DNA from: Candidatus Gastranaerophilales bacterium
Lineage (GTDB): Bacteria; Cyanobacteriota; Vampirovibrionia; Gastranaerophilales; Gastranaerophilaceae
Direction: 5' to 3'
Length of the DNA: 48,692 nucleotides
Assembly: GCA_944325895.1 (NCBI GenBank)
Contig: CALVCA010000011.1
Location: 1 to 48,692 of the forward strand
Position 1 is the first letter of the stretch; each line of letters starts with the position of its first letter. This document shows positions 1 through 48,692 of this stretch, piece after piece. The notes under the pieces were generated by a model. That model saw only the letters and a list, made by a program, of their open reading frames with translations, was not told the origin of the DNA and did not search any database. The translations under genes and the position numbers were made by a program.

Positions 1-27
1 CCCCCCCCCACGATGTGAAATCCGCAT
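1..27 (-). CDS. start of a gene leaving the left edge (partial, unknown product)
   Basis: On the minus strand an ATG at 27-25 follows a near-perfect Shine-Dalgarno (AAAGGAGG, then CATA). It opens a frame reading MRISHRGGG up to the window edge. A promoter for it is seen at 76-104 (TTGCAA, 17 nt, TAATAT). Only nine codons are visible, so no product can be named. The last three are a run of nine G (C on the plus strand) that touches the edge, so the run could be longer. It may be a real coding homopolymer or an assembly artefact. The start signal is convincing; the gene identity is unknown. Confidence 0.4.
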
Positions 28-75
28 TATGCCTCCTTTTCTATCCTTATTCGCTTTCGCTACTCCACGATATTT

Positions 76-104
76 ATATTAACACGATTAATATTTTTTT
101 GCAA
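76..104 (-). promoter_or_regulatory. sigma70-type promoter for the left-edge gene
   Basis: Read on the minus strand: TTGCAA (104-99), exactly 17 nt, TAATAT (81-76). It lies just past the 3' end of the 6S-like RNA and about 50 nt before the ATG at 27. The left-edge gene can therefore be expressed without reading through the RNA. An inverted repeat ATATTAA/TTAATAT overlaps the -10 region and could bind a regulator. Confidence 0.5.
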
Positions 105-281
105 TATAAAGCCCTATACGAACGCGATTTTGTTACCTGCCGGTCTCGCAGGTGGGTGAGTGCCTCGGCAAATCCGTTTCCCGCTGGCGATTTTTAAATC
201 GGCGGGTATACTGCAATGCCTGTCAGAGCTAACTCTCCCTGTTAAATAAATGTAGGAACAAAATTAGCACCCGCATAGAGC
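105..281 (-). ncRNA. ssrS: 6S-like regulatory RNA (candidate)
   Basis: A non-coding stretch of about 175 nt, distinctly more GC-rich than its surroundings, folds by eye into the rod typical of 6S RNA. The closing stem pairs 281-272 with 120-111 (10 pairs, two G-U). A second stem pairs 264-257 with 134-127 (8 perfect pairs). A central bubble follows, with a single-stranded 5' side (256-240) and a small hairpin on the 3' side (153-148 with 140-135). Then come 239-232 with 161-154 (one mismatch), 220-217 with 170-167, and an apical hairpin 206-196 with 193-180. The promoter at 288-316 predicts a start at about 281, exactly the first base of the closing stem. 6S RNA (Rfam family RF00013) binds RNA polymerase as an open-promoter mimic. 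Size, bubble position and 3' hairpin all fit. A structured mRNA leader is the main alternative. Confidence 0.65.
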
Positions 282-287
282 AATAAC

Positions 288-316
288 ATTTTAACATATT
301 AAACAAATGTTTGCAA
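288..316 (-). promoter_or_regulatory. promoter of the 6S-like RNA
   Basis: Read on the minus strand: TTGCAA (316-311), exactly 17 nt, TAAAAT (293-288). The predicted start is about 281. The -35 sits 2 nt beyond the stop codon of the 659-residue membrane protein gene, so the RNA is a separate unit directly downstream of that gene. Confidence 0.6.
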
Positions 317-318
317 TA

Positions 319-2298
319 CTACCATTTCATAGCCAAAGTTTCCATTGCCTGCTTTTCGGCAGCCATAGAACGAGCTATTACAGCATCGGTTGCTGAAGTA
401 TTTTCGCCTTGCAATTGCACTCCTACAGGAGAAGGTATATATGTTCTTACAGGTTCCAACACTTTATTATCATCTTTTTCGCCGTTATTTACAGTATTAT
501 TAATTACTGTACTATTATTAATGGTTCTGTTATAAGGCTGACCTGATTTATACATATTAATCAAATTCGTCGGGCTGTTATGATGAATGGTTCCCGTAAA
601 AGGTTTTTGAGCAACCTGATTGTTATTTAAATTTTGTTGTTGAGGAGCCTTTTCAGGTTCTTCCTCATCCAAAACAGAATGCGACGGTTTGCCGAAAATT
701 TTGTTTTCAAGTTTGGTAAACACTTTTGCGAAAACAGGTGTAATAAGAGCCATCGGTATCAACACTCTCATCGGGACACCTACAACATTTCGCATAAAAT
801 TAGGAATCTTTTTGAACATATTTCCGACAATGCCTGCCTTACCAGCAGATTTAAACGCAGGCATGGTTTCGTTACCGATTTCTACAAATTTACCTATTTT
901 TTTGAAAAGTTTATGAATAGGATTTTTAACATTAGCTTTAAGCATTTGTTTTAATGCATTTTTTTCGGCCGTAAAAGCAGCTTTGTTGCCTGTGTACAAA
1001 CCTTGCTTAACGTCAGCTCTAAATTGTTTCAAACGAGATCTGTATGCTGATACATCAGATTTTGACATGCCGAGATATTTTAAACCGCCGACTGCATGCA
1101 TAGCCATACATCCAAATGGTATTGCTATAAAGTATGAAAAATCATTAACAAATCTTTCCGCCAAAGTTTTAAATTTTTCTCCTTTGGGAGCATTTATAGA
1201 ATGTGCCAGCATATCGGCAAATATACCTGCTTGAAATAATACAGCAAGTTTACCGCCTGCAAATCTGTTTGTAGTACCTTCTAAAAAGTAACCTGCAGAT
1301 TTGGTTAACAATCTGCCTAGTTTTGTTTTATTTCCTTTGCCTAATGTCGCTAAATATTTATTACGTAATTCAGATACATAAACTTTTCTGCCTAACAAAT
1401 GTCCTTTAAGTTTACCTGCGGCAGTATTGCCTCTTTTTACCGAAATACATAATTTATCAGCATTTTTAGAATTTTTAAGAGCTTTTAAAACTTCATCCGC
1501 ATTATCAATACTGTTAGACATTACAGAACTGTAGTGATTAAAATCTTTAAAGCCGAGTGCTTTTGCTTTTACATCATTAGAATATTCCAGTAAGCTCTTA
1601 ACACCTTTTTCAATATCACCTTTACCTTTAGCATAAATGCTGTTTATTGTATTATCATTAACACCAAGAGCTTTTAATTCTTCTTTTGCAAATGCGAGTT
1701 TTCTATTATCACCTTTTAAATTTTTTATACTGTCTGCAAATTTATTAATTTGCTCTTGAGTATAACCGAACTGTTCAAGCTTTTGGACTTCGCTTACAGG
1801 CTTCATAAAGTATCCGAAAAGCGTTTCCGTATCAGCTCCCAAATAACCTTTTAATCCGGCACCGGCACTTCTTGCAAATTTCCATTCAGCCTGACCCGGG
1901 GTATTTTTCATAGCGTAAACAATTTTGCTTTTACCGGTTAACTTATTCCAAAAATTACCTAAAGCATGATAACCCTTTGAAACAGCATTACCGACACCGG
2001 TATTTGTAAATTTGGTCTGAACTCTGTCACCCCAATTTCCCAAACGTCCCAAAGCACTTTTATCATAATCACCTTTGCATTTTTCACCGAATTTATCCAT
2101 TGCCTGCGATAATGCATACCATGTACCCAGCGTAAAACCGGCAATCTGCATAGGATTAGAGTCCTTTGATGCCTTGACCCTGTTTGACAAATATGAATTA
2201 TCAACAGATTGCTTTATTTTTTCTGCTTCTGCATTAGCCTGCATTGAAGGCCCGTATTGCTGCAAATTGTAATATTGATTGATATTGTTACTAACCAT
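319..2298 (-). CDS. large lineage-specific membrane-associated protein, function unknown
   Basis: 659 residues; no family recognised. The N-terminal half is polar and lysine-rich with no signal peptide. Hydrophobic stretches lie at about residues 350-368, 387-407 and 504-526. The last 120 residues are acidic, then Asn/Gln-rich (QQQNLNNN, a run of INNSTVINNTVNN) and look disordered. The architecture (polar helical part, hydrophobic segments, low-complexity Asn-rich tail) resembles the two glycine-zipper proteins at 30437-32738, and its upstream region carries the same GCAATTT...TATA element (2312-2345). No clear Shine-Dalgarno precedes the ATG beyond a GTAGGG 7-12 nt upstream. The gene stands alone, followed by the 6S-like RNA. 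Confident as a gene; function not inferable. Confidence 0.8.
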   Translation of the reverse strand: MVSNNINQYYNLQQYGPSMQANAEAEKIKQSVDNSYLSNRVKASKDSNPMQIAGFTLGTWYALSQAMDKFGEKCKGDYDKSALGRLGNWGDRVQTKFTNTGVGNAVSKGYHALGNFWNKLTGKSKIVYAMKNTPGQAEWKFARSAGAGLKGYLGADTETLFGYFMKPVSEVQKLEQFGYTQEQINKFADSIKNLKGDNRKLAFAKEELKALGVNDNTINSIYAKGKGDIEKGVKSLLEYSNDVKAKALGFKDFNHYSSVMSNSIDNADEVLKALKNSKNADKLCISVKRGNTAAGKLKGHLLGRKVYVSELRNKYLATLGKGNKTKLGRLLTKSAGYFLEGTTNRFAGGKLAVLFQAGIFADMLAHSINAPKGEKFKTLAERFVNDFSYFIAIPFGCMAMHAVGGLKYLGMSKSDVSAYRSRLKQFRADVKQGLYTGNKAAFTAEKNALKQMLKANVKNPIHKLFKKIGKFVEIGNETMPAFKSAGKAGIVGNMFKKIPNFMRNVVGVPMRVLIPMALITPVFAKVFTKLENKIFGKPSHSVLDEEEPEKAPQQQNLNNNQVAQKPFTGTIHHNSPTNLINMYKSGQPYNRTINNSTVINNTVNNGEKDDNKVLEPVRTYIPSPVGVQLQGENTSATDAVIARSMAAEKQAMETLAMKW

Positions 2299-2311
2299 AG
2301 ATTTTCCCTAC

Positions 2312-2345
2312 ATTATATTAAAAACATAAAATTTTTTTAAATTGC
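2312..2345 (-). promoter_or_regulatory. GCAATTT...TATAAT element upstream of the 659-residue gene
   Basis: Minus strand: AAAAAAGCAATTT (GCAATTT at 2345-2339), 22 nt from the end of GCAATT, then TATAAT (2317-2312). The genes at 30437-31840 and 31938-32738 have the same layout with a 21-nt gap. No good sigma70 -35 is present at 17 nt, so the conserved upstream block may be the recognition site of another sigma factor or of an activator. Confidence 0.4.
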
Positions 2346-2389
2346 TTTTTTATCTGAAATGTAAACAAATGTAACAAGTTTTATTAAAA

Positions 2390-2427
2390 GTGAAATTTTT
2401 AAATGAGTATATACTTTATATATATGT
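2390..2427 (+). promoter_or_regulatory. TGAAATT-N10-TATATACTTTATATATAT promoter-like motif
   Basis: TGAAATT (2391-2397) is followed 10 nt later by TATATACTTTATATATAT (from 2408). The same two blocks with the same spacing occur at 25920-25954. It lies 23-60 nt before the ATG of the 54-residue protein. The TATACT inside is a plausible -10; the TGAAATT block is too close (14 nt) for an ordinary sigma70 -35. Confidence 0.4.
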
Positions 2428-2449
2428 AAGAAATGAGAGAGTAAAAATT

Positions 2450-2614
2450 ATGGCAGTAGCTAATTTAAAAAAGATTGATGATAAATTAAAAGACATGTAC
2501 AGCGAGCAGATTACACAGCAGCCTGTTCAGCAATATGTTGATCGTTCGGATTTGTTGTTTGAGCAAATGAATTTTATAGCTTTTAACAACAAACAAGCAC
2601 TACATTTAATATAA
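2450..2614 (+). CDS. 54-residue protein of unknown function
   Basis: A small polar protein beginning MAVANLKKIDDKL. The start at 2450 is preferred over an in-frame ATG 60 nt upstream because a purine-rich ribosome site (GAGAGAG) ends 7 nt before it and because the promoter-like motif overlaps the longer version. It is helical and Gln-rich with no signal peptide or membrane segment. It has its own promoter-like motif and its own strong terminator (2651-2677), so it is a monocistronic unit. Not recognised. The short free-standing gene at 30237 has a similar layout but no obvious sequence match. Confidence 0.6.
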   Translation: MAVANLKKIDDKLKDMYSEQITQQPVQQYVDRSDLLFEQMNFIAFNNKQALHLI

Positions 2615-2650
2615 CTAACTCCAATTTATTTTTCCCCTACAAATTTTTCA

Positions 2651-2677
2651 CCTGATTTTAAAATCAGGTTTTTTTTT
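2651..2677 (+). terminator. rho-independent terminator after the 54-residue gene
   Basis: Perfect self-complementary CCTGATTTTAAAATCAGG (2651-2668) followed by nine T. It separates the small gene from nadD, whose -10 box starts 18 nt further on. Confidence 0.75.
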
Positions 2678-2694
2678 GCAAAAAAAATTCGTGT

Positions 2695-2700
2695 TAAAAT
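2695..2700 (+). promoter_or_regulatory. -10 box of nadD, 6 nt before the ATG
   Basis: TAAAAT ends 6 nt before the nadD ATG, placing the transcription start on or beside the A of the start codon. There is no Shine-Dalgarno. The -35 is poor (a TTGCAA 13 nt upstream is too close). Together with other genes in the window this suggests a leaderless mRNA. Confidence 0.45.
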
Positions 2701-2706
2701 AATTGT

Positions 2707-3273
2707 ATGAAATTATGCGTATTTCAAGGGACATTTAACCCCGTACACAAAGTTCATATAAAAATGGCGGAATATGTAATAAAAAATTATGATGTTGATA
2801 AAGTATTATTTATTCCGGCAGGCAAGCCTCCGCATAAAAACTATGACCCTGATTTATCTGTTCACAGATTAAATATGGTAAAACTTGCAACAGAAAAAAA
2901 TCCCAAATTTGAAGTCAGTGATATTGAATATAAAACTAACCGGATTTCTTATACATATCTGACAATTTTAGAATTATACAGAATATACAAAATTGACGGA
3001 AAAATAAAATTTATAATAGGAACAGATGCGTTTAAACAAATTGACACGTGGTACGAAGCTGATAAATTAAAAACTCTTGTCGATTTTATAGTCTTTAAAA
3101 GAGAAAATACGCTTGACCAAAATAAGTACAATGAATTAAAATCAAAAGGGTATAATTTCACATTTGCGGAAATGGAATATGAAAATGTTTCCTCAACCAC
3201 TGTAAGAAAAACACACAAAGATGTTACGGAAGAAGTTAAAAGGTACATAGAAGAAAATGAATTATACAAATGA
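2707..3273 (+). CDS. nadD: nicotinate-nucleotide adenylyltransferase
   Basis: 188 residues, the normal NadD length. The nucleotidyltransferase signature GTFNPVHKVH (residues 8-17) matches GxFxPxHxGH except that Gly before the last His is Val. FIPAGKPPHK follows, and near the C-terminus SSTTVRK is the second nucleotide-binding motif. It transfers AMP from ATP to nicotinate mononucleotide to make deamido-NAD, the step before NadE, which is also in this window (17038). It overlaps yqeK by 17 nt, the common nadD-yqeK pair. No ribosome site is seen and the -10 box is 6 nt away, so translation is probably leaderless. Confidence 0.92.
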   Translation: MKLCVFQGTFNPVHKVHIKMAEYVIKNYDVDKVLFIPAGKPPHKNYDPDLSVHRLNMVKLATEKNPKFEVSDIEYKTNRISYTYLTILELYRIYKIDGKIKFIIGTDAFKQIDTWYEADKLKTLVDFIVFKRENTLDQNKYNELKSKGYNFTFAEMEYENVSSTTVRKTHKDVTEEVKRYIEENELYK

Positions 3274-3847
3274 TATTTTAAAATGGCTTAAAAGCAATTT
3301 AACGGAAGAAAGGTATCAACATTCACTCGGCACGGCTGAATGTGCAAAAGAACTTGCCAAAAAATTCAACGAAGATGAAAACAAAGCATATGCGGCAGGA
3401 CTCCTACACGATTGTGCAAAATGTTTTGATAATGAAAAACTGCTTGATATAATTCACAAAAACCTTAAAGTAAATCCTGATGAATTAATGAATTACAAAA
3501 CACTCCACGCCCCAGTCAGTGCATACTATGCCCGTAATGATTTCGGCATATGCGATGATGAGATTTTATCCGCAATACGCTGGCACACTTTAGGCAAAAC
3601 AGAAATGACAACTTTTGAAAAAATAATTTTTCTTGCGGATAAAATAGAAGCAAATACCAGGGATAAAGATTACAGAGAAAAAGTTCTTAAAATACTTGAT
3701 GAGGCAAACGGTTTAAATAAAGCAATTTTAACCTGCTATAAAGAAACAATAAAAAGTTTAGTAAAACGAAATCTTAAAATTTGTCCGATAACAATTGAAA
3801 TTTATAATAAATTTTTAGATTTAACAAATAGTAACGAAAGTAAATAA
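3257..3847 (+). CDS. yqeK: HD-domain nucleotide hydrolase, YqeK family
   Basis: 196 residues with the HD-superfamily metal ligands: His22 in YQHSLGT, His51-Asp52 in LLHDCAK, later His in IRWHTLG and Asp in FLADKIE. This is the YqeK layout. YqeK proteins cleave diadenosine tetraphosphate symmetrically to ADP (known for the family). The gene begins inside the end of nadD (17-nt overlap), so the two are translationally coupled. In many Firmicutes rsfS follows; here it does not. The product is cytosolic. Confidence 0.88.
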   Translation: MNYTNDILKWLKSNLTEERYQHSLGTAECAKELAKKFNEDENKAYAAGLLHDCAKCFDNEKLLDIIHKNLKVNPDELMNYKTLHAPVSAYYARNDFGICDDEILSAIRWHTLGKTEMTTFEKIIFLADKIEANTRDKDYREKVLKILDEANGLNKAILTCYKETIKSLVKRNLKICPITIEIYNKFLDLTNSNESK

Positions 3848-3899
3848 AGCTGTTAAAATCTGATTTATTCATGCTAGAATAATTGCAGGAGAGTTGAAT

Positions 3900-5858
3900 A
3901 TGAAATTATTGGAGATTAAGAATAACCTTGTAAAAATTGCATATGATGAAAATCTTGCACTTGGTAAATTTATTGTTTTGATAGATGAAAACAGCTCGTA
4001 TGTCGGTCAAATCATAAATTTAAAAGCTGATATTGCTTCAAATTATGCCATTGCAAAATTAATTTTTTCATTCAACTCGCAAGGTATTGTTGATAACTAC
4101 AATGGTACAATACCTTCAATGAAAGCAAAATTATCACTATTACCGTCACAGGATATACTAAAGCTTCTGCCTGTTGAAAGACCTGTTTCTTTCGGGGCTT
4201 TGACGCAGGAAAATAATATTCTGAAAATTGATGAAACAGTATTTGAAAGAAATTTACTGATTTGTGCAGAAAAATTTGAAAACATTGCAACCTTAATTAA
4301 AAACTGCACAACTCAACTCGTAGAATTTAAAGAAAAAACAGTAGTTGTTGATATTGATCATACATTTGGAGAATTTGAGCCAATACGTTTCAGACGGAAT
4401 TTTAAACTTCCACTAAATGCAAAAATGATTGATTTTATTTACGAAAACGACTTGGAAGAAGTAGATGCAACAAGTAAAGCCGTTATTCAGGATATTTTTT
4501 ATGAAGTTCAGGAATATGCGAAAACTGTAGAATTTATTCCTATTGACACGTTCATAAATGTTGTTGCTTCACAATATGAACAAACTCAAATACCTGAACT
4601 TGCTTTATTAAAAAATAAACTTTTAAAATACAAAGAAGATAACGTGTTTGCTCAAACTGAAGACGAAATTACAGGATTAAAAGATGCCATAAATGAAAAC
4701 ATTCTTACATATATTGATATTGCAGATGTTTCCGACAATTTACAAAGGGAATTAATATCATATATTCATAATGTCTTAAGTAAAATGGAAACTTATATCT
4801 ACAATTTTGTAAAAATAACTAACAGAAATTCCGATAAAAAACTATTACTGCAGCTTTTAGACAATGATCACATTTTCACGACAATTATCTGCAGCCACAA
4901 TTACAAATACGTTCAGGAATTAAAACAAAAAGCAGAAAATATTATTTTCTTTGCACCACAAACCACGCAGCACGATTTTGCGACATACAATACTTTCTTA
5001 AGTAAGTTAAGTAATAATGAATTTATACTCTACGGTAATTTAACGCAATATGTACCTTTTATTGTCGAATTAAACGAATTATCCGAAGAACTGCCTTTGG
5101 AATCTCCAAAATCGGAAGAACCTCAAAAAGAATTTGAAACAAAGAATAATGAATTTGAAATTACTACAGAACAGGAAATACCTGAATTTAATAATGAATT
5201 TGAAGCTGAGCAGGAAATACCCGAATTCAATAATGAATTTAAAACTGAGCAGGAGATGCCTGAATTCAATAATGAATTTGAAGCTGAGCAGGAAATACCT
5301 GAATTTAGTGAAACAACTCATGCCGGCTACGACTTCAGTGCATTAGAAGAACTTGAGGCACCACAAGCAATCGTTGAAGAAGCCGAAATTTCCGATGAAC
5401 TTTTAGAAAACAATGAAATTTTCGATATGGATACTTCGCATGATGAAATGGTTGAACAGGTTGCAAGAGATGTTGACGAGGTATTTTACAATAAAGCGGA
5501 AGAAATACCGTCAATAGATGAAGTCACATCAAATGACAATTTAACTGAAGATGATTTGGATTTTATTGAAGATTTGGCTGTTGATACACCTGATGAACAG
5601 TCTGATGGACAGTCTGATGATAATTTTGAACTTACGGAAGAAACACCTGAAGAACTTCCCGTATATGAATCCGAAACCCCTGAAAATAATGATACAGGAT
5701 TTGAACAAGGAGATACGGTTTCGCATCCGAAATACGGCAAAGGTGTTATTGAAAAATTAATCAAATACGGTAATAAAACCTTATGTTCAATATCTTTTGA
5801 AAATGTCGGCAGAAGGCTTTTAGACCCTGCGATTTCAGAATTAACAAAAGAATTGTAA
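3900..5858 (+). CDS. degenerate HerA-like ATPase fold with acidic repeats and UvrD/PcrA-type Tudor tail
   Basis: 652 residues from the ATG at 3900 (AGGAG 7 nt upstream; a TTG two codons earlier overlaps that site). Residues 1-90 resemble the HAS barrel of HerA (LGKFIVLIDENSSYVGQI). Residues about 95-160 follow the HerA order: a small strand block, then ERNLLICAEKFENIATLIK where active HerA has the P-loop, then VVVDIDHTFGEF where HerA has the DxHGEY strand. Later NILTYIDIADV, TTIICSHN and FILYGNL match the HerA core strands. The GxxGxGKS Walker A and the Walker B acidic pair are missing, so no ATPase activity is expected. Residues about 420-600 are acidic and disordered with 13-residue repeats. 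Residues about 605-652 (GDTVSHPKYGKGVI) match the Tudor-like tail by which UvrD/PcrA contacts RNA polymerase. Monocistronic. The fold assignment is inference from motif order. Confidence 0.7.
   Translation: MKLLEIKNNLVKIAYDENLALGKFIVLIDENSSYVGQIINLKADIASNYAIAKLIFSFNSQGIVDNYNGTIPSMKAKLSLLPSQDILKLLPVERPVSFGALTQENNILKIDETVFERNLLICAEKFENIATLIKNCTTQLVEFKEKTVVVDIDHTFGEFEPIRFRRNFKLPLNAKMIDFIYENDLEEVDATSKAVIQDIFYEVQEYAKTVEFIPIDTFINVVASQYEQTQIPELALLKNKLLKYKEDNVFAQTEDEITGLKDAINENILTYIDIADVSDNLQRELISYIHNVLSKMETYIYNFVKITNRNSDKKLLLQLLDNDHIFTTIICSHNYKYVQELKQKAENIIFFAPQTTQHDFATYNTFLSKLSNNEFILYGNLTQYVPFIVELNELSEELPLESPKSEEPQKEFETKNNEFEITTEQEIPEFNNEFEAEQEIPEFNNEFKTEQEMPEFNNEFEAEQEIPEFSETTHAGYDFSALEELEAPQAIVEEAEISDELLENNEIFDMDTSHDEMVEQVARDVDEVFYNKAEEIPSIDEVTSNDNLTEDDLDFIEDLAVDTPDEQSDGQSDDNFELTEETPEELPVYESETPENNDTGFEQGDTVSHPKYGKGVIEKLIKYGNKTLCSISFENVGRRLLDPAISELTKEL
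5145..5305 (+). repeat. 39-bp tandem repeat inside the pseudo-HerA gene
   Basis: Three near-identical 39-bp units (5184-5222, 5223-5261, 5262-5300) encode EFNNEFEAEQEIP with small changes. A more diverged unit lies before them from about 5145. The repeat is in frame (13 codons), so copy-number change would lengthen or shorten the acidic linker without breaking the protein. It is not a CRISPR because there are no spacers. Confidence 0.85.
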
Positions 5859-5882
5859 ATAATTATTAAGTTATATCAAATA

Positions 5883-5926
5883 TTTGGCAAATATACATAA
5901 TATATATTTTTTATATATTTGTATGT
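5883..5926 (+). promoter_or_regulatory. TATATATTTTTTATATAT promoter-like region
   Basis: TTGGCA (5884-5889) precedes TATATATTTTTTATATATTTG (from about 5900), a looser copy of the TATATACTTTATATATAT motif at 2408 and 25937. Like those it is followed by a purine-rich AGAGAG ribosome site. Confidence 0.35.
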
Positions 5927-5947
5927 GCTAAAAAGAGAGGTATAACA

Positions 5948-7108
5948 ATGACAGATTTAAACATTAACGGTGTGAACCCAAATATCAATATTCAATCTAC
6001 GACACAAAATCAAGCGACACAAAATAACAATAATATTGACAGTTCTATTTTTAATTTTGACGTAAATGACACAAAGAAAGCTAAGCTATCAACCACAGAA
6101 TCACAAGATATAAGTTCAGCCGAACAAAATTTATATCCTAAGGCAATACGACTATCAAAAGAAAAAGCGGAAATTTCTGATATTAATAAACTACCCGGAA
6201 TAGAAATAACCGGCATAACATCAGATAAAGTATTACCACCAAACCATAATACAACTGTTCATAGAAGAGTGGAAGTAACATTTATTGACCAAAAAACCGG
6301 AAGAGAAGGAACTGCTATATTAAATTTTACAGAAGGACCAAACTATGGAAACTACAGACTAAGTCATGAAGTATACAAATATGAAACTCCCGACGGTAAA
6401 CTTGAAACAGAAAAAGTAGTACGTACTCAATTTTACCCAAATACAGACGATATCAAAAGGCGTAGAGTTTATATGTACAACGGAGAACAATCATATATTG
6501 AAGACCACAATGATATATTAAGGAATGGATTCAGCGAAAAACGACCGTATAATCTTGTTTTCTTTGATACTCCAAAAGATCTTAATCATAATAATCCCAA
6601 TGGTCGGGAATTAGACATCGTATACAATCCTGACAACGGACCGGTAAAATTTATTACAGAAACTAAAAACGGTAAACCAACTGAAAGAAGATATTATGAT
6701 GAAAACGGGAATCAAACAAAAACAGATATATTTAACAGTACGGGAAAACTTGTAGCTCTAACAAAACGTTTTGACACATCCGGCAATTTGGCAATGTCAA
6801 CAGAATATAAATATGATATGCAAGGTCGTACAAAATCAGAAGTTACGGAAAATCTTTTGACCGGCACAACCACAAAATCAGTATATGATTATTCGGACGG
6901 AAATTATACAAGGCAAGTATATGATATAACAGGAAATAACAACACGCCGCTATATGCCGAAGTTCTTGATCCGAATAATAATGTTATAGAACGTACAGAA
7001 TACAATACGGACAACAGCATAGCCACAGTTATAAAATACGAATATGACGAACAAGGTAATCTGTTAAATGAAAAACGAATACCGCCGGAAGATTTGGCAA
7101 TGAATTAG
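5948..7108 (+). CDS. YD-repeat-like protein, function unknown
   Basis: 386 residues with the AAGAGAGG ribosome site 8 nt before the ATG. Residues 1-45 are Asn/Gln-rich low complexity. Residues about 80-150 look like a compact beta-rich domain. From about residue 215 there are repeated hairpin units such as ERRYYDENGNQT, KYDMQGRTKSEV and YEYDEQGNLLNEKR, the YD-repeat pattern of Rhs-type and YwqK-like proteins. No signal peptide or toxin domain is visible, and it is far shorter than Rhs toxins. It stands alone, ending in a strong terminator. A surface or scaffold protein is possible, but nothing in the sequence decides this. Confidence 0.7.
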   Translation: MTDLNINGVNPNINIQSTTQNQATQNNNNIDSSIFNFDVNDTKKAKLSTTESQDISSAEQNLYPKAIRLSKEKAEISDINKLPGIEITGITSDKVLPPNHNTTVHRRVEVTFIDQKTGREGTAILNFTEGPNYGNYRLSHEVYKYETPDGKLETEKVVRTQFYPNTDDIKRRRVYMYNGEQSYIEDHNDILRNGFSEKRPYNLVFFDTPKDLNHNNPNGRELDIVYNPDNGPVKFITETKNGKPTERRYYDENGNQTKTDIFNSTGKLVALTKRFDTSGNLAMSTEYKYDMQGRTKSEVTENLLTGTTTKSVYDYSDGNYTRQVYDITGNNNTPLYAEVLDPNNNVIERTEYNTDNSIATVIKYEYDEQGNLLNEKRIPPEDLAMN

Positions 7109-7110
7109 AA

Positions 7111-7144
7111 AAAAATCCCTAAAACAAGTGTTTTAGGGATTTTT
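7111..7144. terminator. bidirectional terminator between the YD-repeat gene and the PepT-like gene
   Basis: A perfect 15-bp stem (7111-7125 with 7130-7144), loop AAGT, A-tract on one side and T-tract on the other. It serves both convergent genes. Confidence 0.85.
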
Positions 7145-7145
7145 T

Positions 7146-8306
7146 CTATCTGTTATATGCTTCAAAAAAAGCTTTTAATAATTCCTGACCTTTAATCATA
7201 GTTTTATAATCAATATATTCATCAGCAGAATGCATATTACAAACGGTTGCAAGACCTACAAGATACGGGATAAATTTTTCACCTTTTGAATTTTTTTCAT
7301 TTGCATATATATGTGTTTCAGCACCTGCATGAAAAGATGAAATTTCAGACTTAACACCTATTGTTTTAGCAACCGTATCAAATAAAATGGGAATATATTC
7401 ATCGTTAACTTTTTCAAAAGCAGGCATATGCTCTTTAAATGTCAACGTTGCCTGAGCAATATTTTCATACTCTTTATTAAAATCTTCCACTAAAAATTTC
7501 ATCAAATTTTTCAATTCTTCTTCTTTTTCACGGCTTGAGCTTCTGATAGAATAACTTGCTTCGCCGTGAGTATTAATAATATTTGTCACGTCAAGCTTAC
7601 CGGACAAAATACCGCCTATATTACAAGAGGTAATAACTTGATTATTTTCCGAATAAAAGACTCCCTGCGGCAGTTGCGAAACGAGATCTGCAATAAGTTT
7701 TGCAGCATTTTCACGGGTAGTATCAGCAATATCAATCCCTGAATGTCCGCCTTTAAAAGAATTTACTTCTAATTTTGCAATTGTATAACTTGCTCCTGAT
7801 GTCAAAAGCTGCCCTAAAGAATCACTATCCAGTACCAAAACATATTTTGAAGATATTTTAGAAAAATCAACGTGTCTTATGCCGCTCATACCTGATTCTT
7901 CATCACGGGTAAAAACTATCTCTAAACCACCGTGTTTAATATTTGATTTTGAAAGATTAACTGCAAAATATAAAGCATTTGCAACTCCTGCTTTATCATC
8001 AGCACCTAAAGTACGACCCTTTGCTTTCAACAAATCACCGTCAAGATAGATTTCAACAGGCGAATCATCACCGATAACATCCATATGAGCTGATAACAAT
8101 AACGGTTCTTTTTCAGCATCCGTTGCTTCAACTTTTATATAAACATTTTTATAATCATCGGTTTCACAATAAAGATTATTTTTTTTACAATAATCAACAA
8201 TCCAATTTATAAGATTTTCTTCTTTTAAAGAAGGTGACGGTATTTGAGCCAAATTGCAGAATAAGTTAACTAAATCATATTTTTCTTTTAAAACTTTTAA
8301 ATCCAT
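7146..8306 (-). CDS. M20-family metallopeptidase, PepT-like
   Basis: 386 residues from the ATG at 8306. That start is chosen because AAGGAG lies 7 nt upstream; a longer frame would add nine residues overlapping the site. Motifs of dizinc M20 peptidases are present: LLLSAHMDVIG (metal His plus Asp), LGADDKAGVA (bridging Asp), TRDEESG (catalytic Glu pair) and a late HAGAETH region. The dimerisation domain sits in the middle (about residues 180-295). PepT-like enzymes release the N-terminal residue from tripeptides in the cytosol; substrate specificity cannot be read from sequence. It lies downstream of mutS2 on the same strand with a 50-nt gap. Confidence 0.85.
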   Translation of the reverse strand: MDLKVLKEKYDLVNLFCNLAQIPSPSLKEENLINWIVDYCKKNNLYCETDDYKNVYIKVEATDAEKEPLLLSAHMDVIGDDSPVEIYLDGDLLKAKGRTLGADDKAGVANALYFAVNLSKSNIKHGGLEIVFTRDEESGMSGIRHVDFSKISSKYVLVLDSDSLGQLLTSGASYTIAKLEVNSFKGGHSGIDIADTTRENAAKLIADLVSQLPQGVFYSENNQVITSCNIGGILSGKLDVTNIINTHGEASYSIRSSSREKEEELKNLMKFLVEDFNKEYENIAQATLTFKEHMPAFEKVNDEYIPILFDTVAKTIGVKSEISSFHAGAETHIYANEKNSKGEKFIPYLVGLATVCNMHSADEYIDYKTMIKGQELLKAFFEAYNR

Positions 8307-8356
8307 ATTAATCTCCTTTAAGGATATTAACACATAAAATACTAAAAGTAAATATG

Positions 8357-10705
8357 CTAATTAATATCAACGATACTAATTCCGTCACCGCCTTCTGTAT
8401 CATCACCGGGACGAAATTTGGCGACATATGGAGAAGTAGATAGAAAATCTCTTACTGCTAATTTGAGAGCACCAGTCCCGTGACCGTGAATAATACTTAC
8501 CGGCGACAGATTAGCAAGACTTGCTTTATCAAGATAAAATTCAAGACTATCCAGTGCATCTTCAACACGATACCCTCGTAAATCCAGTGTTTTTGGAACA
8601 TTAACTTTTTTTAATTCAAATTTTTCAAAATTACTCGGAGTATAAATTTTCGGAGGTTCTTTGTAATTTTCATCAATGACAGCCAGCTTATCCGTTTTAA
8701 TTTTAGTTTTTATATTTCCCATTTGAACAAATACATTACTATTTTTATCAGGTTTAGAAAGAACAGTAACAGGCTGATGAAGTTCTTTCAGCATAACAAC
8801 GTCATTTGGCTGAACTTTTTCCCAATCAATTTCTATATATCTGTTTTTTTCATCATATTCATCAAGCTTTCCTCTGAAATTTTGCTCAAGCTTTGCAAGT
8901 CTTGCATAAGAACGTCTTGCAATCTTTTCAGATTTTTCACGTCTTAACTCATCAAGAATATCCTTTATTTCTGCTTTTACTTCCAAAAGTTCTCTGTCAA
9001 ATTTATCTTTAATAATTTTTATTGTTTTCTTCTTGTCTTTTTTAATACTTGTCAAATTTTCTTCATATTCTTTTTTAACGTTCAACGAAGACTCTTTTAA
9101 TTCTTCAGCTTTTGCAAGATTTTCGGACAAACGAAGCTGAGTTTCCTGTAATTTTTCAACTACAAGTATTGACGGATCTTTTTGCGACACAAGAATATTT
9201 TTAGATTTATCGACAATATCTTGTTTTAAGCCCAAATTTGCTGAAATTAAAATAGCATTACTCAATCCCGGTATACCCAAAAGCAATTTATAAGTAGGTT
9301 TAAGGCTGTTGGTATCAAATTCCACAGACGCATTTTTAAAATAAGGATTTATATATTCAAGTGATTTCAATTCGCCAAAATGCGTAGTAATTACTGAAAA
9401 TACATTATTTTGAGCAAGATATTCAAGTATAACTTGAGCTAAAACTGCACCTTCCTGCGGGTCAGTACCGGCACATATTTCATCAATCAACACAAGAGTA
9501 TCTTCATCGGAATTATTAACAATTTCAATAAGATTTTTCATATGAGATGAAAAAGTCGAAAGATTCTGCTCAATACTTTGTGCATCGCCAATATCTGCAA
9601 AAACTTGTTTAAAAGGATAAATTTTAGCAGCAGTACACGGAACAAATAATCCGGCTTTTGCCATTAACAAAAGTAAACCTATTGTTTTTAATGCAACAGT
9701 TTTTCCTCCGGTATTGGAACCTGTGATTATAACTGATTTGTATTCTTTACCTATTTCAAAATCATTTGCAACTACATCAACACCTGATTCAACCAACATA
9801 GGATGCCGCATATTTTCAAAAACAAGCTCACGATTTGTAATAATTTCGGGTTCAATAGCTTTTAAGCTAACTGCATAACGGGCTTTTGCAAAATGAAAAT
9901 CTATTAAGGCAAGTAATTCTGCAGTTGATTTAACAGACATAAAATCTACTTTAACTGATTTAGTAAGCTCAACAAGAATCTTAATAAGTTCTGCATGAAT
10001 TTGAGATTTTAATTCACGAATTTTATTATTAATAGGAACAATTTGCTGCGGCTCAATATAAAAAGTTTTATTAGATGCGGAAACATCATGAACAATTCCC
10101 GGAACTTTACTTTTAGATGATGCCATAACCTGAAAAACAATTCTCTCATCACGGGTTGTATAAATATTTTCCTGAAGATGCTTTAAAAATTCAGGTGTTG
10201 ACAACAACTTATTAACAGTTAAATGTAAATTTTTCTCAGTATCTTTTAACGCCGCAAACAGTCCTTTAAGTTCTTGCGTAGCATCACGCTTAATATTTAA
10301 AGACTCGTCAAATGTTTGAAAAATTTTTTCTTCCAAATCTTTGTTTACAAATAAATTTTTTGACAAATCATTCAAAACAGACATAGAATTTTCAGCCAAA
10401 AAACGCTTTACAAGGCGGGAGGTTCTGAGCGTTTTTGCGATATCATTTAATTCTTCTTCGCTAAAATACGAACCCGAAAGTTTTTTTTCTAAGATATCAA
10501 AATTAGCAACAAATTCAATAGGAATATCTAAAGTATTATCCAAAATACGTTTTGCGTCTTTCGTATATTCAAGCTGTTCTTTAATTTTTTCTATATCATT
10601 AAATATTTCAGCAGATAAACACAAACCGGCACTTTGTTTAGTTTTTGCAAAATCAGAAAGCCGTTTCAAAACCTTATTAAATTCCAAAGAGTTTTCAGAT
10701 AACAT
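8357..10705 (-). CDS. mutS2: endonuclease MutS2 (MutS-like ATPase with C-terminal Smr nuclease domain)
   Basis: 782 residues, the usual length. An N-terminal clamp/lever region is followed by the ATPase: Walker A GSNTGGKT (329-336), Walker B LVLIDEICAGTDP, and the switch His in ITTHFGELK. A long charged coiled coil (about 510-620) and a KOW-like segment follow. The last about 80 residues form an Smr domain with LDLRGYRVEDAL and IHGHGTGAL. MutS2 acts on recombination intermediates and in several bacteria on collided ribosomes (family knowledge). There is no mutL nearby, as expected for MutS2. The promoter at 10716-10744 puts the start only a few nt before the ATG and no Shine-Dalgarno is seen. 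Confidence 0.95.
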   Translation of the reverse strand: MLSENSLEFNKVLKRLSDFAKTKQSAGLCLSAEIFNDIEKIKEQLEYTKDAKRILDNTLDIPIEFVANFDILEKKLSGSYFSEEELNDIAKTLRTSRLVKRFLAENSMSVLNDLSKNLFVNKDLEEKIFQTFDESLNIKRDATQELKGLFAALKDTEKNLHLTVNKLLSTPEFLKHLQENIYTTRDERIVFQVMASSKSKVPGIVHDVSASNKTFYIEPQQIVPINNKIRELKSQIHAELIKILVELTKSVKVDFMSVKSTAELLALIDFHFAKARYAVSLKAIEPEIITNRELVFENMRHPMLVESGVDVVANDFEIGKEYKSVIITGSNTGGKTVALKTIGLLLLMAKAGLFVPCTAAKIYPFKQVFADIGDAQSIEQNLSTFSSHMKNLIEIVNNSDEDTLVLIDEICAGTDPQEGAVLAQVILEYLAQNNVFSVITTHFGELKSLEYINPYFKNASVEFDTNSLKPTYKLLLGIPGLSNAILISANLGLKQDIVDKSKNILVSQKDPSILVVEKLQETQLRLSENLAKAEELKESSLNVKKEYEENLTSIKKDKKKTIKIIKDKFDRELLEVKAEIKDILDELRREKSEKIARRSYARLAKLEQNFRGKLDEYDEKNRYIEIDWEKVQPNDVVMLKELHQPVTVLSKPDKNSNVFVQMGNIKTKIKTDKLAVIDENYKEPPKIYTPSNFEKFELKKVNVPKTLDLRGYRVEDALDSLEFYLDKASLANLSPVSIIHGHGTGALKLAVRDFLSTSPYVAKFRPGDDTEGGDGISIVDIN

Positions 10706-10715
10706 ACCAACAATA

Positions 10716-10766
10716 ATAATATTTCAATCATAAATTATTTGCAATTGTTATTTTTTTCAGTACAAT
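10716..10766. promoter_or_regulatory. divergent promoters of mutS2 and gltA sharing one palindromic -35
   Basis: TTGCAA at 10739-10744 is its own reverse complement. To the right it is followed by 16 nt and TACAAT (10761-10766), driving gltA. To the left (minus strand) it is followed by 17 nt and TATTAT (10721-10716), driving mutS2. Both spacings are canonical, so one hexamer can serve as -35 for either direction and the two promoters should compete. Confidence 0.6.
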
Positions 10767-10790
10767 AGAATATATAATAAGGAGAAAGAA

Positions 10791-12158
10791 ATGGCTGTAG
10801 AAAGACAAAAAGTAGCAGAACAGGACATGATAAAAAGGCGTTCAAATTTTGAGCCGGTAGAAAGTAATTTAACAAAAGAACAAGCTCTTTTGGAAGCATC
10901 AAGGTGTTTAAACTGTAAAAATCCTAGATGTGTACAAGGTTGTCCGGTAAACATACAAATTCCGCAATTTATACAAGCTGTAAAAGAAGATAATCTTGAT
11001 AAAGCAGGAGAAATAATACGAGAAACGAGTATGCTGCCGTCAGTCTGCGGCCGTGTATGTCCTCAAGAAAGGCAATGTGAAGGCAATTGTGTATTAGGAA
11101 TAAAAGGTCTGCCGGTTGCTATCGGTGCATTAGAAAGATATGTAGGCGATAACACAAATGCTGAAATGCCTGAAATAAAGCCATCCGGCAAAAAAGTTGC
11201 AGTTGTTGGTTCAGGTTGTGCCGGAATAACAGCAGCAGCGGATTTAAGAAAAGCAGGACACGAAGTTGTTGTATTTGAAGCATTGCACAAACTCGGCGGT
11301 GTTTTAAGATACGGTATACCTCCTTTTAGACTTCCACGTGTTGTTTTGGACAGAGAAATCACCAATTTAAAAAAGATGGGTGTTGAATTTAAAACAAACG
11401 TAGTTGTTGGCAAATCAATAACTCTAAAACAATTAAAAGAAGACGGATTTGATGCAATATTTATATGTTCGGGAGCAGGACTGCCTAAAATGCTGCACGT
11501 ACCCGGAGAAAATTTAAACGGTGTATTTTCCGCAAACGAATTTTTAACCAGGGTTAATTTAATGCAGGCAGGACAAAAAGACAGCCCGACACCGCTTAGA
11601 GTAGGCAAAAAAGTTGCAGTTTTCGGAGGCGGAAACGTTGCGATGGATGCAGCGAGAACTGCTGTCAGAGTCGGATTTGAAGAAGTTTATATTATTTACA
11701 GACGTACGGAAAAAGAACTTCCTGCACGATTGGAAGAAATCCGCCATGCAAAAGAAGAAGGTGTTATTTTCAAATTTTTATACGCACCGAAAGAAATATT
11801 AGGTAAAGACGGATATGTAAAATCTGTTGAACTTGAGGTTATGGAACTGGGTGAACCTGATGAAAGCGGAAGAAGAAGACCCGTTTCTACCGGCAAAATT
11901 GAAACAATGGAGCTGGATACGGTTATAGTAGCATTAGGAACCGGGCCAAACCCGATTATACAAAAATCTGCTCAAGCTGAAGGTTTAGAAATTATTACCG
12001 ACAAAAAGGGATATATAACTGTTGATGACAAACGTGAAACTAATATCCCGACAATATATGCCGGAGGAGATGTTGCACCCGTCGGAGAATCTAACGCAAT
12101 TAACGCAATGGGGGCAGGGAAAAAAGCGGCAAAAGCCATAAATGAACTACTTCAATAA
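10791..12158 (+). CDS. gltA: NADPH-dependent glutamate synthase small-subunit-type oxidoreductase
   Basis: 455 residues, ribosome site AAGGAG before the ATG. The N-terminal region carries eight Cys in two clusters (CLNCKNPRCVQGCP and CGRVCPQERQCEGNC) that bind two [4Fe-4S] centres. A FAD-binding Rossmann motif (VGSGCAGITAA) and a second NADPH-binding one (FGGGNVAMDAA) follow, ending in YAGGDVAPVG. This is the GltD/GltA-homotetramer family, which passes electrons from NADPH. No large glutamate synthase subunit is nearby, so it may act as a stand-alone GltA or as a partner in an NfnAB- or sulfide-dehydrogenase-type complex. The sequence does not separate these. It overlaps the next gene by 17 nt. 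Confidence 0.85.
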   Translation: MAVERQKVAEQDMIKRRSNFEPVESNLTKEQALLEASRCLNCKNPRCVQGCPVNIQIPQFIQAVKEDNLDKAGEIIRETSMLPSVCGRVCPQERQCEGNCVLGIKGLPVAIGALERYVGDNTNAEMPEIKPSGKKVAVVGSGCAGITAAADLRKAGHEVVVFEALHKLGGVLRYGIPPFRLPRVVLDREITNLKKMGVEFKTNVVVGKSITLKQLKEDGFDAIFICSGAGLPKMLHVPGENLNGVFSANEFLTRVNLMQAGQKDSPTPLRVGKKVAVFGGGNVAMDAARTAVRVGFEEVYIIYRRTEKELPARLEEIRHAKEEGVIFKFLYAPKEILGKDGYVKSVELEVMELGEPDESGRRRPVSTGKIETMELDTVIVALGTGPNPIIQKSAQAEGLEIITDKKGYITVDDKRETNIPTIYAGGDVAPVGESNAINAMGAGKKAAKAINELLQ

Positions 12159-12987
12159 AATATTTACAATACTGTTAGCGATAAATCTCACTCTGATGCC
12201 TGTTTTTGCACTAGAGTTTGATTTATCCGTGGATGAAGAAATCAGAAAAAATTACAACCCTTCAAAATTAGAATTGGAAGGGCTGCCGCCTTTACCTGAT
12301 GTTAAACCTAATGTTCCAAATAGTATCAATAACACAACAAAACCTGTCAACCAATTACCGGAATTATCACCTGCAAATACAAGCCCCGTTGTAAAAAAAA
12401 TTGACAAATCAACGGCAATAAGAATAAAAAAAGGTACGAAATTTAAAGTTAAATCAAATCAGGCAATTTCAGATGCTTTAAGATCAGGGACACGATTATC
12501 GTTCACATCGCAAAAAGCCGTAACTAAAAGATATATAACAATTCCGCAAGGTACAATTTTTAAAGGAGAAGTTATAGATGCACACCTGCCGCAATATTCC
12601 GGCAACGGGGGTCTTATAGTTTTATCAATAGACAGCATGGTTGTAAAAGGGAAAAACGTCGGTATAGATGCAAAAATAACAAAAGCAAACCATAAAAAAA
12701 TATTTTTTAATAACATTAAAGGCAAAAGACAATACTGGAAAGGGACGAAAAATTCTTTAAGACCCGGTACAAAGTTTTATAAAAAAATGATGAAAACGAC
12801 ATCCCGTTTGGCAGACGGCCCTGTGACAGTCATTTTGACCCCATTTACCGTTATTGCCGGTGTTGCGGTTTATGCGGTTAATTTTGTCGGAGCACCACTG
12901 TTCGGTGTGTTTTCAAAAGGCGGAAGAATTAATATACCGCAAGGCAGCGAATTTGAAATTAAACTGCTTGAAGATGTTTATTTGTAA
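12142..12987 (+). CDS. secreted protein with an IPxGT-type domain shared with the SLH protein
   Basis: 281 residues. A signal peptide (MNYFNKIFTILLAINLTLMP, cut probably after FALE or nearby) is followed by a Pro/Asn-rich linker (about 40-95). The folded part contains SGTRLSFTS, ITIPQGTIFKGEVIDA and a hydrophobic Gly/Val-rich stretch (about 228-255), then INIPQGSEFEIKLLED. The same order (IPANSVFSGKVLNI, Gly-rich hydrophobic stretch, AGEQIYVILCDD) forms the C-terminal part of the SLH protein at 27558. The two are therefore paralogous envelope proteins. Translation is coupled to gltA by a 17-nt overlap although the functions look unrelated. Role unknown; periplasmic or cell-surface location is inferred. 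Confidence 0.75.
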   Translation: MNYFNKIFTILLAINLTLMPVFALEFDLSVDEEIRKNYNPSKLELEGLPPLPDVKPNVPNSINNTTKPVNQLPELSPANTSPVVKKIDKSTAIRIKKGTKFKVKSNQAISDALRSGTRLSFTSQKAVTKRYITIPQGTIFKGEVIDAHLPQYSGNGGLIVLSIDSMVVKGKNVGIDAKITKANHKKIFFNNIKGKRQYWKGTKNSLRPGTKFYKKMMKTTSRLADGPVTVILTPFTVIAGVAVYAVNFVGAPLFGVFSKGGRINIPQGSEFEIKLLEDVYL

Positions 12988-13025
12988 ACAATCATAACAT
13001 TCAAGACTATAAAGTATTTTAGTAT

Positions 13026-13031
13026 TATAAT
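13026..13031 (+). promoter_or_regulatory. -10 box for the mur-fts-nad-fol run
   Basis: A perfect TATAAT 22 nt before the TTG start of murC; no good -35 at 17 nt (AAGACT). It is the only clear promoter before the six-gene run 13054-19601. Confidence 0.4.
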
Positions 13032-13053
13032 TTAAATAAAGAAGGTAAGAAAA

Positions 13054-14400
13054 TTGAAAGAAAAATATCATTTTATTGCAATAGGCGGAATAGGAATGAG
13101 CGGACTGGCAAAATACCTTTTAGAAAACGGGTATGAAGTATCAGGTTCGGATATTTGCGACAGCAAATACATAGATAAATTACGTGATTTAGGGGCAAAA
13201 GTTTATATTGGACACGATGAAAAGAATCTGCCTGATAACTGCATTGTTGTAGCAAGCAGTGCCATAAAAGAAAACAACCCTGAAATGCAAAAAGCAAGAC
13301 AGCTTGGGTTAACCGTATATCACAGATCGGATGTTTTGGCAAAATTATCCGAAATGGGTAAATTTTTTATAGGATATTCAGGTACGCATGGAAAGACAAC
13401 AACCAGCGGTCTTTGTGCTTATGTGTTAGAAAAAGCCGGTTTAAAGCCTTCATATGTCGTCGGCGGAATACTTCCGGATATAGGAACTAATGCACACTCT
13501 CAAGACGGAAAATTTTTCTGTGCCGAATTGGATGAAAGTGACGGAACTATTGTTAAATATACTCCCAATACCGTAGTTGTTAATAATCTTGAGGCAGATC
13601 ATTTAGATTTTTATAAAAACGGGCTGGACTCAATTATTGAAACCTTTAATAAATTTTTAGCAAATTTAAATCCAAATTCTAATATACTTTTAAATACAGA
13701 TTGCAGCGGTGTAAAAAAACTTGACTGCAAAAAATTCATTTCATACGGTCTGAAAGATGCTGATTATACAGCACGCAATATTGTTTATGCCGAAGACTAC
13801 ACAACTTATGACGTGTATTATAAAGGTATATTTTTAACTGACATAAAAATTTGTCTTAAAGGTCAACACAACGTATATAATTCTTTAGCCGTATTAGCAA
13901 GCTTGCATGTTTCGGGTGTTGATATTGATTTAATAAAGCCGCATTTTATGACTTTTACCGGCATGGGAAGACGATTTGAAAAAATCTGTGAATTCAACAA
14001 AATTTCAGTATATGACGACTATGCACATCATCCGACTGAAATTAAAGCAACTCTTTCCTGTGCGGAATCGTTTAAAGACAGAAATATCATAGCTGTTTTT
14101 CAGCCGCACAGATATACAAGATTTGCAAACCTTTGGGAGGATTTTAAAAAATCCTTTGGCAATGTAAACAGACTAATTGTAACAGATGTTTATGCCGCAA
14201 GTGAAAAACCTATTGAAAATATTAATTCAGAAAGATTTGCACGTGAGATGTCTGCTGAATATATTCCGGGAAGCATAAAAGAAGTAGCACAAAAACTTTA
14301 TCCTACATTAAAGCCTGGTGACATTGTAATAGGGCTTGGTGCCGGTACAATTACAAATTTAGGGAAAGAGCTTTTAAGTAAGGAGTGTTCTGTTGCTTGA
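13054..14400 (+). CDS. murC: UDP-N-acetylmuramate--L-alanine ligase
   Basis: 448 residues with a TTG start after GAAGGTAAG. IGGIGMSGLA is the N-terminal UDP-binding loop, GTHGKTTTSG (about 110-119) the ATP-binding loop, ELDESDG and NNLEADHLD the Mg/ligase motifs, and YDDYAHHPTEI the C-terminal Mur signature. It adds L-Ala to UDP-MurNAc in the cytosol, the first step of the peptide stem. First gene of a compact wall/division run; it overlaps murB by 8 nt. Confidence 0.96.
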   Translation: MKEKYHFIAIGGIGMSGLAKYLLENGYEVSGSDICDSKYIDKLRDLGAKVYIGHDEKNLPDNCIVVASSAIKENNPEMQKARQLGLTVYHRSDVLAKLSEMGKFFIGYSGTHGKTTTSGLCAYVLEKAGLKPSYVVGGILPDIGTNAHSQDGKFFCAELDESDGTIVKYTPNTVVVNNLEADHLDFYKNGLDSIIETFNKFLANLNPNSNILLNTDCSGVKKLDCKKFISYGLKDADYTARNIVYAEDYTTYDVYYKGIFLTDIKICLKGQHNVYNSLAVLASLHVSGVDIDLIKPHFMTFTGMGRRFEKICEFNKISVYDDYAHHPTEIKATLSCAESFKDRNIIAVFQPHRYTRFANLWEDFKKSFGNVNRLIVTDVYAASEKPIENINSERFAREMSAEYIPGSIKEVAQKLYPTLKPGDIVIGLGAGTITNLGKELLSKECSVA

Positions 14401-15277
14401 TTATGATATTTCCAAATTAACTTCTTTTAAAATAGGGGGCGAAATTAAAAAAGTCTACATGCCAGAATCCGTTGAAGAATTTGTTCAAATTCTTCAAAAA
14501 GAACCTGAAGCAGTAGTTTTAGGAAATTTATCAAACACATTAATTTCATCATATGGCTATGACGGAACTGTTATAATAACAACCAAAATGGAAAATGTTG
14601 ATATAACAGGAACAAAAATTACTGCTGAATGCGGTATAAAAGGTCCGAAATTATCAAAAATCGCATTGGAAAATCATTTAAGCGGATTTGAATTTATGAT
14701 AGGTTTTCCGGGCTCTTTAGGCGGGAATATTTTTATGAATGCATCAGCTAATAATCAATGCATAAGCGACAAAATTATTTCAATAAAATGTTTTGACGGT
14801 CAATCAACAAAAGATTTTTCAAAAGAAGAAATGGAATTTTCTTACCGTCACTCCATTTGTATGGATAAAAAGCTTATAGTGTTAAGTGCAATGTTTGAGC
14901 TTGAAGCCGCAGATGAAATATCAATAAAAAATAAAATGGACGAAATTTTAGCATTTCGAAAATCACATCAACCGTCTTTAGCTCTGCCTAATTGCGGAAG
15001 TGTATTCAAAAACCCTGAAAACAATTCGGCAGGTAAGCTTTTAGAGTCAGCAGGAGCTAAAAACATGGCTCAAGGAGGGGTTCATGTTTGGGAAAACCAT
15101 GCAAATTTTATTATTAATGACGGTACTGGAACATCACTTGATGTTTTAAGACTAATGCATAAAATGTCTGAAGAAGTAGAAAAAAAATACCAAATAAAAC
15201 TAATACCGGAAATACGGTATTTAGGCGGAAATAATAAAGAAGAGGTGGAATTATGCAAGAAATTAAAAATAAAATAA
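14393..15277 (+). CDS. murB: UDP-N-acetylenolpyruvoylglucosamine reductase
   Basis: 294 residues with a TTG start 7 nt after AGGAG. The FAD-binding part includes VLGNLSNTLIS and GFPGSLGGNIFMNA. The C-terminal region has FSYRHS, LPNCGSVFKNP with the catalytic Ser, GKLLESAG and NHANFIIN. This matches the shorter type II MurB. It reduces the enolpyruvyl group to give UDP-MurNAc, the MurC substrate. It overlaps murC by 8 nt and ddl by 25 nt, so translation is coupled on both sides. Confidence 0.95.
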   Translation: MLDYDISKLTSFKIGGEIKKVYMPESVEEFVQILQKEPEAVVLGNLSNTLISSYGYDGTVIITTKMENVDITGTKITAECGIKGPKLSKIALENHLSGFEFMIGFPGSLGGNIFMNASANNQCISDKIISIKCFDGQSTKDFSKEEMEFSYRHSICMDKKLIVLSAMFELEAADEISIKNKMDEILAFRKSHQPSLALPNCGSVFKNPENNSAGKLLESAGAKNMAQGGVHVWENHANFIINDGTGTSLDVLRLMHKMSEEVEKKYQIKLIPEIRYLGGNNKEEVELCKKLKIK

Positions 15278-16209
15278 ACAAAGATGCAAAAATAGCAGTA
15301 TTATGCGGAGGAATGTCGTCAGAACGGGAAGTATCATTACGTTCAGGCAAAGGCTGCTACGATGCACTTAAACGTTTGGGATTTAAAAATGCCGAAATGG
15401 TTATTGTAGATGAAAACATCGCTGAAATACTAAAAAACGGCAAATTTGAATATGCATACAATGCTTTACACGGCAAATACGGTGAGGACGGCTGCATACA
15501 AGGTTTGCTTGAAATATTAAAAATTCCATATACAGGATGCGGCGTTATGGCAAGTGCAGTTTGCATGCATAAAGAATACACCAAAAGAATACTTTCAACA
15601 ACTGATATACCTCTTATAAAATCAGTATACGTAGAAAAAGGTGAAAATGTTCAAGAAAAAACAAAATGTTTAAAATACCCTCTAATAACAAAACCTGTAT
15701 GTGAAGGTTCAAGTTTTGGAATGACAAAGGTAAATTCTCCTGAAGAACTCATTGCAGCATATAATGAAGCAGCAAAATATAATCCTGACGTTCTAATTGA
15801 AGAATACCTAACAGGAATAGGCTGCACAGTCGGTGTATTAGAAGTTGACGGAGAACCATTTGCAACAGAAATTCTTGAATTAAGACCTAAAAACGAATGG
15901 TATGACTACGAAGCTAAATATACAAAAGGAATGACCGAATTTATTTTGCCGGCAGAATTATCAGCTGAAATGACGCAAAAAGTTAAAGAATTAGCTGTAA
16001 AAGCTCATAAAACAGCCGGATGCAGCGGTGTTTCCAGAGTGGATTTTTTAATTGTTGATGATATTCCATACTGTCTTGAAATTAACACAAGTCCCGGTAT
16101 GACAGAAACAAGTGATTTGCCGGCTCAAGCTGATGTAATGGGAATTAATTACGATAATTTGGTTTTACTAATATTAAACAGTGCAGGATTACATAATGGA
16201 AGAATTTGA
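15253..16209 (+). CDS. ddl: D-alanine--D-alanine ligase
   Basis: 318 residues, AGGTGG before the ATG. The ATP-grasp ligase features of Ddl are present: AVLCGGMSSEREVSLRSG at the N-terminus, ALHGKYGEDGCIQGLLE, KPVCEGSSFGMTKV for ATP binding, SRVDFL and ICLEINTSPGMTETS-type Mg ligands (here YCLEINTSPGMT). It makes the D-Ala-D-Ala dipeptide for the stem peptide. It begins inside murB and ends inside ftsQ. Confidence 0.95.
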   Translation: MQEIKNKINKDAKIAVLCGGMSSEREVSLRSGKGCYDALKRLGFKNAEMVIVDENIAEILKNGKFEYAYNALHGKYGEDGCIQGLLEILKIPYTGCGVMASAVCMHKEYTKRILSTTDIPLIKSVYVEKGENVQEKTKCLKYPLITKPVCEGSSFGMTKVNSPEELIAAYNEAAKYNPDVLIEEYLTGIGCTVGVLEVDGEPFATEILELRPKNEWYDYEAKYTKGMTEFILPAELSAEMTQKVKELAVKAHKTAGCSGVSRVDFLIVDDIPYCLEINTSPGMTETSDLPAQADVMGINYDNLVLLILNSAGLHNGRI

Positions 16210-17032
16210 AACTCCTGAAAAAATTTTAAAGACAAAACAACGTGAACGACAAATCCGAAAAGGTAAGAAAAAACGCAGTTTTTTTAAAGCTCTGCTAAGG
16301 TTTCTTACAGGAGTTGCAATATTAGTTTTCGTTTATTTATTCTGTTCAATGAGCGGATGGTATTTACCGAAAGACAGTTTTAAAACTTTTGATCGAATAC
16401 AGGTTGTTAATAATAAAATCGTTAAAACAGATAAAATTAAAAGTATTGTAAAAGATTTTGAAGTACCGCATATACCTTTATTTATGACAAATTTGGACGA
16501 GCTTCAAAATAAAATTTCATCGCTTGCACCTGTAAAAAGCGTATACATAAGGAGATATGCTTTCCCTGCGAGAATTTTAATAATAATAAGAGAAGCAACA
16601 CCTGTCATAACAGTTTCGCCGGATAATAAAGTAAAACCGGTAGCTGCATTTACAAAAATGGGAAGGCTAATTGAAGGAGCTGACTATCTTCCTTTGCCGC
16701 AAGACAGTAAAACAACTCTTGTTTTGTCATATGGCAATAAGGGTGACGATTACAGAAAATGGGATGCTGACAAAATTCAAAATATTATAAAAATAACAAA
16801 ATATGTCGAAACTTTTTCTAGAGAACAAGTTGAATATATTGATTTAAGAAATCCAAATGATATTTATGTAAAAATCAAATCAACCACAATCAGGCTCGGT
16901 CAGTTTGACGATAAAATATTTGACAGAATAAGACGCATACCGTCAATATTACCGCAGGTGGAAAAAATCAAAGGGAAAGTAAAATATGTTGATTTGAGCT
17001 GGGAAAAAGTTAATTATCTGAAATTGGAGTAA
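16196..17032 (+). CDS. ftsQ: cell division protein FtsQ/DivIB
   Basis: 278 residues from the ATG at 16196 (CAGGA 7 nt upstream; a GTG five codons earlier is less good). A short, very basic cytosolic tail (RQIRKGKKKRS) is followed by a single membrane helix (about 31-51). A POTRA domain follows, starting at FDRIQVVNN, then the FtsQ beta domain with VKSVYIRRYAFPARILI and YVDLSWEK at the end. Bitopic divisome protein linking early and late division proteins. Position after murC-murB-ddl matches the dcw-type order. It overlaps ddl by 14 nt. Confidence 0.88.
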   Translation: MEEFETPEKILKTKQRERQIRKGKKKRSFFKALLRFLTGVAILVFVYLFCSMSGWYLPKDSFKTFDRIQVVNNKIVKTDKIKSIVKDFEVPHIPLFMTNLDELQNKISSLAPVKSVYIRRYAFPARILIIIREATPVITVSPDNKVKPVAAFTKMGRLIEGADYLPLPQDSKTTLVLSYGNKGDDYRKWDADKIQNIIKITKYVETFSREQVEYIDLRNPNDIYVKIKSTTIRLGQFDDKIFDRIRRIPSILPQVEKIKGKVKYVDLSWEKVNYLKLE

Positions 17033-17037
17033 AAAAA

Positions 17038-18450
17038 ATGAAAACGATATTGGCACAAGTAAAATATAAACCGTGCGATTTTGAATTCAACTATAAACAG
17101 ATAGTTGAACAAATAGAAAAAAATCATTGTGATTTGATAATTTTTCCTGAATGCAATATAGAATCTTTAGGCGGGAAAGACCTAATATATGATGATATTA
17201 GTCAAAAATTACAAACTGAACTTTATCAAAAAATTGCGGCAAACAACTATTCTAAAGCCGTATTGATCGGGGATGTATTAATTCATAACGGTGAAGTAGC
17301 TTTTTCTGATGACGGATTTTTCGTCATATACGGAAAAACTGTTTATGTGGATGAACTATACCGTGATGATGTAATTTGTGACTTGTATGTACTTGCAAAA
17401 AATAAATATTTTGTAATGAATTCATACAAAGATTTTGTTGAAAGTATAACTACAACAAATAATTTTATATACATAAATGCAGTTATGATGGCAGATGAAA
17501 ATATATATGCAGGCACAAGTTTTGCAAAAAACAAGGATAATGAACTGGTATTACAAATGCCTGTATGCAAAGAGGAGAGCCTCATAGTTGACTTTAATAC
17601 TCCTGTTGAATTTAAAGAATTACAAACTGAAGATTCAATCTATAAAGTGACAACATTTGCTTTAAAAGAATACTGTGAAAATACCGGTTTCAACAAAGTA
17701 ATTTTAGGGCTTTCCGGTGGAATAGACAGTGCTGTGACGGCTGTTTTGGCGGCAGATGCAATCGGGGCTGAAAATGTGTTAGGAATTATGATGCCAAGTA
17801 TGTACTCATCTGAAGGAAGTGTTACAGATTCCGTTGCATTAGCTCAAAAAATTGGTATTAAAACTGAAAAACATTCCATAACACCTTTGTTTGATAATTT
17901 TATGGAAAAGATTGCACATGAACTTAAAGGAGATTTAGCTGAAGAAAATTTACAGGCAAGGCTTAGAGCATTAATTTTAATGTTCTTTTCAAATCGTGAC
18001 AACAGACTTTTATTATCAACCGGAAACAAATCAGAAATAGCAATGGGTTTCGGAACTTTATACGGAGATATGGCGGGAGGATTGAATTTAATTGCAGATT
18101 TGACCAAAACTAATGTGTATAAACTGGCAAACTATATCAACAGAAATGAAGAAATTATTCCTGTTAATATAATTAATAAAGCACCTTCTGCAGAACTTCA
18201 TCCCGGACAAAAGGATCAAGACAGACTGCCTGAATATGAAATTTTAGACGATATAATAGAGATGTATATTGAACAAAACCAACCAATAGAAGAAATTTCA
18301 AAAAAATACGGCAGACTGCTTGTACTGGATACAATAAAAAAAATATACCGTTCTCAATTCAAACGTAAACAGGCATGTCTTGGAGTAAGATTAACCGAAA
18401 AGTCTTTTCTGAACGGTGTTAATCTGCCTGTAATACAGAAGGTATATTAA
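17038..18450 (+). CDS. nadE: NAD+ synthase with a shortened, probably inactive glutaminase domain
   Basis: 470 residues. The C-terminal synthetase is intact: P-loop LGLSGGIDSAV (SGGIDS 226-231), STGNKSEIAMGFGTLYGDMAGG, and LHPGQKDQDRLPEYEILD. The N-terminal nitrilase-like domain is only about 190 residues. Glu38 (FPECNIE) is kept and a Cys at 114 (ICDLY) may sit near the nucleophile position, but the stretch that normally holds the catalytic Lys and the CEDLW motif is shortened and lacks them. Glutamine-dependent NadE enzymes are usually 540 residues or longer. It amidates deamido-NAD, the NadD product. It may use ammonia or a separate glutaminase (inference). It follows ftsQ by 5 nt. Confidence 0.9.
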   Translation: MKTILAQVKYKPCDFEFNYKQIVEQIEKNHCDLIIFPECNIESLGGKDLIYDDISQKLQTELYQKIAANNYSKAVLIGDVLIHNGEVAFSDDGFFVIYGKTVYVDELYRDDVICDLYVLAKNKYFVMNSYKDFVESITTTNNFIYINAVMMADENIYAGTSFAKNKDNELVLQMPVCKEESLIVDFNTPVEFKELQTEDSIYKVTTFALKEYCENTGFNKVILGLSGGIDSAVTAVLAADAIGAENVLGIMMPSMYSSEGSVTDSVALAQKIGIKTEKHSITPLFDNFMEKIAHELKGDLAEENLQARLRALILMFFSNRDNRLLLSTGNKSEIAMGFGTLYGDMAGGLNLIADLTKTNVYKLANYINRNEEIIPVNIINKAPSAELHPGQKDQDRLPEYEILDDIIEMYIEQNQPIEEISKKYGRLLVLDTIKKIYRSQFKRKQACLGVRLTEKSFLNGVNLPVIQKVY

Positions 18451-18452
18451 TT

Positions 18453-19601
18453 ATGAATTATGACGATGCAATTAAACTTCTGACAGGTCAAGGTAAATTT
18501 TATATTAATCTTGGCTTAGAAAGAATTGAAGCAATCCTAAAATTACTAGGAAATCCGCAAGATAAACTCAATTGCATACATGTTGCCGGTACAAACGGCA
18601 AAGGATCAGTTTGTGCAATTATTGCAGAAATTTTAAAAGATGCGGGTATAACAACAGGACTTTACACAAGCCCTCATATATTTGATTACACTGAAAGAAT
18701 TAAAATTAACGGAGAAGATATTTCAAAAACTGATTTTACATTTTATCTTGATAAAATTTGCAACTTAGCAGACAAAAACAATATTCATTTAACCGAATTT
18801 GAAATTTTGACAGCAGTAATGTTTGATTATTTTAATGATAAAAATGTAGATTTAGTAATATTAGAAACAGGACTCGGCGGACGTTTTGATGCTACAAATA
18901 TTATTAAAAAAAATCTATGTGCAATCATTACGCACATAGATTATGACCATACCGAACGACTTGGCAGCAGCCTTGAAAAAATAGCTTTTGAAAAAGCCGG
19001 GATAATAAAAGAAAATTGTCCTGTTTTTGTATTTGAAGGCTATGAAGTTTTTAAAGACACTGCCGATAAAAAAAATTCTCTGCTTGTTATGGTATCCCCT
19101 GTTGAAAACACGACAAATTTAGCATTAAAAGGATTGTATCAACAAGAAAATTTATCACTTGCACTTGCTGCTGTAAGATATCTTTTCCCGAAAATTTCTG
19201 AAAATACTATACAAAATGCAATAGCAAAAGTTAAACATTCCTTCAGATTTCAATATTTTCAAGAAAAAAATATGATTATTGATGCAGCACACAACCCGAA
19301 TGGTGTTACAGCATTAAAGCAAAGTTTGGACTACTATTTCCCCGGCATAAAAAAACGTTTTATTTTCGGATGTTTGAAAAATAAAGATTACAAAAACATG
19401 ATTTCAAATCTTTTCACACCGGAGGATGAAATATATTTTTATCATTTTAATTACCCTAATTCAGCCGAAATTAATGATTTAATAAAAGTCTGTCCGTATC
19501 CTGCAAAAGAATATACACAAAAATTCGATTACAAAGACGGTAAATTAACAGTAATATGCGGTTCTTTTTATATGCTGAAAGAAATTATATCTAAGCTTTA
19601 G
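18453..19601 (+). CDS. folC: folylpolyglutamate/dihydrofolate synthase
   Basis: 382 residues, a little short for FolC (about 420). Mur-ligase-like motifs: HVAGTNGKGSVCAI (ATP loop), TSPHIFDYTERI, LETGLGGRFDATN, ITHIDYDHTERLG, FEKAGIIKEN and DAAHNPNG at the start of the C-terminal domain. It ligates glutamate to dihydropteroate or folates in the cytosol. It starts 2 nt after nadE and its end overlaps the convergent glycosyltransferase gene by 11 nt. The missing length lies in the central and C-terminal parts. Confidence 0.92.
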   Translation: MNYDDAIKLLTGQGKFYINLGLERIEAILKLLGNPQDKLNCIHVAGTNGKGSVCAIIAEILKDAGITTGLYTSPHIFDYTERIKINGEDISKTDFTFYLDKICNLADKNNIHLTEFEILTAVMFDYFNDKNVDLVILETGLGGRFDATNIIKKNLCAIITHIDYDHTERLGSSLEKIAFEKAGIIKENCPVFVFEGYEVFKDTADKKNSLLVMVSPVENTTNLALKGLYQQENLSLALAAVRYLFPKISENTIQNAIAKVKHSFRFQYFQEKNMIIDAAHNPNGVTALKQSLDYYFPGIKKRFIFGCLKNKDYKNMISNLFTPEDEIYFYHFNYPNSAEINDLIKVCPYPAKEYTQKFDYKDGKLTVICGSFYMLKEIISKL

Positions 19602-21132
19602 AAACCATTTCTTCAATCAAACTGTTAAGTTTTGCCGGCGAAAATTTTGAACAACTGTTCCAAATCAAAGTCGGTTTTGGTTCTTTCAAAGAAGGACTCG
19701 GATAGTCACAGTTACAAACACCTTTTAACATGTTTGTTGAACCGTCAACACAAGATTTAAAATGTGAACAGCAGCTGCAAATTTTTATTATAAAACCGTA
19801 ATCATCAAGTTTTGATTTCAATTCCTGTAAAGCATCAATCATTCTCAAATGACCGCTTGTTGTATATTTTTTATTCTTAAATATAAATCTTACTTTTGAT
19901 AGCTCTTTATCTGAAATAAATTCCAACTTGCAAGGCAAATCACTTTTTCCGGTAGAAACAATTACATCTATTGATAGCTTATCCTTCTCGTTAGCAACCC
20001 TTCCTTCAGATAATTTTTGTATTAAATTTCTAAAAGGAGGCATATTTTTTATTATATGACATACCGAATACATGGGATAAAACATCAATAAAGCCATTTC
20101 TTTTAAACTTAATTTTGAATTTATCAAACTGATACCAAAGCCTGCAATCAGCAATACAAAAGAGAATAAAACTATTTTAAAATCAACAAAGAAATAGTAA
20201 TTATAAGAATGTTTCATCAAACCCAAATATGCTAAGATAAGAATCCAAAAATTCGGAGCAATTAATGAAAAAACATGTTCAGTAAATACAAAATTCTTTG
20301 TCAAAACACCTTTTAAACATTTACCAAAAAGTTTCAGCCGCTCAGATAATCTCGGACGGCGGAAGATATAGCTTTCATCGGCAATAAAAGTTTGGATATT
20401 AGGATTATACGTACATTTACAGCCAATTTGAGATAAAATCAGACTGTATTTTAACTCGGAATTGATATTTTTAAAATCAACCATTCCGATTTTATCCAAT
20501 ATTTCTTTACGCATAACCAAAAGCCCCGTATCAGCTAAATTAGCCAATCCCAAAAGAGAACGGGATTTGTTGATAAAATTCATATGATATTTTTGATACA
20601 CTGCTTTTATTCTGTCTACGATATCTAAATTCTCAGATAACAAAACTGTTTCACCGCAAAGTACAGAATTTTTAATTAATCCTGAATTTACAGTAGATAA
20701 AAAGTCATTTGAAATACCTCTTACTGCATCCAAAAATATATATGCACCAATCCATTGATCCTGCATTAATTGTTCTGTCAATAAAGAGACAGCCTTATCT
20801 TTTCCTTGAGTTTCAGGGAATTTTATAACATTAATAAATCTTTCTTTTTCAAGAATGATATCAGAACCGTCATTACAATTATCAAGTATTACAAAAACTT
20901 TAAAGCTGTCAACAGGATAATCCTGCTGTTTCAACTGATTTATAAGATTTTCCAAAGACTGTTTATTATTATGGGAATATATAACAACAGCTAAATGCTC
21001 TTTTTCTTCATACCTGGAATATCTTTTTTCTATTTTAAAAGTCTTATCATTAAGATTTCTCAATGCAAGTACAAGAAAATACACGGAATATACCGCAATA
21101 TATAAATATAATAAATCTAAAATGTATTCCAT
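19591..21132 (-). CDS. membrane glycosyltransferase (GT2-like) with a C-terminal Cys-rich module
   Basis: 513 residues. AAGGAAGG lies 8 nt before the ATG. An N-terminal membrane helix (about 3-22) is followed by a GT-A domain of family-2 type: LAVVIYSHNN, FVILDNCNDGSD (nucleotide-binding Asp), AYIFLDA (metal site position) and TGLLVMRKEIL. FRRPRLSER stands where processive enzymes have QxxRW, so a processive synthase is unlikely. Two or three hydrophobic segments lie at about 290-340. The last about 115 residues form an extra cytosolic module ending with the cysteines of CSCCSHFKSC, GVCNCD and WNSCSKF. Such CxxC...C...C sets often bind Zn or an iron-sulfur cluster. Acceptor unknown. Confidence 0.75.
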   Translation of the reverse strand: MEYILDLLYLYIAVYSVYFLVLALRNLNDKTFKIEKRYSRYEEKEHLAVVIYSHNNKQSLENLINQLKQQDYPVDSFKVFVILDNCNDGSDIILEKERFINVIKFPETQGKDKAVSLLTEQLMQDQWIGAYIFLDAVRGISNDFLSTVNSGLIKNSVLCGETVLLSENLDIVDRIKAVYQKYHMNFINKSRSLLGLANLADTGLLVMRKEILDKIGMVDFKNINSELKYSLILSQIGCKCTYNPNIQTFIADESYIFRRPRLSERLKLFGKCLKGVLTKNFVFTEHVFSLIAPNFWILILAYLGLMKHSYNYYFFVDFKIVLFSFVLLIAGFGISLINSKLSLKEMALLMFYPMYSVCHIIKNMPPFRNLIQKLSEGRVANEKDKLSIDVIVSTGKSDLPCKLEFISDKELSKVRFIFKNKKYTTSGHLRMIDALQELKSKLDDYGFIIKICSCCSHFKSCVDGSTNMLKGVCNCDYPSPSLKEPKPTLIWNSCSKFSPAKLNSLIEEMVSKA

Positions 21133-21203
21133 AAATTATCCTTCCTTGATTAACATTGTATTTAAAACCAAAAAAAATTTCCATTACATGTTAATAAATG
21201 TGT

Positions 21204-21231
21204 AAAAAAAGGCGGATAAAATTATCCGCCT
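21204..21231 (-). terminator. terminator after ycf23
   Basis: Stem AGGCGGATAA/TTATCCGCCT (21210-21219 with 21222-21231), followed on the minus strand by seven T. It ends the ycf23 unit before the glycosyltransferase promoter. Confidence 0.8.
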
Positions 21232-21249
21232 CTAATAAACAGAAAGATA

Positions 21250-22002
21250 TTAAACTAATTCAAAAACTTTAACTGCATTTTTATCAGCAATTTCAACTAA
21301 GCTTTTAACAGTAGCTATCATAGAAATTTCAGAATTCATTTTATTAATACAAGAACCGACACCAATAGCAGAAGCACCGGCAGCAAATGCCAAAGGTGCA
21401 GTTGTAGGATTAATACCGGTTGCAGTCATAATAGGAATTTCAACATTTCTAGCCAATTCAATTGTATTTGCAATAGTTAACTCAGCTCTTTCTACCAAAC
21501 CTCTTGCACCTTCAGACGGTTTTTCATTAGAAAAATGTCCTTCGGTTTGGATTAAATCAACACCGAGGTCTTCAAGTTTTCTAGCCAATTCAATTTGTTC
21601 GGAAACAGCAATGCAGCCCGGAATTGTAACAGAGAAGAAATATTCTCTATCACCCATTAATTCTATAGTTTCTTTAGTTAATTTCAAAACATCTTCGGCT
21701 GTAAAAGATATACCTTTTTTGTATAATACATCAAAATTACCCAATTCAACTGCATCTGCACCTAAATCAATTGCTCTGACGAGTTCTTCAGGAACAATAG
21801 ATGATACAAATAAAGGTAATTCGGTCATTGAGCGAATTTCTTTCACTATTTCTTCTTTAGCACATATATCAACCGCACTGGCAAATTGTGCTGCCGTAAC
21901 AACTTTTTTAATGTTTTCAATATCAAAATTGTCGATACCTGCAATAATTTTTACAGCTTTCTTTTCTTGTAAATGTTGTTTAAATAATTCAATTCTCGTC
22001 AT
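21250..22002 (-). CDS. ycf23: DUF561/Ycf23 family TIM-barrel protein
   Basis: 250 residues with AAGGAG before the ATG. The protein follows the plastid Ycf23 sequence closely in motif order: KKAVKIIAGIDNFD, LPLFVSSIVPEEL, GADAVELGNFDVLYKKGI, VTIPGCI, DLIQTEGHFSN, IMTATGINPTTAPLAFAAGA and GVGSCINKM. It looks like a (beta/alpha)8 barrel with a phosphate-binding GIGVGS-type loop near the end. The family is found mainly in cyanobacteria and plastids and its reaction is not established. Its presence supports a cyanobacterial-phylum origin. It has its own promoter (22026-22054) and terminator. Confidence 0.88.
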   Translation of the reverse strand: MTRIELFKQHLQEKKAVKIIAGIDNFDIENIKKVVTAAQFASAVDICAKEEIVKEIRSMTELPLFVSSIVPEELVRAIDLGADAVELGNFDVLYKKGISFTAEDVLKLTKETIELMGDREYFFSVTIPGCIAVSEQIELARKLEDLGVDLIQTEGHFSNEKPSEGARGLVERAELTIANTIELARNVEIPIMTATGINPTTAPLAFAAGASAIGVGSCINKMNSEISMIATVKSLVEIADKNAVKVFELV

Positions 22003-22025
22003 AATAATTTTCTCCTTTTTTATGA

Positions 22026-22054
22026 ATTATACATTAAAATTTTAATAATTTCAA
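22026..22054 (-). promoter_or_regulatory. promoter of ycf23
   Basis: Read on the minus strand: TTGAAA (22054-22049), exactly 17 nt, TATAAT (22031-22026). Near consensus. It overlaps the region from which the divergent protease gene is read. Confidence 0.65.
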
Positions 22055-22120
22055 GAACCGGTCTATAATTTAACTATTTACGGGAATATGCACGTTAAAA
22101 TAATTTTACATAATAATACT

Positions 22121-22771
22121 ATGAAAATATTTTTTTCTGTAATAACCTTTATAACGCTATGTATTCCGGCAATTGCAGCAAATTACGAACCTGAAGAAAA
22201 AATAAATATATCAGTATATGAAAAAATAAATCCTGCAATAGTATCAATAGACGGAGCAACAGAAGACGGAATTTCAGCAGGTACTGGCTGCATCGTAAGC
22301 CGTGACGGAGTTATTTTAACAGGATATCATGTTGTGGAAGGCTGTAAAAATATTGAAGTAACGACCTCAAACGGGCAGGTATACAAAGCAAAACTTATAG
22401 CAAAAATTAATAAAGATTTAGCCTTGCTGAAAATAGAGCCTAAAACTCCTTTAAAGACAGTTGCTTTCGGAAATTCCGAAGATATAAAAGTAGGACAAAA
22501 AGTCCTTGCTATCGGAAACCCGTTCGGATTTAACGGAACTCTGACACAAGGAATTATCTCAAGAATTGATTACGAAAAAAACAGGATACAGACCGATGCA
22601 GCAATCAATCCCGGATGTTCAGGAGGTCCACTGCTGAATTCATCAGGCGAAGTTATAGGTATAAACCAATCAATCTATAATCCTGATAACAATATTTCAA
22701 ATATAGGAATAGGATTTGCAATTCCGGCAAACGAAGCTAAAAGCTTTCTGAAGGCAGTCCAAAAAAAATAG
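22121..22771 (+). CDS. secreted trypsin-like serine protease, HtrA/Deg type without PDZ domain
   Basis: 216 residues from the ATG at 22121, chosen because it starts a normal signal peptide (MKIFFSVITFITLCIPAIA). An in-frame ATG at 22088 would add 11 residues, and neither has a clear ribosome site. Catalytic triad: His in LTGYHVVEG, Asp in NKDLALLK, Ser in GCSGGPLLN, where the usual Asn before the Ser is Cys. The rest matches the S1C core (AIGNPFGF, TLTQGIIS, IQTDAAINPG, GIGFAIP), but the protein stops right after it, so no PDZ domain. Periplasmic quality control is the likely role. TATAAT at 22064-22069 or CATAAT at 22109-22114 may be its -10. Confidence 0.85.
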   Translation: MKIFFSVITFITLCIPAIAANYEPEEKINISVYEKINPAIVSIDGATEDGISAGTGCIVSRDGVILTGYHVVEGCKNIEVTTSNGQVYKAKLIAKINKDLALLKIEPKTPLKTVAFGNSEDIKVGQKVLAIGNPFGFNGTLTQGIISRIDYEKNRIQTDAAINPGCSGGPLLNSSGEVIGINQSIYNPDNNISNIGIGFAIPANEAKSFLKAVQKK

Positions 22772-22792
22772 GTGTAAAGTTATTATAAAATT

Positions 22793-22823
22793 TTGATTAT
22801 AATTTCCTATTTCGTGCTATTAT
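22793..22823 (+). promoter_or_regulatory. extended -10 promoter of ilvE
   Basis: TTGATT (22793-22798), 19 nt, TGCTATTAT (TG at 22815, TATTAT 22818-22823). The TGn extension can compensate for the long spacer. Confidence 0.45.
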
Positions 22824-22844
22824 TTAAAATAGTAAGGAGGAATT

Positions 22845-23759
22845 ATGACAGAGTTTTATTACATGAACGAAAAATTTGTAGAAGCGGAAAAAGCTTTTAT
22901 TCCTGTCAGAACACACGCTTTTTTATACGGAACAGCCATATTTGAGGGTATTAGAGCTTATTGGAATGAAGAAGAAAAACAATTGTATGTATTCAGAGCC
23001 CCTGAGCATTACGAAAGATTACACAGAAGCGGAAAAATAATGTATATGGAAAATCCGCACACAGTCGAAGAATACTGCGAAATCACACGTGAATTATTAA
23101 AGAAAAACGGATATAAAGAAGATGCATATCTTCGTCCGACCTTATACAAGTCAGCACAAAAAGTAGGTCCAGGACTATACGATAACCCTGATTCCTTCAT
23201 GATTATCGTAAATAAAATGGGTGACTATATTGACACATCACACGGATTAAAAGTCTGTGTATCAAGCTGGAGAAGAAACAGCGATAATGCAATTCCTCCA
23301 CGTGCTAAAGTAGCAGGAGCATACGCAAATGCCGCTTTAATAAAAACCGATGCACACAATGCAGGATTTGATGATGCAATAGTTTTAGACGAACAAGGTA
23401 ATGTAACGGAAGGTTCCGCTATGAATTTGTTCTTAGTCTTTAAAAATAAATTAGTAACTTCAACAAGAGCCGATAATATTCTGATAGGTATAACAAGAGA
23501 TACCGTCATGGAACTTGCAAAAGATTTAGGTCTTGAAGTTGAAGAACGTAATATCGACAGGACAGAATTATACATTGCGGATGAAGCATTCTACTGCGGA
23601 ACAGGAGCTCAAATCAGCCCGATTGTAAGCATAGATAACAGAAACCTTGGCGACGGTAAAATAGGTCCTGTTGCAAAAGAAATGCAAAATCTTTACTTTG
23701 ATGTTGTAAAAGGTAAAGTTCCTAAATATAAAAAATGGTGCATGCCTGTTTATATTTAA
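22845..23759 (+). CDS. ilvE: branched-chain amino-acid aminotransferase
   Basis: 304 residues, the family length, with TAAGGAGG before the ATG. Class IV aminotransferase pattern: HAFLYGTAIFEGIRAY, LRPTLYKS, then AKVAGAYANAALIKTDA holding the PLP lysine, VLDEQGNVTEGSAMNLF and ITRDTVMELAKDLG. It interconverts branched-chain amino acids and 2-oxo acids with glutamate/2-oxoglutarate in the cytosol. It is followed after 10 nt by the MlaE permease, an unrelated partner. Confidence 0.93.
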   Translation: MTEFYYMNEKFVEAEKAFIPVRTHAFLYGTAIFEGIRAYWNEEEKQLYVFRAPEHYERLHRSGKIMYMENPHTVEEYCEITRELLKKNGYKEDAYLRPTLYKSAQKVGPGLYDNPDSFMIIVNKMGDYIDTSHGLKVCVSSWRRNSDNAIPPRAKVAGAYANAALIKTDAHNAGFDDAIVLDEQGNVTEGSAMNLFLVFKNKLVTSTRADNILIGITRDTVMELAKDLGLEVEERNIDRTELYIADEAFYCGTGAQISPIVSIDNRNLGDGKIGPVAKEMQNLYFDVVKGKVPKYKKWCMPVYI

Positions 23760-23769
23760 GAGGTAATTA

Positions 23770-24507
23770 ATGATAAATTTTTTAGGACTGTGCGTCCAAA
23801 ATCTAATAAAATGCATAAAATATTTATTGCAAGGTCAGGTGAGATTCAAAAGCGTCATTAATCAGGCGGCTGCCATAAGTTATGATTCTTTGACAATCTC
23901 ACTTGTAATTGCATTTATTGCGGCGGCAGTCATTGCCATACAAGTCGCTAAACAATTTTTAATGACCGGAGCTGAAACATACATTGGCGGAACCATAGCA
24001 ATAGTAATGATAAGAGAAATAGCCCCCGGCTTTGTAGCACTTGCGATAGGGGCACGTGCAGGAACCGCAATTTCAGCAGAAATAGCAAACATGCAGGTAA
24101 CCTCACAGGTTGATGCAATAAAAACCCTTAAAATTGACCCTGTAGGGTATTATTTTACACCAAGAATTTTGGCATCAATGATTACTGTCCCTATGGTTGT
24201 TTTAATAGCTGAAGTTGTAGGGATTTTAGGCGGCATGTTTGTATCATCAGCAACAATTGATTTACATCCCGCAAGGTATATGAATTCAGTTTGGGCATGG
24301 CTTGCCACAAAAGATATTTATATAAGCCTTTTTAAAGCTTCTGTTTTTGGAGGACTAATTGCTTTGGTATGTGCCACTCAAGGGTATGAAACAAAAGGCG
24401 GAGCAAAAGAAGTCGGACTTTCTACAACTCAAGCCGCCATTTTATCTACATTATATATGCTTATTGCGGATTTTTTAATAAATTTAGTATTTTACATTGC
24501 TAAATAA
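23770..24507 (+). CDS. mlaE: MlaE-family ABC transporter permease
   Basis: 245 residues, AGAGG before the ATG. Five or so membrane segments and the MlaE hallmarks: a hydrophobic first helix, IREIAPGFVALAIGARAGTAISAE, the cytosolic EAA-like loop with IKTLKIDPVGYY, LASMITVPMVV and the end GLSTTQAAILSTLYML. In diderm bacteria MlaE works with an ATPase (MlaF) and an MCE protein (MlaD) to move phospholipids between the membranes. Neither partner is near, so they must be elsewhere if the system is complete. This supports an outer membrane in the host. Confidence 0.9.
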   Translation: MINFLGLCVQNLIKCIKYLLQGQVRFKSVINQAAAISYDSLTISLVIAFIAAAVIAIQVAKQFLMTGAETYIGGTIAIVMIREIAPGFVALAIGARAGTAISAEIANMQVTSQVDAIKTLKIDPVGYYFTPRILASMITVPMVVLIAEVVGILGGMFVSSATIDLHPARYMNSVWAWLATKDIYISLFKASVFGGLIALVCATQGYETKGGAKEVGLSTTQAAILSTLYMLIADFLINLVFYIAK

Positions 24508-24511
24508 ACTT

Positions 24512-24540
24512 TTGATTTTCGCATATATTTTTTTCATAAT
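24512..24540 (+). promoter_or_regulatory. promoter of the MFS gene with -10 box 6 nt from the ATG
   Basis: TTGATT (24512-24517), exactly 17 nt, CATAAT (24535-24540), then six bases and the ATG at 24547. Transcription would start at the A of the ATG, so the mRNA is probably leaderless. No Shine-Dalgarno is present. Confidence 0.55.
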
Positions 24541-24546
24541 ATATTT

Positions 24547-25713
24547 ATGGACAAGAATTCAAAAAAATTACCTCAAATATGGCTTGGCGGAGCTCATTTT
24601 GTTAATGACATATACACAGGATTTTTAAACCCGATTATGCCGTTTATTGCCGCAAAAATAGGTATTACAATGGCAGTAGCTACAGTAATTCTCAGCATGT
24701 CACATATTTTTTCTTCGCTATTACAACCGATTTTCGGCTACTTTGCAGATAATATTTACAAAAGAGCATTTATCTTTTGGGGATTGCTGTTTACATCGTG
24801 TTTTATACCGCTTGCACCGGCAAGTAAAAGTTTATTATGGATGATAATTTTCATTATCCTCGGAAGCCTCGGCTCAAGCCTCTTTCACCCGCAAGCTCTT
24901 GGTCTTGCCAATAAATTTTCCGGTCAAAATACTTCAAAATTTTTGGGCATTTTTATTGCCATGGGTACATTGGGGTACTCGGTAGGTCCTTTAATGAGTG
25001 CTTATGTAGCTCAATTTTTCGGCTTAAATAAAATGCCTGTTTTATCAGCCATTGGAATTTTTTGGGCTTTAATAATGTTTAAATTCGTCCCTAAAATGTC
25101 AAACTCAGTTATCAAAACTGATAAATTCAAACTAAACACCGCTTTTAAACGAATACTTTCAAATAAAAAATTAAATATTTTAAATGTAATCTCAATGTTA
25201 AAATCGCTTATTTCAACATCGTGTTTTATTTTGCTGCCGTTTCTTTGGAAAAATATGGGTTACACACCATTTTTTATAGGTACAGCACTTTTTATTTTTA
25301 TTTTTGTAGGCGGTATAGGTTCACTTTTAAGCAATAAATTTGAAAAAATAGTAGGCACTAAAAACGTATTTTACTTTTCTATGATATCAACTTTGCCGCT
25401 TATGCTTCTATTTGTATTAACATATAAAACGTTCCCGGTGTTTTCATTTGCGGTATATTTTATAATGGGCTTTGTAACAATGCTTGCAGTACCCGTTACA
25501 ATGAATATGGCTCAAAGCATTATGCCCGAATATAAAAGTATTATCGGAGGATTTATAAACGGATTTTCCTGGGGAATTGTAGCACTAATCATGTCTTTAA
25601 ACGGATATGTAGCTCAAACCTTCGGAATAACAAAAGTATTACTTGGTGTTTCATTCATACCTGCAGTATTTTCTGTTTTTGTTAAATACTTATTCGATGA
25701 AAAAACTTGCTGA
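24547..25713 (+). CDS. major facilitator transporter, fosmidomycin-resistance (Fsr) type
   Basis: 388 residues with about 12 membrane segments in two halves. The opening LGGAHFVNDIYTGFLNPIMPF is close to Fsr-type proteins (the HxxxD motif in helix 1), followed by FGYFADNIYKRAF in the loop between helices 2 and 3, LGSSLFHPQALGLA, and in helix 5 MGTLGYSVGPLM. The family exports small drugs such as fosmidomycin or sugars' analogues; the natural substrate cannot be deduced. Apparently leaderless mRNA. It is the last gene of the plus-strand block before a 320-base gap. Confidence 0.82.
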   Translation: MDKNSKKLPQIWLGGAHFVNDIYTGFLNPIMPFIAAKIGITMAVATVILSMSHIFSSLLQPIFGYFADNIYKRAFIFWGLLFTSCFIPLAPASKSLLWMIIFIILGSLGSSLFHPQALGLANKFSGQNTSKFLGIFIAMGTLGYSVGPLMSAYVAQFFGLNKMPVLSAIGIFWALIMFKFVPKMSNSVIKTDKFKLNTAFKRILSNKKLNILNVISMLKSLISTSCFILLPFLWKNMGYTPFFIGTALFIFIFVGGIGSLLSNKFEKIVGTKNVFYFSMISTLPLMLLFVLTYKTFPVFSFAVYFIMGFVTMLAVPVTMNMAQSIMPEYKSIIGGFINGFSWGIVALIMSLNGYVAQTFGITKVLLGVSFIPAVFSVFVKYLFDEKTC

Positions 25714-25910
25714 TATTTTTTCGAGGTCGTTTTTGCTGCTTATTTTGCGGTTTCGCAATATTATCACCATTAAATGAATTTTTATCGTTCTTTTTAACGG
25801 TGTACACTTTATAAAATTTTCCTATACTTGATACCAGCATTTCTTAACCCAATAACTATTTAACACGAATATTATTTTTTTGTAAAATTATTAACTTTTG
25901 TTACAATATT
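25714..25910. other. intergenic stretch without a recognisable gene
   Basis: AT-rich DNA after the MFS gene. It holds a small hairpin TTGCG/CGCAA (about 25748-25761) without a T-tract on either strand and no open frame with a start signal. Nothing else was seen before the orphan promoter at 25914. Confidence 0.6.
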
Positions 25911-25913
25911 TAG

Positions 25914-25954
25914 TTGACTTGAAATTATATCATCATTATATACTTTATATATAT
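25914..25954 (+). promoter_or_regulatory. orphan promoter without a downstream gene
   Basis: TTGACT (25914-25919), 19 nt, TATACT (25939-25944), inside the block TTGAAATT-N10-TATATACTTTATATATAT. That block has the same spacing as the one before the 54-residue gene at 2390-2427. A purine-rich AGAGAGAG follows at about 25969, but no start codon comes before the terminator at 26011. Confidence 0.45.
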
Positions 25955-26033
25955 ACGAGAATATTAAAAGAGAGAGCAAATTCCTATTCCTATTTCCTAG
26001 AAAAAATTTCAGCCCCTAAAAAGGGGCTTTTTA
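25951..26033 (+). ncRNA. candidate small RNA of about 80 nt (or remnant of a lost small gene)
   Basis: Between the orphan promoter and a good terminator (AGCCCCT/AGGGGCT, then TTTTT) there are about 80 transcribed bases and no ATG, GTG or TTG suitably placed after the AGAGAGAG. It contains a pyrimidine-rich segment TTCCTATTCCTATTTCCTAG that could pair with purine-rich ribosome sites such as GAGAGAG (inference). The alternative is that a small gene like the one at 2450 has been deleted, leaving its promoter, ribosome site and terminator. Confidence 0.4.
26011..26033. terminator. terminator between the candidate small RNA and pyk
   Basis: Stem AGCCCCT/AGGGGCT (26011-26017 with 26022-26028), loop AAAA, T-tract on the plus side. 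On the minus strand it is followed by GAAATTTTTT, so it may also end pyk, whose stop codon adjoins it. Confidence 0.75.
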
Positions 26034-27470
26034 TTATGAATTTTCACAAATAGTATGAATTTTTATAAAATTAGTACCGCCAACCAAAACATTCGGCACA
26101 GATCCTGTAATAATAACTGTATCTTTTGGTTTAAGCCCTAATTTTTTAATTAAGAATTTATCAACTCTGTCTAAAGAACTTCTGTCAATTTTACTTTCAA
26201 ACTTAAAATTAACAGGGAAAACAGCTCTATATATTTTAATAGCACGGCACGTATTAATATCGGGACAACATGCTAAAATAGGCACAGATGGTTTACTGCC
26301 GGACAAGAATACCGGGGTAAAACCGCTGCCGGTCAAAGCAACAATAGCTTTAATATTTGGCACTTTTTTAATCATATCAGATATAGCAAGCCCGATAGCC
26401 ATAGCCTGAGTGTTATTTTCATTAATCATTTTTTGCGGGAAACAATTTTTGTGTAAAAATTGACTATTTTCGGTATTATCCGCAATTAACCGCATCATTT
26501 TAACGGATTCTACAGGATATTTACCTGCAGCAGTTTCGCCGGAAAGCATAATAGCATCCGTACCGTCAAGTATGGCATTCGCAACATCAGAAGCTTCAGC
26601 ACGAGTCGGAATAGGATTTTCAATCATGCTTTCCAGCATTTGAGTTGCAACAATAACGGCTTTACGTTTATTATTAGCTTTTTTAATAATTGTTTTTTGG
26701 ACAATCGGAACTTTTTCTGTCGAAATTTCAATTCCTAAATCTCCACGGGCAACCATAATACCGTCAGATAATTCTATAATTTTATCAATATTGTAAACAG
26801 CTTGAGGTTTTTCTATTTTAGATATAATTTTTATTCCGCTGTTTCTATCGTGCAAAATTTTTCGTAATTGAGCTACGTCCTCAGGCGTTCTGACAAAAGA
26901 AAGACCTATATAATCAATATCATTTTCTACTGCAAAATTAATAAAAATTTTATCACGTTCTGTCAAAACATTTATACTTCCGGTAGACCCGGGAATATTT
27001 ATACCTTTTCTTTGTTTTAAAAGCCCGTCGGTTAAAACTTTAGCACTTATAACATCACCGTTGATTTCAGTAACTTCTAGCTGTAATTTACCGTCATCAA
27101 TTAATATTTTTTCGCCCTTAGAAACATCTTTTGCAATTCCTTCATAATCAACAGGGATGATGTCATTTTCAAATTTATCCTGATGTCGGAATTTTAAAAT
27201 TTCACCTTTATTAATTTCAATAGGGGAATCCAAATTACCAATTCTGATTTTAGGTCCTTGCAAATCCAACAAAACAGGAATGAGTGTTTTTTCTTCTTTT
27301 TCAACTTCTCTTATTAAATTCAAAGTTTTTTGATGAACTTCCGGTGTTTCATGAGAAGAATTAATTCTGAATATAGTAACACCGGCTTTGTATAATTCTC
27401 TGATTATATCTTTGGAATTGGTTGCAGGTCCAAGCGTTGCAACAATTTTAGTCATTGTATAGTTTTCCAT
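26034..27470 (-). CDS. pyk: pyruvate kinase
   Basis: 478 residues, the length of forms without an extra C-terminal domain. GGGAGAG precedes the ATG. Motifs: KIVATLGPATNS, FRINSSHE (usually RLNFSHG), GPKIRIG, the Lys in ISKIEKPQAV, MVARGDLGIE, and IPTRAEASDVANAILDGTDAIMLS (split here; one continuous block at about 275-300). It converts phosphoenolpyruvate and ADP to pyruvate and ATP. Divergent from the SLH gene with a 87-base gap. Confidence 0.96.
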   Translation of the reverse strand: MENYTMTKIVATLGPATNSKDIIRELYKAGVTIFRINSSHETPEVHQKTLNLIREVEKEEKTLIPVLLDLQGPKIRIGNLDSPIEINKGEILKFRHQDKFENDIIPVDYEGIAKDVSKGEKILIDDGKLQLEVTEINGDVISAKVLTDGLLKQRKGINIPGSTGSINVLTERDKIFINFAVENDIDYIGLSFVRTPEDVAQLRKILHDRNSGIKIISKIEKPQAVYNIDKIIELSDGIMVARGDLGIEISTEKVPIVQKTIIKKANNKRKAVIVATQMLESMIENPIPTRAEASDVANAILDGTDAIMLSGETAAGKYPVESVKMMRLIADNTENSQFLHKNCFPQKMINENNTQAMAIGLAISDMIKKVPNIKAIVALTGSGFTPVFLSGSKPSVPILACCPDINTCRAIKIYRAVFPVNFKFESKIDRSSLDRVDKFLIKKLGLKPKDTVIITGSVPNVLVGGTNFIKIHTICENS

Positions 27471-27484
27471 AATCTCTCCCGTAC

Positions 27485-27513
27485 TTTACAAATTTAACTA
27501 AATAAGTTATACT
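27485..27513 (+). promoter_or_regulatory. strong promoter of the SLH gene
   Basis: TTTACA (27485-27490), exactly 17 nt, TATACT (27508-27513). It is one of the best promoters in the window, fitting an abundant envelope protein. The leader of about 38 nt ends with GGAAGGG before the ATG. Confidence 0.65.
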
Positions 27514-27557
27514 ATAAAAAAAATTGATTTACTAGTAGTTAAAAAAAGGAAGGGAAC

Positions 27558-28841
27558 ATGAAAAAATTTTTAGCTGGGTTAATGGTTATGAATTTGATGG
27601 CATGGAATGCAGTTCCTGTACTTGCAGAGTCCGTTAAAATCATGGACGTTAACAAAAGCCACTGGGCCAGTGCAGAAATTGCCGATGTTGTATCAAACAA
27701 CATTATGACCGTTGACGAGTCCGGAAATTTTTATCCGGAAGACGGAATGGAAAGGGTTGAATTTGTTTCAGCATTATTAAAAGTTTTAGCTAATGATGAT
27801 TTGAAAGTTACAAAGGCAAACCAATTTTCAGACATTAAATCATCTGACAATTATTACTTAGATGTATTACGTTCAGATCAATTAGGATTGGTTTATGGTT
27901 ATCCTGACAAAACATTCAAACCTCATCAAGTAATGTTGAGAGATGAAGCTCAATCAGTTATCAGCCATATTACAAAAGATATGAAGGCTGACTATTCAGT
28001 ATTAAATTATTTTACGGATTCTAATTTAATTCCTTCATGGGCTAAATTAGTTTATGCAAAATCGCTTGCATACGGAATTTACGTAAATTACCCGAACGCA
28101 AAAGAATTAAGACCGCTTGATAGCTTAACAAGGGCTGAAGCTGCTGTTCTTCTTGCAAGATTAAGAGATAAAATCGGCTTGGTAAAAGAAGAATATGTCG
28201 GTCCTGATTTGGAAAAAGTTCTTGCAATAGAACATTTAAATGTTAAGAAAAATGCACCTAACGATACTGTTAAAATCACAAACAAAAGAAACATTATTGT
28301 TAGCGGAAACGTATTGGAAGTAGCATTTTCCGATAAATTCAGATCAGAACTTGCAAAATCAGGCGATGTTGTTAAATTTGTAAACCCGCAGGATATCTGC
28401 ACAGAAGAAGGTACTTTATTAATACCTGCAAATTCAGTATTCTCAGGCAAAGTATTGAACATACAAGATCCGAAATGGTTTAACAAAAATGCACGTGCAT
28501 ACATTCAATTAACAGAAGTTTGCACACCTGATGGCAAGAAAATTGACCTTAATGCAAAACCTTTCTACAAAGACTATGCATTAAAAGAAGGTCCTTGGAT
28601 GACGGCCGGTAAAGTTGCATTATATACAGTAGGTCTTGGTGCAATTGGTACCGGAGCCGGTGTAGGTTTTGCATTTATACCAAATCCTGCTGAAATCGGT
28701 ACCGGTATAGCAATAGGTACTCCGGTAGGTGCAGGTGTTGGTTTGATATTAGGACTTGTAACTCCCGGTCTTAAATATCACGCTAAAGCCGGTGAACAAA
28801 TTTATGTTATACTCTGCGATGATGCAAGCATAACAAAATAA
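27558..28841 (+). CDS. S-layer-homology (SLH) domain envelope protein
   Basis: 427 residues, GGAAGGG before the ATG. Signal peptide (MKKFLAGLMVMNLMAWNAVP, cut probably after LAES or nearby). Three SLH-like units follow at about 28-85, 87-145 and 146-210, with VNKSHWASAEI, GLVYGYPDKTFKPH and LRPLDSLTRAEAAVLL. SLH domains bind cell-wall polymers; in cyanobacteria they also anchor porins to peptidoglycan. The C-terminal 170 residues are a second domain with IPANSVFSGKV and a Gly/Val-rich hydrophobic stretch, shared with the protein at 12142. It has no porin-like beta barrel, so it is probably a wall-attached periplasmic protein. Single gene with its own strong promoter and terminator. Confidence 0.85.
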   Translation: MKKFLAGLMVMNLMAWNAVPVLAESVKIMDVNKSHWASAEIADVVSNNIMTVDESGNFYPEDGMERVEFVSALLKVLANDDLKVTKANQFSDIKSSDNYYLDVLRSDQLGLVYGYPDKTFKPHQVMLRDEAQSVISHITKDMKADYSVLNYFTDSNLIPSWAKLVYAKSLAYGIYVNYPNAKELRPLDSLTRAEAAVLLARLRDKIGLVKEEYVGPDLEKVLAIEHLNVKKNAPNDTVKITNKRNIIVSGNVLEVAFSDKFRSELAKSGDVVKFVNPQDICTEEGTLLIPANSVFSGKVLNIQDPKWFNKNARAYIQLTEVCTPDGKKIDLNAKPFYKDYALKEGPWMTAGKVALYTVGLGAIGTGAGVGFAFIPNPAEIGTGIAIGTPVGAGVGLILGLVTPGLKYHAKAGEQIYVILCDDASITK

Positions 28842-28852
28842 TATGATTCACA

Positions 28853-28885
28853 AAAAAAAACGGGCACTTGGTGCCCGTTTTTTTT
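28853..28885 (+). terminator. terminator of the SLH gene
   Basis: Stem CGGGCAC/GTGCCCG (28861-28867 with 28871-28877), extended by A/T pairs, 3-nt loop TTG and a long T-tract. Confidence 0.85.
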
Positions 28886-29006
28886 ATTAAACTTTTTACC
28901 TCAGCATTTCAGGCATGATGTATAGCCACATTTATTGTCGATTTTTTTCATAATCAGCTTTACAATAATTATGAAGCTAATAAAAATTAGCAGTAAGGAG
29001 ACAATT

Positions 29007-29243
29007 ATGAAAAAAATTATTTCTACGGCAGCATTATTTGCATTATTTTTAGTACCGGCACAAGGAGCATTTGCCTGGACATATGACGGATTAGGCAGTT
29101 TAAATCCATTTACCGGTTTTAGAAACTGTAATAAGTGTGAAAAAGTAAAACCGCAAAAATGCAACAACAAATGCGAAAAAGTCATTCCGAAATGCAATGA
29201 ATGTAAAAAAGCATTTACAACGGAGATGCCATACAGGCACTAA
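29007..29243 (+). CDS. secreted Cys-rich mini-protein
   Basis: 78 residues from the ATG at 29007, with TAAGGAG 7 nt upstream; a longer in-frame version from 28935 overlaps this site and is rejected. A clear signal peptide (MKKIISTAALFALFLVPAQG then AFA, cut before W) leaves about 55 residues. Six Cys lie in a repeated CNKCEKV-type pattern: NCNKCEKVKPQKC, NNKCEKVIPKC, NECKK. The mature part is basic. No family recognised; metal binding or disulfide-stabilised secretion are both possible. TTTACA (28959) with TAAAAA 16 nt later may be its promoter. It has its own terminator. Confidence 0.7.
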   Translation: MKKIISTAALFALFLVPAQGAFAWTYDGLGSLNPFTGFRNCNKCEKVKPQKCNNKCEKVIPKCNECKKAFTTEMPYRH

Positions 29244-29266
29244 GCAGGGTAAAACCTGCTTTTTTA
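29242..29266 (+). terminator. terminator of the Cys-rich mini-protein gene
   Basis: Stem AAGCAGG/CCTGCTT (29242-29248 with 29255-29261), loop GTAAAA, then T-tract. The stem begins at the last base of the stop codon. Confidence 0.75.
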
Positions 29267-30097
29267 ATAATCAATATTTTTTAATGTTTGGAAAATTTTG
29301 TCAGTAATTTGTTGAATATATTCCTGACTAACCATACCGTTAATTACAGCATCAGCAATTTGATAATTAGGACGAATATATTCCTGAGCGGTCTTATTAA
29401 CATCTTTAAACTGCAAATCTGCAGCCGCACCTGTTTTTCCTCTAAGTGCCGCACGTCTGTACCATCTGTCTTTAATAACTTCTAACGGTGTAAATACATA
29501 GACTTTAACATCCATAATATCAGCCAAACCGTTATTCAAAACGTATAAACCTTCTGTTAAAATAACTTTTGCCGGATTTTTTACATCGCCATTGGGATCA
29601 GATACGCAGGTAACAAAATCATATTTAGGAGATACGGCACTTTCACCCGCTTTAAGTTTCAACAAATGTTCTTTCATTAAATCTAAATCGACAGCCTCCG
29701 GAGTATCAAAACTAAAGCCCGTTTTAAATAATTCCTCATAGCTGCCGGCTTTTTGAAGCTCTTTTGATGTATCTTTATAATAGTCATCGCAACGAATTAC
29801 CGTATATATACCTTCTTTTTTGTCTTTAATACAGGCTTTAATTGTATTATCAACAAAAACTGTTTTACCGGAAGCACTTTCACCAGTAATACCTATTAAA
29901 AAAGTTTTCTTTTTTTCCTGAACAACCATTCTTGCAATATTTAAAATCAAATTTTCCGAAGTCTGCAAAAACAAAGGCTGTTCGGCATGCTTATCTTCTT
30001 CCAAAATCTTTTTTAAAGATTCGACAATCTGAGATATAACTTCCATATCACGTCTGCTGGAATAATAATTATAACTGGTTAATTGAAAATTTTTCAT
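29264..30097 (-). CDS. uridine kinase / phosphoribulokinase-family P-loop kinase
   Basis: 277 residues, AGAGGAAG before the ATG. After about 60 extra N-terminal residues comes the P-loop GITGESASGKT, then VIRCDDYYKD (base/phosphate acceptor region), DTPEAVDLDLMKEHL, VILTEGLYVL with the Walker B-like strand, and the lid RWYRRAALRGKTG. This is the uridine-kinase branch, which phosphorylates uridine or cytidine. The N-terminal extension and the lid are somewhat longer than in Udk (about 210 residues), so the substrate could differ. Cytosolic. It faces the small gene at 30237 across a region with a 12-bp palindrome. Confidence 0.8.
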   Translation of the reverse strand: MKNFQLTSYNYYSSRRDMEVISQIVESLKKILEEDKHAEQPLFLQTSENLILNIARMVVQEKKKTFLIGITGESASGKTVFVDNTIKACIKDKKEGIYTVIRCDDYYKDTSKELQKAGSYEELFKTGFSFDTPEAVDLDLMKEHLLKLKAGESAVSPKYDFVTCVSDPNGDVKNPAKVILTEGLYVLNNGLADIMDVKVYVFTPLEVIKDRWYRRAALRGKTGAAADLQFKDVNKTAQEYIRPNYQIADAVINGMVSQEYIQQITDKIFQTLKNIDY

Positions 30098-30161
30098 AGT
30101 CTTCCTCTAATATATATTTTACTTTAAATTTTTTTAAATTTCCTATAATACTAAATTTTGT

Positions 30162-30173
30162 AACAATATTGTT
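30162..30173. promoter_or_regulatory. 12-bp palindrome AACAATATTGTT (possible operator)
   Basis: A perfect inverted repeat in the 139-base gap between the divergent kinase gene and the small gene at 30237. On the kinase side a TATTAT about 20 nt downstream could be its -10, so a bound regulator could affect that promoter. Confidence 0.35.
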
Positions 30174-30236
30174 TAAAAAATTAAAGATTGAGGAATAAAA
30201 TTACGTATATAAACATGTAGATAGGAGTATAAGAAC

Positions 30237-30410
30237 ATGTATCAAGAAGAAATTTTTTCAAATGCAATGACAGATTCAAAAAAAGATGGTTACGATGCAC
30301 TGACAAAAGAAATCAAAGGTATGGAAGCTTTTATCGAAAGAGTTTTTTCCAAAATCTTTGATTCAACATCATCCGTATCAGAGCGTGATTTTAATGTAAC
30401 TTCACTATAA
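30237..30410 (+). CDS. 57-residue protein of unknown function
   Basis: Begins MYQEEIFSNAMTDSKKDG and ends in FNVTSL. TAGGAG lies 9 nt before the ATG. It is acidic, helical at its centre (ALTKEIKGMEAFIERVFSKI) with no signal peptide. It is a free-standing unit ending in a hairpin shared with the convergent glycine-zipper gene. Not recognised. The intact ribosome site, terminator and lack of overlap with other genes support it as real. Confidence 0.55.
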   Translation: MYQEEIFSNAMTDSKKDGYDALTKEIKGMEAFIERVFSKIFDSTSSVSERDFNVTSL

Positions 30411-30438
30411 AAAAACCGGCTTAAGCCGTTTTTTTTTT
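30411..30438. terminator. bidirectional terminator
   Basis: Palindrome CGGCTTAAGCCG (30417-30428) flanked by A5 and T9. It serves the 57-residue gene on the plus strand and overlaps the end of the 467-residue gene on the minus strand. Confidence 0.6.
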
Positions 30439-31840
30439 ATGCTATATAAGATCCGTTACCCATCATCCAGGGCATATTCATTTGAAACATAAACGGATTG
30501 AACATATTAGTCATCATTGGATTAAATGACATAAACGGATTAAACATACCCATAGGATTAAACATTCCCATTGAATTCGACTGACTGAACGAATTTGCAA
30601 CTGTTTGTTCAGAAGAATTTCCAATATCTGCTAAAACATTTAATAAGTCATCGTCAACTTTTTCCTCAGATGCAACTGTTGTTTCCTCAGATACTACGGT
30701 TGCTTTCTCAGTGTTTTTCCCATCTGCTGTTTCTGTTGCAGCTTCATCTGTTGCTGTCGTTTCAACAGTGGCAACTTTATCAGATGTGTTTGAACAATTT
30801 TGTGCTATATTTTCAAGAGTTTGCTCAACAATCTTACCGTCTTCACTCAATTCACCGGTTTCTGCAATTTCTTGTTCTTGCAGCTCAATAGCCGTATTTA
30901 TCAATTCTAATTTAATGTCATCATCATTTTGTGCTGCAGCGGCAATCTGTGCAGCTTGTTGATCCTGAGCTATTTCCAATTCGTCTTTACCTTGAATAGC
31001 CCGTGAAGCTTTACCTAACAATATGCTGCCTAAAACACCGCAGGCAACACCGATAACTCCGCCGATAACAGTTCCTATACCCGGCACAATTGAACCGATA
31101 GCTGCACCTAATGCAGCACCGGCTTTTGCACCTGCTAAATATCCTACTGTTTCTGCAGCAACATTAATAGCTGATTTTCTAAGCTGTCTTTTTCCTGCTT
31201 CCTTACCCAAAGTTTGATATGTTTCTACAATATTCGGAACTTCGCATGCCGCAGATATAACAGCCATACCGCCGCCGCCCTTTGCAGCTTTTTTAACAAA
31301 ACGCAATGCACTGCAGGATGCTGCTGCTTTTTTAGATGCACCTTTAATAGCTGTAACACCTGTCTTATCTGCAACAAATCTTACTGCTTTTTTAACTCTT
31401 CCCGCTGGAACAGGTCTGTTTTTAAATACCTGATAATCAATCCTTGCCTTTTGTGCTTCCAAATTCTTTAATATATTAAAATTACCGCTTTGCAATGCTG
31501 TTTGAGCCTGCTGTCTTAAAGCATTATAAGCAGCATCTTTCGGTAAACTTTTTGCAAAAGCTGTCAATTCATTTTTGGTCATAACCTTTTTGGTTGCATC
31601 AAAAATATTTTTTGAAGCCCTTCTGATTTGAATATTCTGAGCAGATTCCGCTGAAATCCCTCTGAAAGCTTCTTTGAAATTCTTTTTATTTCTCAATACC
31701 CAGGCCCCGCCTTCAAATACATACATTATACCCAATGTCGGTAAAATCGGTGTTTCTAAGTGGTTTATAGATGCACCTGTTGCGTAACGTGCCAAATTGT
31801 TTAAATCGTTAATATTTACGTATGGTAAATTATTCGACAT
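30437..31840 (-). CDS. glycine-zipper membrane protein with Met/Asn/Pro-rich tail, function unknown
   Basis: 467 residues; AAGGGGAT precedes the ATG. A basic N-terminal part (1-190) without a signal peptide is followed by a hydrophobic stretch with CEVPNI (199-204) and a long Ala/Gly-rich double membrane segment (232-276: small residues every four, as in glycine zippers). A charged Gln-rich helix and an acidic Thr/Glu linker follow. The tail (about 425-467) repeats NPM-type units such as MGMFNPMGMFNPFMSFNP. Residues 190-300 align with residues 112-195 of the neighbour at 31938 (FELPNI, AGTALGAVGTALLGPVGSIVG). Glycine zippers are common in pore-forming proteins and phage-tail-associated membrane proteins, but no function can be assigned. 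Shares the GCAATTT upstream element. Confidence 0.75.
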   Translation of the reverse strand: MSNNLPYVNINDLNNLARYATGASINHLETPILPTLGIMYVFEGGAWVLRNKKNFKEAFRGISAESAQNIQIRRASKNIFDATKKVMTKNELTAFAKSLPKDAAYNALRQQAQTALQSGNFNILKNLEAQKARIDYQVFKNRPVPAGRVKKAVRFVADKTGVTAIKGASKKAAASCSALRFVKKAAKGGGGMAVISAACEVPNIVETYQTLGKEAGKRQLRKSAINVAAETVGYLAGAKAGAALGAAIGSIVPGIGTVIGGVIGVACGVLGSILLGKASRAIQGKDELEIAQDQQAAQIAAAAQNDDDIKLELINTAIELQEQEIAETGELSEDGKIVEQTLENIAQNCSNTSDKVATVETTATDEAATETADGKNTEKATVVSEETTVASEEKVDDDLLNVLADIGNSSEQTVANSFSQSNSMGMFNPMGMFNPFMSFNPMMTNMFNPFMFQMNMPWMMGNGSYIA

Positions 31841-31866
31841 TTTTATATCCCCTTAATCCCCTGATG

Positions 31867-31899
31867 TATATATTAAAAAATTCTTTACAAAAAAATTGC
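31867..31899 (-). promoter_or_regulatory. GCAATTT...TATATA element upstream of the 467-residue gene
   Basis: Minus strand: GCAATTTTTTTG (from 31899), 21 nt after GCAATT, then TATATA (31872-31867). The first 12 bases are identical to the element before the 266-residue gene. Confidence 0.45.
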
Positions 31900-31918
31900 T
31901 TTTTTGTAAAGAAAAGTT

Positions 31919-31939
31919 AAGCCGGAAAATTTCCGGCTT
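31919..31939 (-). terminator. hairpin after the 266-residue gene
   Basis: AAGCCGGAAAATTTCCGGCTT, a nearly perfect palindrome overlapping the stop codon of the gene at 31938. It is followed on the minus strand by AACTTTTCTTT, a weak T-tract. It separates that gene from the promoter of the 467-residue gene. Confidence 0.55.
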
Positions 31940-32738
31940 ATGCTTGAACATTTAATTGGGGTTGTTGTTTATTATTCATTTGATTCAGATAATTAAAGTA
32001 TGCATTAGCCATAAAATCATCATTCATGTTTGATCCGTATAATAATTTTTGATACATAGCCAAATCATTCGGGGTGCCAAACGGATTTGTCATTTGCGGA
32101 GCCGGTTGTTGCTCTGACGGCTGGGCTGTTTGTAAAGATTGAGTTAATTCAGCTTCTTTAGCTGCTTTCTTTTCTGTATAACTTTTACCGACAACAACTT
32201 TAGCTAACATATCACCAACAATGAAACCTACGATAGAACCAACAGGACCTAACAATGCTGTACCTACGGCACCTAATGCAGTACCTGCCGCAATTCTTAC
32301 GGCACTCTTACCTGCTTCTGCTGCACCTGCTAAAAGCCCTTCATCTTTTGATGCTCTGAAAATATTAGGTAATTCAAATGCAACCATTAAAACAGTACCG
32401 AGTAACGGAGCTCTTTTACCTAAACCTTTTAATGTACCGCCTATTTTTTTGAAAAATCCTACATTTTTATTTTTCCATAATGCTGAAACATCTTTGCCGT
32501 AAGATTTTAACGAATCTTTCAGAGCAGCAAATACTTTTTTATCAGCAGTAGCTCTATCGGCTTTTTGAAATGCATCTCCAACCTGTTTATGGAATTTGTA
32601 AAAACGTCCTTTTCCTATCTTTTTGTTGTAGCGTTTATACGCCTTTAATTTACTTGAAACATTTGATGCAAACCTATCGTCGAATATAAGTCTGCCCATG
32701 TAATTCAAACCTTTTCCTGCAATTTTTGCAATACCCAT
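31938..32738 (-). CDS. glycine-zipper membrane protein, paralogue of the 467-residue neighbour
   Basis: 266 residues. The N-terminal 110 residues are very basic (KAYKRYNKKIGKGRFYKFHK) and probably helical, without a signal peptide. A hydrophobic segment (112-126) ends in FELPNI, followed by a Gly/Ala-rich double segment (146-183) and a Gln/Pro/Asn-rich tail. The hydrophobic core matches the gene at 30437, which lies just downstream on the same strand. AGGAAAAGG lies upstream of the ATG. Both have their own copy of the GCAATTT...TATA element, so they are separate units under what looks like common control. Function unknown. Confidence 0.72.
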   Translation of the reverse strand: MGIAKIAGKGLNYMGRLIFDDRFASNVSSKLKAYKRYNKKIGKGRFYKFHKQVGDAFQKADRATADKKVFAALKDSLKSYGKDVSALWKNKNVGFFKKIGGTLKGLGKRAPLLGTVLMVAFELPNIFRASKDEGLLAGAAEAGKSAVRIAAGTALGAVGTALLGPVGSIVGFIVGDMLAKVVVGKSYTEKKAAKEAELTQSLQTAQPSEQQPAPQMTNPFGTPNDLAMYQKLLYGSNMNDDFMANAYFNYLNQMNNKQQPQLNVQA

Positions 32739-32764
32739 AATAAACCTACCTTTTCCTAACCTTA

Positions 32765-32797
32765 CTTATATAAAAATTTTCAGGTCAAAAAAATTGC
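32765..32797 (-). promoter_or_regulatory. GCAATTT...TATAAG element upstream of the 266-residue gene
   Basis: Minus strand: GCAATTTTTTTG (from 32797), 21 nt after GCAATT, then TATAAG (32770-32765). Same spacing as at 31867-31899. Confidence 0.45.
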
Positions 32798-32839
32798 ATT
32801 ATTTTTTGAGCTTCTTAACATATTTTAACAAATAAAAAA

Positions 32840-33154
32840 TTAATCAATCAAACCAAGATCTTTAAGCAATTTTTTATTATCTGCCAAATGGGCAAGTTTA
32901 TCATCTACAAACGGATCACCATTTTCAAAAAGTTCATCTACATATTTATTATGAGATAAATTTTCAGGATCGGACAACACAAGTTTTGTAAATTTTTTTA
33001 TGTCTTTTTGCTTTTCATAAAGCTCAACAGCCTTTTTTGAAAGTCCTTTTAAAAATTCATTTTTAGGCTGCAGAAATTCCTCGCTAAAAGGCGATGTGAT
33101 ATTTTTATTTTTTTCGTTTGCCAATTTCAATTGTAATGCGAGTTTTTTAAACAT
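32840..33154 (-). CDS. small lysine-rich protein, function unknown
   Basis: 104 residues; AAAGGGAT precedes the ATG. Highly charged, mostly helical, Lys-rich with acidic C-terminus (KLAHLADNKKLLKDLGLID). No signal peptide or hydrophobic segment. Not recognised. It is divergent from serS; the 124-base gap holds an 18-bp inverted repeat. It could be functionally linked to the glycine-zipper genes that follow on the same strand, but it has a different upstream sequence. Confidence 0.6.
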   Translation of the reverse strand: MFKKLALQLKLANEKNKNITSPFSEEFLQPKNEFLKGLSKKAVELYEKQKDIKKFTKLVLSDPENLSHNKYVDELFENGDPFVDDKLAHLADNKKLLKDLGLID

Positions 33155-33201
33155 GACATATCCCTTTATTATATATTATTAATATTTTAAAATAAAAGTA
33201 A

Positions 33202-33219
33202 ATCAATCCGTAGATTGAT
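33202..33219. promoter_or_regulatory. inverted repeat ATCAATC-N4-GATTGAT (possible operator)
   Basis: A perfect 7-bp inverted repeat with a 4-nt centre in the gap between the small Lys-rich gene and serS, 9 nt before the serS -35. Its position suits a transcription-factor site for either gene. Confidence 0.4.
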
Positions 33220-33227
33220 ATTCATAC

Positions 33228-33256
33228 TTGATTATAACTCATATTTAAATTAAAAT
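33228..33256 (+). promoter_or_regulatory. promoter of serS
   Basis: TTGATT (33228-33233), exactly 17 nt, TAAAAT (33251-33256). The leader of about 17 nt carries AAGAGG. There is no room for a T-box, so serS is not T-box controlled. Confidence 0.6.
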
Positions 33257-33278
33257 ATAGTCAAGAAAGAGGTTATAA

Positions 33279-34544
33279 ATGCTGGACATAAAATTAATAA
33301 GAGAGAATCCCGAAAAAATAAACGAATTATTAAAAAGACGCAACCCTGAATTATCAATAGACGAAGTTATTGAAATTGACATTGAACGCCGCAAAATACA
33401 GTCGCAAGCAGATGATTTGAGAGCTAAACGGAAAATCGAATCGCAAAAAATCGGCGAGTTAAAAAAAAGAGGTGAAAATACCGACGCAATTCAGGAAGAT
33501 GTAAGAAAAATAGGCGACGAAATAAAAGAACTGGAAGAAAAACAATCAGAACTTGATATAAAACAAAAAGATTTGTTATTACATATTCCTAACATTCCCG
33601 ATGAAACAACACCTTTAGGTAAATCGGAAGATGACAATGTAGAAGTTTACAAATGGGGAGAGCCGAGAAAATTTGACTTTGATTTTAAAGCTCACTGGGA
33701 CATTTGTGAAGAAAAAAATCTTGTAGATTTTGAACGGGGAGTAAAACTTTCACAAAGCAGATTTACATTGTATAGAGGAAAAGGTGCTAAACTTGAACGT
33801 GCCATTATAAACTTTTTCCTTGATTACCATACACAAGAACAAGGCTACGAAGAAATTTTACCGCCGTTTATGGCAAATGCAGCTACAATGACAGGTACAG
33901 GGCAGCTGCCAAAATTCGCAGAAGACATGTACAAATGCGTTGATGAAGATTTATATCTCATACCGACTGCGGAAGTTCCTGTTACCAATATATATTCAGG
34001 TGAAATTTTGTCGGAAGATGATCTGCCGAAATACATGACGGCATATACTCCCTGTTTTAGACGGGAAGCCGGTTCAGCAGGTAAAGATACAAGAGGCTTA
34101 ATTCGGGTACACCAATTTAATAAAGTTGAATTGGTTAAATTGTGCACCCCGCAGACAAGCAAAGAAGAACACGAAAAATTAACGGAAGATGCTGAAAAAA
34201 TGCTCCAATTATTAGAGTTACCATACAGACGTGAGGCATTATGTACTGCTGACATTGGATTTTCAGCAAACAAATGCTGGGATTTGGAAGTTTGGATGCC
34301 GTCATACGGAACTTACAAAGAAATTTCCAGCTGTTCAAATTACGGAGATTATCAAGCAAGAAGAGCTAATATAAGATACCGTGATAAACAAAGCGGAAAA
34401 ACTCAATTTGTACATACAATAAACGGCTCCGGCTTAGCCGTAGGAAGAACTTTTGCTGCGATAGTGGAAAATTATCAACAATCAGACGGCTCTGTTATAA
34501 TTCCTGAAGTTTTAAGAAAATATACAGGATTTGATAAAATATAG
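33279..34544 (+). CDS. serS: seryl-tRNA synthetase
   Basis: 421 residues, the normal length. An N-terminal long antiparallel coiled coil (about 30-105), which holds the tRNA long arm, is followed by the class II catalytic core. Motif 2 is [20 protein letters not shown] and motif 3 [18 protein letters not shown], with [11 protein letters not shown] and [15 protein letters not shown] between them. It charges tRNA-Ser with serine. AAGAGG before the ATG. First gene of a plus-strand block. Confidence 0.97.
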
Positions 34545-34553
34545 GAGTTTATT

Positions 34554-35339
34554 ATGTGCAATAATAAAATAAAAATCGGATTTACTTTAGCAGAGGTATT
34601 GATTACACTGGGAGTAATCGGTGTTGTGGCTGCTCTTACAATACCTACATTATCTGCTAAAATTCAAGACAGTATTTTAAAAAATCAATTTAAAACTGTT
34701 TATTCTAAATTATATAACGCTTTTTATTCTGCACAAATCGAAAATGGCATGCCGGTAAATTGTTTTTATTGGGATGAAATTCCAAGCCAATATTGTCAAG
34801 ATGTTAACTGTACGGAACAAAATCAATACGGAACATGTACTGCCTGGGAATGCAACGATGAAGGTGTACCGATTTCAAACGGACAATTTAGCGATTGCGG
34901 CAGATACTACAAACAAGTTTTTAACGAAAAACTAAAAGTTCAAAAATATTGTGAAAATAATGCATTAGCAAACGGTTGTTTAACAGACGATTACCATGGT
35001 ATAGACACTGTAGAAGAAGAACAAAATCAAGATACAGAAGATTACTTGGGTGCAGATCCTGGACAAAATTTTAGCACAAGCAACATAAAAAATGTTTATC
35101 CTGCATACGTATTGGCTGACGGTACAGTTTTAGTTCAATATTATACCCCAACTTCCCGGCCGGTATTTATGGTTGATATAAACGGCTTTAGAGGCCCGAA
35201 TAAATGGGGACATGATATCTTTGCATTTAATTTAAGTGGTAATTCAAAAAATGGTTTCGTTCGTATTGCGGGATGGTCATTTCCTATAGAAGAAGGCGGC
35301 AAAAGTTTTTCAGGAATGTATAATGAGGTATTCAGATAG
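34554..35339 (+). CDS. type IV pilin-like / pseudopilin with prepilin signal
   Basis: 261 residues, TAGGAG before the ATG. A short basic leader (MCNNKIKIG) is cut before Phe by prepilin peptidase, with the standard Glu at +5 in FTLAEVLITLGVIGVVAALT, which forms the membrane helix. The long C-terminal part contains eight or more Cys (CQDVNCTEQ, CTAWEC, CGRYY, CENN, CLTDD) and ends in a short beta-rich segment. Gastranaerophilales genomes often carry many such proteins with this exact signature (knowledge, not tested here). Envelope or surface location. The stop codon is directly followed by the helicase ATG. Confidence 0.85.
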   Translation: MCNNKIKIGFTLAEVLITLGVIGVVAALTIPTLSAKIQDSILKNQFKTVYSKLYNAFYSAQIENGMPVNCFYWDEIPSQYCQDVNCTEQNQYGTCTAWECNDEGVPISNGQFSDCGRYYKQVFNEKLKVQKYCENNALANGCLTDDYHGIDTVEEEQNQDTEDYLGADPGQNFSTSNIKNVYPAYVLADGTVLVQYYTPTSRPVFMVDINGFRGPNKWGHDIFAFNLSGNSKNGFVRIAGWSFPIEEGGKSFSGMYNEVFR

Positions 35340-37613
35340 ATGCAGTATACATTTCCGTTTATATTGGATGATTTTCAAAAAGAAGCCTGCGAATTTATTG
35401 ATGACGGCAAGAGTGTTGTAGTTTGTGCTCCGACAGGTGCCGGAAAAACCGTTATTGCTCAACACGCAATTCATAGAGCACTGGAAAATAATCAAAGAAT
35501 TTTTTACACCACACCATTAAAAGCACTGTCAAATCAAAAATACTATGACTTTGGTGAAAAATACGGACAAGAAAAAGTCGGGCTTTTAACCGGCGATACG
35601 TCAATTAACAGAAATGCACAAATTGTTGTTATGACAACAGAAGTTTTCAGAAATATGCTGTACGGGACAAATTTTGGAGCTGTTGCGGACAATTTAAAAG
35701 ATGTTAAATATGTTGTTTTGGATGAAGTTCACTATATGAACGATGAACAAAGAGGAACAGTTTGGGAAGAAAGCATAATATATTGTCCCGTAAACATCCA
35801 AATCATTGCACTTTCAGCGACCGTTGCCAATGCCGATGAATTAACCGCCTGGATAAATACTGTTCATTCGGATACAAAACTTGTAAATACAGATTTCAGA
35901 CCGGTACCATTGAGATTTTATTATTTTGACAGTTCTCAGCCCAACAAATTATTGCCGCTTTTGACACCGAGCAGACAATTGAACCAAAAAATCAGACCGG
36001 AAAAACATCAAAGACATGCCAAACAACATTCGCCTGTGAAAAATGTTGTTAAAAACCTTTTTAATATGGACATGCTCCCTGCCATATACTTTACATTTTC
36101 AAGAAAAAAATGTGATGAACAAATGGAAAAATGTGCTGCTTTAGGTTTGGTTACAAAAGAAGAACAGACTAAAATTAAACAATTTATAGATGATTACATA
36201 GCTGAAAACCCGCATCTATACAATAACAAACATATAGAATATTTACTGCAAGGTGTTGCTTCACACCATGCAGGATTATTACCCGGTTGGAAAAACCTTG
36301 TAGAGAAATTATTTCAGCAAGGACTTATTAAAGTTGTTTTTGCAACAGAAACACTTGCCGCAGGAATAAACATGCCGGCAAGATCAACCGTAATAAGTTC
36401 AGTCAGCAAAAAAACAGACTCAGGGCACAGAATGCTGACCGCAAGCGAATTTTTACAAATGTCAGGACGTGCCGGCAGACGAGGAATGGATGAAATAGGT
36501 TATGTAGTAATTGTTGGTACACCTTTCCAATCTCCTGAAGAAGTCGCTAACTTAGTACTCAGTGATGCAAATCCGCTTGAAAGCCGTTTTTCACCGAGTT
36601 ATTCCATGGTTTTAAACTTATTACAACGTTTCAGTCTTGATGAAGCGAAAGAACTTATATTAAAAAGTTTCGGATACTTTTCAGCAGGTTCAAGGATGAA
36701 GCCGCTTTTAAGACAGTATGATATGATAAATCAGGAAATCGCCGAAAGACAAATCCTGTGTCCGTATAAGTTGTCAGACAAAGAATTTTTAGAATATGAT
36801 AAAAAACGCAAACTCTATGTTCAAAACAGAATTACTTATAAACAAATTATAAAACAGCATAAAAACAAATCCTTACCTGATGAGGTTATACAATTCGGAG
36901 AAAAAAATAAATCTTTATTGAAATTTCTTCATACTTTTAAATGCGAAACCTGCAACAGATACAAAAAACATGCCAAAAATCTTGAGGTTACAGCAAGACT
37001 CCATCAGAAACTAAATAAATTAAATAAGGATATGGATCGCCAGCGTGACATTTATTGGAATAATTTTTTGTCGCATAGAGCCGTCTTGACTGATATGGGA
37101 TATATGAAAGATGATTACCCTACTCCATCAGGCATCACAACTTCACAAATTCGTGCTGAAAACGAATTATTTATTGCAGAAATTATTTTTTCAAATATTT
37201 TGGAAGGGCTTTCACCATCGCAGCTTGCTGCTGTAATCTGTGCTATTACAACTGAAGATTTAAGAATTGATATACCGTATCTGCCATTTTCTCAAACTGT
37301 CAGAAAAACTTTAAATTTAATAAGAAATATAAGACGTAAAGTTGATAAAGTCCAAAAAAATCATCAAGTCGAAGCCCCGCTTTATATTAATCCATATTTT
37401 TCTTCGCTAATAGAATTGTGGTGTGAAGGTGCTGAATGGGAAACTATTACGGAACAAACGGATATGGGAGAAGGAGATATTGTCCGTGCTTTTAAACGAA
37501 CTGTTGATATCTTAAGACAATTTACAACAATTGATAATATTCCTGAATCACTGGTATTCACATCTAGAGAAGCAATCGACAAAATTTTGAGAGAACCTGT
37601 AGATATAGATTAA
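35340..37613 (+). CDS. Ski2-like DEAD/DEAH-box RNA helicase
   Basis: 757 residues. The ATG follows the preceding stop codon with no gap; GAGG lies 11 nt upstream, so translation is probably coupled. Superfamily 2 motifs: I APTGAGKT, Ia TTPLKALSNQKY, II DEVH, III SAT, IV-V region ATETLAAGINMPAR, VI QMSGRAGRRG. The C-terminal half contains a Cys pair CETCNR and a DSHCT-like end (FSSLIELWCEGAEWE, FKRTVDILRQ), as in Ski2/Mtr4 and the cyanobacterial/plant ISE2 type. Expected to unwind structured RNA in the cytosol, perhaps with a 3'-5' exonuclease. Unusual neighbour for a pseudopilin. Confidence 0.85.
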   Translation: MQYTFPFILDDFQKEACEFIDDGKSVVVCAPTGAGKTVIAQHAIHRALENNQRIFYTTPLKALSNQKYYDFGEKYGQEKVGLLTGDTSINRNAQIVVMTTEVFRNMLYGTNFGAVADNLKDVKYVVLDEVHYMNDEQRGTVWEESIIYCPVNIQIIALSATVANADELTAWINTVHSDTKLVNTDFRPVPLRFYYFDSSQPNKLLPLLTPSRQLNQKIRPEKHQRHAKQHSPVKNVVKNLFNMDMLPAIYFTFSRKKCDEQMEKCAALGLVTKEEQTKIKQFIDDYIAENPHLYNNKHIEYLLQGVASHHAGLLPGWKNLVEKLFQQGLIKVVFATETLAAGINMPARSTVISSVSKKTDSGHRMLTASEFLQMSGRAGRRGMDEIGYVVIVGTPFQSPEEVANLVLSDANPLESRFSPSYSMVLNLLQRFSLDEAKELILKSFGYFSAGSRMKPLLRQYDMINQEIAERQILCPYKLSDKEFLEYDKKRKLYVQNRITYKQIIKQHKNKSLPDEVIQFGEKNKSLLKFLHTFKCETCNRYKKHAKNLEVTARLHQKLNKLNKDMDRQRDIYWNNFLSHRAVLTDMGYMKDDYPTPSGITTSQIRAENELFIAEIIFSNILEGLSPSQLAAVICAITTEDLRIDIPYLPFSQTVRKTLNLIRNIRRKVDKVQKNHQVEAPLYINPYFSSLIELWCEGAEWETITEQTDMGEGDIVRAFKRTVDILRQFTTIDNIPESLVFTSREAIDKILREPVDID

Positions 37614-37680
37614 AATATTTAGTTTTGTAAATTCTTTATATGAAAGGTGTTAAACCTGTTATATACTTGAGATTACAGGG

Positions 37681-37719
37681 TATAATAATAGTACAGAGTG
37701 TTATTCCCCACCCCACTCT
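37681..37719 (+). promoter_or_regulatory. -10 box and 5'-end hairpin before the phosphodiester glycosidase gene
   Basis: TATAAT (37681-37686) after GGG, no good -35. The predicted start is about 37693. AGAGTG (37695-37700) can pair with CACTCT (37714-37719) around a C-rich 13-nt loop, placing a hairpin at the extreme 5' end of the mRNA, where such structures often slow decay. Confidence 0.4.
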
Positions 37720-37750
37720 CTAAACAAAAAGGTATCCTGAGGTGAACGCT

Positions 37751-38995
37751 ATGGATACTATATTTTTGTGCCCGGAAAAACGCTATTTAAATCTTTTGGC
37801 AGCAAATATTGCCATTGTAGGAGCATTGGTTTTAACACAATCAGCATTTCTGCCGATTATGGCTAATGATTTGTTTGCAAAAGTATCCAACCCTGTTATG
37901 GATACAGGTCAAGCTTCAATTACGATTATTAACGAAGTTACAAAAGAAACAAGAGAAAAAAAATTTGATGAAAGCATAAAAAACAGATACCCTAATGCTT
38001 CCGTAAATGAAATTGATAAAGGAATAAAACACATCAGGCTTACGAAATATTATGACGGCAAACCTGTAAAAATTAATGTTGTTGAAATTAATTCTAAAAT
38101 AGCTAAAGATTATGAAATTTTGCCGGTACTTGCCTCTGAAAACCTTAACAGCAGGAAAACGATTTCAAATATCGCAGAAAAATCAAATGCAATAGTAGCC
38201 TTAAACGGTACATATTTTAAGCCGCAAACAGGAGTTCCCCTCGGAACATTAATGATTAATGAAAAAATGTATACAGGTCCTATATATGACCGTGTTGCAA
38301 TAGGTATATTCGACAACGGTTATGATGTTGCAAGAATTCAGCTTAACAGTTCAATAAAATCAGGCGATATAAAAGTAAAAATTGACAATATAAACCAGCC
38401 TAGAATGCTATCTACATACGTTTTAGCATATACCTCCGATTGGGGAAGTACCGCACCGCAAACTCCGAAGTACGGCCTGCAATTTGCCGTTGAAAACAAC
38501 AAAATCACAAAAATTTCCACATCAGCACTAAACATTCCGCAAAACGGCTATGTTATTGCAGGCCCTGTTTCTTTACTAAACAAATTTAAAGTCGGTGATA
38601 AAGTTGATTTACAGATTTCAACAATTCCTGAATGGAAAAATGTCCGCCATATAATAAGCGGAGGGCCGTATTTGGTAAAAAATAATGAAGTATTTGTTGA
38701 CATGACAGCACAAAAACTGGCGGCTATAGGCGGTAAAAACCCACGCAGTGCCATTGGGTATACAGCAGAAAACAATTTAATTCTTGTGTCAGTCGATGGC
38801 AGAGAAGGCAGTTCCGTTGGAATGACGCTTATGCAGCTGGGGAATTTTATGAAATCCATAGGCTGTGTTAATGCAATAAACCTTGATGGCGGCGGTTCAA
38901 CAGTAATGTACGTTAACGGTAAAGTTGTAAATAATCCTCAGGTAAAAGGAGGTATTCCGCTTTCTAACGCAATTGTTTTAACACAAAAAAGCTAA
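37751..38995 (+). CDS. phosphodiester glycosidase (NAGPA domain) protein, membrane-anchored
   Basis: 414 residues from the ATG at 37751, with GAGGTGA 5 nt upstream; a GTG three codons earlier lies within that site. An N-terminal membrane anchor or signal (about 16-38, LLAANIAIVGALVLTQSAFL) is followed by a linker and the NAGPA domain: VALNGTYFKP, PYLVKNNEVF, RSAIGYTAENNLILVSVDGR, and the key NLDGGGSTVM motif near the end. The family removes GlcNAc-1-phosphate or acts on surface glycans; in bacteria it is often linked to exopolysaccharide or teichoic-type polymers. Probably periplasmic. It overlaps the end of the convergent Tic20-like gene by 4 nt. Confidence 0.82.
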   Translation: MDTIFLCPEKRYLNLLAANIAIVGALVLTQSAFLPIMANDLFAKVSNPVMDTGQASITIINEVTKETREKKFDESIKNRYPNASVNEIDKGIKHIRLTKYYDGKPVKINVVEINSKIAKDYEILPVLASENLNSRKTISNIAEKSNAIVALNGTYFKPQTGVPLGTLMINEKMYTGPIYDRVAIGIFDNGYDVARIQLNSSIKSGDIKVKIDNINQPRMLSTYVLAYTSDWGSTAPQTPKYGLQFAVENNKITKISTSALNIPQNGYVIAGPVSLLNKFKVGDKVDLQISTIPEWKNVRHIISGGPYLVKNNEVFVDMTAQKLAAIGGKNPRSAIGYTAENNLILVSVDGREGSSVGMTLMQLGNFMKSIGCVNAINLDGGGSTVMYVNGKVVNNPQVKGGIPLSNAIVLTQKS

Positions 38996-39393
38996 TACCT
39001 GATATTTTGATCAATAATGTCCGATATCCAGGGAAATCTGCTATACTGTCCCATAAATGAAGTTACTGTCAAATATAATACTATGGAATATATAAAAATC
39101 TGAATTATTGAATAAACACCAAATAACGGTGTATTCAAATAAAATGTAATCTGTGCGGTCAAAGTGTTAATAAAAGGTATATAACTTAAAATATTTAAAA
39201 TAAATCCCAAAATATAACATAACAGAAAATATGCTATAGATATGAAAATAGATTGAAATATATGATATTGCAAAAAAGGTCTTAAAGGTGATTTTGTAAA
39301 TATACCTATAATCAGCCAAATAAAGCCTGCAAATCCCATTGTCAAGTAACTCAATGCTGCAACTAAACGTTCAATCATATAAGGTCTGTTCAA
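38992..39393 (-). CDS. Tic20/DUF4870-like small membrane protein
   Basis: 133 residues with about four membrane helices. RLVAALSYLTMGF at the start, then RPFLQYHIFQSIFISI, whose arginine plus F/QxHxxQS pattern matches the RFNxMQAxL block of Tic20 and the similar HxxQAL block of DUF4870. Plastid Tic20 is a protein-import channel component and cyanobacteria have homologues of unknown role. The starting ATG follows the TPR gene with no gap, so the two form a pair. Confidence 0.55.
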   Translation of the reverse strand: MNRPYMIERLVAALSYLTMGFAGFIWLIIGIFTKSPLRPFLQYHIFQSIFISIAYFLLCYILGFILNILSYIPFINTLTAQITFYLNTPLFGVYSIIQIFIYSIVLYLTVTSFMGQYSRFPWISDIIDQNIRY

Positions 39394-40443
39394 TTAATTC
39401 TCCGTTTTTTGTTTTATATACTCATCTAAAACCTGAATATAAACCAGTCTGTGTTCATCATTTTCAGGTTCAATATCAATCGAAGAACGATAAGATGCAA
39501 TAGCCTTTTGGATATCACCGTCAAGATAATGAGCATTACCCAACAACATATAAGTTTCAGCATCGTTAGGAACAACTCTTAATGCCTCTTTATACAAATC
39601 CATAGCCAAATCTATACGATTGTAATTTGTGTATAAATTTGCCAAAAGCAAATATGCATTCTTTTCTTTTGGATTTAATTCAATAGCTTTTTTATACATA
39701 GCTTCCGCCATATTGTATTCTTTAAATTCAGAAAGTGCAATGGCATAACATATATAAGCTTTATAATTGTCACCTTCCATTTTTAAAGCTTTTTCAAAGT
39801 AGTTGTATGCCTGTTCACGCTCTTTCATCAAAGTAAGTGTATTACCGATACAAATAGCAACAACTTTATTGTCAGGATTGAGGACAAATACCTTTTTATA
39901 AAGTTCTAAAGCAGTTTGATAATCGAAAATTTTAAAGCAAACATTACCCATGTCAATTAAAGCCGTAAGATTTTCAGGATCTAAAGACAAGGCTTTTTCA
40001 TAATAAGCTTTAGATTCAATATATTCTTCATTATCGGCATATAAAAGTGCAATTGCATTGTAAATTTCAGGATTAGTAGAATTTAAATCTATAGCACGGT
40101 TATAGTAAAAAAGAGCTTTCGGAAAATTTTTCCACTCAGCAAAAACATTACCTATATTGTAATATATAAGATAATTTTTCGGATTAATTTCCAAAGCTTT
40201 GTTATAATATGAAAGCGATTTTCTGAAATCTCTTTCATAAAACCACATTGTACCCATGCCTATTAAAGCACTCAAATCATTGGGATGAATTGCGAGTAAG
40301 CTTTCTAAAACCGACATAACCTTATCATAATTTTCCTGCTGTAAATATAAATCAGCAAGCTTATGATAACCTTCCGCATTTTGCGGATTTTTAGCCATTT
40401 CCATAATGGCATCATTTATTTGTTTATCTAAATTAATATCCAT
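39394..40443 (-). CDS. tetratricopeptide-repeat protein
   Basis: 349 residues from the ATG at 40443 (MDINLDKQIN). A version eight codons longer would overlap the promoter and is rejected. About nine TPR units run through almost the whole protein, with the usual AxxYxxA and NPxN-type turns (YHKLADLYLQ, IYYNIGNVF, ALYKKVFVLNP, AYICYAIAL, AYLLLANLY, TYMLLGNAHY). TPR solenoids mediate protein contacts; the partner cannot be guessed. No signal peptide. It is followed with no gap by the Tic20-like gene. The promoter has its -10 box 6 nt before the ATG. Confidence 0.85.
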   Translation of the reverse strand: MDINLDKQINDAIMEMAKNPQNAEGYHKLADLYLQQENYDKVMSVLESLLAIHPNDLSALIGMGTMWFYERDFRKSLSYYNKALEINPKNYLIYYNIGNVFAEWKNFPKALFYYNRAIDLNSTNPEIYNAIALLYADNEEYIESKAYYEKALSLDPENLTALIDMGNVCFKIFDYQTALELYKKVFVLNPDNKVVAICIGNTLTLMKEREQAYNYFEKALKMEGDNYKAYICYAIALSEFKEYNMAEAMYKKAIELNPKEKNAYLLLANLYTNYNRIDLAMDLYKEALRVVPNDAETYMLLGNAHYLDGDIQKAIASYRSSIDIEPENDEHRLVYIQVLDEYIKQKTEN

Positions 40444-40449
40444 GCTTAT

Positions 40450-40478
40450 ATTGTAGCGTATAAGCAAGTATTTGTAAA
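40450..40478 (-). promoter_or_regulatory. promoter of the TPR gene with -10 box 6 nt from the ATG
   Basis: Minus strand: TTTACA (40478-40473), exactly 17 nt, TACAAT (40455-40450), six bases, ATG. No Shine-Dalgarno. This is the clearest leaderless layout in the window. Confidence 0.6.
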
Positions 40479-40504
40479 ATTATTTAGAAATATTAATAAA
40501 TTTT

Positions 40505-40792
40505 TTAAAAATGCATATCAAAGCTCGGCGGCATACCGTTCATCTTTTCATCTTCCATACGCATAGCAGAACCTATGGTAAAGCTTTGTGCAGAAATTCT
40601 GTTTATTTGAAATGCCAAATCACCGTTAAATACCTGCTCATTTTCTTCCAAAAATTTGAAAAGCGGGTCTGCCGGAGCTTTTGCTAAATTCCCTAATGTT
40701 TCACCAGCCTGTTTCAGAGTTCTTTCAGGAACTTTTACATTCATTCCGAAAGGTTTATAAGGTCTGTTAAATGTAAATCCTGTGTCTGCCAT
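40505..40792 (-). CDS. 95-residue protein, function unknown
   Basis: Begins MADTGFTFNRPYKPFGMNV. Start at 40792 chosen because GAGG lies 6 nt upstream; an ATG four codons earlier is part of that ribosome site. Polar, with a short helix (LKQAGETLGNLAKA), and ends in a Met-rich segment (MRMEDEKMNGMPPSFDMHF). No signal peptide. Its leader contains ATATATATATGAGG, reminiscent of the other small genes. Not recognised. Confidence 0.6.
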   Translation of the reverse strand: MADTGFTFNRPYKPFGMNVKVPERTLKQAGETLGNLAKAPADPLFKFLEENEQVFNGDLAFQINRISAQSFTIGSAMRMEDEKMNGMPPSFDMHF

Positions 40793-40870
40793 TTTGCACC
40801 TCATATATATATTCGGTAACCTTCCGGCTAAAATTTAATGTTTTTTATTAAAAAGTAAAATATTTTTACA

Positions 40871-42235
40871 TTAGTTAATATTATTCAATTTGGAAATATT
40901 TAGTTTGATGTGCCCTTCCTGTTCAATTGTTCGAATTTGAGCCAATGCATCATCTTTTTTCATTTTACCTGAATTAACAAGTTTGATTAAATTATTTGCA
41001 TATTTTTGCTGATTTTTCAAAGGATAATTTAACAATACCTGCCAAAGCGGCTGGCTTTGCCTTGCCGAATTTAAACCACGCTTTGCCAATGCACAATTTG
41101 CAATAGTATTACCGCCGCCTTCTGATGATGGCTTTAAATGCTCTATTGAAACAAGAGCCGGATCAAATAATTTATCACCTATTATGTTGGCATCAACATC
41201 ATTTAATTTTAAAATTAATGCCTCCGGACTTTTCCTTGAAGTTGGTAAATGTGCTGCTACATCAAGCATTTTATCTTTCAAAGCTTTATCCGGCATCCCG
41301 TCTAAAACCTTATTCAAATCATACACAAAAGCTTTATTACTGAACGGAACACATATAGGCAGACCTTTTAACATATTTATGTTATTTTCACATAAAAGTT
41401 CAATTTTTTTATAGCCTTTCATCCTTGCCATATGAAGCATATCCTCTATAATCCGGATTTTCACAGCATCTTTATCTGTTTCTAAATGTTTTAAGTGCTT
41501 TTTATAAAAATCTGATTTTTTACCGTGTATTTTTAAATTAACAAAATTAAAAATTCGCTTTACAATTTTTTCAGGCAACGGTTTTTCATTATGAAACATT
41601 TCAGATGACAATATCTTTAAAAGCTTATCAATACGATTTTTAAAATTATAATCCTCCAATTTTTCGGTAGCACGTTTCATTTTAAATTGAAAATCGTTAA
41701 AACTGAATTTTTGTAATATAGGTTCATCATAAAGCTTTCTATCGGTTTGAACCATAAAATCAAAAAATGGTTTTTGATATTTTTCAGGAAGACAGGCACC
41801 GAGAGTTTTAATAGCGTCAAACTCAGGTTTTTGGAGTTTTCGCACTTTTGAACGGGTTTCTTTATACCAGCTTTTAAAAAGTTCCGGAGTCGTAATATCA
41901 GGAGAAGTTTCAGCAGCTTTTTCAATTCTTTTGAAAACTTCCAGTTCAACAGACTTCAGATATCTGTGTTTATATGGCTGTAATTTATGAACAAACTCAG
42001 ACACAGTACCCTCGAAAAGTCCTCTGCTTTTCATTTTTTTTAATTGAGAATGAGAAAGCATTTTGTCACCGCTGTAAAGACAAGTCATATACCTGTTCAG
42101 TTTTTTCAAATCCCTGGCTGACATAGAAAGCTTTGCGGTAAAGTTGACCGTATCACAAGGCATGAAAAATATCCGTCTATTTTCTCTCTTGTATGACGTA
42201 TTAGAATAAAATAGTGATATTGGTTGAATTCTCAT
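40871..42235 (-). CDS. protein with an HNH-like nuclease motif near the C-terminus
   Basis: 454 residues. The long middle part is Lys-rich and helical with no family recognised. At about 375-410, SIEHLKPSSEGGGNTIANCA followed by NSARQS matches the HNH pattern (D/E-H, GG, N, then an N/H-type third position with SAR). The usual zinc-binding Cys pairs are absent. The N-terminus (MRIQPISLFYS ... VNFTAKL) has the short hydrophobic start and FTAK/FxGK block I associate with many lineage-specific proteins of this order. TATATT ends 6 nt before the ATG and no ribosome site is seen. Nuclease activity is an inference from one motif. Confidence 0.6.
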   Translation of the reverse strand: MRIQPISLFYSNTSYKRENRRIFFMPCDTVNFTAKLSMSARDLKKLNRYMTCLYSGDKMLSHSQLKKMKSRGLFEGTVSEFVHKLQPYKHRYLKSVELEVFKRIEKAAETSPDITTPELFKSWYKETRSKVRKLQKPEFDAIKTLGACLPEKYQKPFFDFMVQTDRKLYDEPILQKFSFNDFQFKMKRATEKLEDYNFKNRIDKLLKILSSEMFHNEKPLPEKIVKRIFNFVNLKIHGKKSDFYKKHLKHLETDKDAVKIRIIEDMLHMARMKGYKKIELLCENNINMLKGLPICVPFSNKAFVYDLNKVLDGMPDKALKDKMLDVAAHLPTSRKSPEALILKLNDVDANIIGDKLFDPALVSIEHLKPSSEGGGNTIANCALAKRGLNSARQSQPLWQVLLNYPLKNQQKYANNLIKLVNSGKMKKDDALAQIRTIEQEGHIKLNISKLNNIN

Positions 42236-42241
42236 GACACT

Positions 42242-42247
42242 AATATA
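42242..42247 (-). promoter_or_regulatory. -10 box 6 nt before the HNH-like gene
   Basis: Minus strand TATATT (42247-42242), six bases, ATG at 42235. The -35 at 17 nt is poor (GCAAGT). Two similar AAGTTTTTATAATT/AAGTTTTATAATT stretches lie upstream. Confidence 0.3.
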
Positions 42248-42280
42248 AAAACTGTAATTATAAAACTTGCTAACAAATTA

Positions 42281-42307
42281 TAAAAACTTAACAAGCCGGA
42301 GGCGGCT
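42281..42307 (-). terminator. terminator overlapping the end of tsaB
   Basis: Minus strand: AGCCG-CCTC-CGGCT (42307-42294) within the last tsaB codons, then TGTTAAGTTTTTA containing the stop codon. A short stem, but in the right place to end the eight-gene run. Confidence 0.45.
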
Positions 42308-42893
42308 GGATATACAAAGGCTTCAATTCCGCCCAGTTACCGGCTGATGTTTCAATTTTTTGCTCAACCAAATGCAATAAAATTTCACCCAAAGGATAAT
42401 TTTGAACTTCATAAGCTTTTCCGCCTATAATGCCCTGTAATCTTAAATCTGTTATAACATTATAATTTTTACTGATTTCTTTAACTTTTTCTAAATCAAC
42501 AGCACCTTTAATTTCATTGTCACACCACAAATAAGCCATATTTTTCCTTGCATCCAATGCAACAAGATTATTGCCTTTTTCGGCACCGGCTAAAATTTCA
42601 AGTGATGAAACACCTACAGCTTTTATATTAAGCTGTTGAGCCATAACTCTTGCAACCGTTGTACATGCTCTTATTCCGGTAAAACTCCCGGGACCTATAT
42701 TTATACCTATAACATCCAAATCCTTAGGGCTGATATTGTTATCAAACAAGACATCTCTGATTGTTGATATTAAAAATGCCGAATGATACTTAGTTTTTGA
42801 ATTTTCAACAACTTTTGAGCTTAAAATTTTTCCATTCACACTCAAAACAACATACATTTTATCCAAACAGGTATCAAATACTAAAATATTCAC
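42288..42893 (-). CDS. tsaB: tRNA threonylcarbamoyladenosine synthesis protein TsaB
   Basis: 201 residues. The ASKHA-fold N-terminus (ILVFDTCLDKMYVVL), the conserved NIGPGSFTGIRACTTVARVMA block and SSLEILA define TsaB. It lacks the metal-binding His pair of TsaD, as expected. TsaB acts with TsaD and TsaE to attach threonylcarbamoyl to A37 of ANN-decoding tRNAs. It overlaps tsaE by 4 nt. The C-terminus is short, ending in a Pro-rich PPPAC. Confidence 0.92.
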   Translation of the reverse strand: MNILVFDTCLDKMYVVLSVNGKILSSKVVENSKTKYHSAFLISTIRDVLFDNNISPKDLDVIGINIGPGSFTGIRACTTVARVMAQQLNIKAVGVSSLEILAGAEKGNNLVALDARKNMAYLWCDNEIKGAVDLEKVKEISKNYNVITDLRLQGIIGGKAYEVQNYPLGEILLHLVEQKIETSAGNWAELKPLYIQPPPAC

Positions 42894-43357
42894 TCTGCCA
42901 GTCCTTCCACAATTTTATTATTATAATCGCCAAAACCTTCAAAAGAATATTTGCGTAAATCATCATCAACATAAACAACATTAATTTTAATGTGATTGAA
43001 CGGGATCTCATCATTTGAAAATTCAGCCCATTCAACAAATGTAGCCTGATGACCTTCCGAGTATTCTTTTAATTCATCCAAAATCGTTTTAACACCTTCA
43101 TTTTCCAATCGATACAAATCAAAATGATATACAGGGATTTGAGCGGTATGATATTCATTAAGAATTACAAAACTCGGACTTGTTACTTTTTCTTTAACAC
43201 CTAAAGCATCAGCTACAAGTTTCACAAAAGCTGTTTTACCGGCACCGATTTCACCGTAAAGAGTCACGAAGCAACCGTTATCCTTTATCAATTCTGCAAA
43301 TTTTTCAGCTAAAACTTTTGTATCATCTATATTATTACAAATTTTTTCATACTTCAT
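42890..43357 (-). CDS. tsaE: tRNA threonylcarbamoyladenosine synthesis ATPase TsaE
   Basis: 155 residues from the ATG at 43357 (MKYEKICNN); AGGA lies 9 nt upstream inside the preceding gene. A longer frame upstream only reads into that gene. P-loop LYGEIGAGKTAFVK, VTSPSFVILNEY, HFDLYRL and FVEWAEF are the TsaE signatures. It binds the TsaB-TsaD dimer and its ATPase activity resets the complex. Overlaps 11 nt with the diguanylate cyclase gene and 4 nt with tsaB. Confidence 0.94.
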   Translation of the reverse strand: MKYEKICNNIDDTKVLAEKFAELIKDNGCFVTLYGEIGAGKTAFVKLVADALGVKEKVTSPSFVILNEYHTAQIPVYHFDLYRLENEGVKTILDELKEYSEGHQATFVEWAEFSNDEIPFNHIKINVVYVDDDLRKYSFEGFGDYNNKIVEGLAE

Positions 43358-44549
43358 AAGCCACAATCCTGTTTCTGCCTGTTTCTTTCGCCTCATATAA
43401 TGCTTTATCAACGTTTTTAATCAAAGTTTCTTCATTATCATCAGGGTTAATTTCATAAATTCCCATACTAATCGTAATACTAATAGTTTCAGTATCAGAT
43501 ATTTCAATATTAGCCTGCTCAACTTTTTTTCTCAAGCGTTCCGCAACCATTTTAGCTTCCCGTAATTTGGTAAACGGTAAAAGTATGACAAACTCCTCTC
43601 CTCCGTAACGACCGGCGGTATCATATTCTCTGAGCTGAGAACGCATGATTTTTGATACGGTTTTTAAAACCAAATCTCCTGCCAAATGTCCGTATTTGTC
43701 ATTTACTTTTTTAAAATAATCAATATCAGTCATAATTACGCAAAGCGGAGTTTTTTGCCGTTTTGAACTTGATATTTCTTGTTTTACACGTTCTTCAAGC
43801 TGACCTCTGTTATAAAATCCCGTTAAAGCATCCAGCGTTGCATGTTTTAGAATTTCCGCATATGAGTTAGCTCTGTTGATTGTAGTCGCTGATTGGCTTG
43901 TAAGTTCTTCCATATACTCTATTTCTTTATATGTTAACTTGTTATCTAAATTTTTAGTAACTATATAACCCAACAATTTTTCTTCATAAACAAGAGGAAA
44001 AACTCCCAATTCTTCAGTAGTAACACGTTTTAGAGGCTCAGCATTTATAATATCAAAAATCTTAGTATCTTTACAAGAATTCGGCCACATCAATAAAAAT
44101 TTATCATCTTTTTTTACAAATATATAAATCAAATGATCCTGAATAAATTTATCAATCATTTCCCCTAAAAGCGGAATTATATACTGTAGTTCATATTGAG
44201 TTTCAATTATTTTGGCAATATTTTTCATTACATTTTGAAACTCCAAACTTTTTTGCATTCTAGCTGTTAAAACAATATTTTGCACTTTTAAAGAAATTAA
44301 AGGCAATGCTGTTTCCAAAAATTCATTTAAATCAGAATTTACACAGTCAAATTCAACATATCCGATAATGCCGTTATGCTTGTATAACGGAAAAATCGGC
44401 TTATCCGAAGTATAATCCGTTTTTAGGATAATATTAAAACCTGAAGAATTAAATTCATGGGCAAAAAAATCCCCTAAACATGTTACAACTGTTTTTTCGT
44501 TGTAACTTTCATTAAGTATTTTAGAAAGTAATTTAATTTTTTCTATCAT
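43347..44549 (-). CDS. GAF-like sensor diguanylate cyclase
   Basis: 400 residues. Residues about 1-225 form one or two GAF-like sensor domains with no membrane segment. The GGDEF domain starts at DALTGFYNRGQLEERV. The active site is GGEEF (in GRYGGEEFVILLP), an active variant, and REYD five residues before it is an intact RxxD inhibitory site. It should make cyclic di-GMP from GTP in the cytosol with product inhibition. The ATG follows the yebC stop codon with no gap, with GAAGG in the last yebC codons. A signalling gene embedded between translation-related genes. Confidence 0.9.
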   Translation of the reverse strand: MIEKIKLLSKILNESYNEKTVVTCLGDFFAHEFNSSGFNIILKTDYTSDKPIFPLYKHNGIIGYVEFDCVNSDLNEFLETALPLISLKVQNIVLTARMQKSLEFQNVMKNIAKIIETQYELQYIIPLLGEMIDKFIQDHLIYIFVKKDDKFLLMWPNSCKDTKIFDIINAEPLKRVTTEELGVFPLVYEEKLLGYIVTKNLDNKLTYKEIEYMEELTSQSATTINRANSYAEILKHATLDALTGFYNRGQLEERVKQEISSSKRQKTPLCVIMTDIDYFKKVNDKYGHLAGDLVLKTVSKIMRSQLREYDTAGRYGGEEFVILLPFTKLREAKMVAERLRKKVEQANIEISDTETISITISMGIYEINPDDNEETLIKNVDKALYEAKETGRNRIVAYEV

Positions 44550-45299
44550 TTAACCTTCAAGCTTTTGCAAAATATCATCTGAAATATCAAAATTAGCATA
44601 GACATTTTGCACATCGTCATGTTCTTCTATTCTTTCCAAAAGCTTCATAATTTGAGATGCGGTATTTACATCCGTTACCTCAATGGTATTTTGCGGAATT
44701 CTTGTAAGCTCAGCCGTCTTACTTTTAAATCCTTGAGCCTCCAAACCTTCAGTAACTTTTTGGAAGTTTTCAACAGAGGTGATTACTTTATATTCATCAT
44801 CTTCCTCGGTTATATCTTCGGCATCAAGGTTAATTGCCGCATCAAAAAGTTTTTCATAATCAACTGATTTATCAAAAGAAATAGAGCCTTTTTGATCAAA
44901 CATCCACCCCACACAACCTGTAGCACCAAGGCTGCCGCCGAATTTCGTAAAATAGCTTCTAATATCTCCGGCAGTACGATTTCTGTTATCGGTCATTGCT
45001 TCAATAACAACGGCTACACCACCTGGTGCATACCCTTCATATATTAATTCTTCATAATTTTCAGCACCTGAAGTTCCGGCACCTTTTTCTATAGCACGTT
45101 TAATATTGTCATTAGGTAATCCGGCAGCTTTTGCTTTTTCAATAGCGGTTCTTAACCTGAAATTTCCAGCAGGATCAGGTCCGCCCAAACGAGCTGCGAC
45201 TATTAATTCTCTTGAATACTTTTGAAACACAACCGCACGCTGCGAATCTACTTTTGCTTTTTTATGTTTTATGGTTGACCATTTTGAGTGTCCTGACAT
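44550..45299 (-). CDS. yebC: YebC/PmpR family protein
   Basis: 249 residues, standard length, AGGAG before the ATG. MSGHSKWSTIKHKKA at the start, GPDPAGNFRLRTAIEKAKAAGLPNDNI-type block (seen here split over about residues 39-61), EGYAPGGVAVV and GSLGATGCVGWMF are diagnostic. YebC proteins were described as DNA-binding regulators; later work links the family to relief of ribosome stalling at proline-rich stretches. Nine nt after mgtC, directly abutting the cyclase gene. Confidence 0.95.
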   Translation of the reverse strand: MSGHSKWSTIKHKKAKVDSQRAVVFQKYSRELIVAARLGGPDPAGNFRLRTAIEKAKAAGLPNDNIKRAIEKGAGTSGAENYEELIYEGYAPGGVAVVIEAMTDNRNRTAGDIRSYFTKFGGSLGATGCVGWMFDQKGSISFDKSVDYEKLFDAAINLDAEDITEEDDEYKVITSVENFQKVTEGLEAQGFKSKTAELTRIPQNTIEVTDVNTASQIMKLLERIEEHDDVQNVYANFDISDDILQKLEG

Positions 45300-45308
45300 A
45301 ATTTTCTC

Positions 45309-46007
45309 CTATAGGGTATTATCATTAAATTCCTGAATTGAAATCGATTCAATTCCTTTAAAATTATTAAATTCTTTGTATAAATCTTGAGATGATTTTT
45401 TTAATCTTACATCAGTAATAACTGTAATTTTTGTAACCTCATCTTTATCATCCTTTTTACTGATTTCTTTCAGATTTGGATATTTATTTATAAAATATTC
45501 ATAAATTTCAACGGAAGCAGCCGTTGAACAATTAATAATAATCTTAAGACGTTTGGTATTTTTGGTGCTTAAGACATTTTTTTCAAAAAATCTTATGGAA
45601 ACAAGTGTTATGATGGAAACAATTGTCGCAATAAGAGCCAAATCAAACATTCCGGCACCGCATGCCATACCGATGGCAGCTGACATAAACAAAGTAGCCG
45701 CAGTAGTCAAACCAAAAACCGTAGCACCATGTCTTAATACAGTTCCGCCGCCTATAAAACCGATACCTGTTACAACTTGAGCGGCAACACGTGCAGTATC
45801 ACGTGTTCCGAATTCTGCATCAGTCACGGTAATTGCCGGAAAACCGTATATCGAAATAATAGTAAATACGCAAGCACCCAAACATACAAGTATATTGGTT
45901 CTTAAACCTGCATATTTATTTGTCATTTCTCGTTCTAAACCGATTGCAAAACCTAACAGCAATGCTGATATTACTCTTATAGCTATTGTTAATTCATAAA
46001 TTCCCAA
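45309..46007 (-). CDS. MgtC/SapB family membrane protein
   Basis: 232 residues. Four or five membrane helices in the first 150 residues with the MgtC core: LLLGFAIGLEREM, AGLRTNILVCLGAC, RVAAQVVTGIGFIGGGTVL and TTAATLFMSAAIGMACG. The C-terminal 80 residues form an ACT-like cytosolic domain (KITVITDVRLKKSS). The family is tied to Mg2+ shortage or acid adaptation and to control of ATP synthase in some pathogens; here it is in a run with an oligopeptide transporter. Starts 4 nt after oppC. Confidence 0.88.
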   Translation of the reverse strand: MGIYELTIAIRVISALLLGFAIGLEREMTNKYAGLRTNILVCLGACVFTIISIYGFPAITVTDAEFGTRDTARVAAQVVTGIGFIGGGTVLRHGATVFGLTTAATLFMSAAIGMACGAGMFDLALIATIVSIITLVSIRFFEKNVLSTKNTKRLKIIINCSTAASVEIYEYFINKYPNLKEISKKDDKDEVTKITVITDVRLKKSSQDLYKEFNNFKGIESISIQEFNDNTL

Positions 46008-46011
46008 TAAA

Positions 46012-47076
46012 TTACCTCATTTTGCTTTTTGGATCAAGTATATCTCTTATTGTATCACCGATGAGGTTAAATGCCAATACTGCAACAAAAATTAAAAATC
46101 CGGGAGTCAAAAGCCAGGGTCTGTAAATTATATTAGTAAATTCCTGAGCTTCTTTCAGCATATTTCCCCAGCTGGCATCCGGCTGCTGTATTCCCAACCC
46201 CAAGAAACTCAAGCCTGATTCGGACAAAATATATGACGGAACGGATAAAGTCATTGCTACAATCACAAAACTGGCGGTTTGCGGTAAAATATGTTTTATA
46301 ATTATTCCGATATTTGACTGTCCAATAGATTTGGCGGCTAAGACAAATTCTTGAGTTTTAATTGATAAGACCATGCCTCTTACGACACGGGCAAAACTTG
46401 CCCAGCCTATCAGTGCAAGAATAACTACAATCAATATAAATCTTTGAATACTTGTCATTCCTGAAGGCAAAATTGAAGCAAGAATAATCAATAAATAAAA
46501 ACTCGGAATAGACATAACAGCTTCAGCAAATCTCATCATTATCATATCAACTTTACCGCCAAAATAACCTGACACACCGCCATACAAAAGCCCTATTGGA
46601 AAAAGCACAAATAATGCCAAAAAACCGATTGTCATTGATATTCGCCCGCCAAAAAGAAGCCTTGAAAATACATCCCGCCCGTTTATATCCGTCCCCAGTA
46701 AAAACAATCTGCCGTTTGGTTCAACTGTTACTAAATGAATATTTGCAGGAATAATCCCCAAAAATTTATAAGACATGCCTTTTGCAAAAAAATTCAAATA
46801 ATATTTTTTAGAACGGTCAAGCCTATATTGCATTTCCAAAGTGTCCTGATTAAACTCACGGATATAATTGTACGTATAAGGTTTGGAAAATTTGCCGTTT
46901 TCATCAATAGTAAATATTTTTGAGGGAGGGACATATGCCATTGAACGATCAGAAAAATCCTTAGTATAAGGGGCAAGAAAATCTGCGAACAGCAGTGAAA
47001 AATAAATAACACCCAAAACAATCAGTGCAATTTTTGCGAATTTATCTTTTAATAATTGTATGAATATTTCTTTCAT
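46012..47076 (-). CDS. oppC: peptide ABC transporter permease, OppC/DppC type
   Basis: 354 residues, longer than typical OppC (about 300). Membrane helix 1 (about 12-32) is followed by an enlarged external part (about 33-125) before GTDINGRDVFSRLLFGGRIS. The core has about five helices, the EAA loop AAKSIGQSNIGIIIKHILPQ, and ends ILDPKSKM. The extra periplasmic domain may contact the binding protein. Overlaps oppB by 4 nt. No ATPase genes are in the window, and they would have to be elsewhere. Confidence 0.9.
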   Translation of the reverse strand: MKEIFIQLLKDKFAKIALIVLGVIYFSLLFADFLAPYTKDFSDRSMAYVPPSKIFTIDENGKFSKPYTYNYIREFNQDTLEMQYRLDRSKKYYLNFFAKGMSYKFLGIIPANIHLVTVEPNGRLFLLGTDINGRDVFSRLLFGGRISMTIGFLALFVLFPIGLLYGGVSGYFGGKVDMIMMRFAEAVMSIPSFYLLIILASILPSGMTSIQRFILIVVILALIGWASFARVVRGMVLSIKTQEFVLAAKSIGQSNIGIIIKHILPQTASFVIVAMTLSVPSYILSESGLSFLGLGIQQPDASWGNMLKEAQEFTNIIYRPWLLTPGFLIFVAVLAFNLIGDTIRDILDPKSKMR

Positions 47077-48038
47077 GCCTTAACCCTCGGATCCGTAATA
47101 ATCAATAAAATATCAGCTGTTAAATTCCCTGCAATCAACATAACAGCCCCCATCATTAAAGATGCCATTACAAGGTTAATATCTGATTTTAAAACAGCTT
47201 CCAAAATCAGCCTGCCAAGCCCCGGATATTGAAACACGTATTCAGTCAATGCTGCACCGCTCAATAATCCGGCAAATTCAAACCCTAAAAGCGTAATTAA
47301 CGGATTAACAGCATTTCTTAAAGCATGCTTAAATATAACCTTAAATTCACTCAATCCCTTTGCCCTTGCAAATTTCACATAATCACTTTCCAAAACATCA
47401 AGCATATTTGCCCTCATCTGCCTTTGCAATCCTGCAAGAGATATCGTAAACAAAACTGTTACCGGTAAAACCAAATGATGGGCAATATCTTTTATCTGTG
47501 CGAATAAGCCCATATCTGCAAAATTAGCACTTGTTAAACCACCGACAGGAAACCAGCCTGTTTTCACAGCGAATATCAAAAGCAAAACAGCAAAGAAAAA
47601 TGACGGAATAGCCATACCGATACTTGTTAACACCGTCAATAATCTGTCAAAAGGAGCTTTCCAATTTATTGCAGCGAGCACACCAAGAGGTATGCCGGCA
47701 GCCCACGTCAAAAATATTACAACTACCGTCAGCAGTAAAGTGTTTGGTATTCTTTCTTTTAATTTAACACTAACCTTCTCTCCGTTTGAAGTTATACCTA
47801 AATCACCTTTTAGAAAAGATTTTGCCCACAGCCCGTACTGAACAATTACCGGCTTATCCAATCCCAATCTTTCAGATTCCTTTTGAAGTGTTTCCTGTGA
47901 TACTGACGGATTAAGACGTAATTCCGCCAAAGGATCAACCGGCGAAAGCCTGATAATAAAGAAACTTATCAAAGACACAATTATCAAAAGCGGTATTGTT
48001 TGAAATATTCTTTTTAAAATGTAAGCTAAAAATTTCAT
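47073..48038 (-). CDS. oppB: peptide ABC transporter permease, OppB/DppB type
   Basis: 321 residues. LKRIFQTIPLLIIVSLISFF is the first membrane helix, followed by LSPVDPLAELRLNPSVS, ERLGLDKPVIVQYGLW, and LKGDLGIT. The EAA loop is YVKFARAKGLSEFKVIFKHA, and the protein ends in ILLIITDPRVK. Inner-membrane partner of OppC. It begins 6 nt after the end of the binding-protein gene. Confidence 0.92.
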   Translation of the reverse strand: MKFLAYILKRIFQTIPLLIIVSLISFFIIRLSPVDPLAELRLNPSVSQETLQKESERLGLDKPVIVQYGLWAKSFLKGDLGITSNGEKVSVKLKERIPNTLLLTVVVIFLTWAAGIPLGVLAAINWKAPFDRLLTVLTSIGMAIPSFFFAVLLLIFAVKTGWFPVGGLTSANFADMGLFAQIKDIAHHLVLPVTVLFTISLAGLQRQMRANMLDVLESDYVKFARAKGLSEFKVIFKHALRNAVNPLITLLGFEFAGLLSGAALTEYVFQYPGLGRLILEAVLKSDINLVMASLMMGAVMLIAGNLTADILLIITDPRVKA

Positions 48039-48044
48039 ATATAA

Positions 48045-48692
48045 CTAATCCTCATAAATTTCTTCAATGTTATATGTAACACCGCCTAAAGATGTAGGAA
48101 ATATATTTTTAAATTTCTTTCTTATTGCAACAATAACAGTGGGAGAATATAAATAAATAAATGGTTTTTGCTCGTAAATTATTTTTTGATATTCATCGTA
48201 ATATTTTTTCCTGTCTTCAAATTTAGTAGCAAGAGCCCCCTGTATAAATAATTCGTCAATACGTTTTTCAAAATCATAACGGGGAGAATTTTTGTCTTTT
48301 TCTAATCTCATGTTATAAACATGCAAAGTCCCGTCAGACATCATAACATTTTTTCCGCCGTTCGGCTCAAGCGGTGAACCTGTAAAACCCATTATAACCA
48401 TATCCCAATCAAGCGTATTGACAAGCTTATTTACTAAAGAATTAAATTCTATCGGCTTAAAATTAACTTTCATCCCCAAGTCTTCCAAATCCTGCTTTAT
48501 CATAACACCAATAGCTTCTCTTTCGGTATTTCCGGCATTTGTCAGCAAATCAAATTCTACTCTGTTTTTTTTCTTATCAAAAAGTTTGCCGGTCTTATCC
48601 CAATAAAATCCTGATTGCTTTAAAAATGCACGTGACTTATTCAAATCTCTTTCATAAGGTTTCAAATCTTTATTTAAGAATATTGAATTAAG
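48045..48692 (-). CDS. oppA: peptide ABC transporter substrate-binding protein (C-terminal part, partial)
   Basis: About 215 residues of open frame reach the right edge without a start, so the 5' part lies outside the window. The visible part matches the end of family 5 binding proteins (OppA/DppA): LNKSRAFLKQSGFYWDK, FDLLTNAGNTEREAIGVMIKQ, LEDLGMKVNFKPIEF, WDMVIMGFTGSPLEPNGG, YDEYQKIIYEQKPFIYLYSP. It binds oligopeptides or similar solutes outside the inner membrane for OppBC. First visible gene of the minus-strand run. Confidence 0.88.
   Translation of the reverse strand, partial: LNSIFLNKDLKPYERDLNKSRAFLKQSGFYWDKTGKLFDKKKNRVEFDLLTNAGNTEREAIGVMIKQDLEDLGMKVNFKPIEFNSLVNKLVNTLDWDMVIMGFTGSPLEPNGGKNVMMSDGTLHVYNMRLEKDKNSPRYDFEKRIDELFIQGALATKFEDRKKYYDEYQKIIYEQKPFIYLYSPTVIVAIRKKFKNIFPTSLGGVTYNIEEIYED

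Follow-up and report, generated by a model that had tools for sequence, protein, structure and literature searches.

The left end of the window (the whole stretch of 48,692 nucleotides that was analysed, from a Candidatus Gastranaerophilales bacterium, contig CALVCA010000011.1) carries on its minus strand a gene for a protein of 659 amino acids (319-2298) and, 37 nt behind the end of that gene, a rod-shaped RNA that runs from position 281 to about 105 (Table 1). The stretch from 105 to 281 is enriched in GC, as the first-pass annotation had remarked, with a G+C content of 48.6% vs. 33.3% for the whole window. Base-by-base checks confirmed each of the stems that had been proposed from inspection: 10 of 10 pairs, two of them G-U, between 281-272 and 120-111, 8 of 8 in the second stem, 6 of 6 in the 3'-side hairpin and 7 of 8, with one A-A mismatch, in the stem of the upper arm. 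All four are included in the minimum-energy fold, where the closing stem is lengthened to 15 pairs and is followed by a small bulge, the 8-pair stem, a central bubble bearing a hairpin on its 3' side, and finally an upper arm that is interrupted by internal loops and capped by an apical hairpin. Folding of the minus strand from 281 to 105 gave a free energy of -61.8 kcal/mol, compared to -46.1 ± 4.2 kcal/mol for 200 shuffled sequences (z = -3.77), none of which folded as well. After the closing stem, the sequence UUUAUA is found at 110-105, and in the set of aligned homologues a mean of 6.6 of the 10 bases after this stem are T, suggesting that a weak U-rich tail may mark the 3' end of the RNA. 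No terminator was detected at this end in the terminator scan.

Table 1. Features of the predicted 6S RNA locus in the window
Feature	Positions	Strand	Remarks	Basis
6S RNA gene (predicted)	105..281	-	inferred ends: 5' near 281, 3' near 105-110	RF00013 and R1 matches, fold z
Closing stem P1, 5' arm	267..281	-	pairs with 111-125	13 of 15 helix pairs doubly changed
Closing stem P1, 3' arm	111..125	-	short U-rich tail after it	
Second stem, 5' arm	257..264	-	pairs with 127-134; also far part of the pRNA template	100% of cells paired
Second stem, 3' arm	127..134	-		pairing check and alignment
Central bubble, 5' strand	240..256	-		fold and RNAalifold
3'-side hairpin of central bubble	135..153	-	arms 153-148 / 140-135	96% of cells paired
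Upper arm	154..239	-	stem 239-232 / 161-154, internal loops, apical hairpin	fold and alignment
Predicted pRNA 5'-GUAGGAACAAAAUU	252..265	+	6S RNA as template, start opposite C252	hallmarks of PMC8414754
-35 element TTGCAA	311..316	-		most relatives of genus and family have TTGAAA or a similar element, likewise spaced by 16-18
-10 element TAAAAT	288..293	-	extended by a preceding TG	31 of 41 sequences have TGn ahead of the best -10

6S RNA is widespread in bacteria and holds RNA polymerase by mimicking an open promoter. A search with the covariance model RF00013 (6S) at permissive settings supported the first-pass assignment, yielding a match at 286-105 on the minus strand that covers all 187 of 187 model positions with 35.5 bits and an E-value of 1.6e-5 in 700 bases; genome-wide, it was the sole match (E = 9e-6). 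Its score is below the curated gathering cut-off of 46.4 bits, which is an annotation threshold and not a biological feature. At curated gathering thresholds, Rfam reported nothing in the window, a result that alone would wrongly have suggested the absence of any known RNA. The locus has the features of the RF00013 rod, namely a length of about 175-190 nt, a closing stem, a central bubble, an apical stem and compensatory changes, and homologues in the order that score over the cut-off (47-62 bits) are linked to the window sequence by one covarying alignment. No other family gave a credible match at the locus. Matches of RAGATH-34, mir-7939 and snoRNA models within positions 1-700 were far under their cut-offs, overlapped the protein-coding gene and were dismissed as chance, and neither a tRNA nor a tmRNA was detected in the window.

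For the covariation analysis, 41 homologues were aligned by sequence only and the structure was then derived from the same alignment. RNAalifold proposed 46 pairs, of which 29 show changes on both sides. Standard pairs were present in 95.3% of the alignment cells, compared to 82.1% in shuffles and 38-46% in slid structures, and cells with changes on both sides amounted to 245, vs. 69 in shuffles and 23-45 in slid structures. Since the structure was taken from the alignment, the slid control leans in its favour; still, the margin is very large. Clearly, the stems first noticed in a single sequence are preserved in relatives, and by compensatory change (Table 1).

The distribution of the RNA was studied in 192 genomes of the order. 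RF00013, a search independent of the 41-sequence alignment, gave a match at E ≤ 1 in 153 of them and a match over the cut-off in 36, with a best score of 62.4 bits (uncultured Gastranaerophilales, Melainabacteria); within the class, its matches reach further families. A lineage covariance model, R1, was built from the alignment of the 41 homologues, the window sequence among them, and finds the RNA in 186 of the 192 genomes (178 of the 182 of good quality), nearly always as a single match per genome. The R1 match in the window (290-102, 181 bits) is not independent, as the window provided one of the 41 training sequences. In the genus mate without an R1 match (G006), a BLAST match is truncated at a contig end, so that the absence of 6S RNA there looks like an assembly gap. 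Among the genomes of a phylum-wide sample, R1 reached eight outside the class (E-values from 2e-13 to 3e-8) and not the others sampled there. Two genomes gave two 6S-model matches each (G062 with RF00013 and G144 with R1), which may reflect a second copy or a weak chance match. Most genomes of the genera g43, g44, g48 and g9 had no listed RF00013 match at E ≤ 1 but were found by R1 with E-values of about 1e-12 to 1e-29, indicating strong divergence of the 6S RNAs in part of the family.

The promoter TTGCAA-17-TAAAAT, as predicted from inspection, is found at 316-288 on the minus strand, and its extended -10 element TGTTAAAAT ends 6 nt before position 281, the first base of the closing stem. 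In the window, consensus matching alone would place this promoter near chance, and its weight rests on conservation in relatives. For the 41 loci, the best promoter score averaged 9.1 of 12 vs. 7.2 for shuffled upstream regions, from which only 2.4 occurrences of TGn before the -10 element would be expected compared to the 31 observed. In most relatives an extended -10 promoter lies 6 nt upstream of the closing stem, and this distance is nearly fixed while the flanking genes vary. The signal is strongest in the family of the window, whereas some other families of the order show it weakly.

The 659-aa gene is close by, and in most genus mates it likewise precedes the 6S gene with the same orientation, which would be in agreement with an RNA cut from the 3'-UTR of its mRNA. 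However, near the RNA the promoter elements are retained even at loci with another upstream gene, and such an origin seems very improbable to us, even if read-through from the upstream gene might occur in addition to transcription from the RNA's own promoter. On the other side, the RNA is often followed within the genus, after 24-175 nt, by the start of a gene on the same strand, as would be expected for a structured, riboswitch-like leader of the gene at the left edge. However, the downstream gene differs among relatives: some encode a ParA/MinD-like ATPase there, others a protein whose N-terminus resembles that of type IV pilins, and the opposite strand carries the next gene in several, including L016, L034, L038, L039 and L040; moreover, 6S is the sole credible family match there. 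We consider a leader function extremely unlikely, and both readings were rejected on synteny. The placement just before a given coding gene, which the first-pass annotation had described as frequent for 6S RNA, did not hold among relatives, and because the neighbours vary and are sometimes encoded on the other strand, the RNA is best regarded as the product of an independent gene, with a predicted promoter of its own and apparently not tied to one mRNA.

Features common to the start sites of product RNAs (pRNAs) on 6S RNAs are an adenine of the 6S RNA directly upstream of the start, GG at positions 4/5 or 5/6 and AA at positions 9/10 (PMC8414754). The equivalent site here is C252, in the 5' strand of the central bubble, and all three features, with the GG at 4/5, are present in 41 of 41 sequences. 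Indeed, the upstream A, G1, A3, GG at 4/5, A6, C8 and AAAA at 9-12 are identical in all 41, and position 7 of the pRNA is A or U, changing together with its partner. Such a constraint on the sequence beyond pairing would be expected of a template and is probably the best evidence, as far as sequence goes, that this RNA works as a 6S RNA. The pRNA of Bacillus subtilis 6S-1 RNA also starts with G. A 6S-like RNA devoid of template function, for example one of the Ms1 type that binds the core polymerase, would not be expected to keep the pRNA template signature. With this signature nearly invariant and the RF00013 match of full length, we give hardly any credence to an Ms1-type RNA at this locus, even though Ms1 RNA is structurally related to 6S RNA and binds core RNA polymerase (PMC9130861).

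The RF00013 match, the covariation and the variable synteny support the interpretation as the 6S RNA of this lineage, and the structure, conservation, template signature and promoter position, as predicted from the DNA, point in the same direction. The locus is thus almost certainly the ssrS homologue of this Gastranaerophilales bacterium and its only 6S RNA gene, encoded on the minus strand with its own housekeeping-type promoter, and polymerase holding and pRNA-driven release of the enzyme would be its functions by analogy. Polymerase binding, pRNA synthesis and a role in starvation and recovery would be expected from membership in the family, including from work on the cyanobacterial homologue (PMC5721685). 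The long rod with its central bubble would imitate a melted promoter, and when nutrients are short the 6S RNA would bind the housekeeping RNA polymerase holoenzyme and keep the enzyme off promoters. Once nucleotides return, the polymerase would copy the bubble into a short pRNA starting GUAGGAACAAAA (GUAGGAAC) at C252, and by analogy with known 6S RNAs this synthesis would cause the 6S RNA to refold and the enzyme to be freed. Given the near-invariant, A-U-rich second stem and pRNA template, polymerase release in Gastranaerophilales might differ in pRNA length or nucleotide sensitivity from that of known 6S RNAs, an idea that we consider speculative and unlikely to be correct.

When compared to the 6S/SsrS RNAs of RF00013, the RNA is similar in its size, closing stem, central bubble with 3'-side hairpin, apical stem, full-length match and pRNA start signature, whereas this genus scores under the curated cut-off and the A-U-rich second stem is nearly invariant here. 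Cyanobacterial 6S RNA (ssaA of Synechocystis PCC 6803; PMC5721685) represents the same RNA family in a related lineage, and the control genome of Synechococcus elongatus gave an RF00013 match over the cut-off. However, in the phylum-wide sample R1 fails to reach the majority of genomes from outside the class, indicating that the sequences have diverged far. In B. subtilis 6S-1 RNA a hairpin is also formed opposite the 5' central bulge (PMC8414754), as in the RNA described here. In contrast to the two 6S paralogues of B. subtilis, the Gastranaerophilales RNA is present as a single copy.

The first-pass annotation had called the RNA undescribed, which is correct mainly insofar as this genus misses the Rfam threshold and goes too far for the order, where the 36 genomes passing the RF00013 cut-off are ones in which routine annotation would find the RNA. 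In the open-access literature searched, no paper was found to mention 6S RNA in connection with Melainabacteria, and the papers that were listed for Gastranaerophilales and related groups do not refer to it. The RNA is an ordinary 6S RNA and belongs to a kind that is already known; the open literature searched gave no explicit account of it for this group, and the degree of surprise is low. A near-universal, single-copy 6S regulator is thereby placed in an uncultured, non-photosynthetic sister group of the cyanobacteria. The Rfam cut-off misses most members of the order (36 of 192 pass, vs. 186 of 192 having the RNA), and the 41-sequence alignment would improve the RF00013 family model, with no new principle involved.

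Some minor observations concern the neighbouring genes. The 659-aa protein has no Pfam match and shows a conserved C-terminal motif, ETLAM(K/R/N)W, in most genus mates. In some genus mates, L010 (3-1442, minus strand) and also L003, L008 and L012, the protein encoded after the 6S gene has an N-terminal methylation motif of the pilin type; in the L010 protein, many short 'NTAFG/NIAIGxxAL' repeats follow the pilin-type motif, an unusual-looking combination. The contig of the window starts with nine C, leaving at most about 28 nt of sequence for the left-edge gene, and an ATG behind a GGAGG ribosome-binding site, near 28-26 on the minus strand, runs into this poly-C end, so that the break in the contig probably lies within the beginning of a gene.
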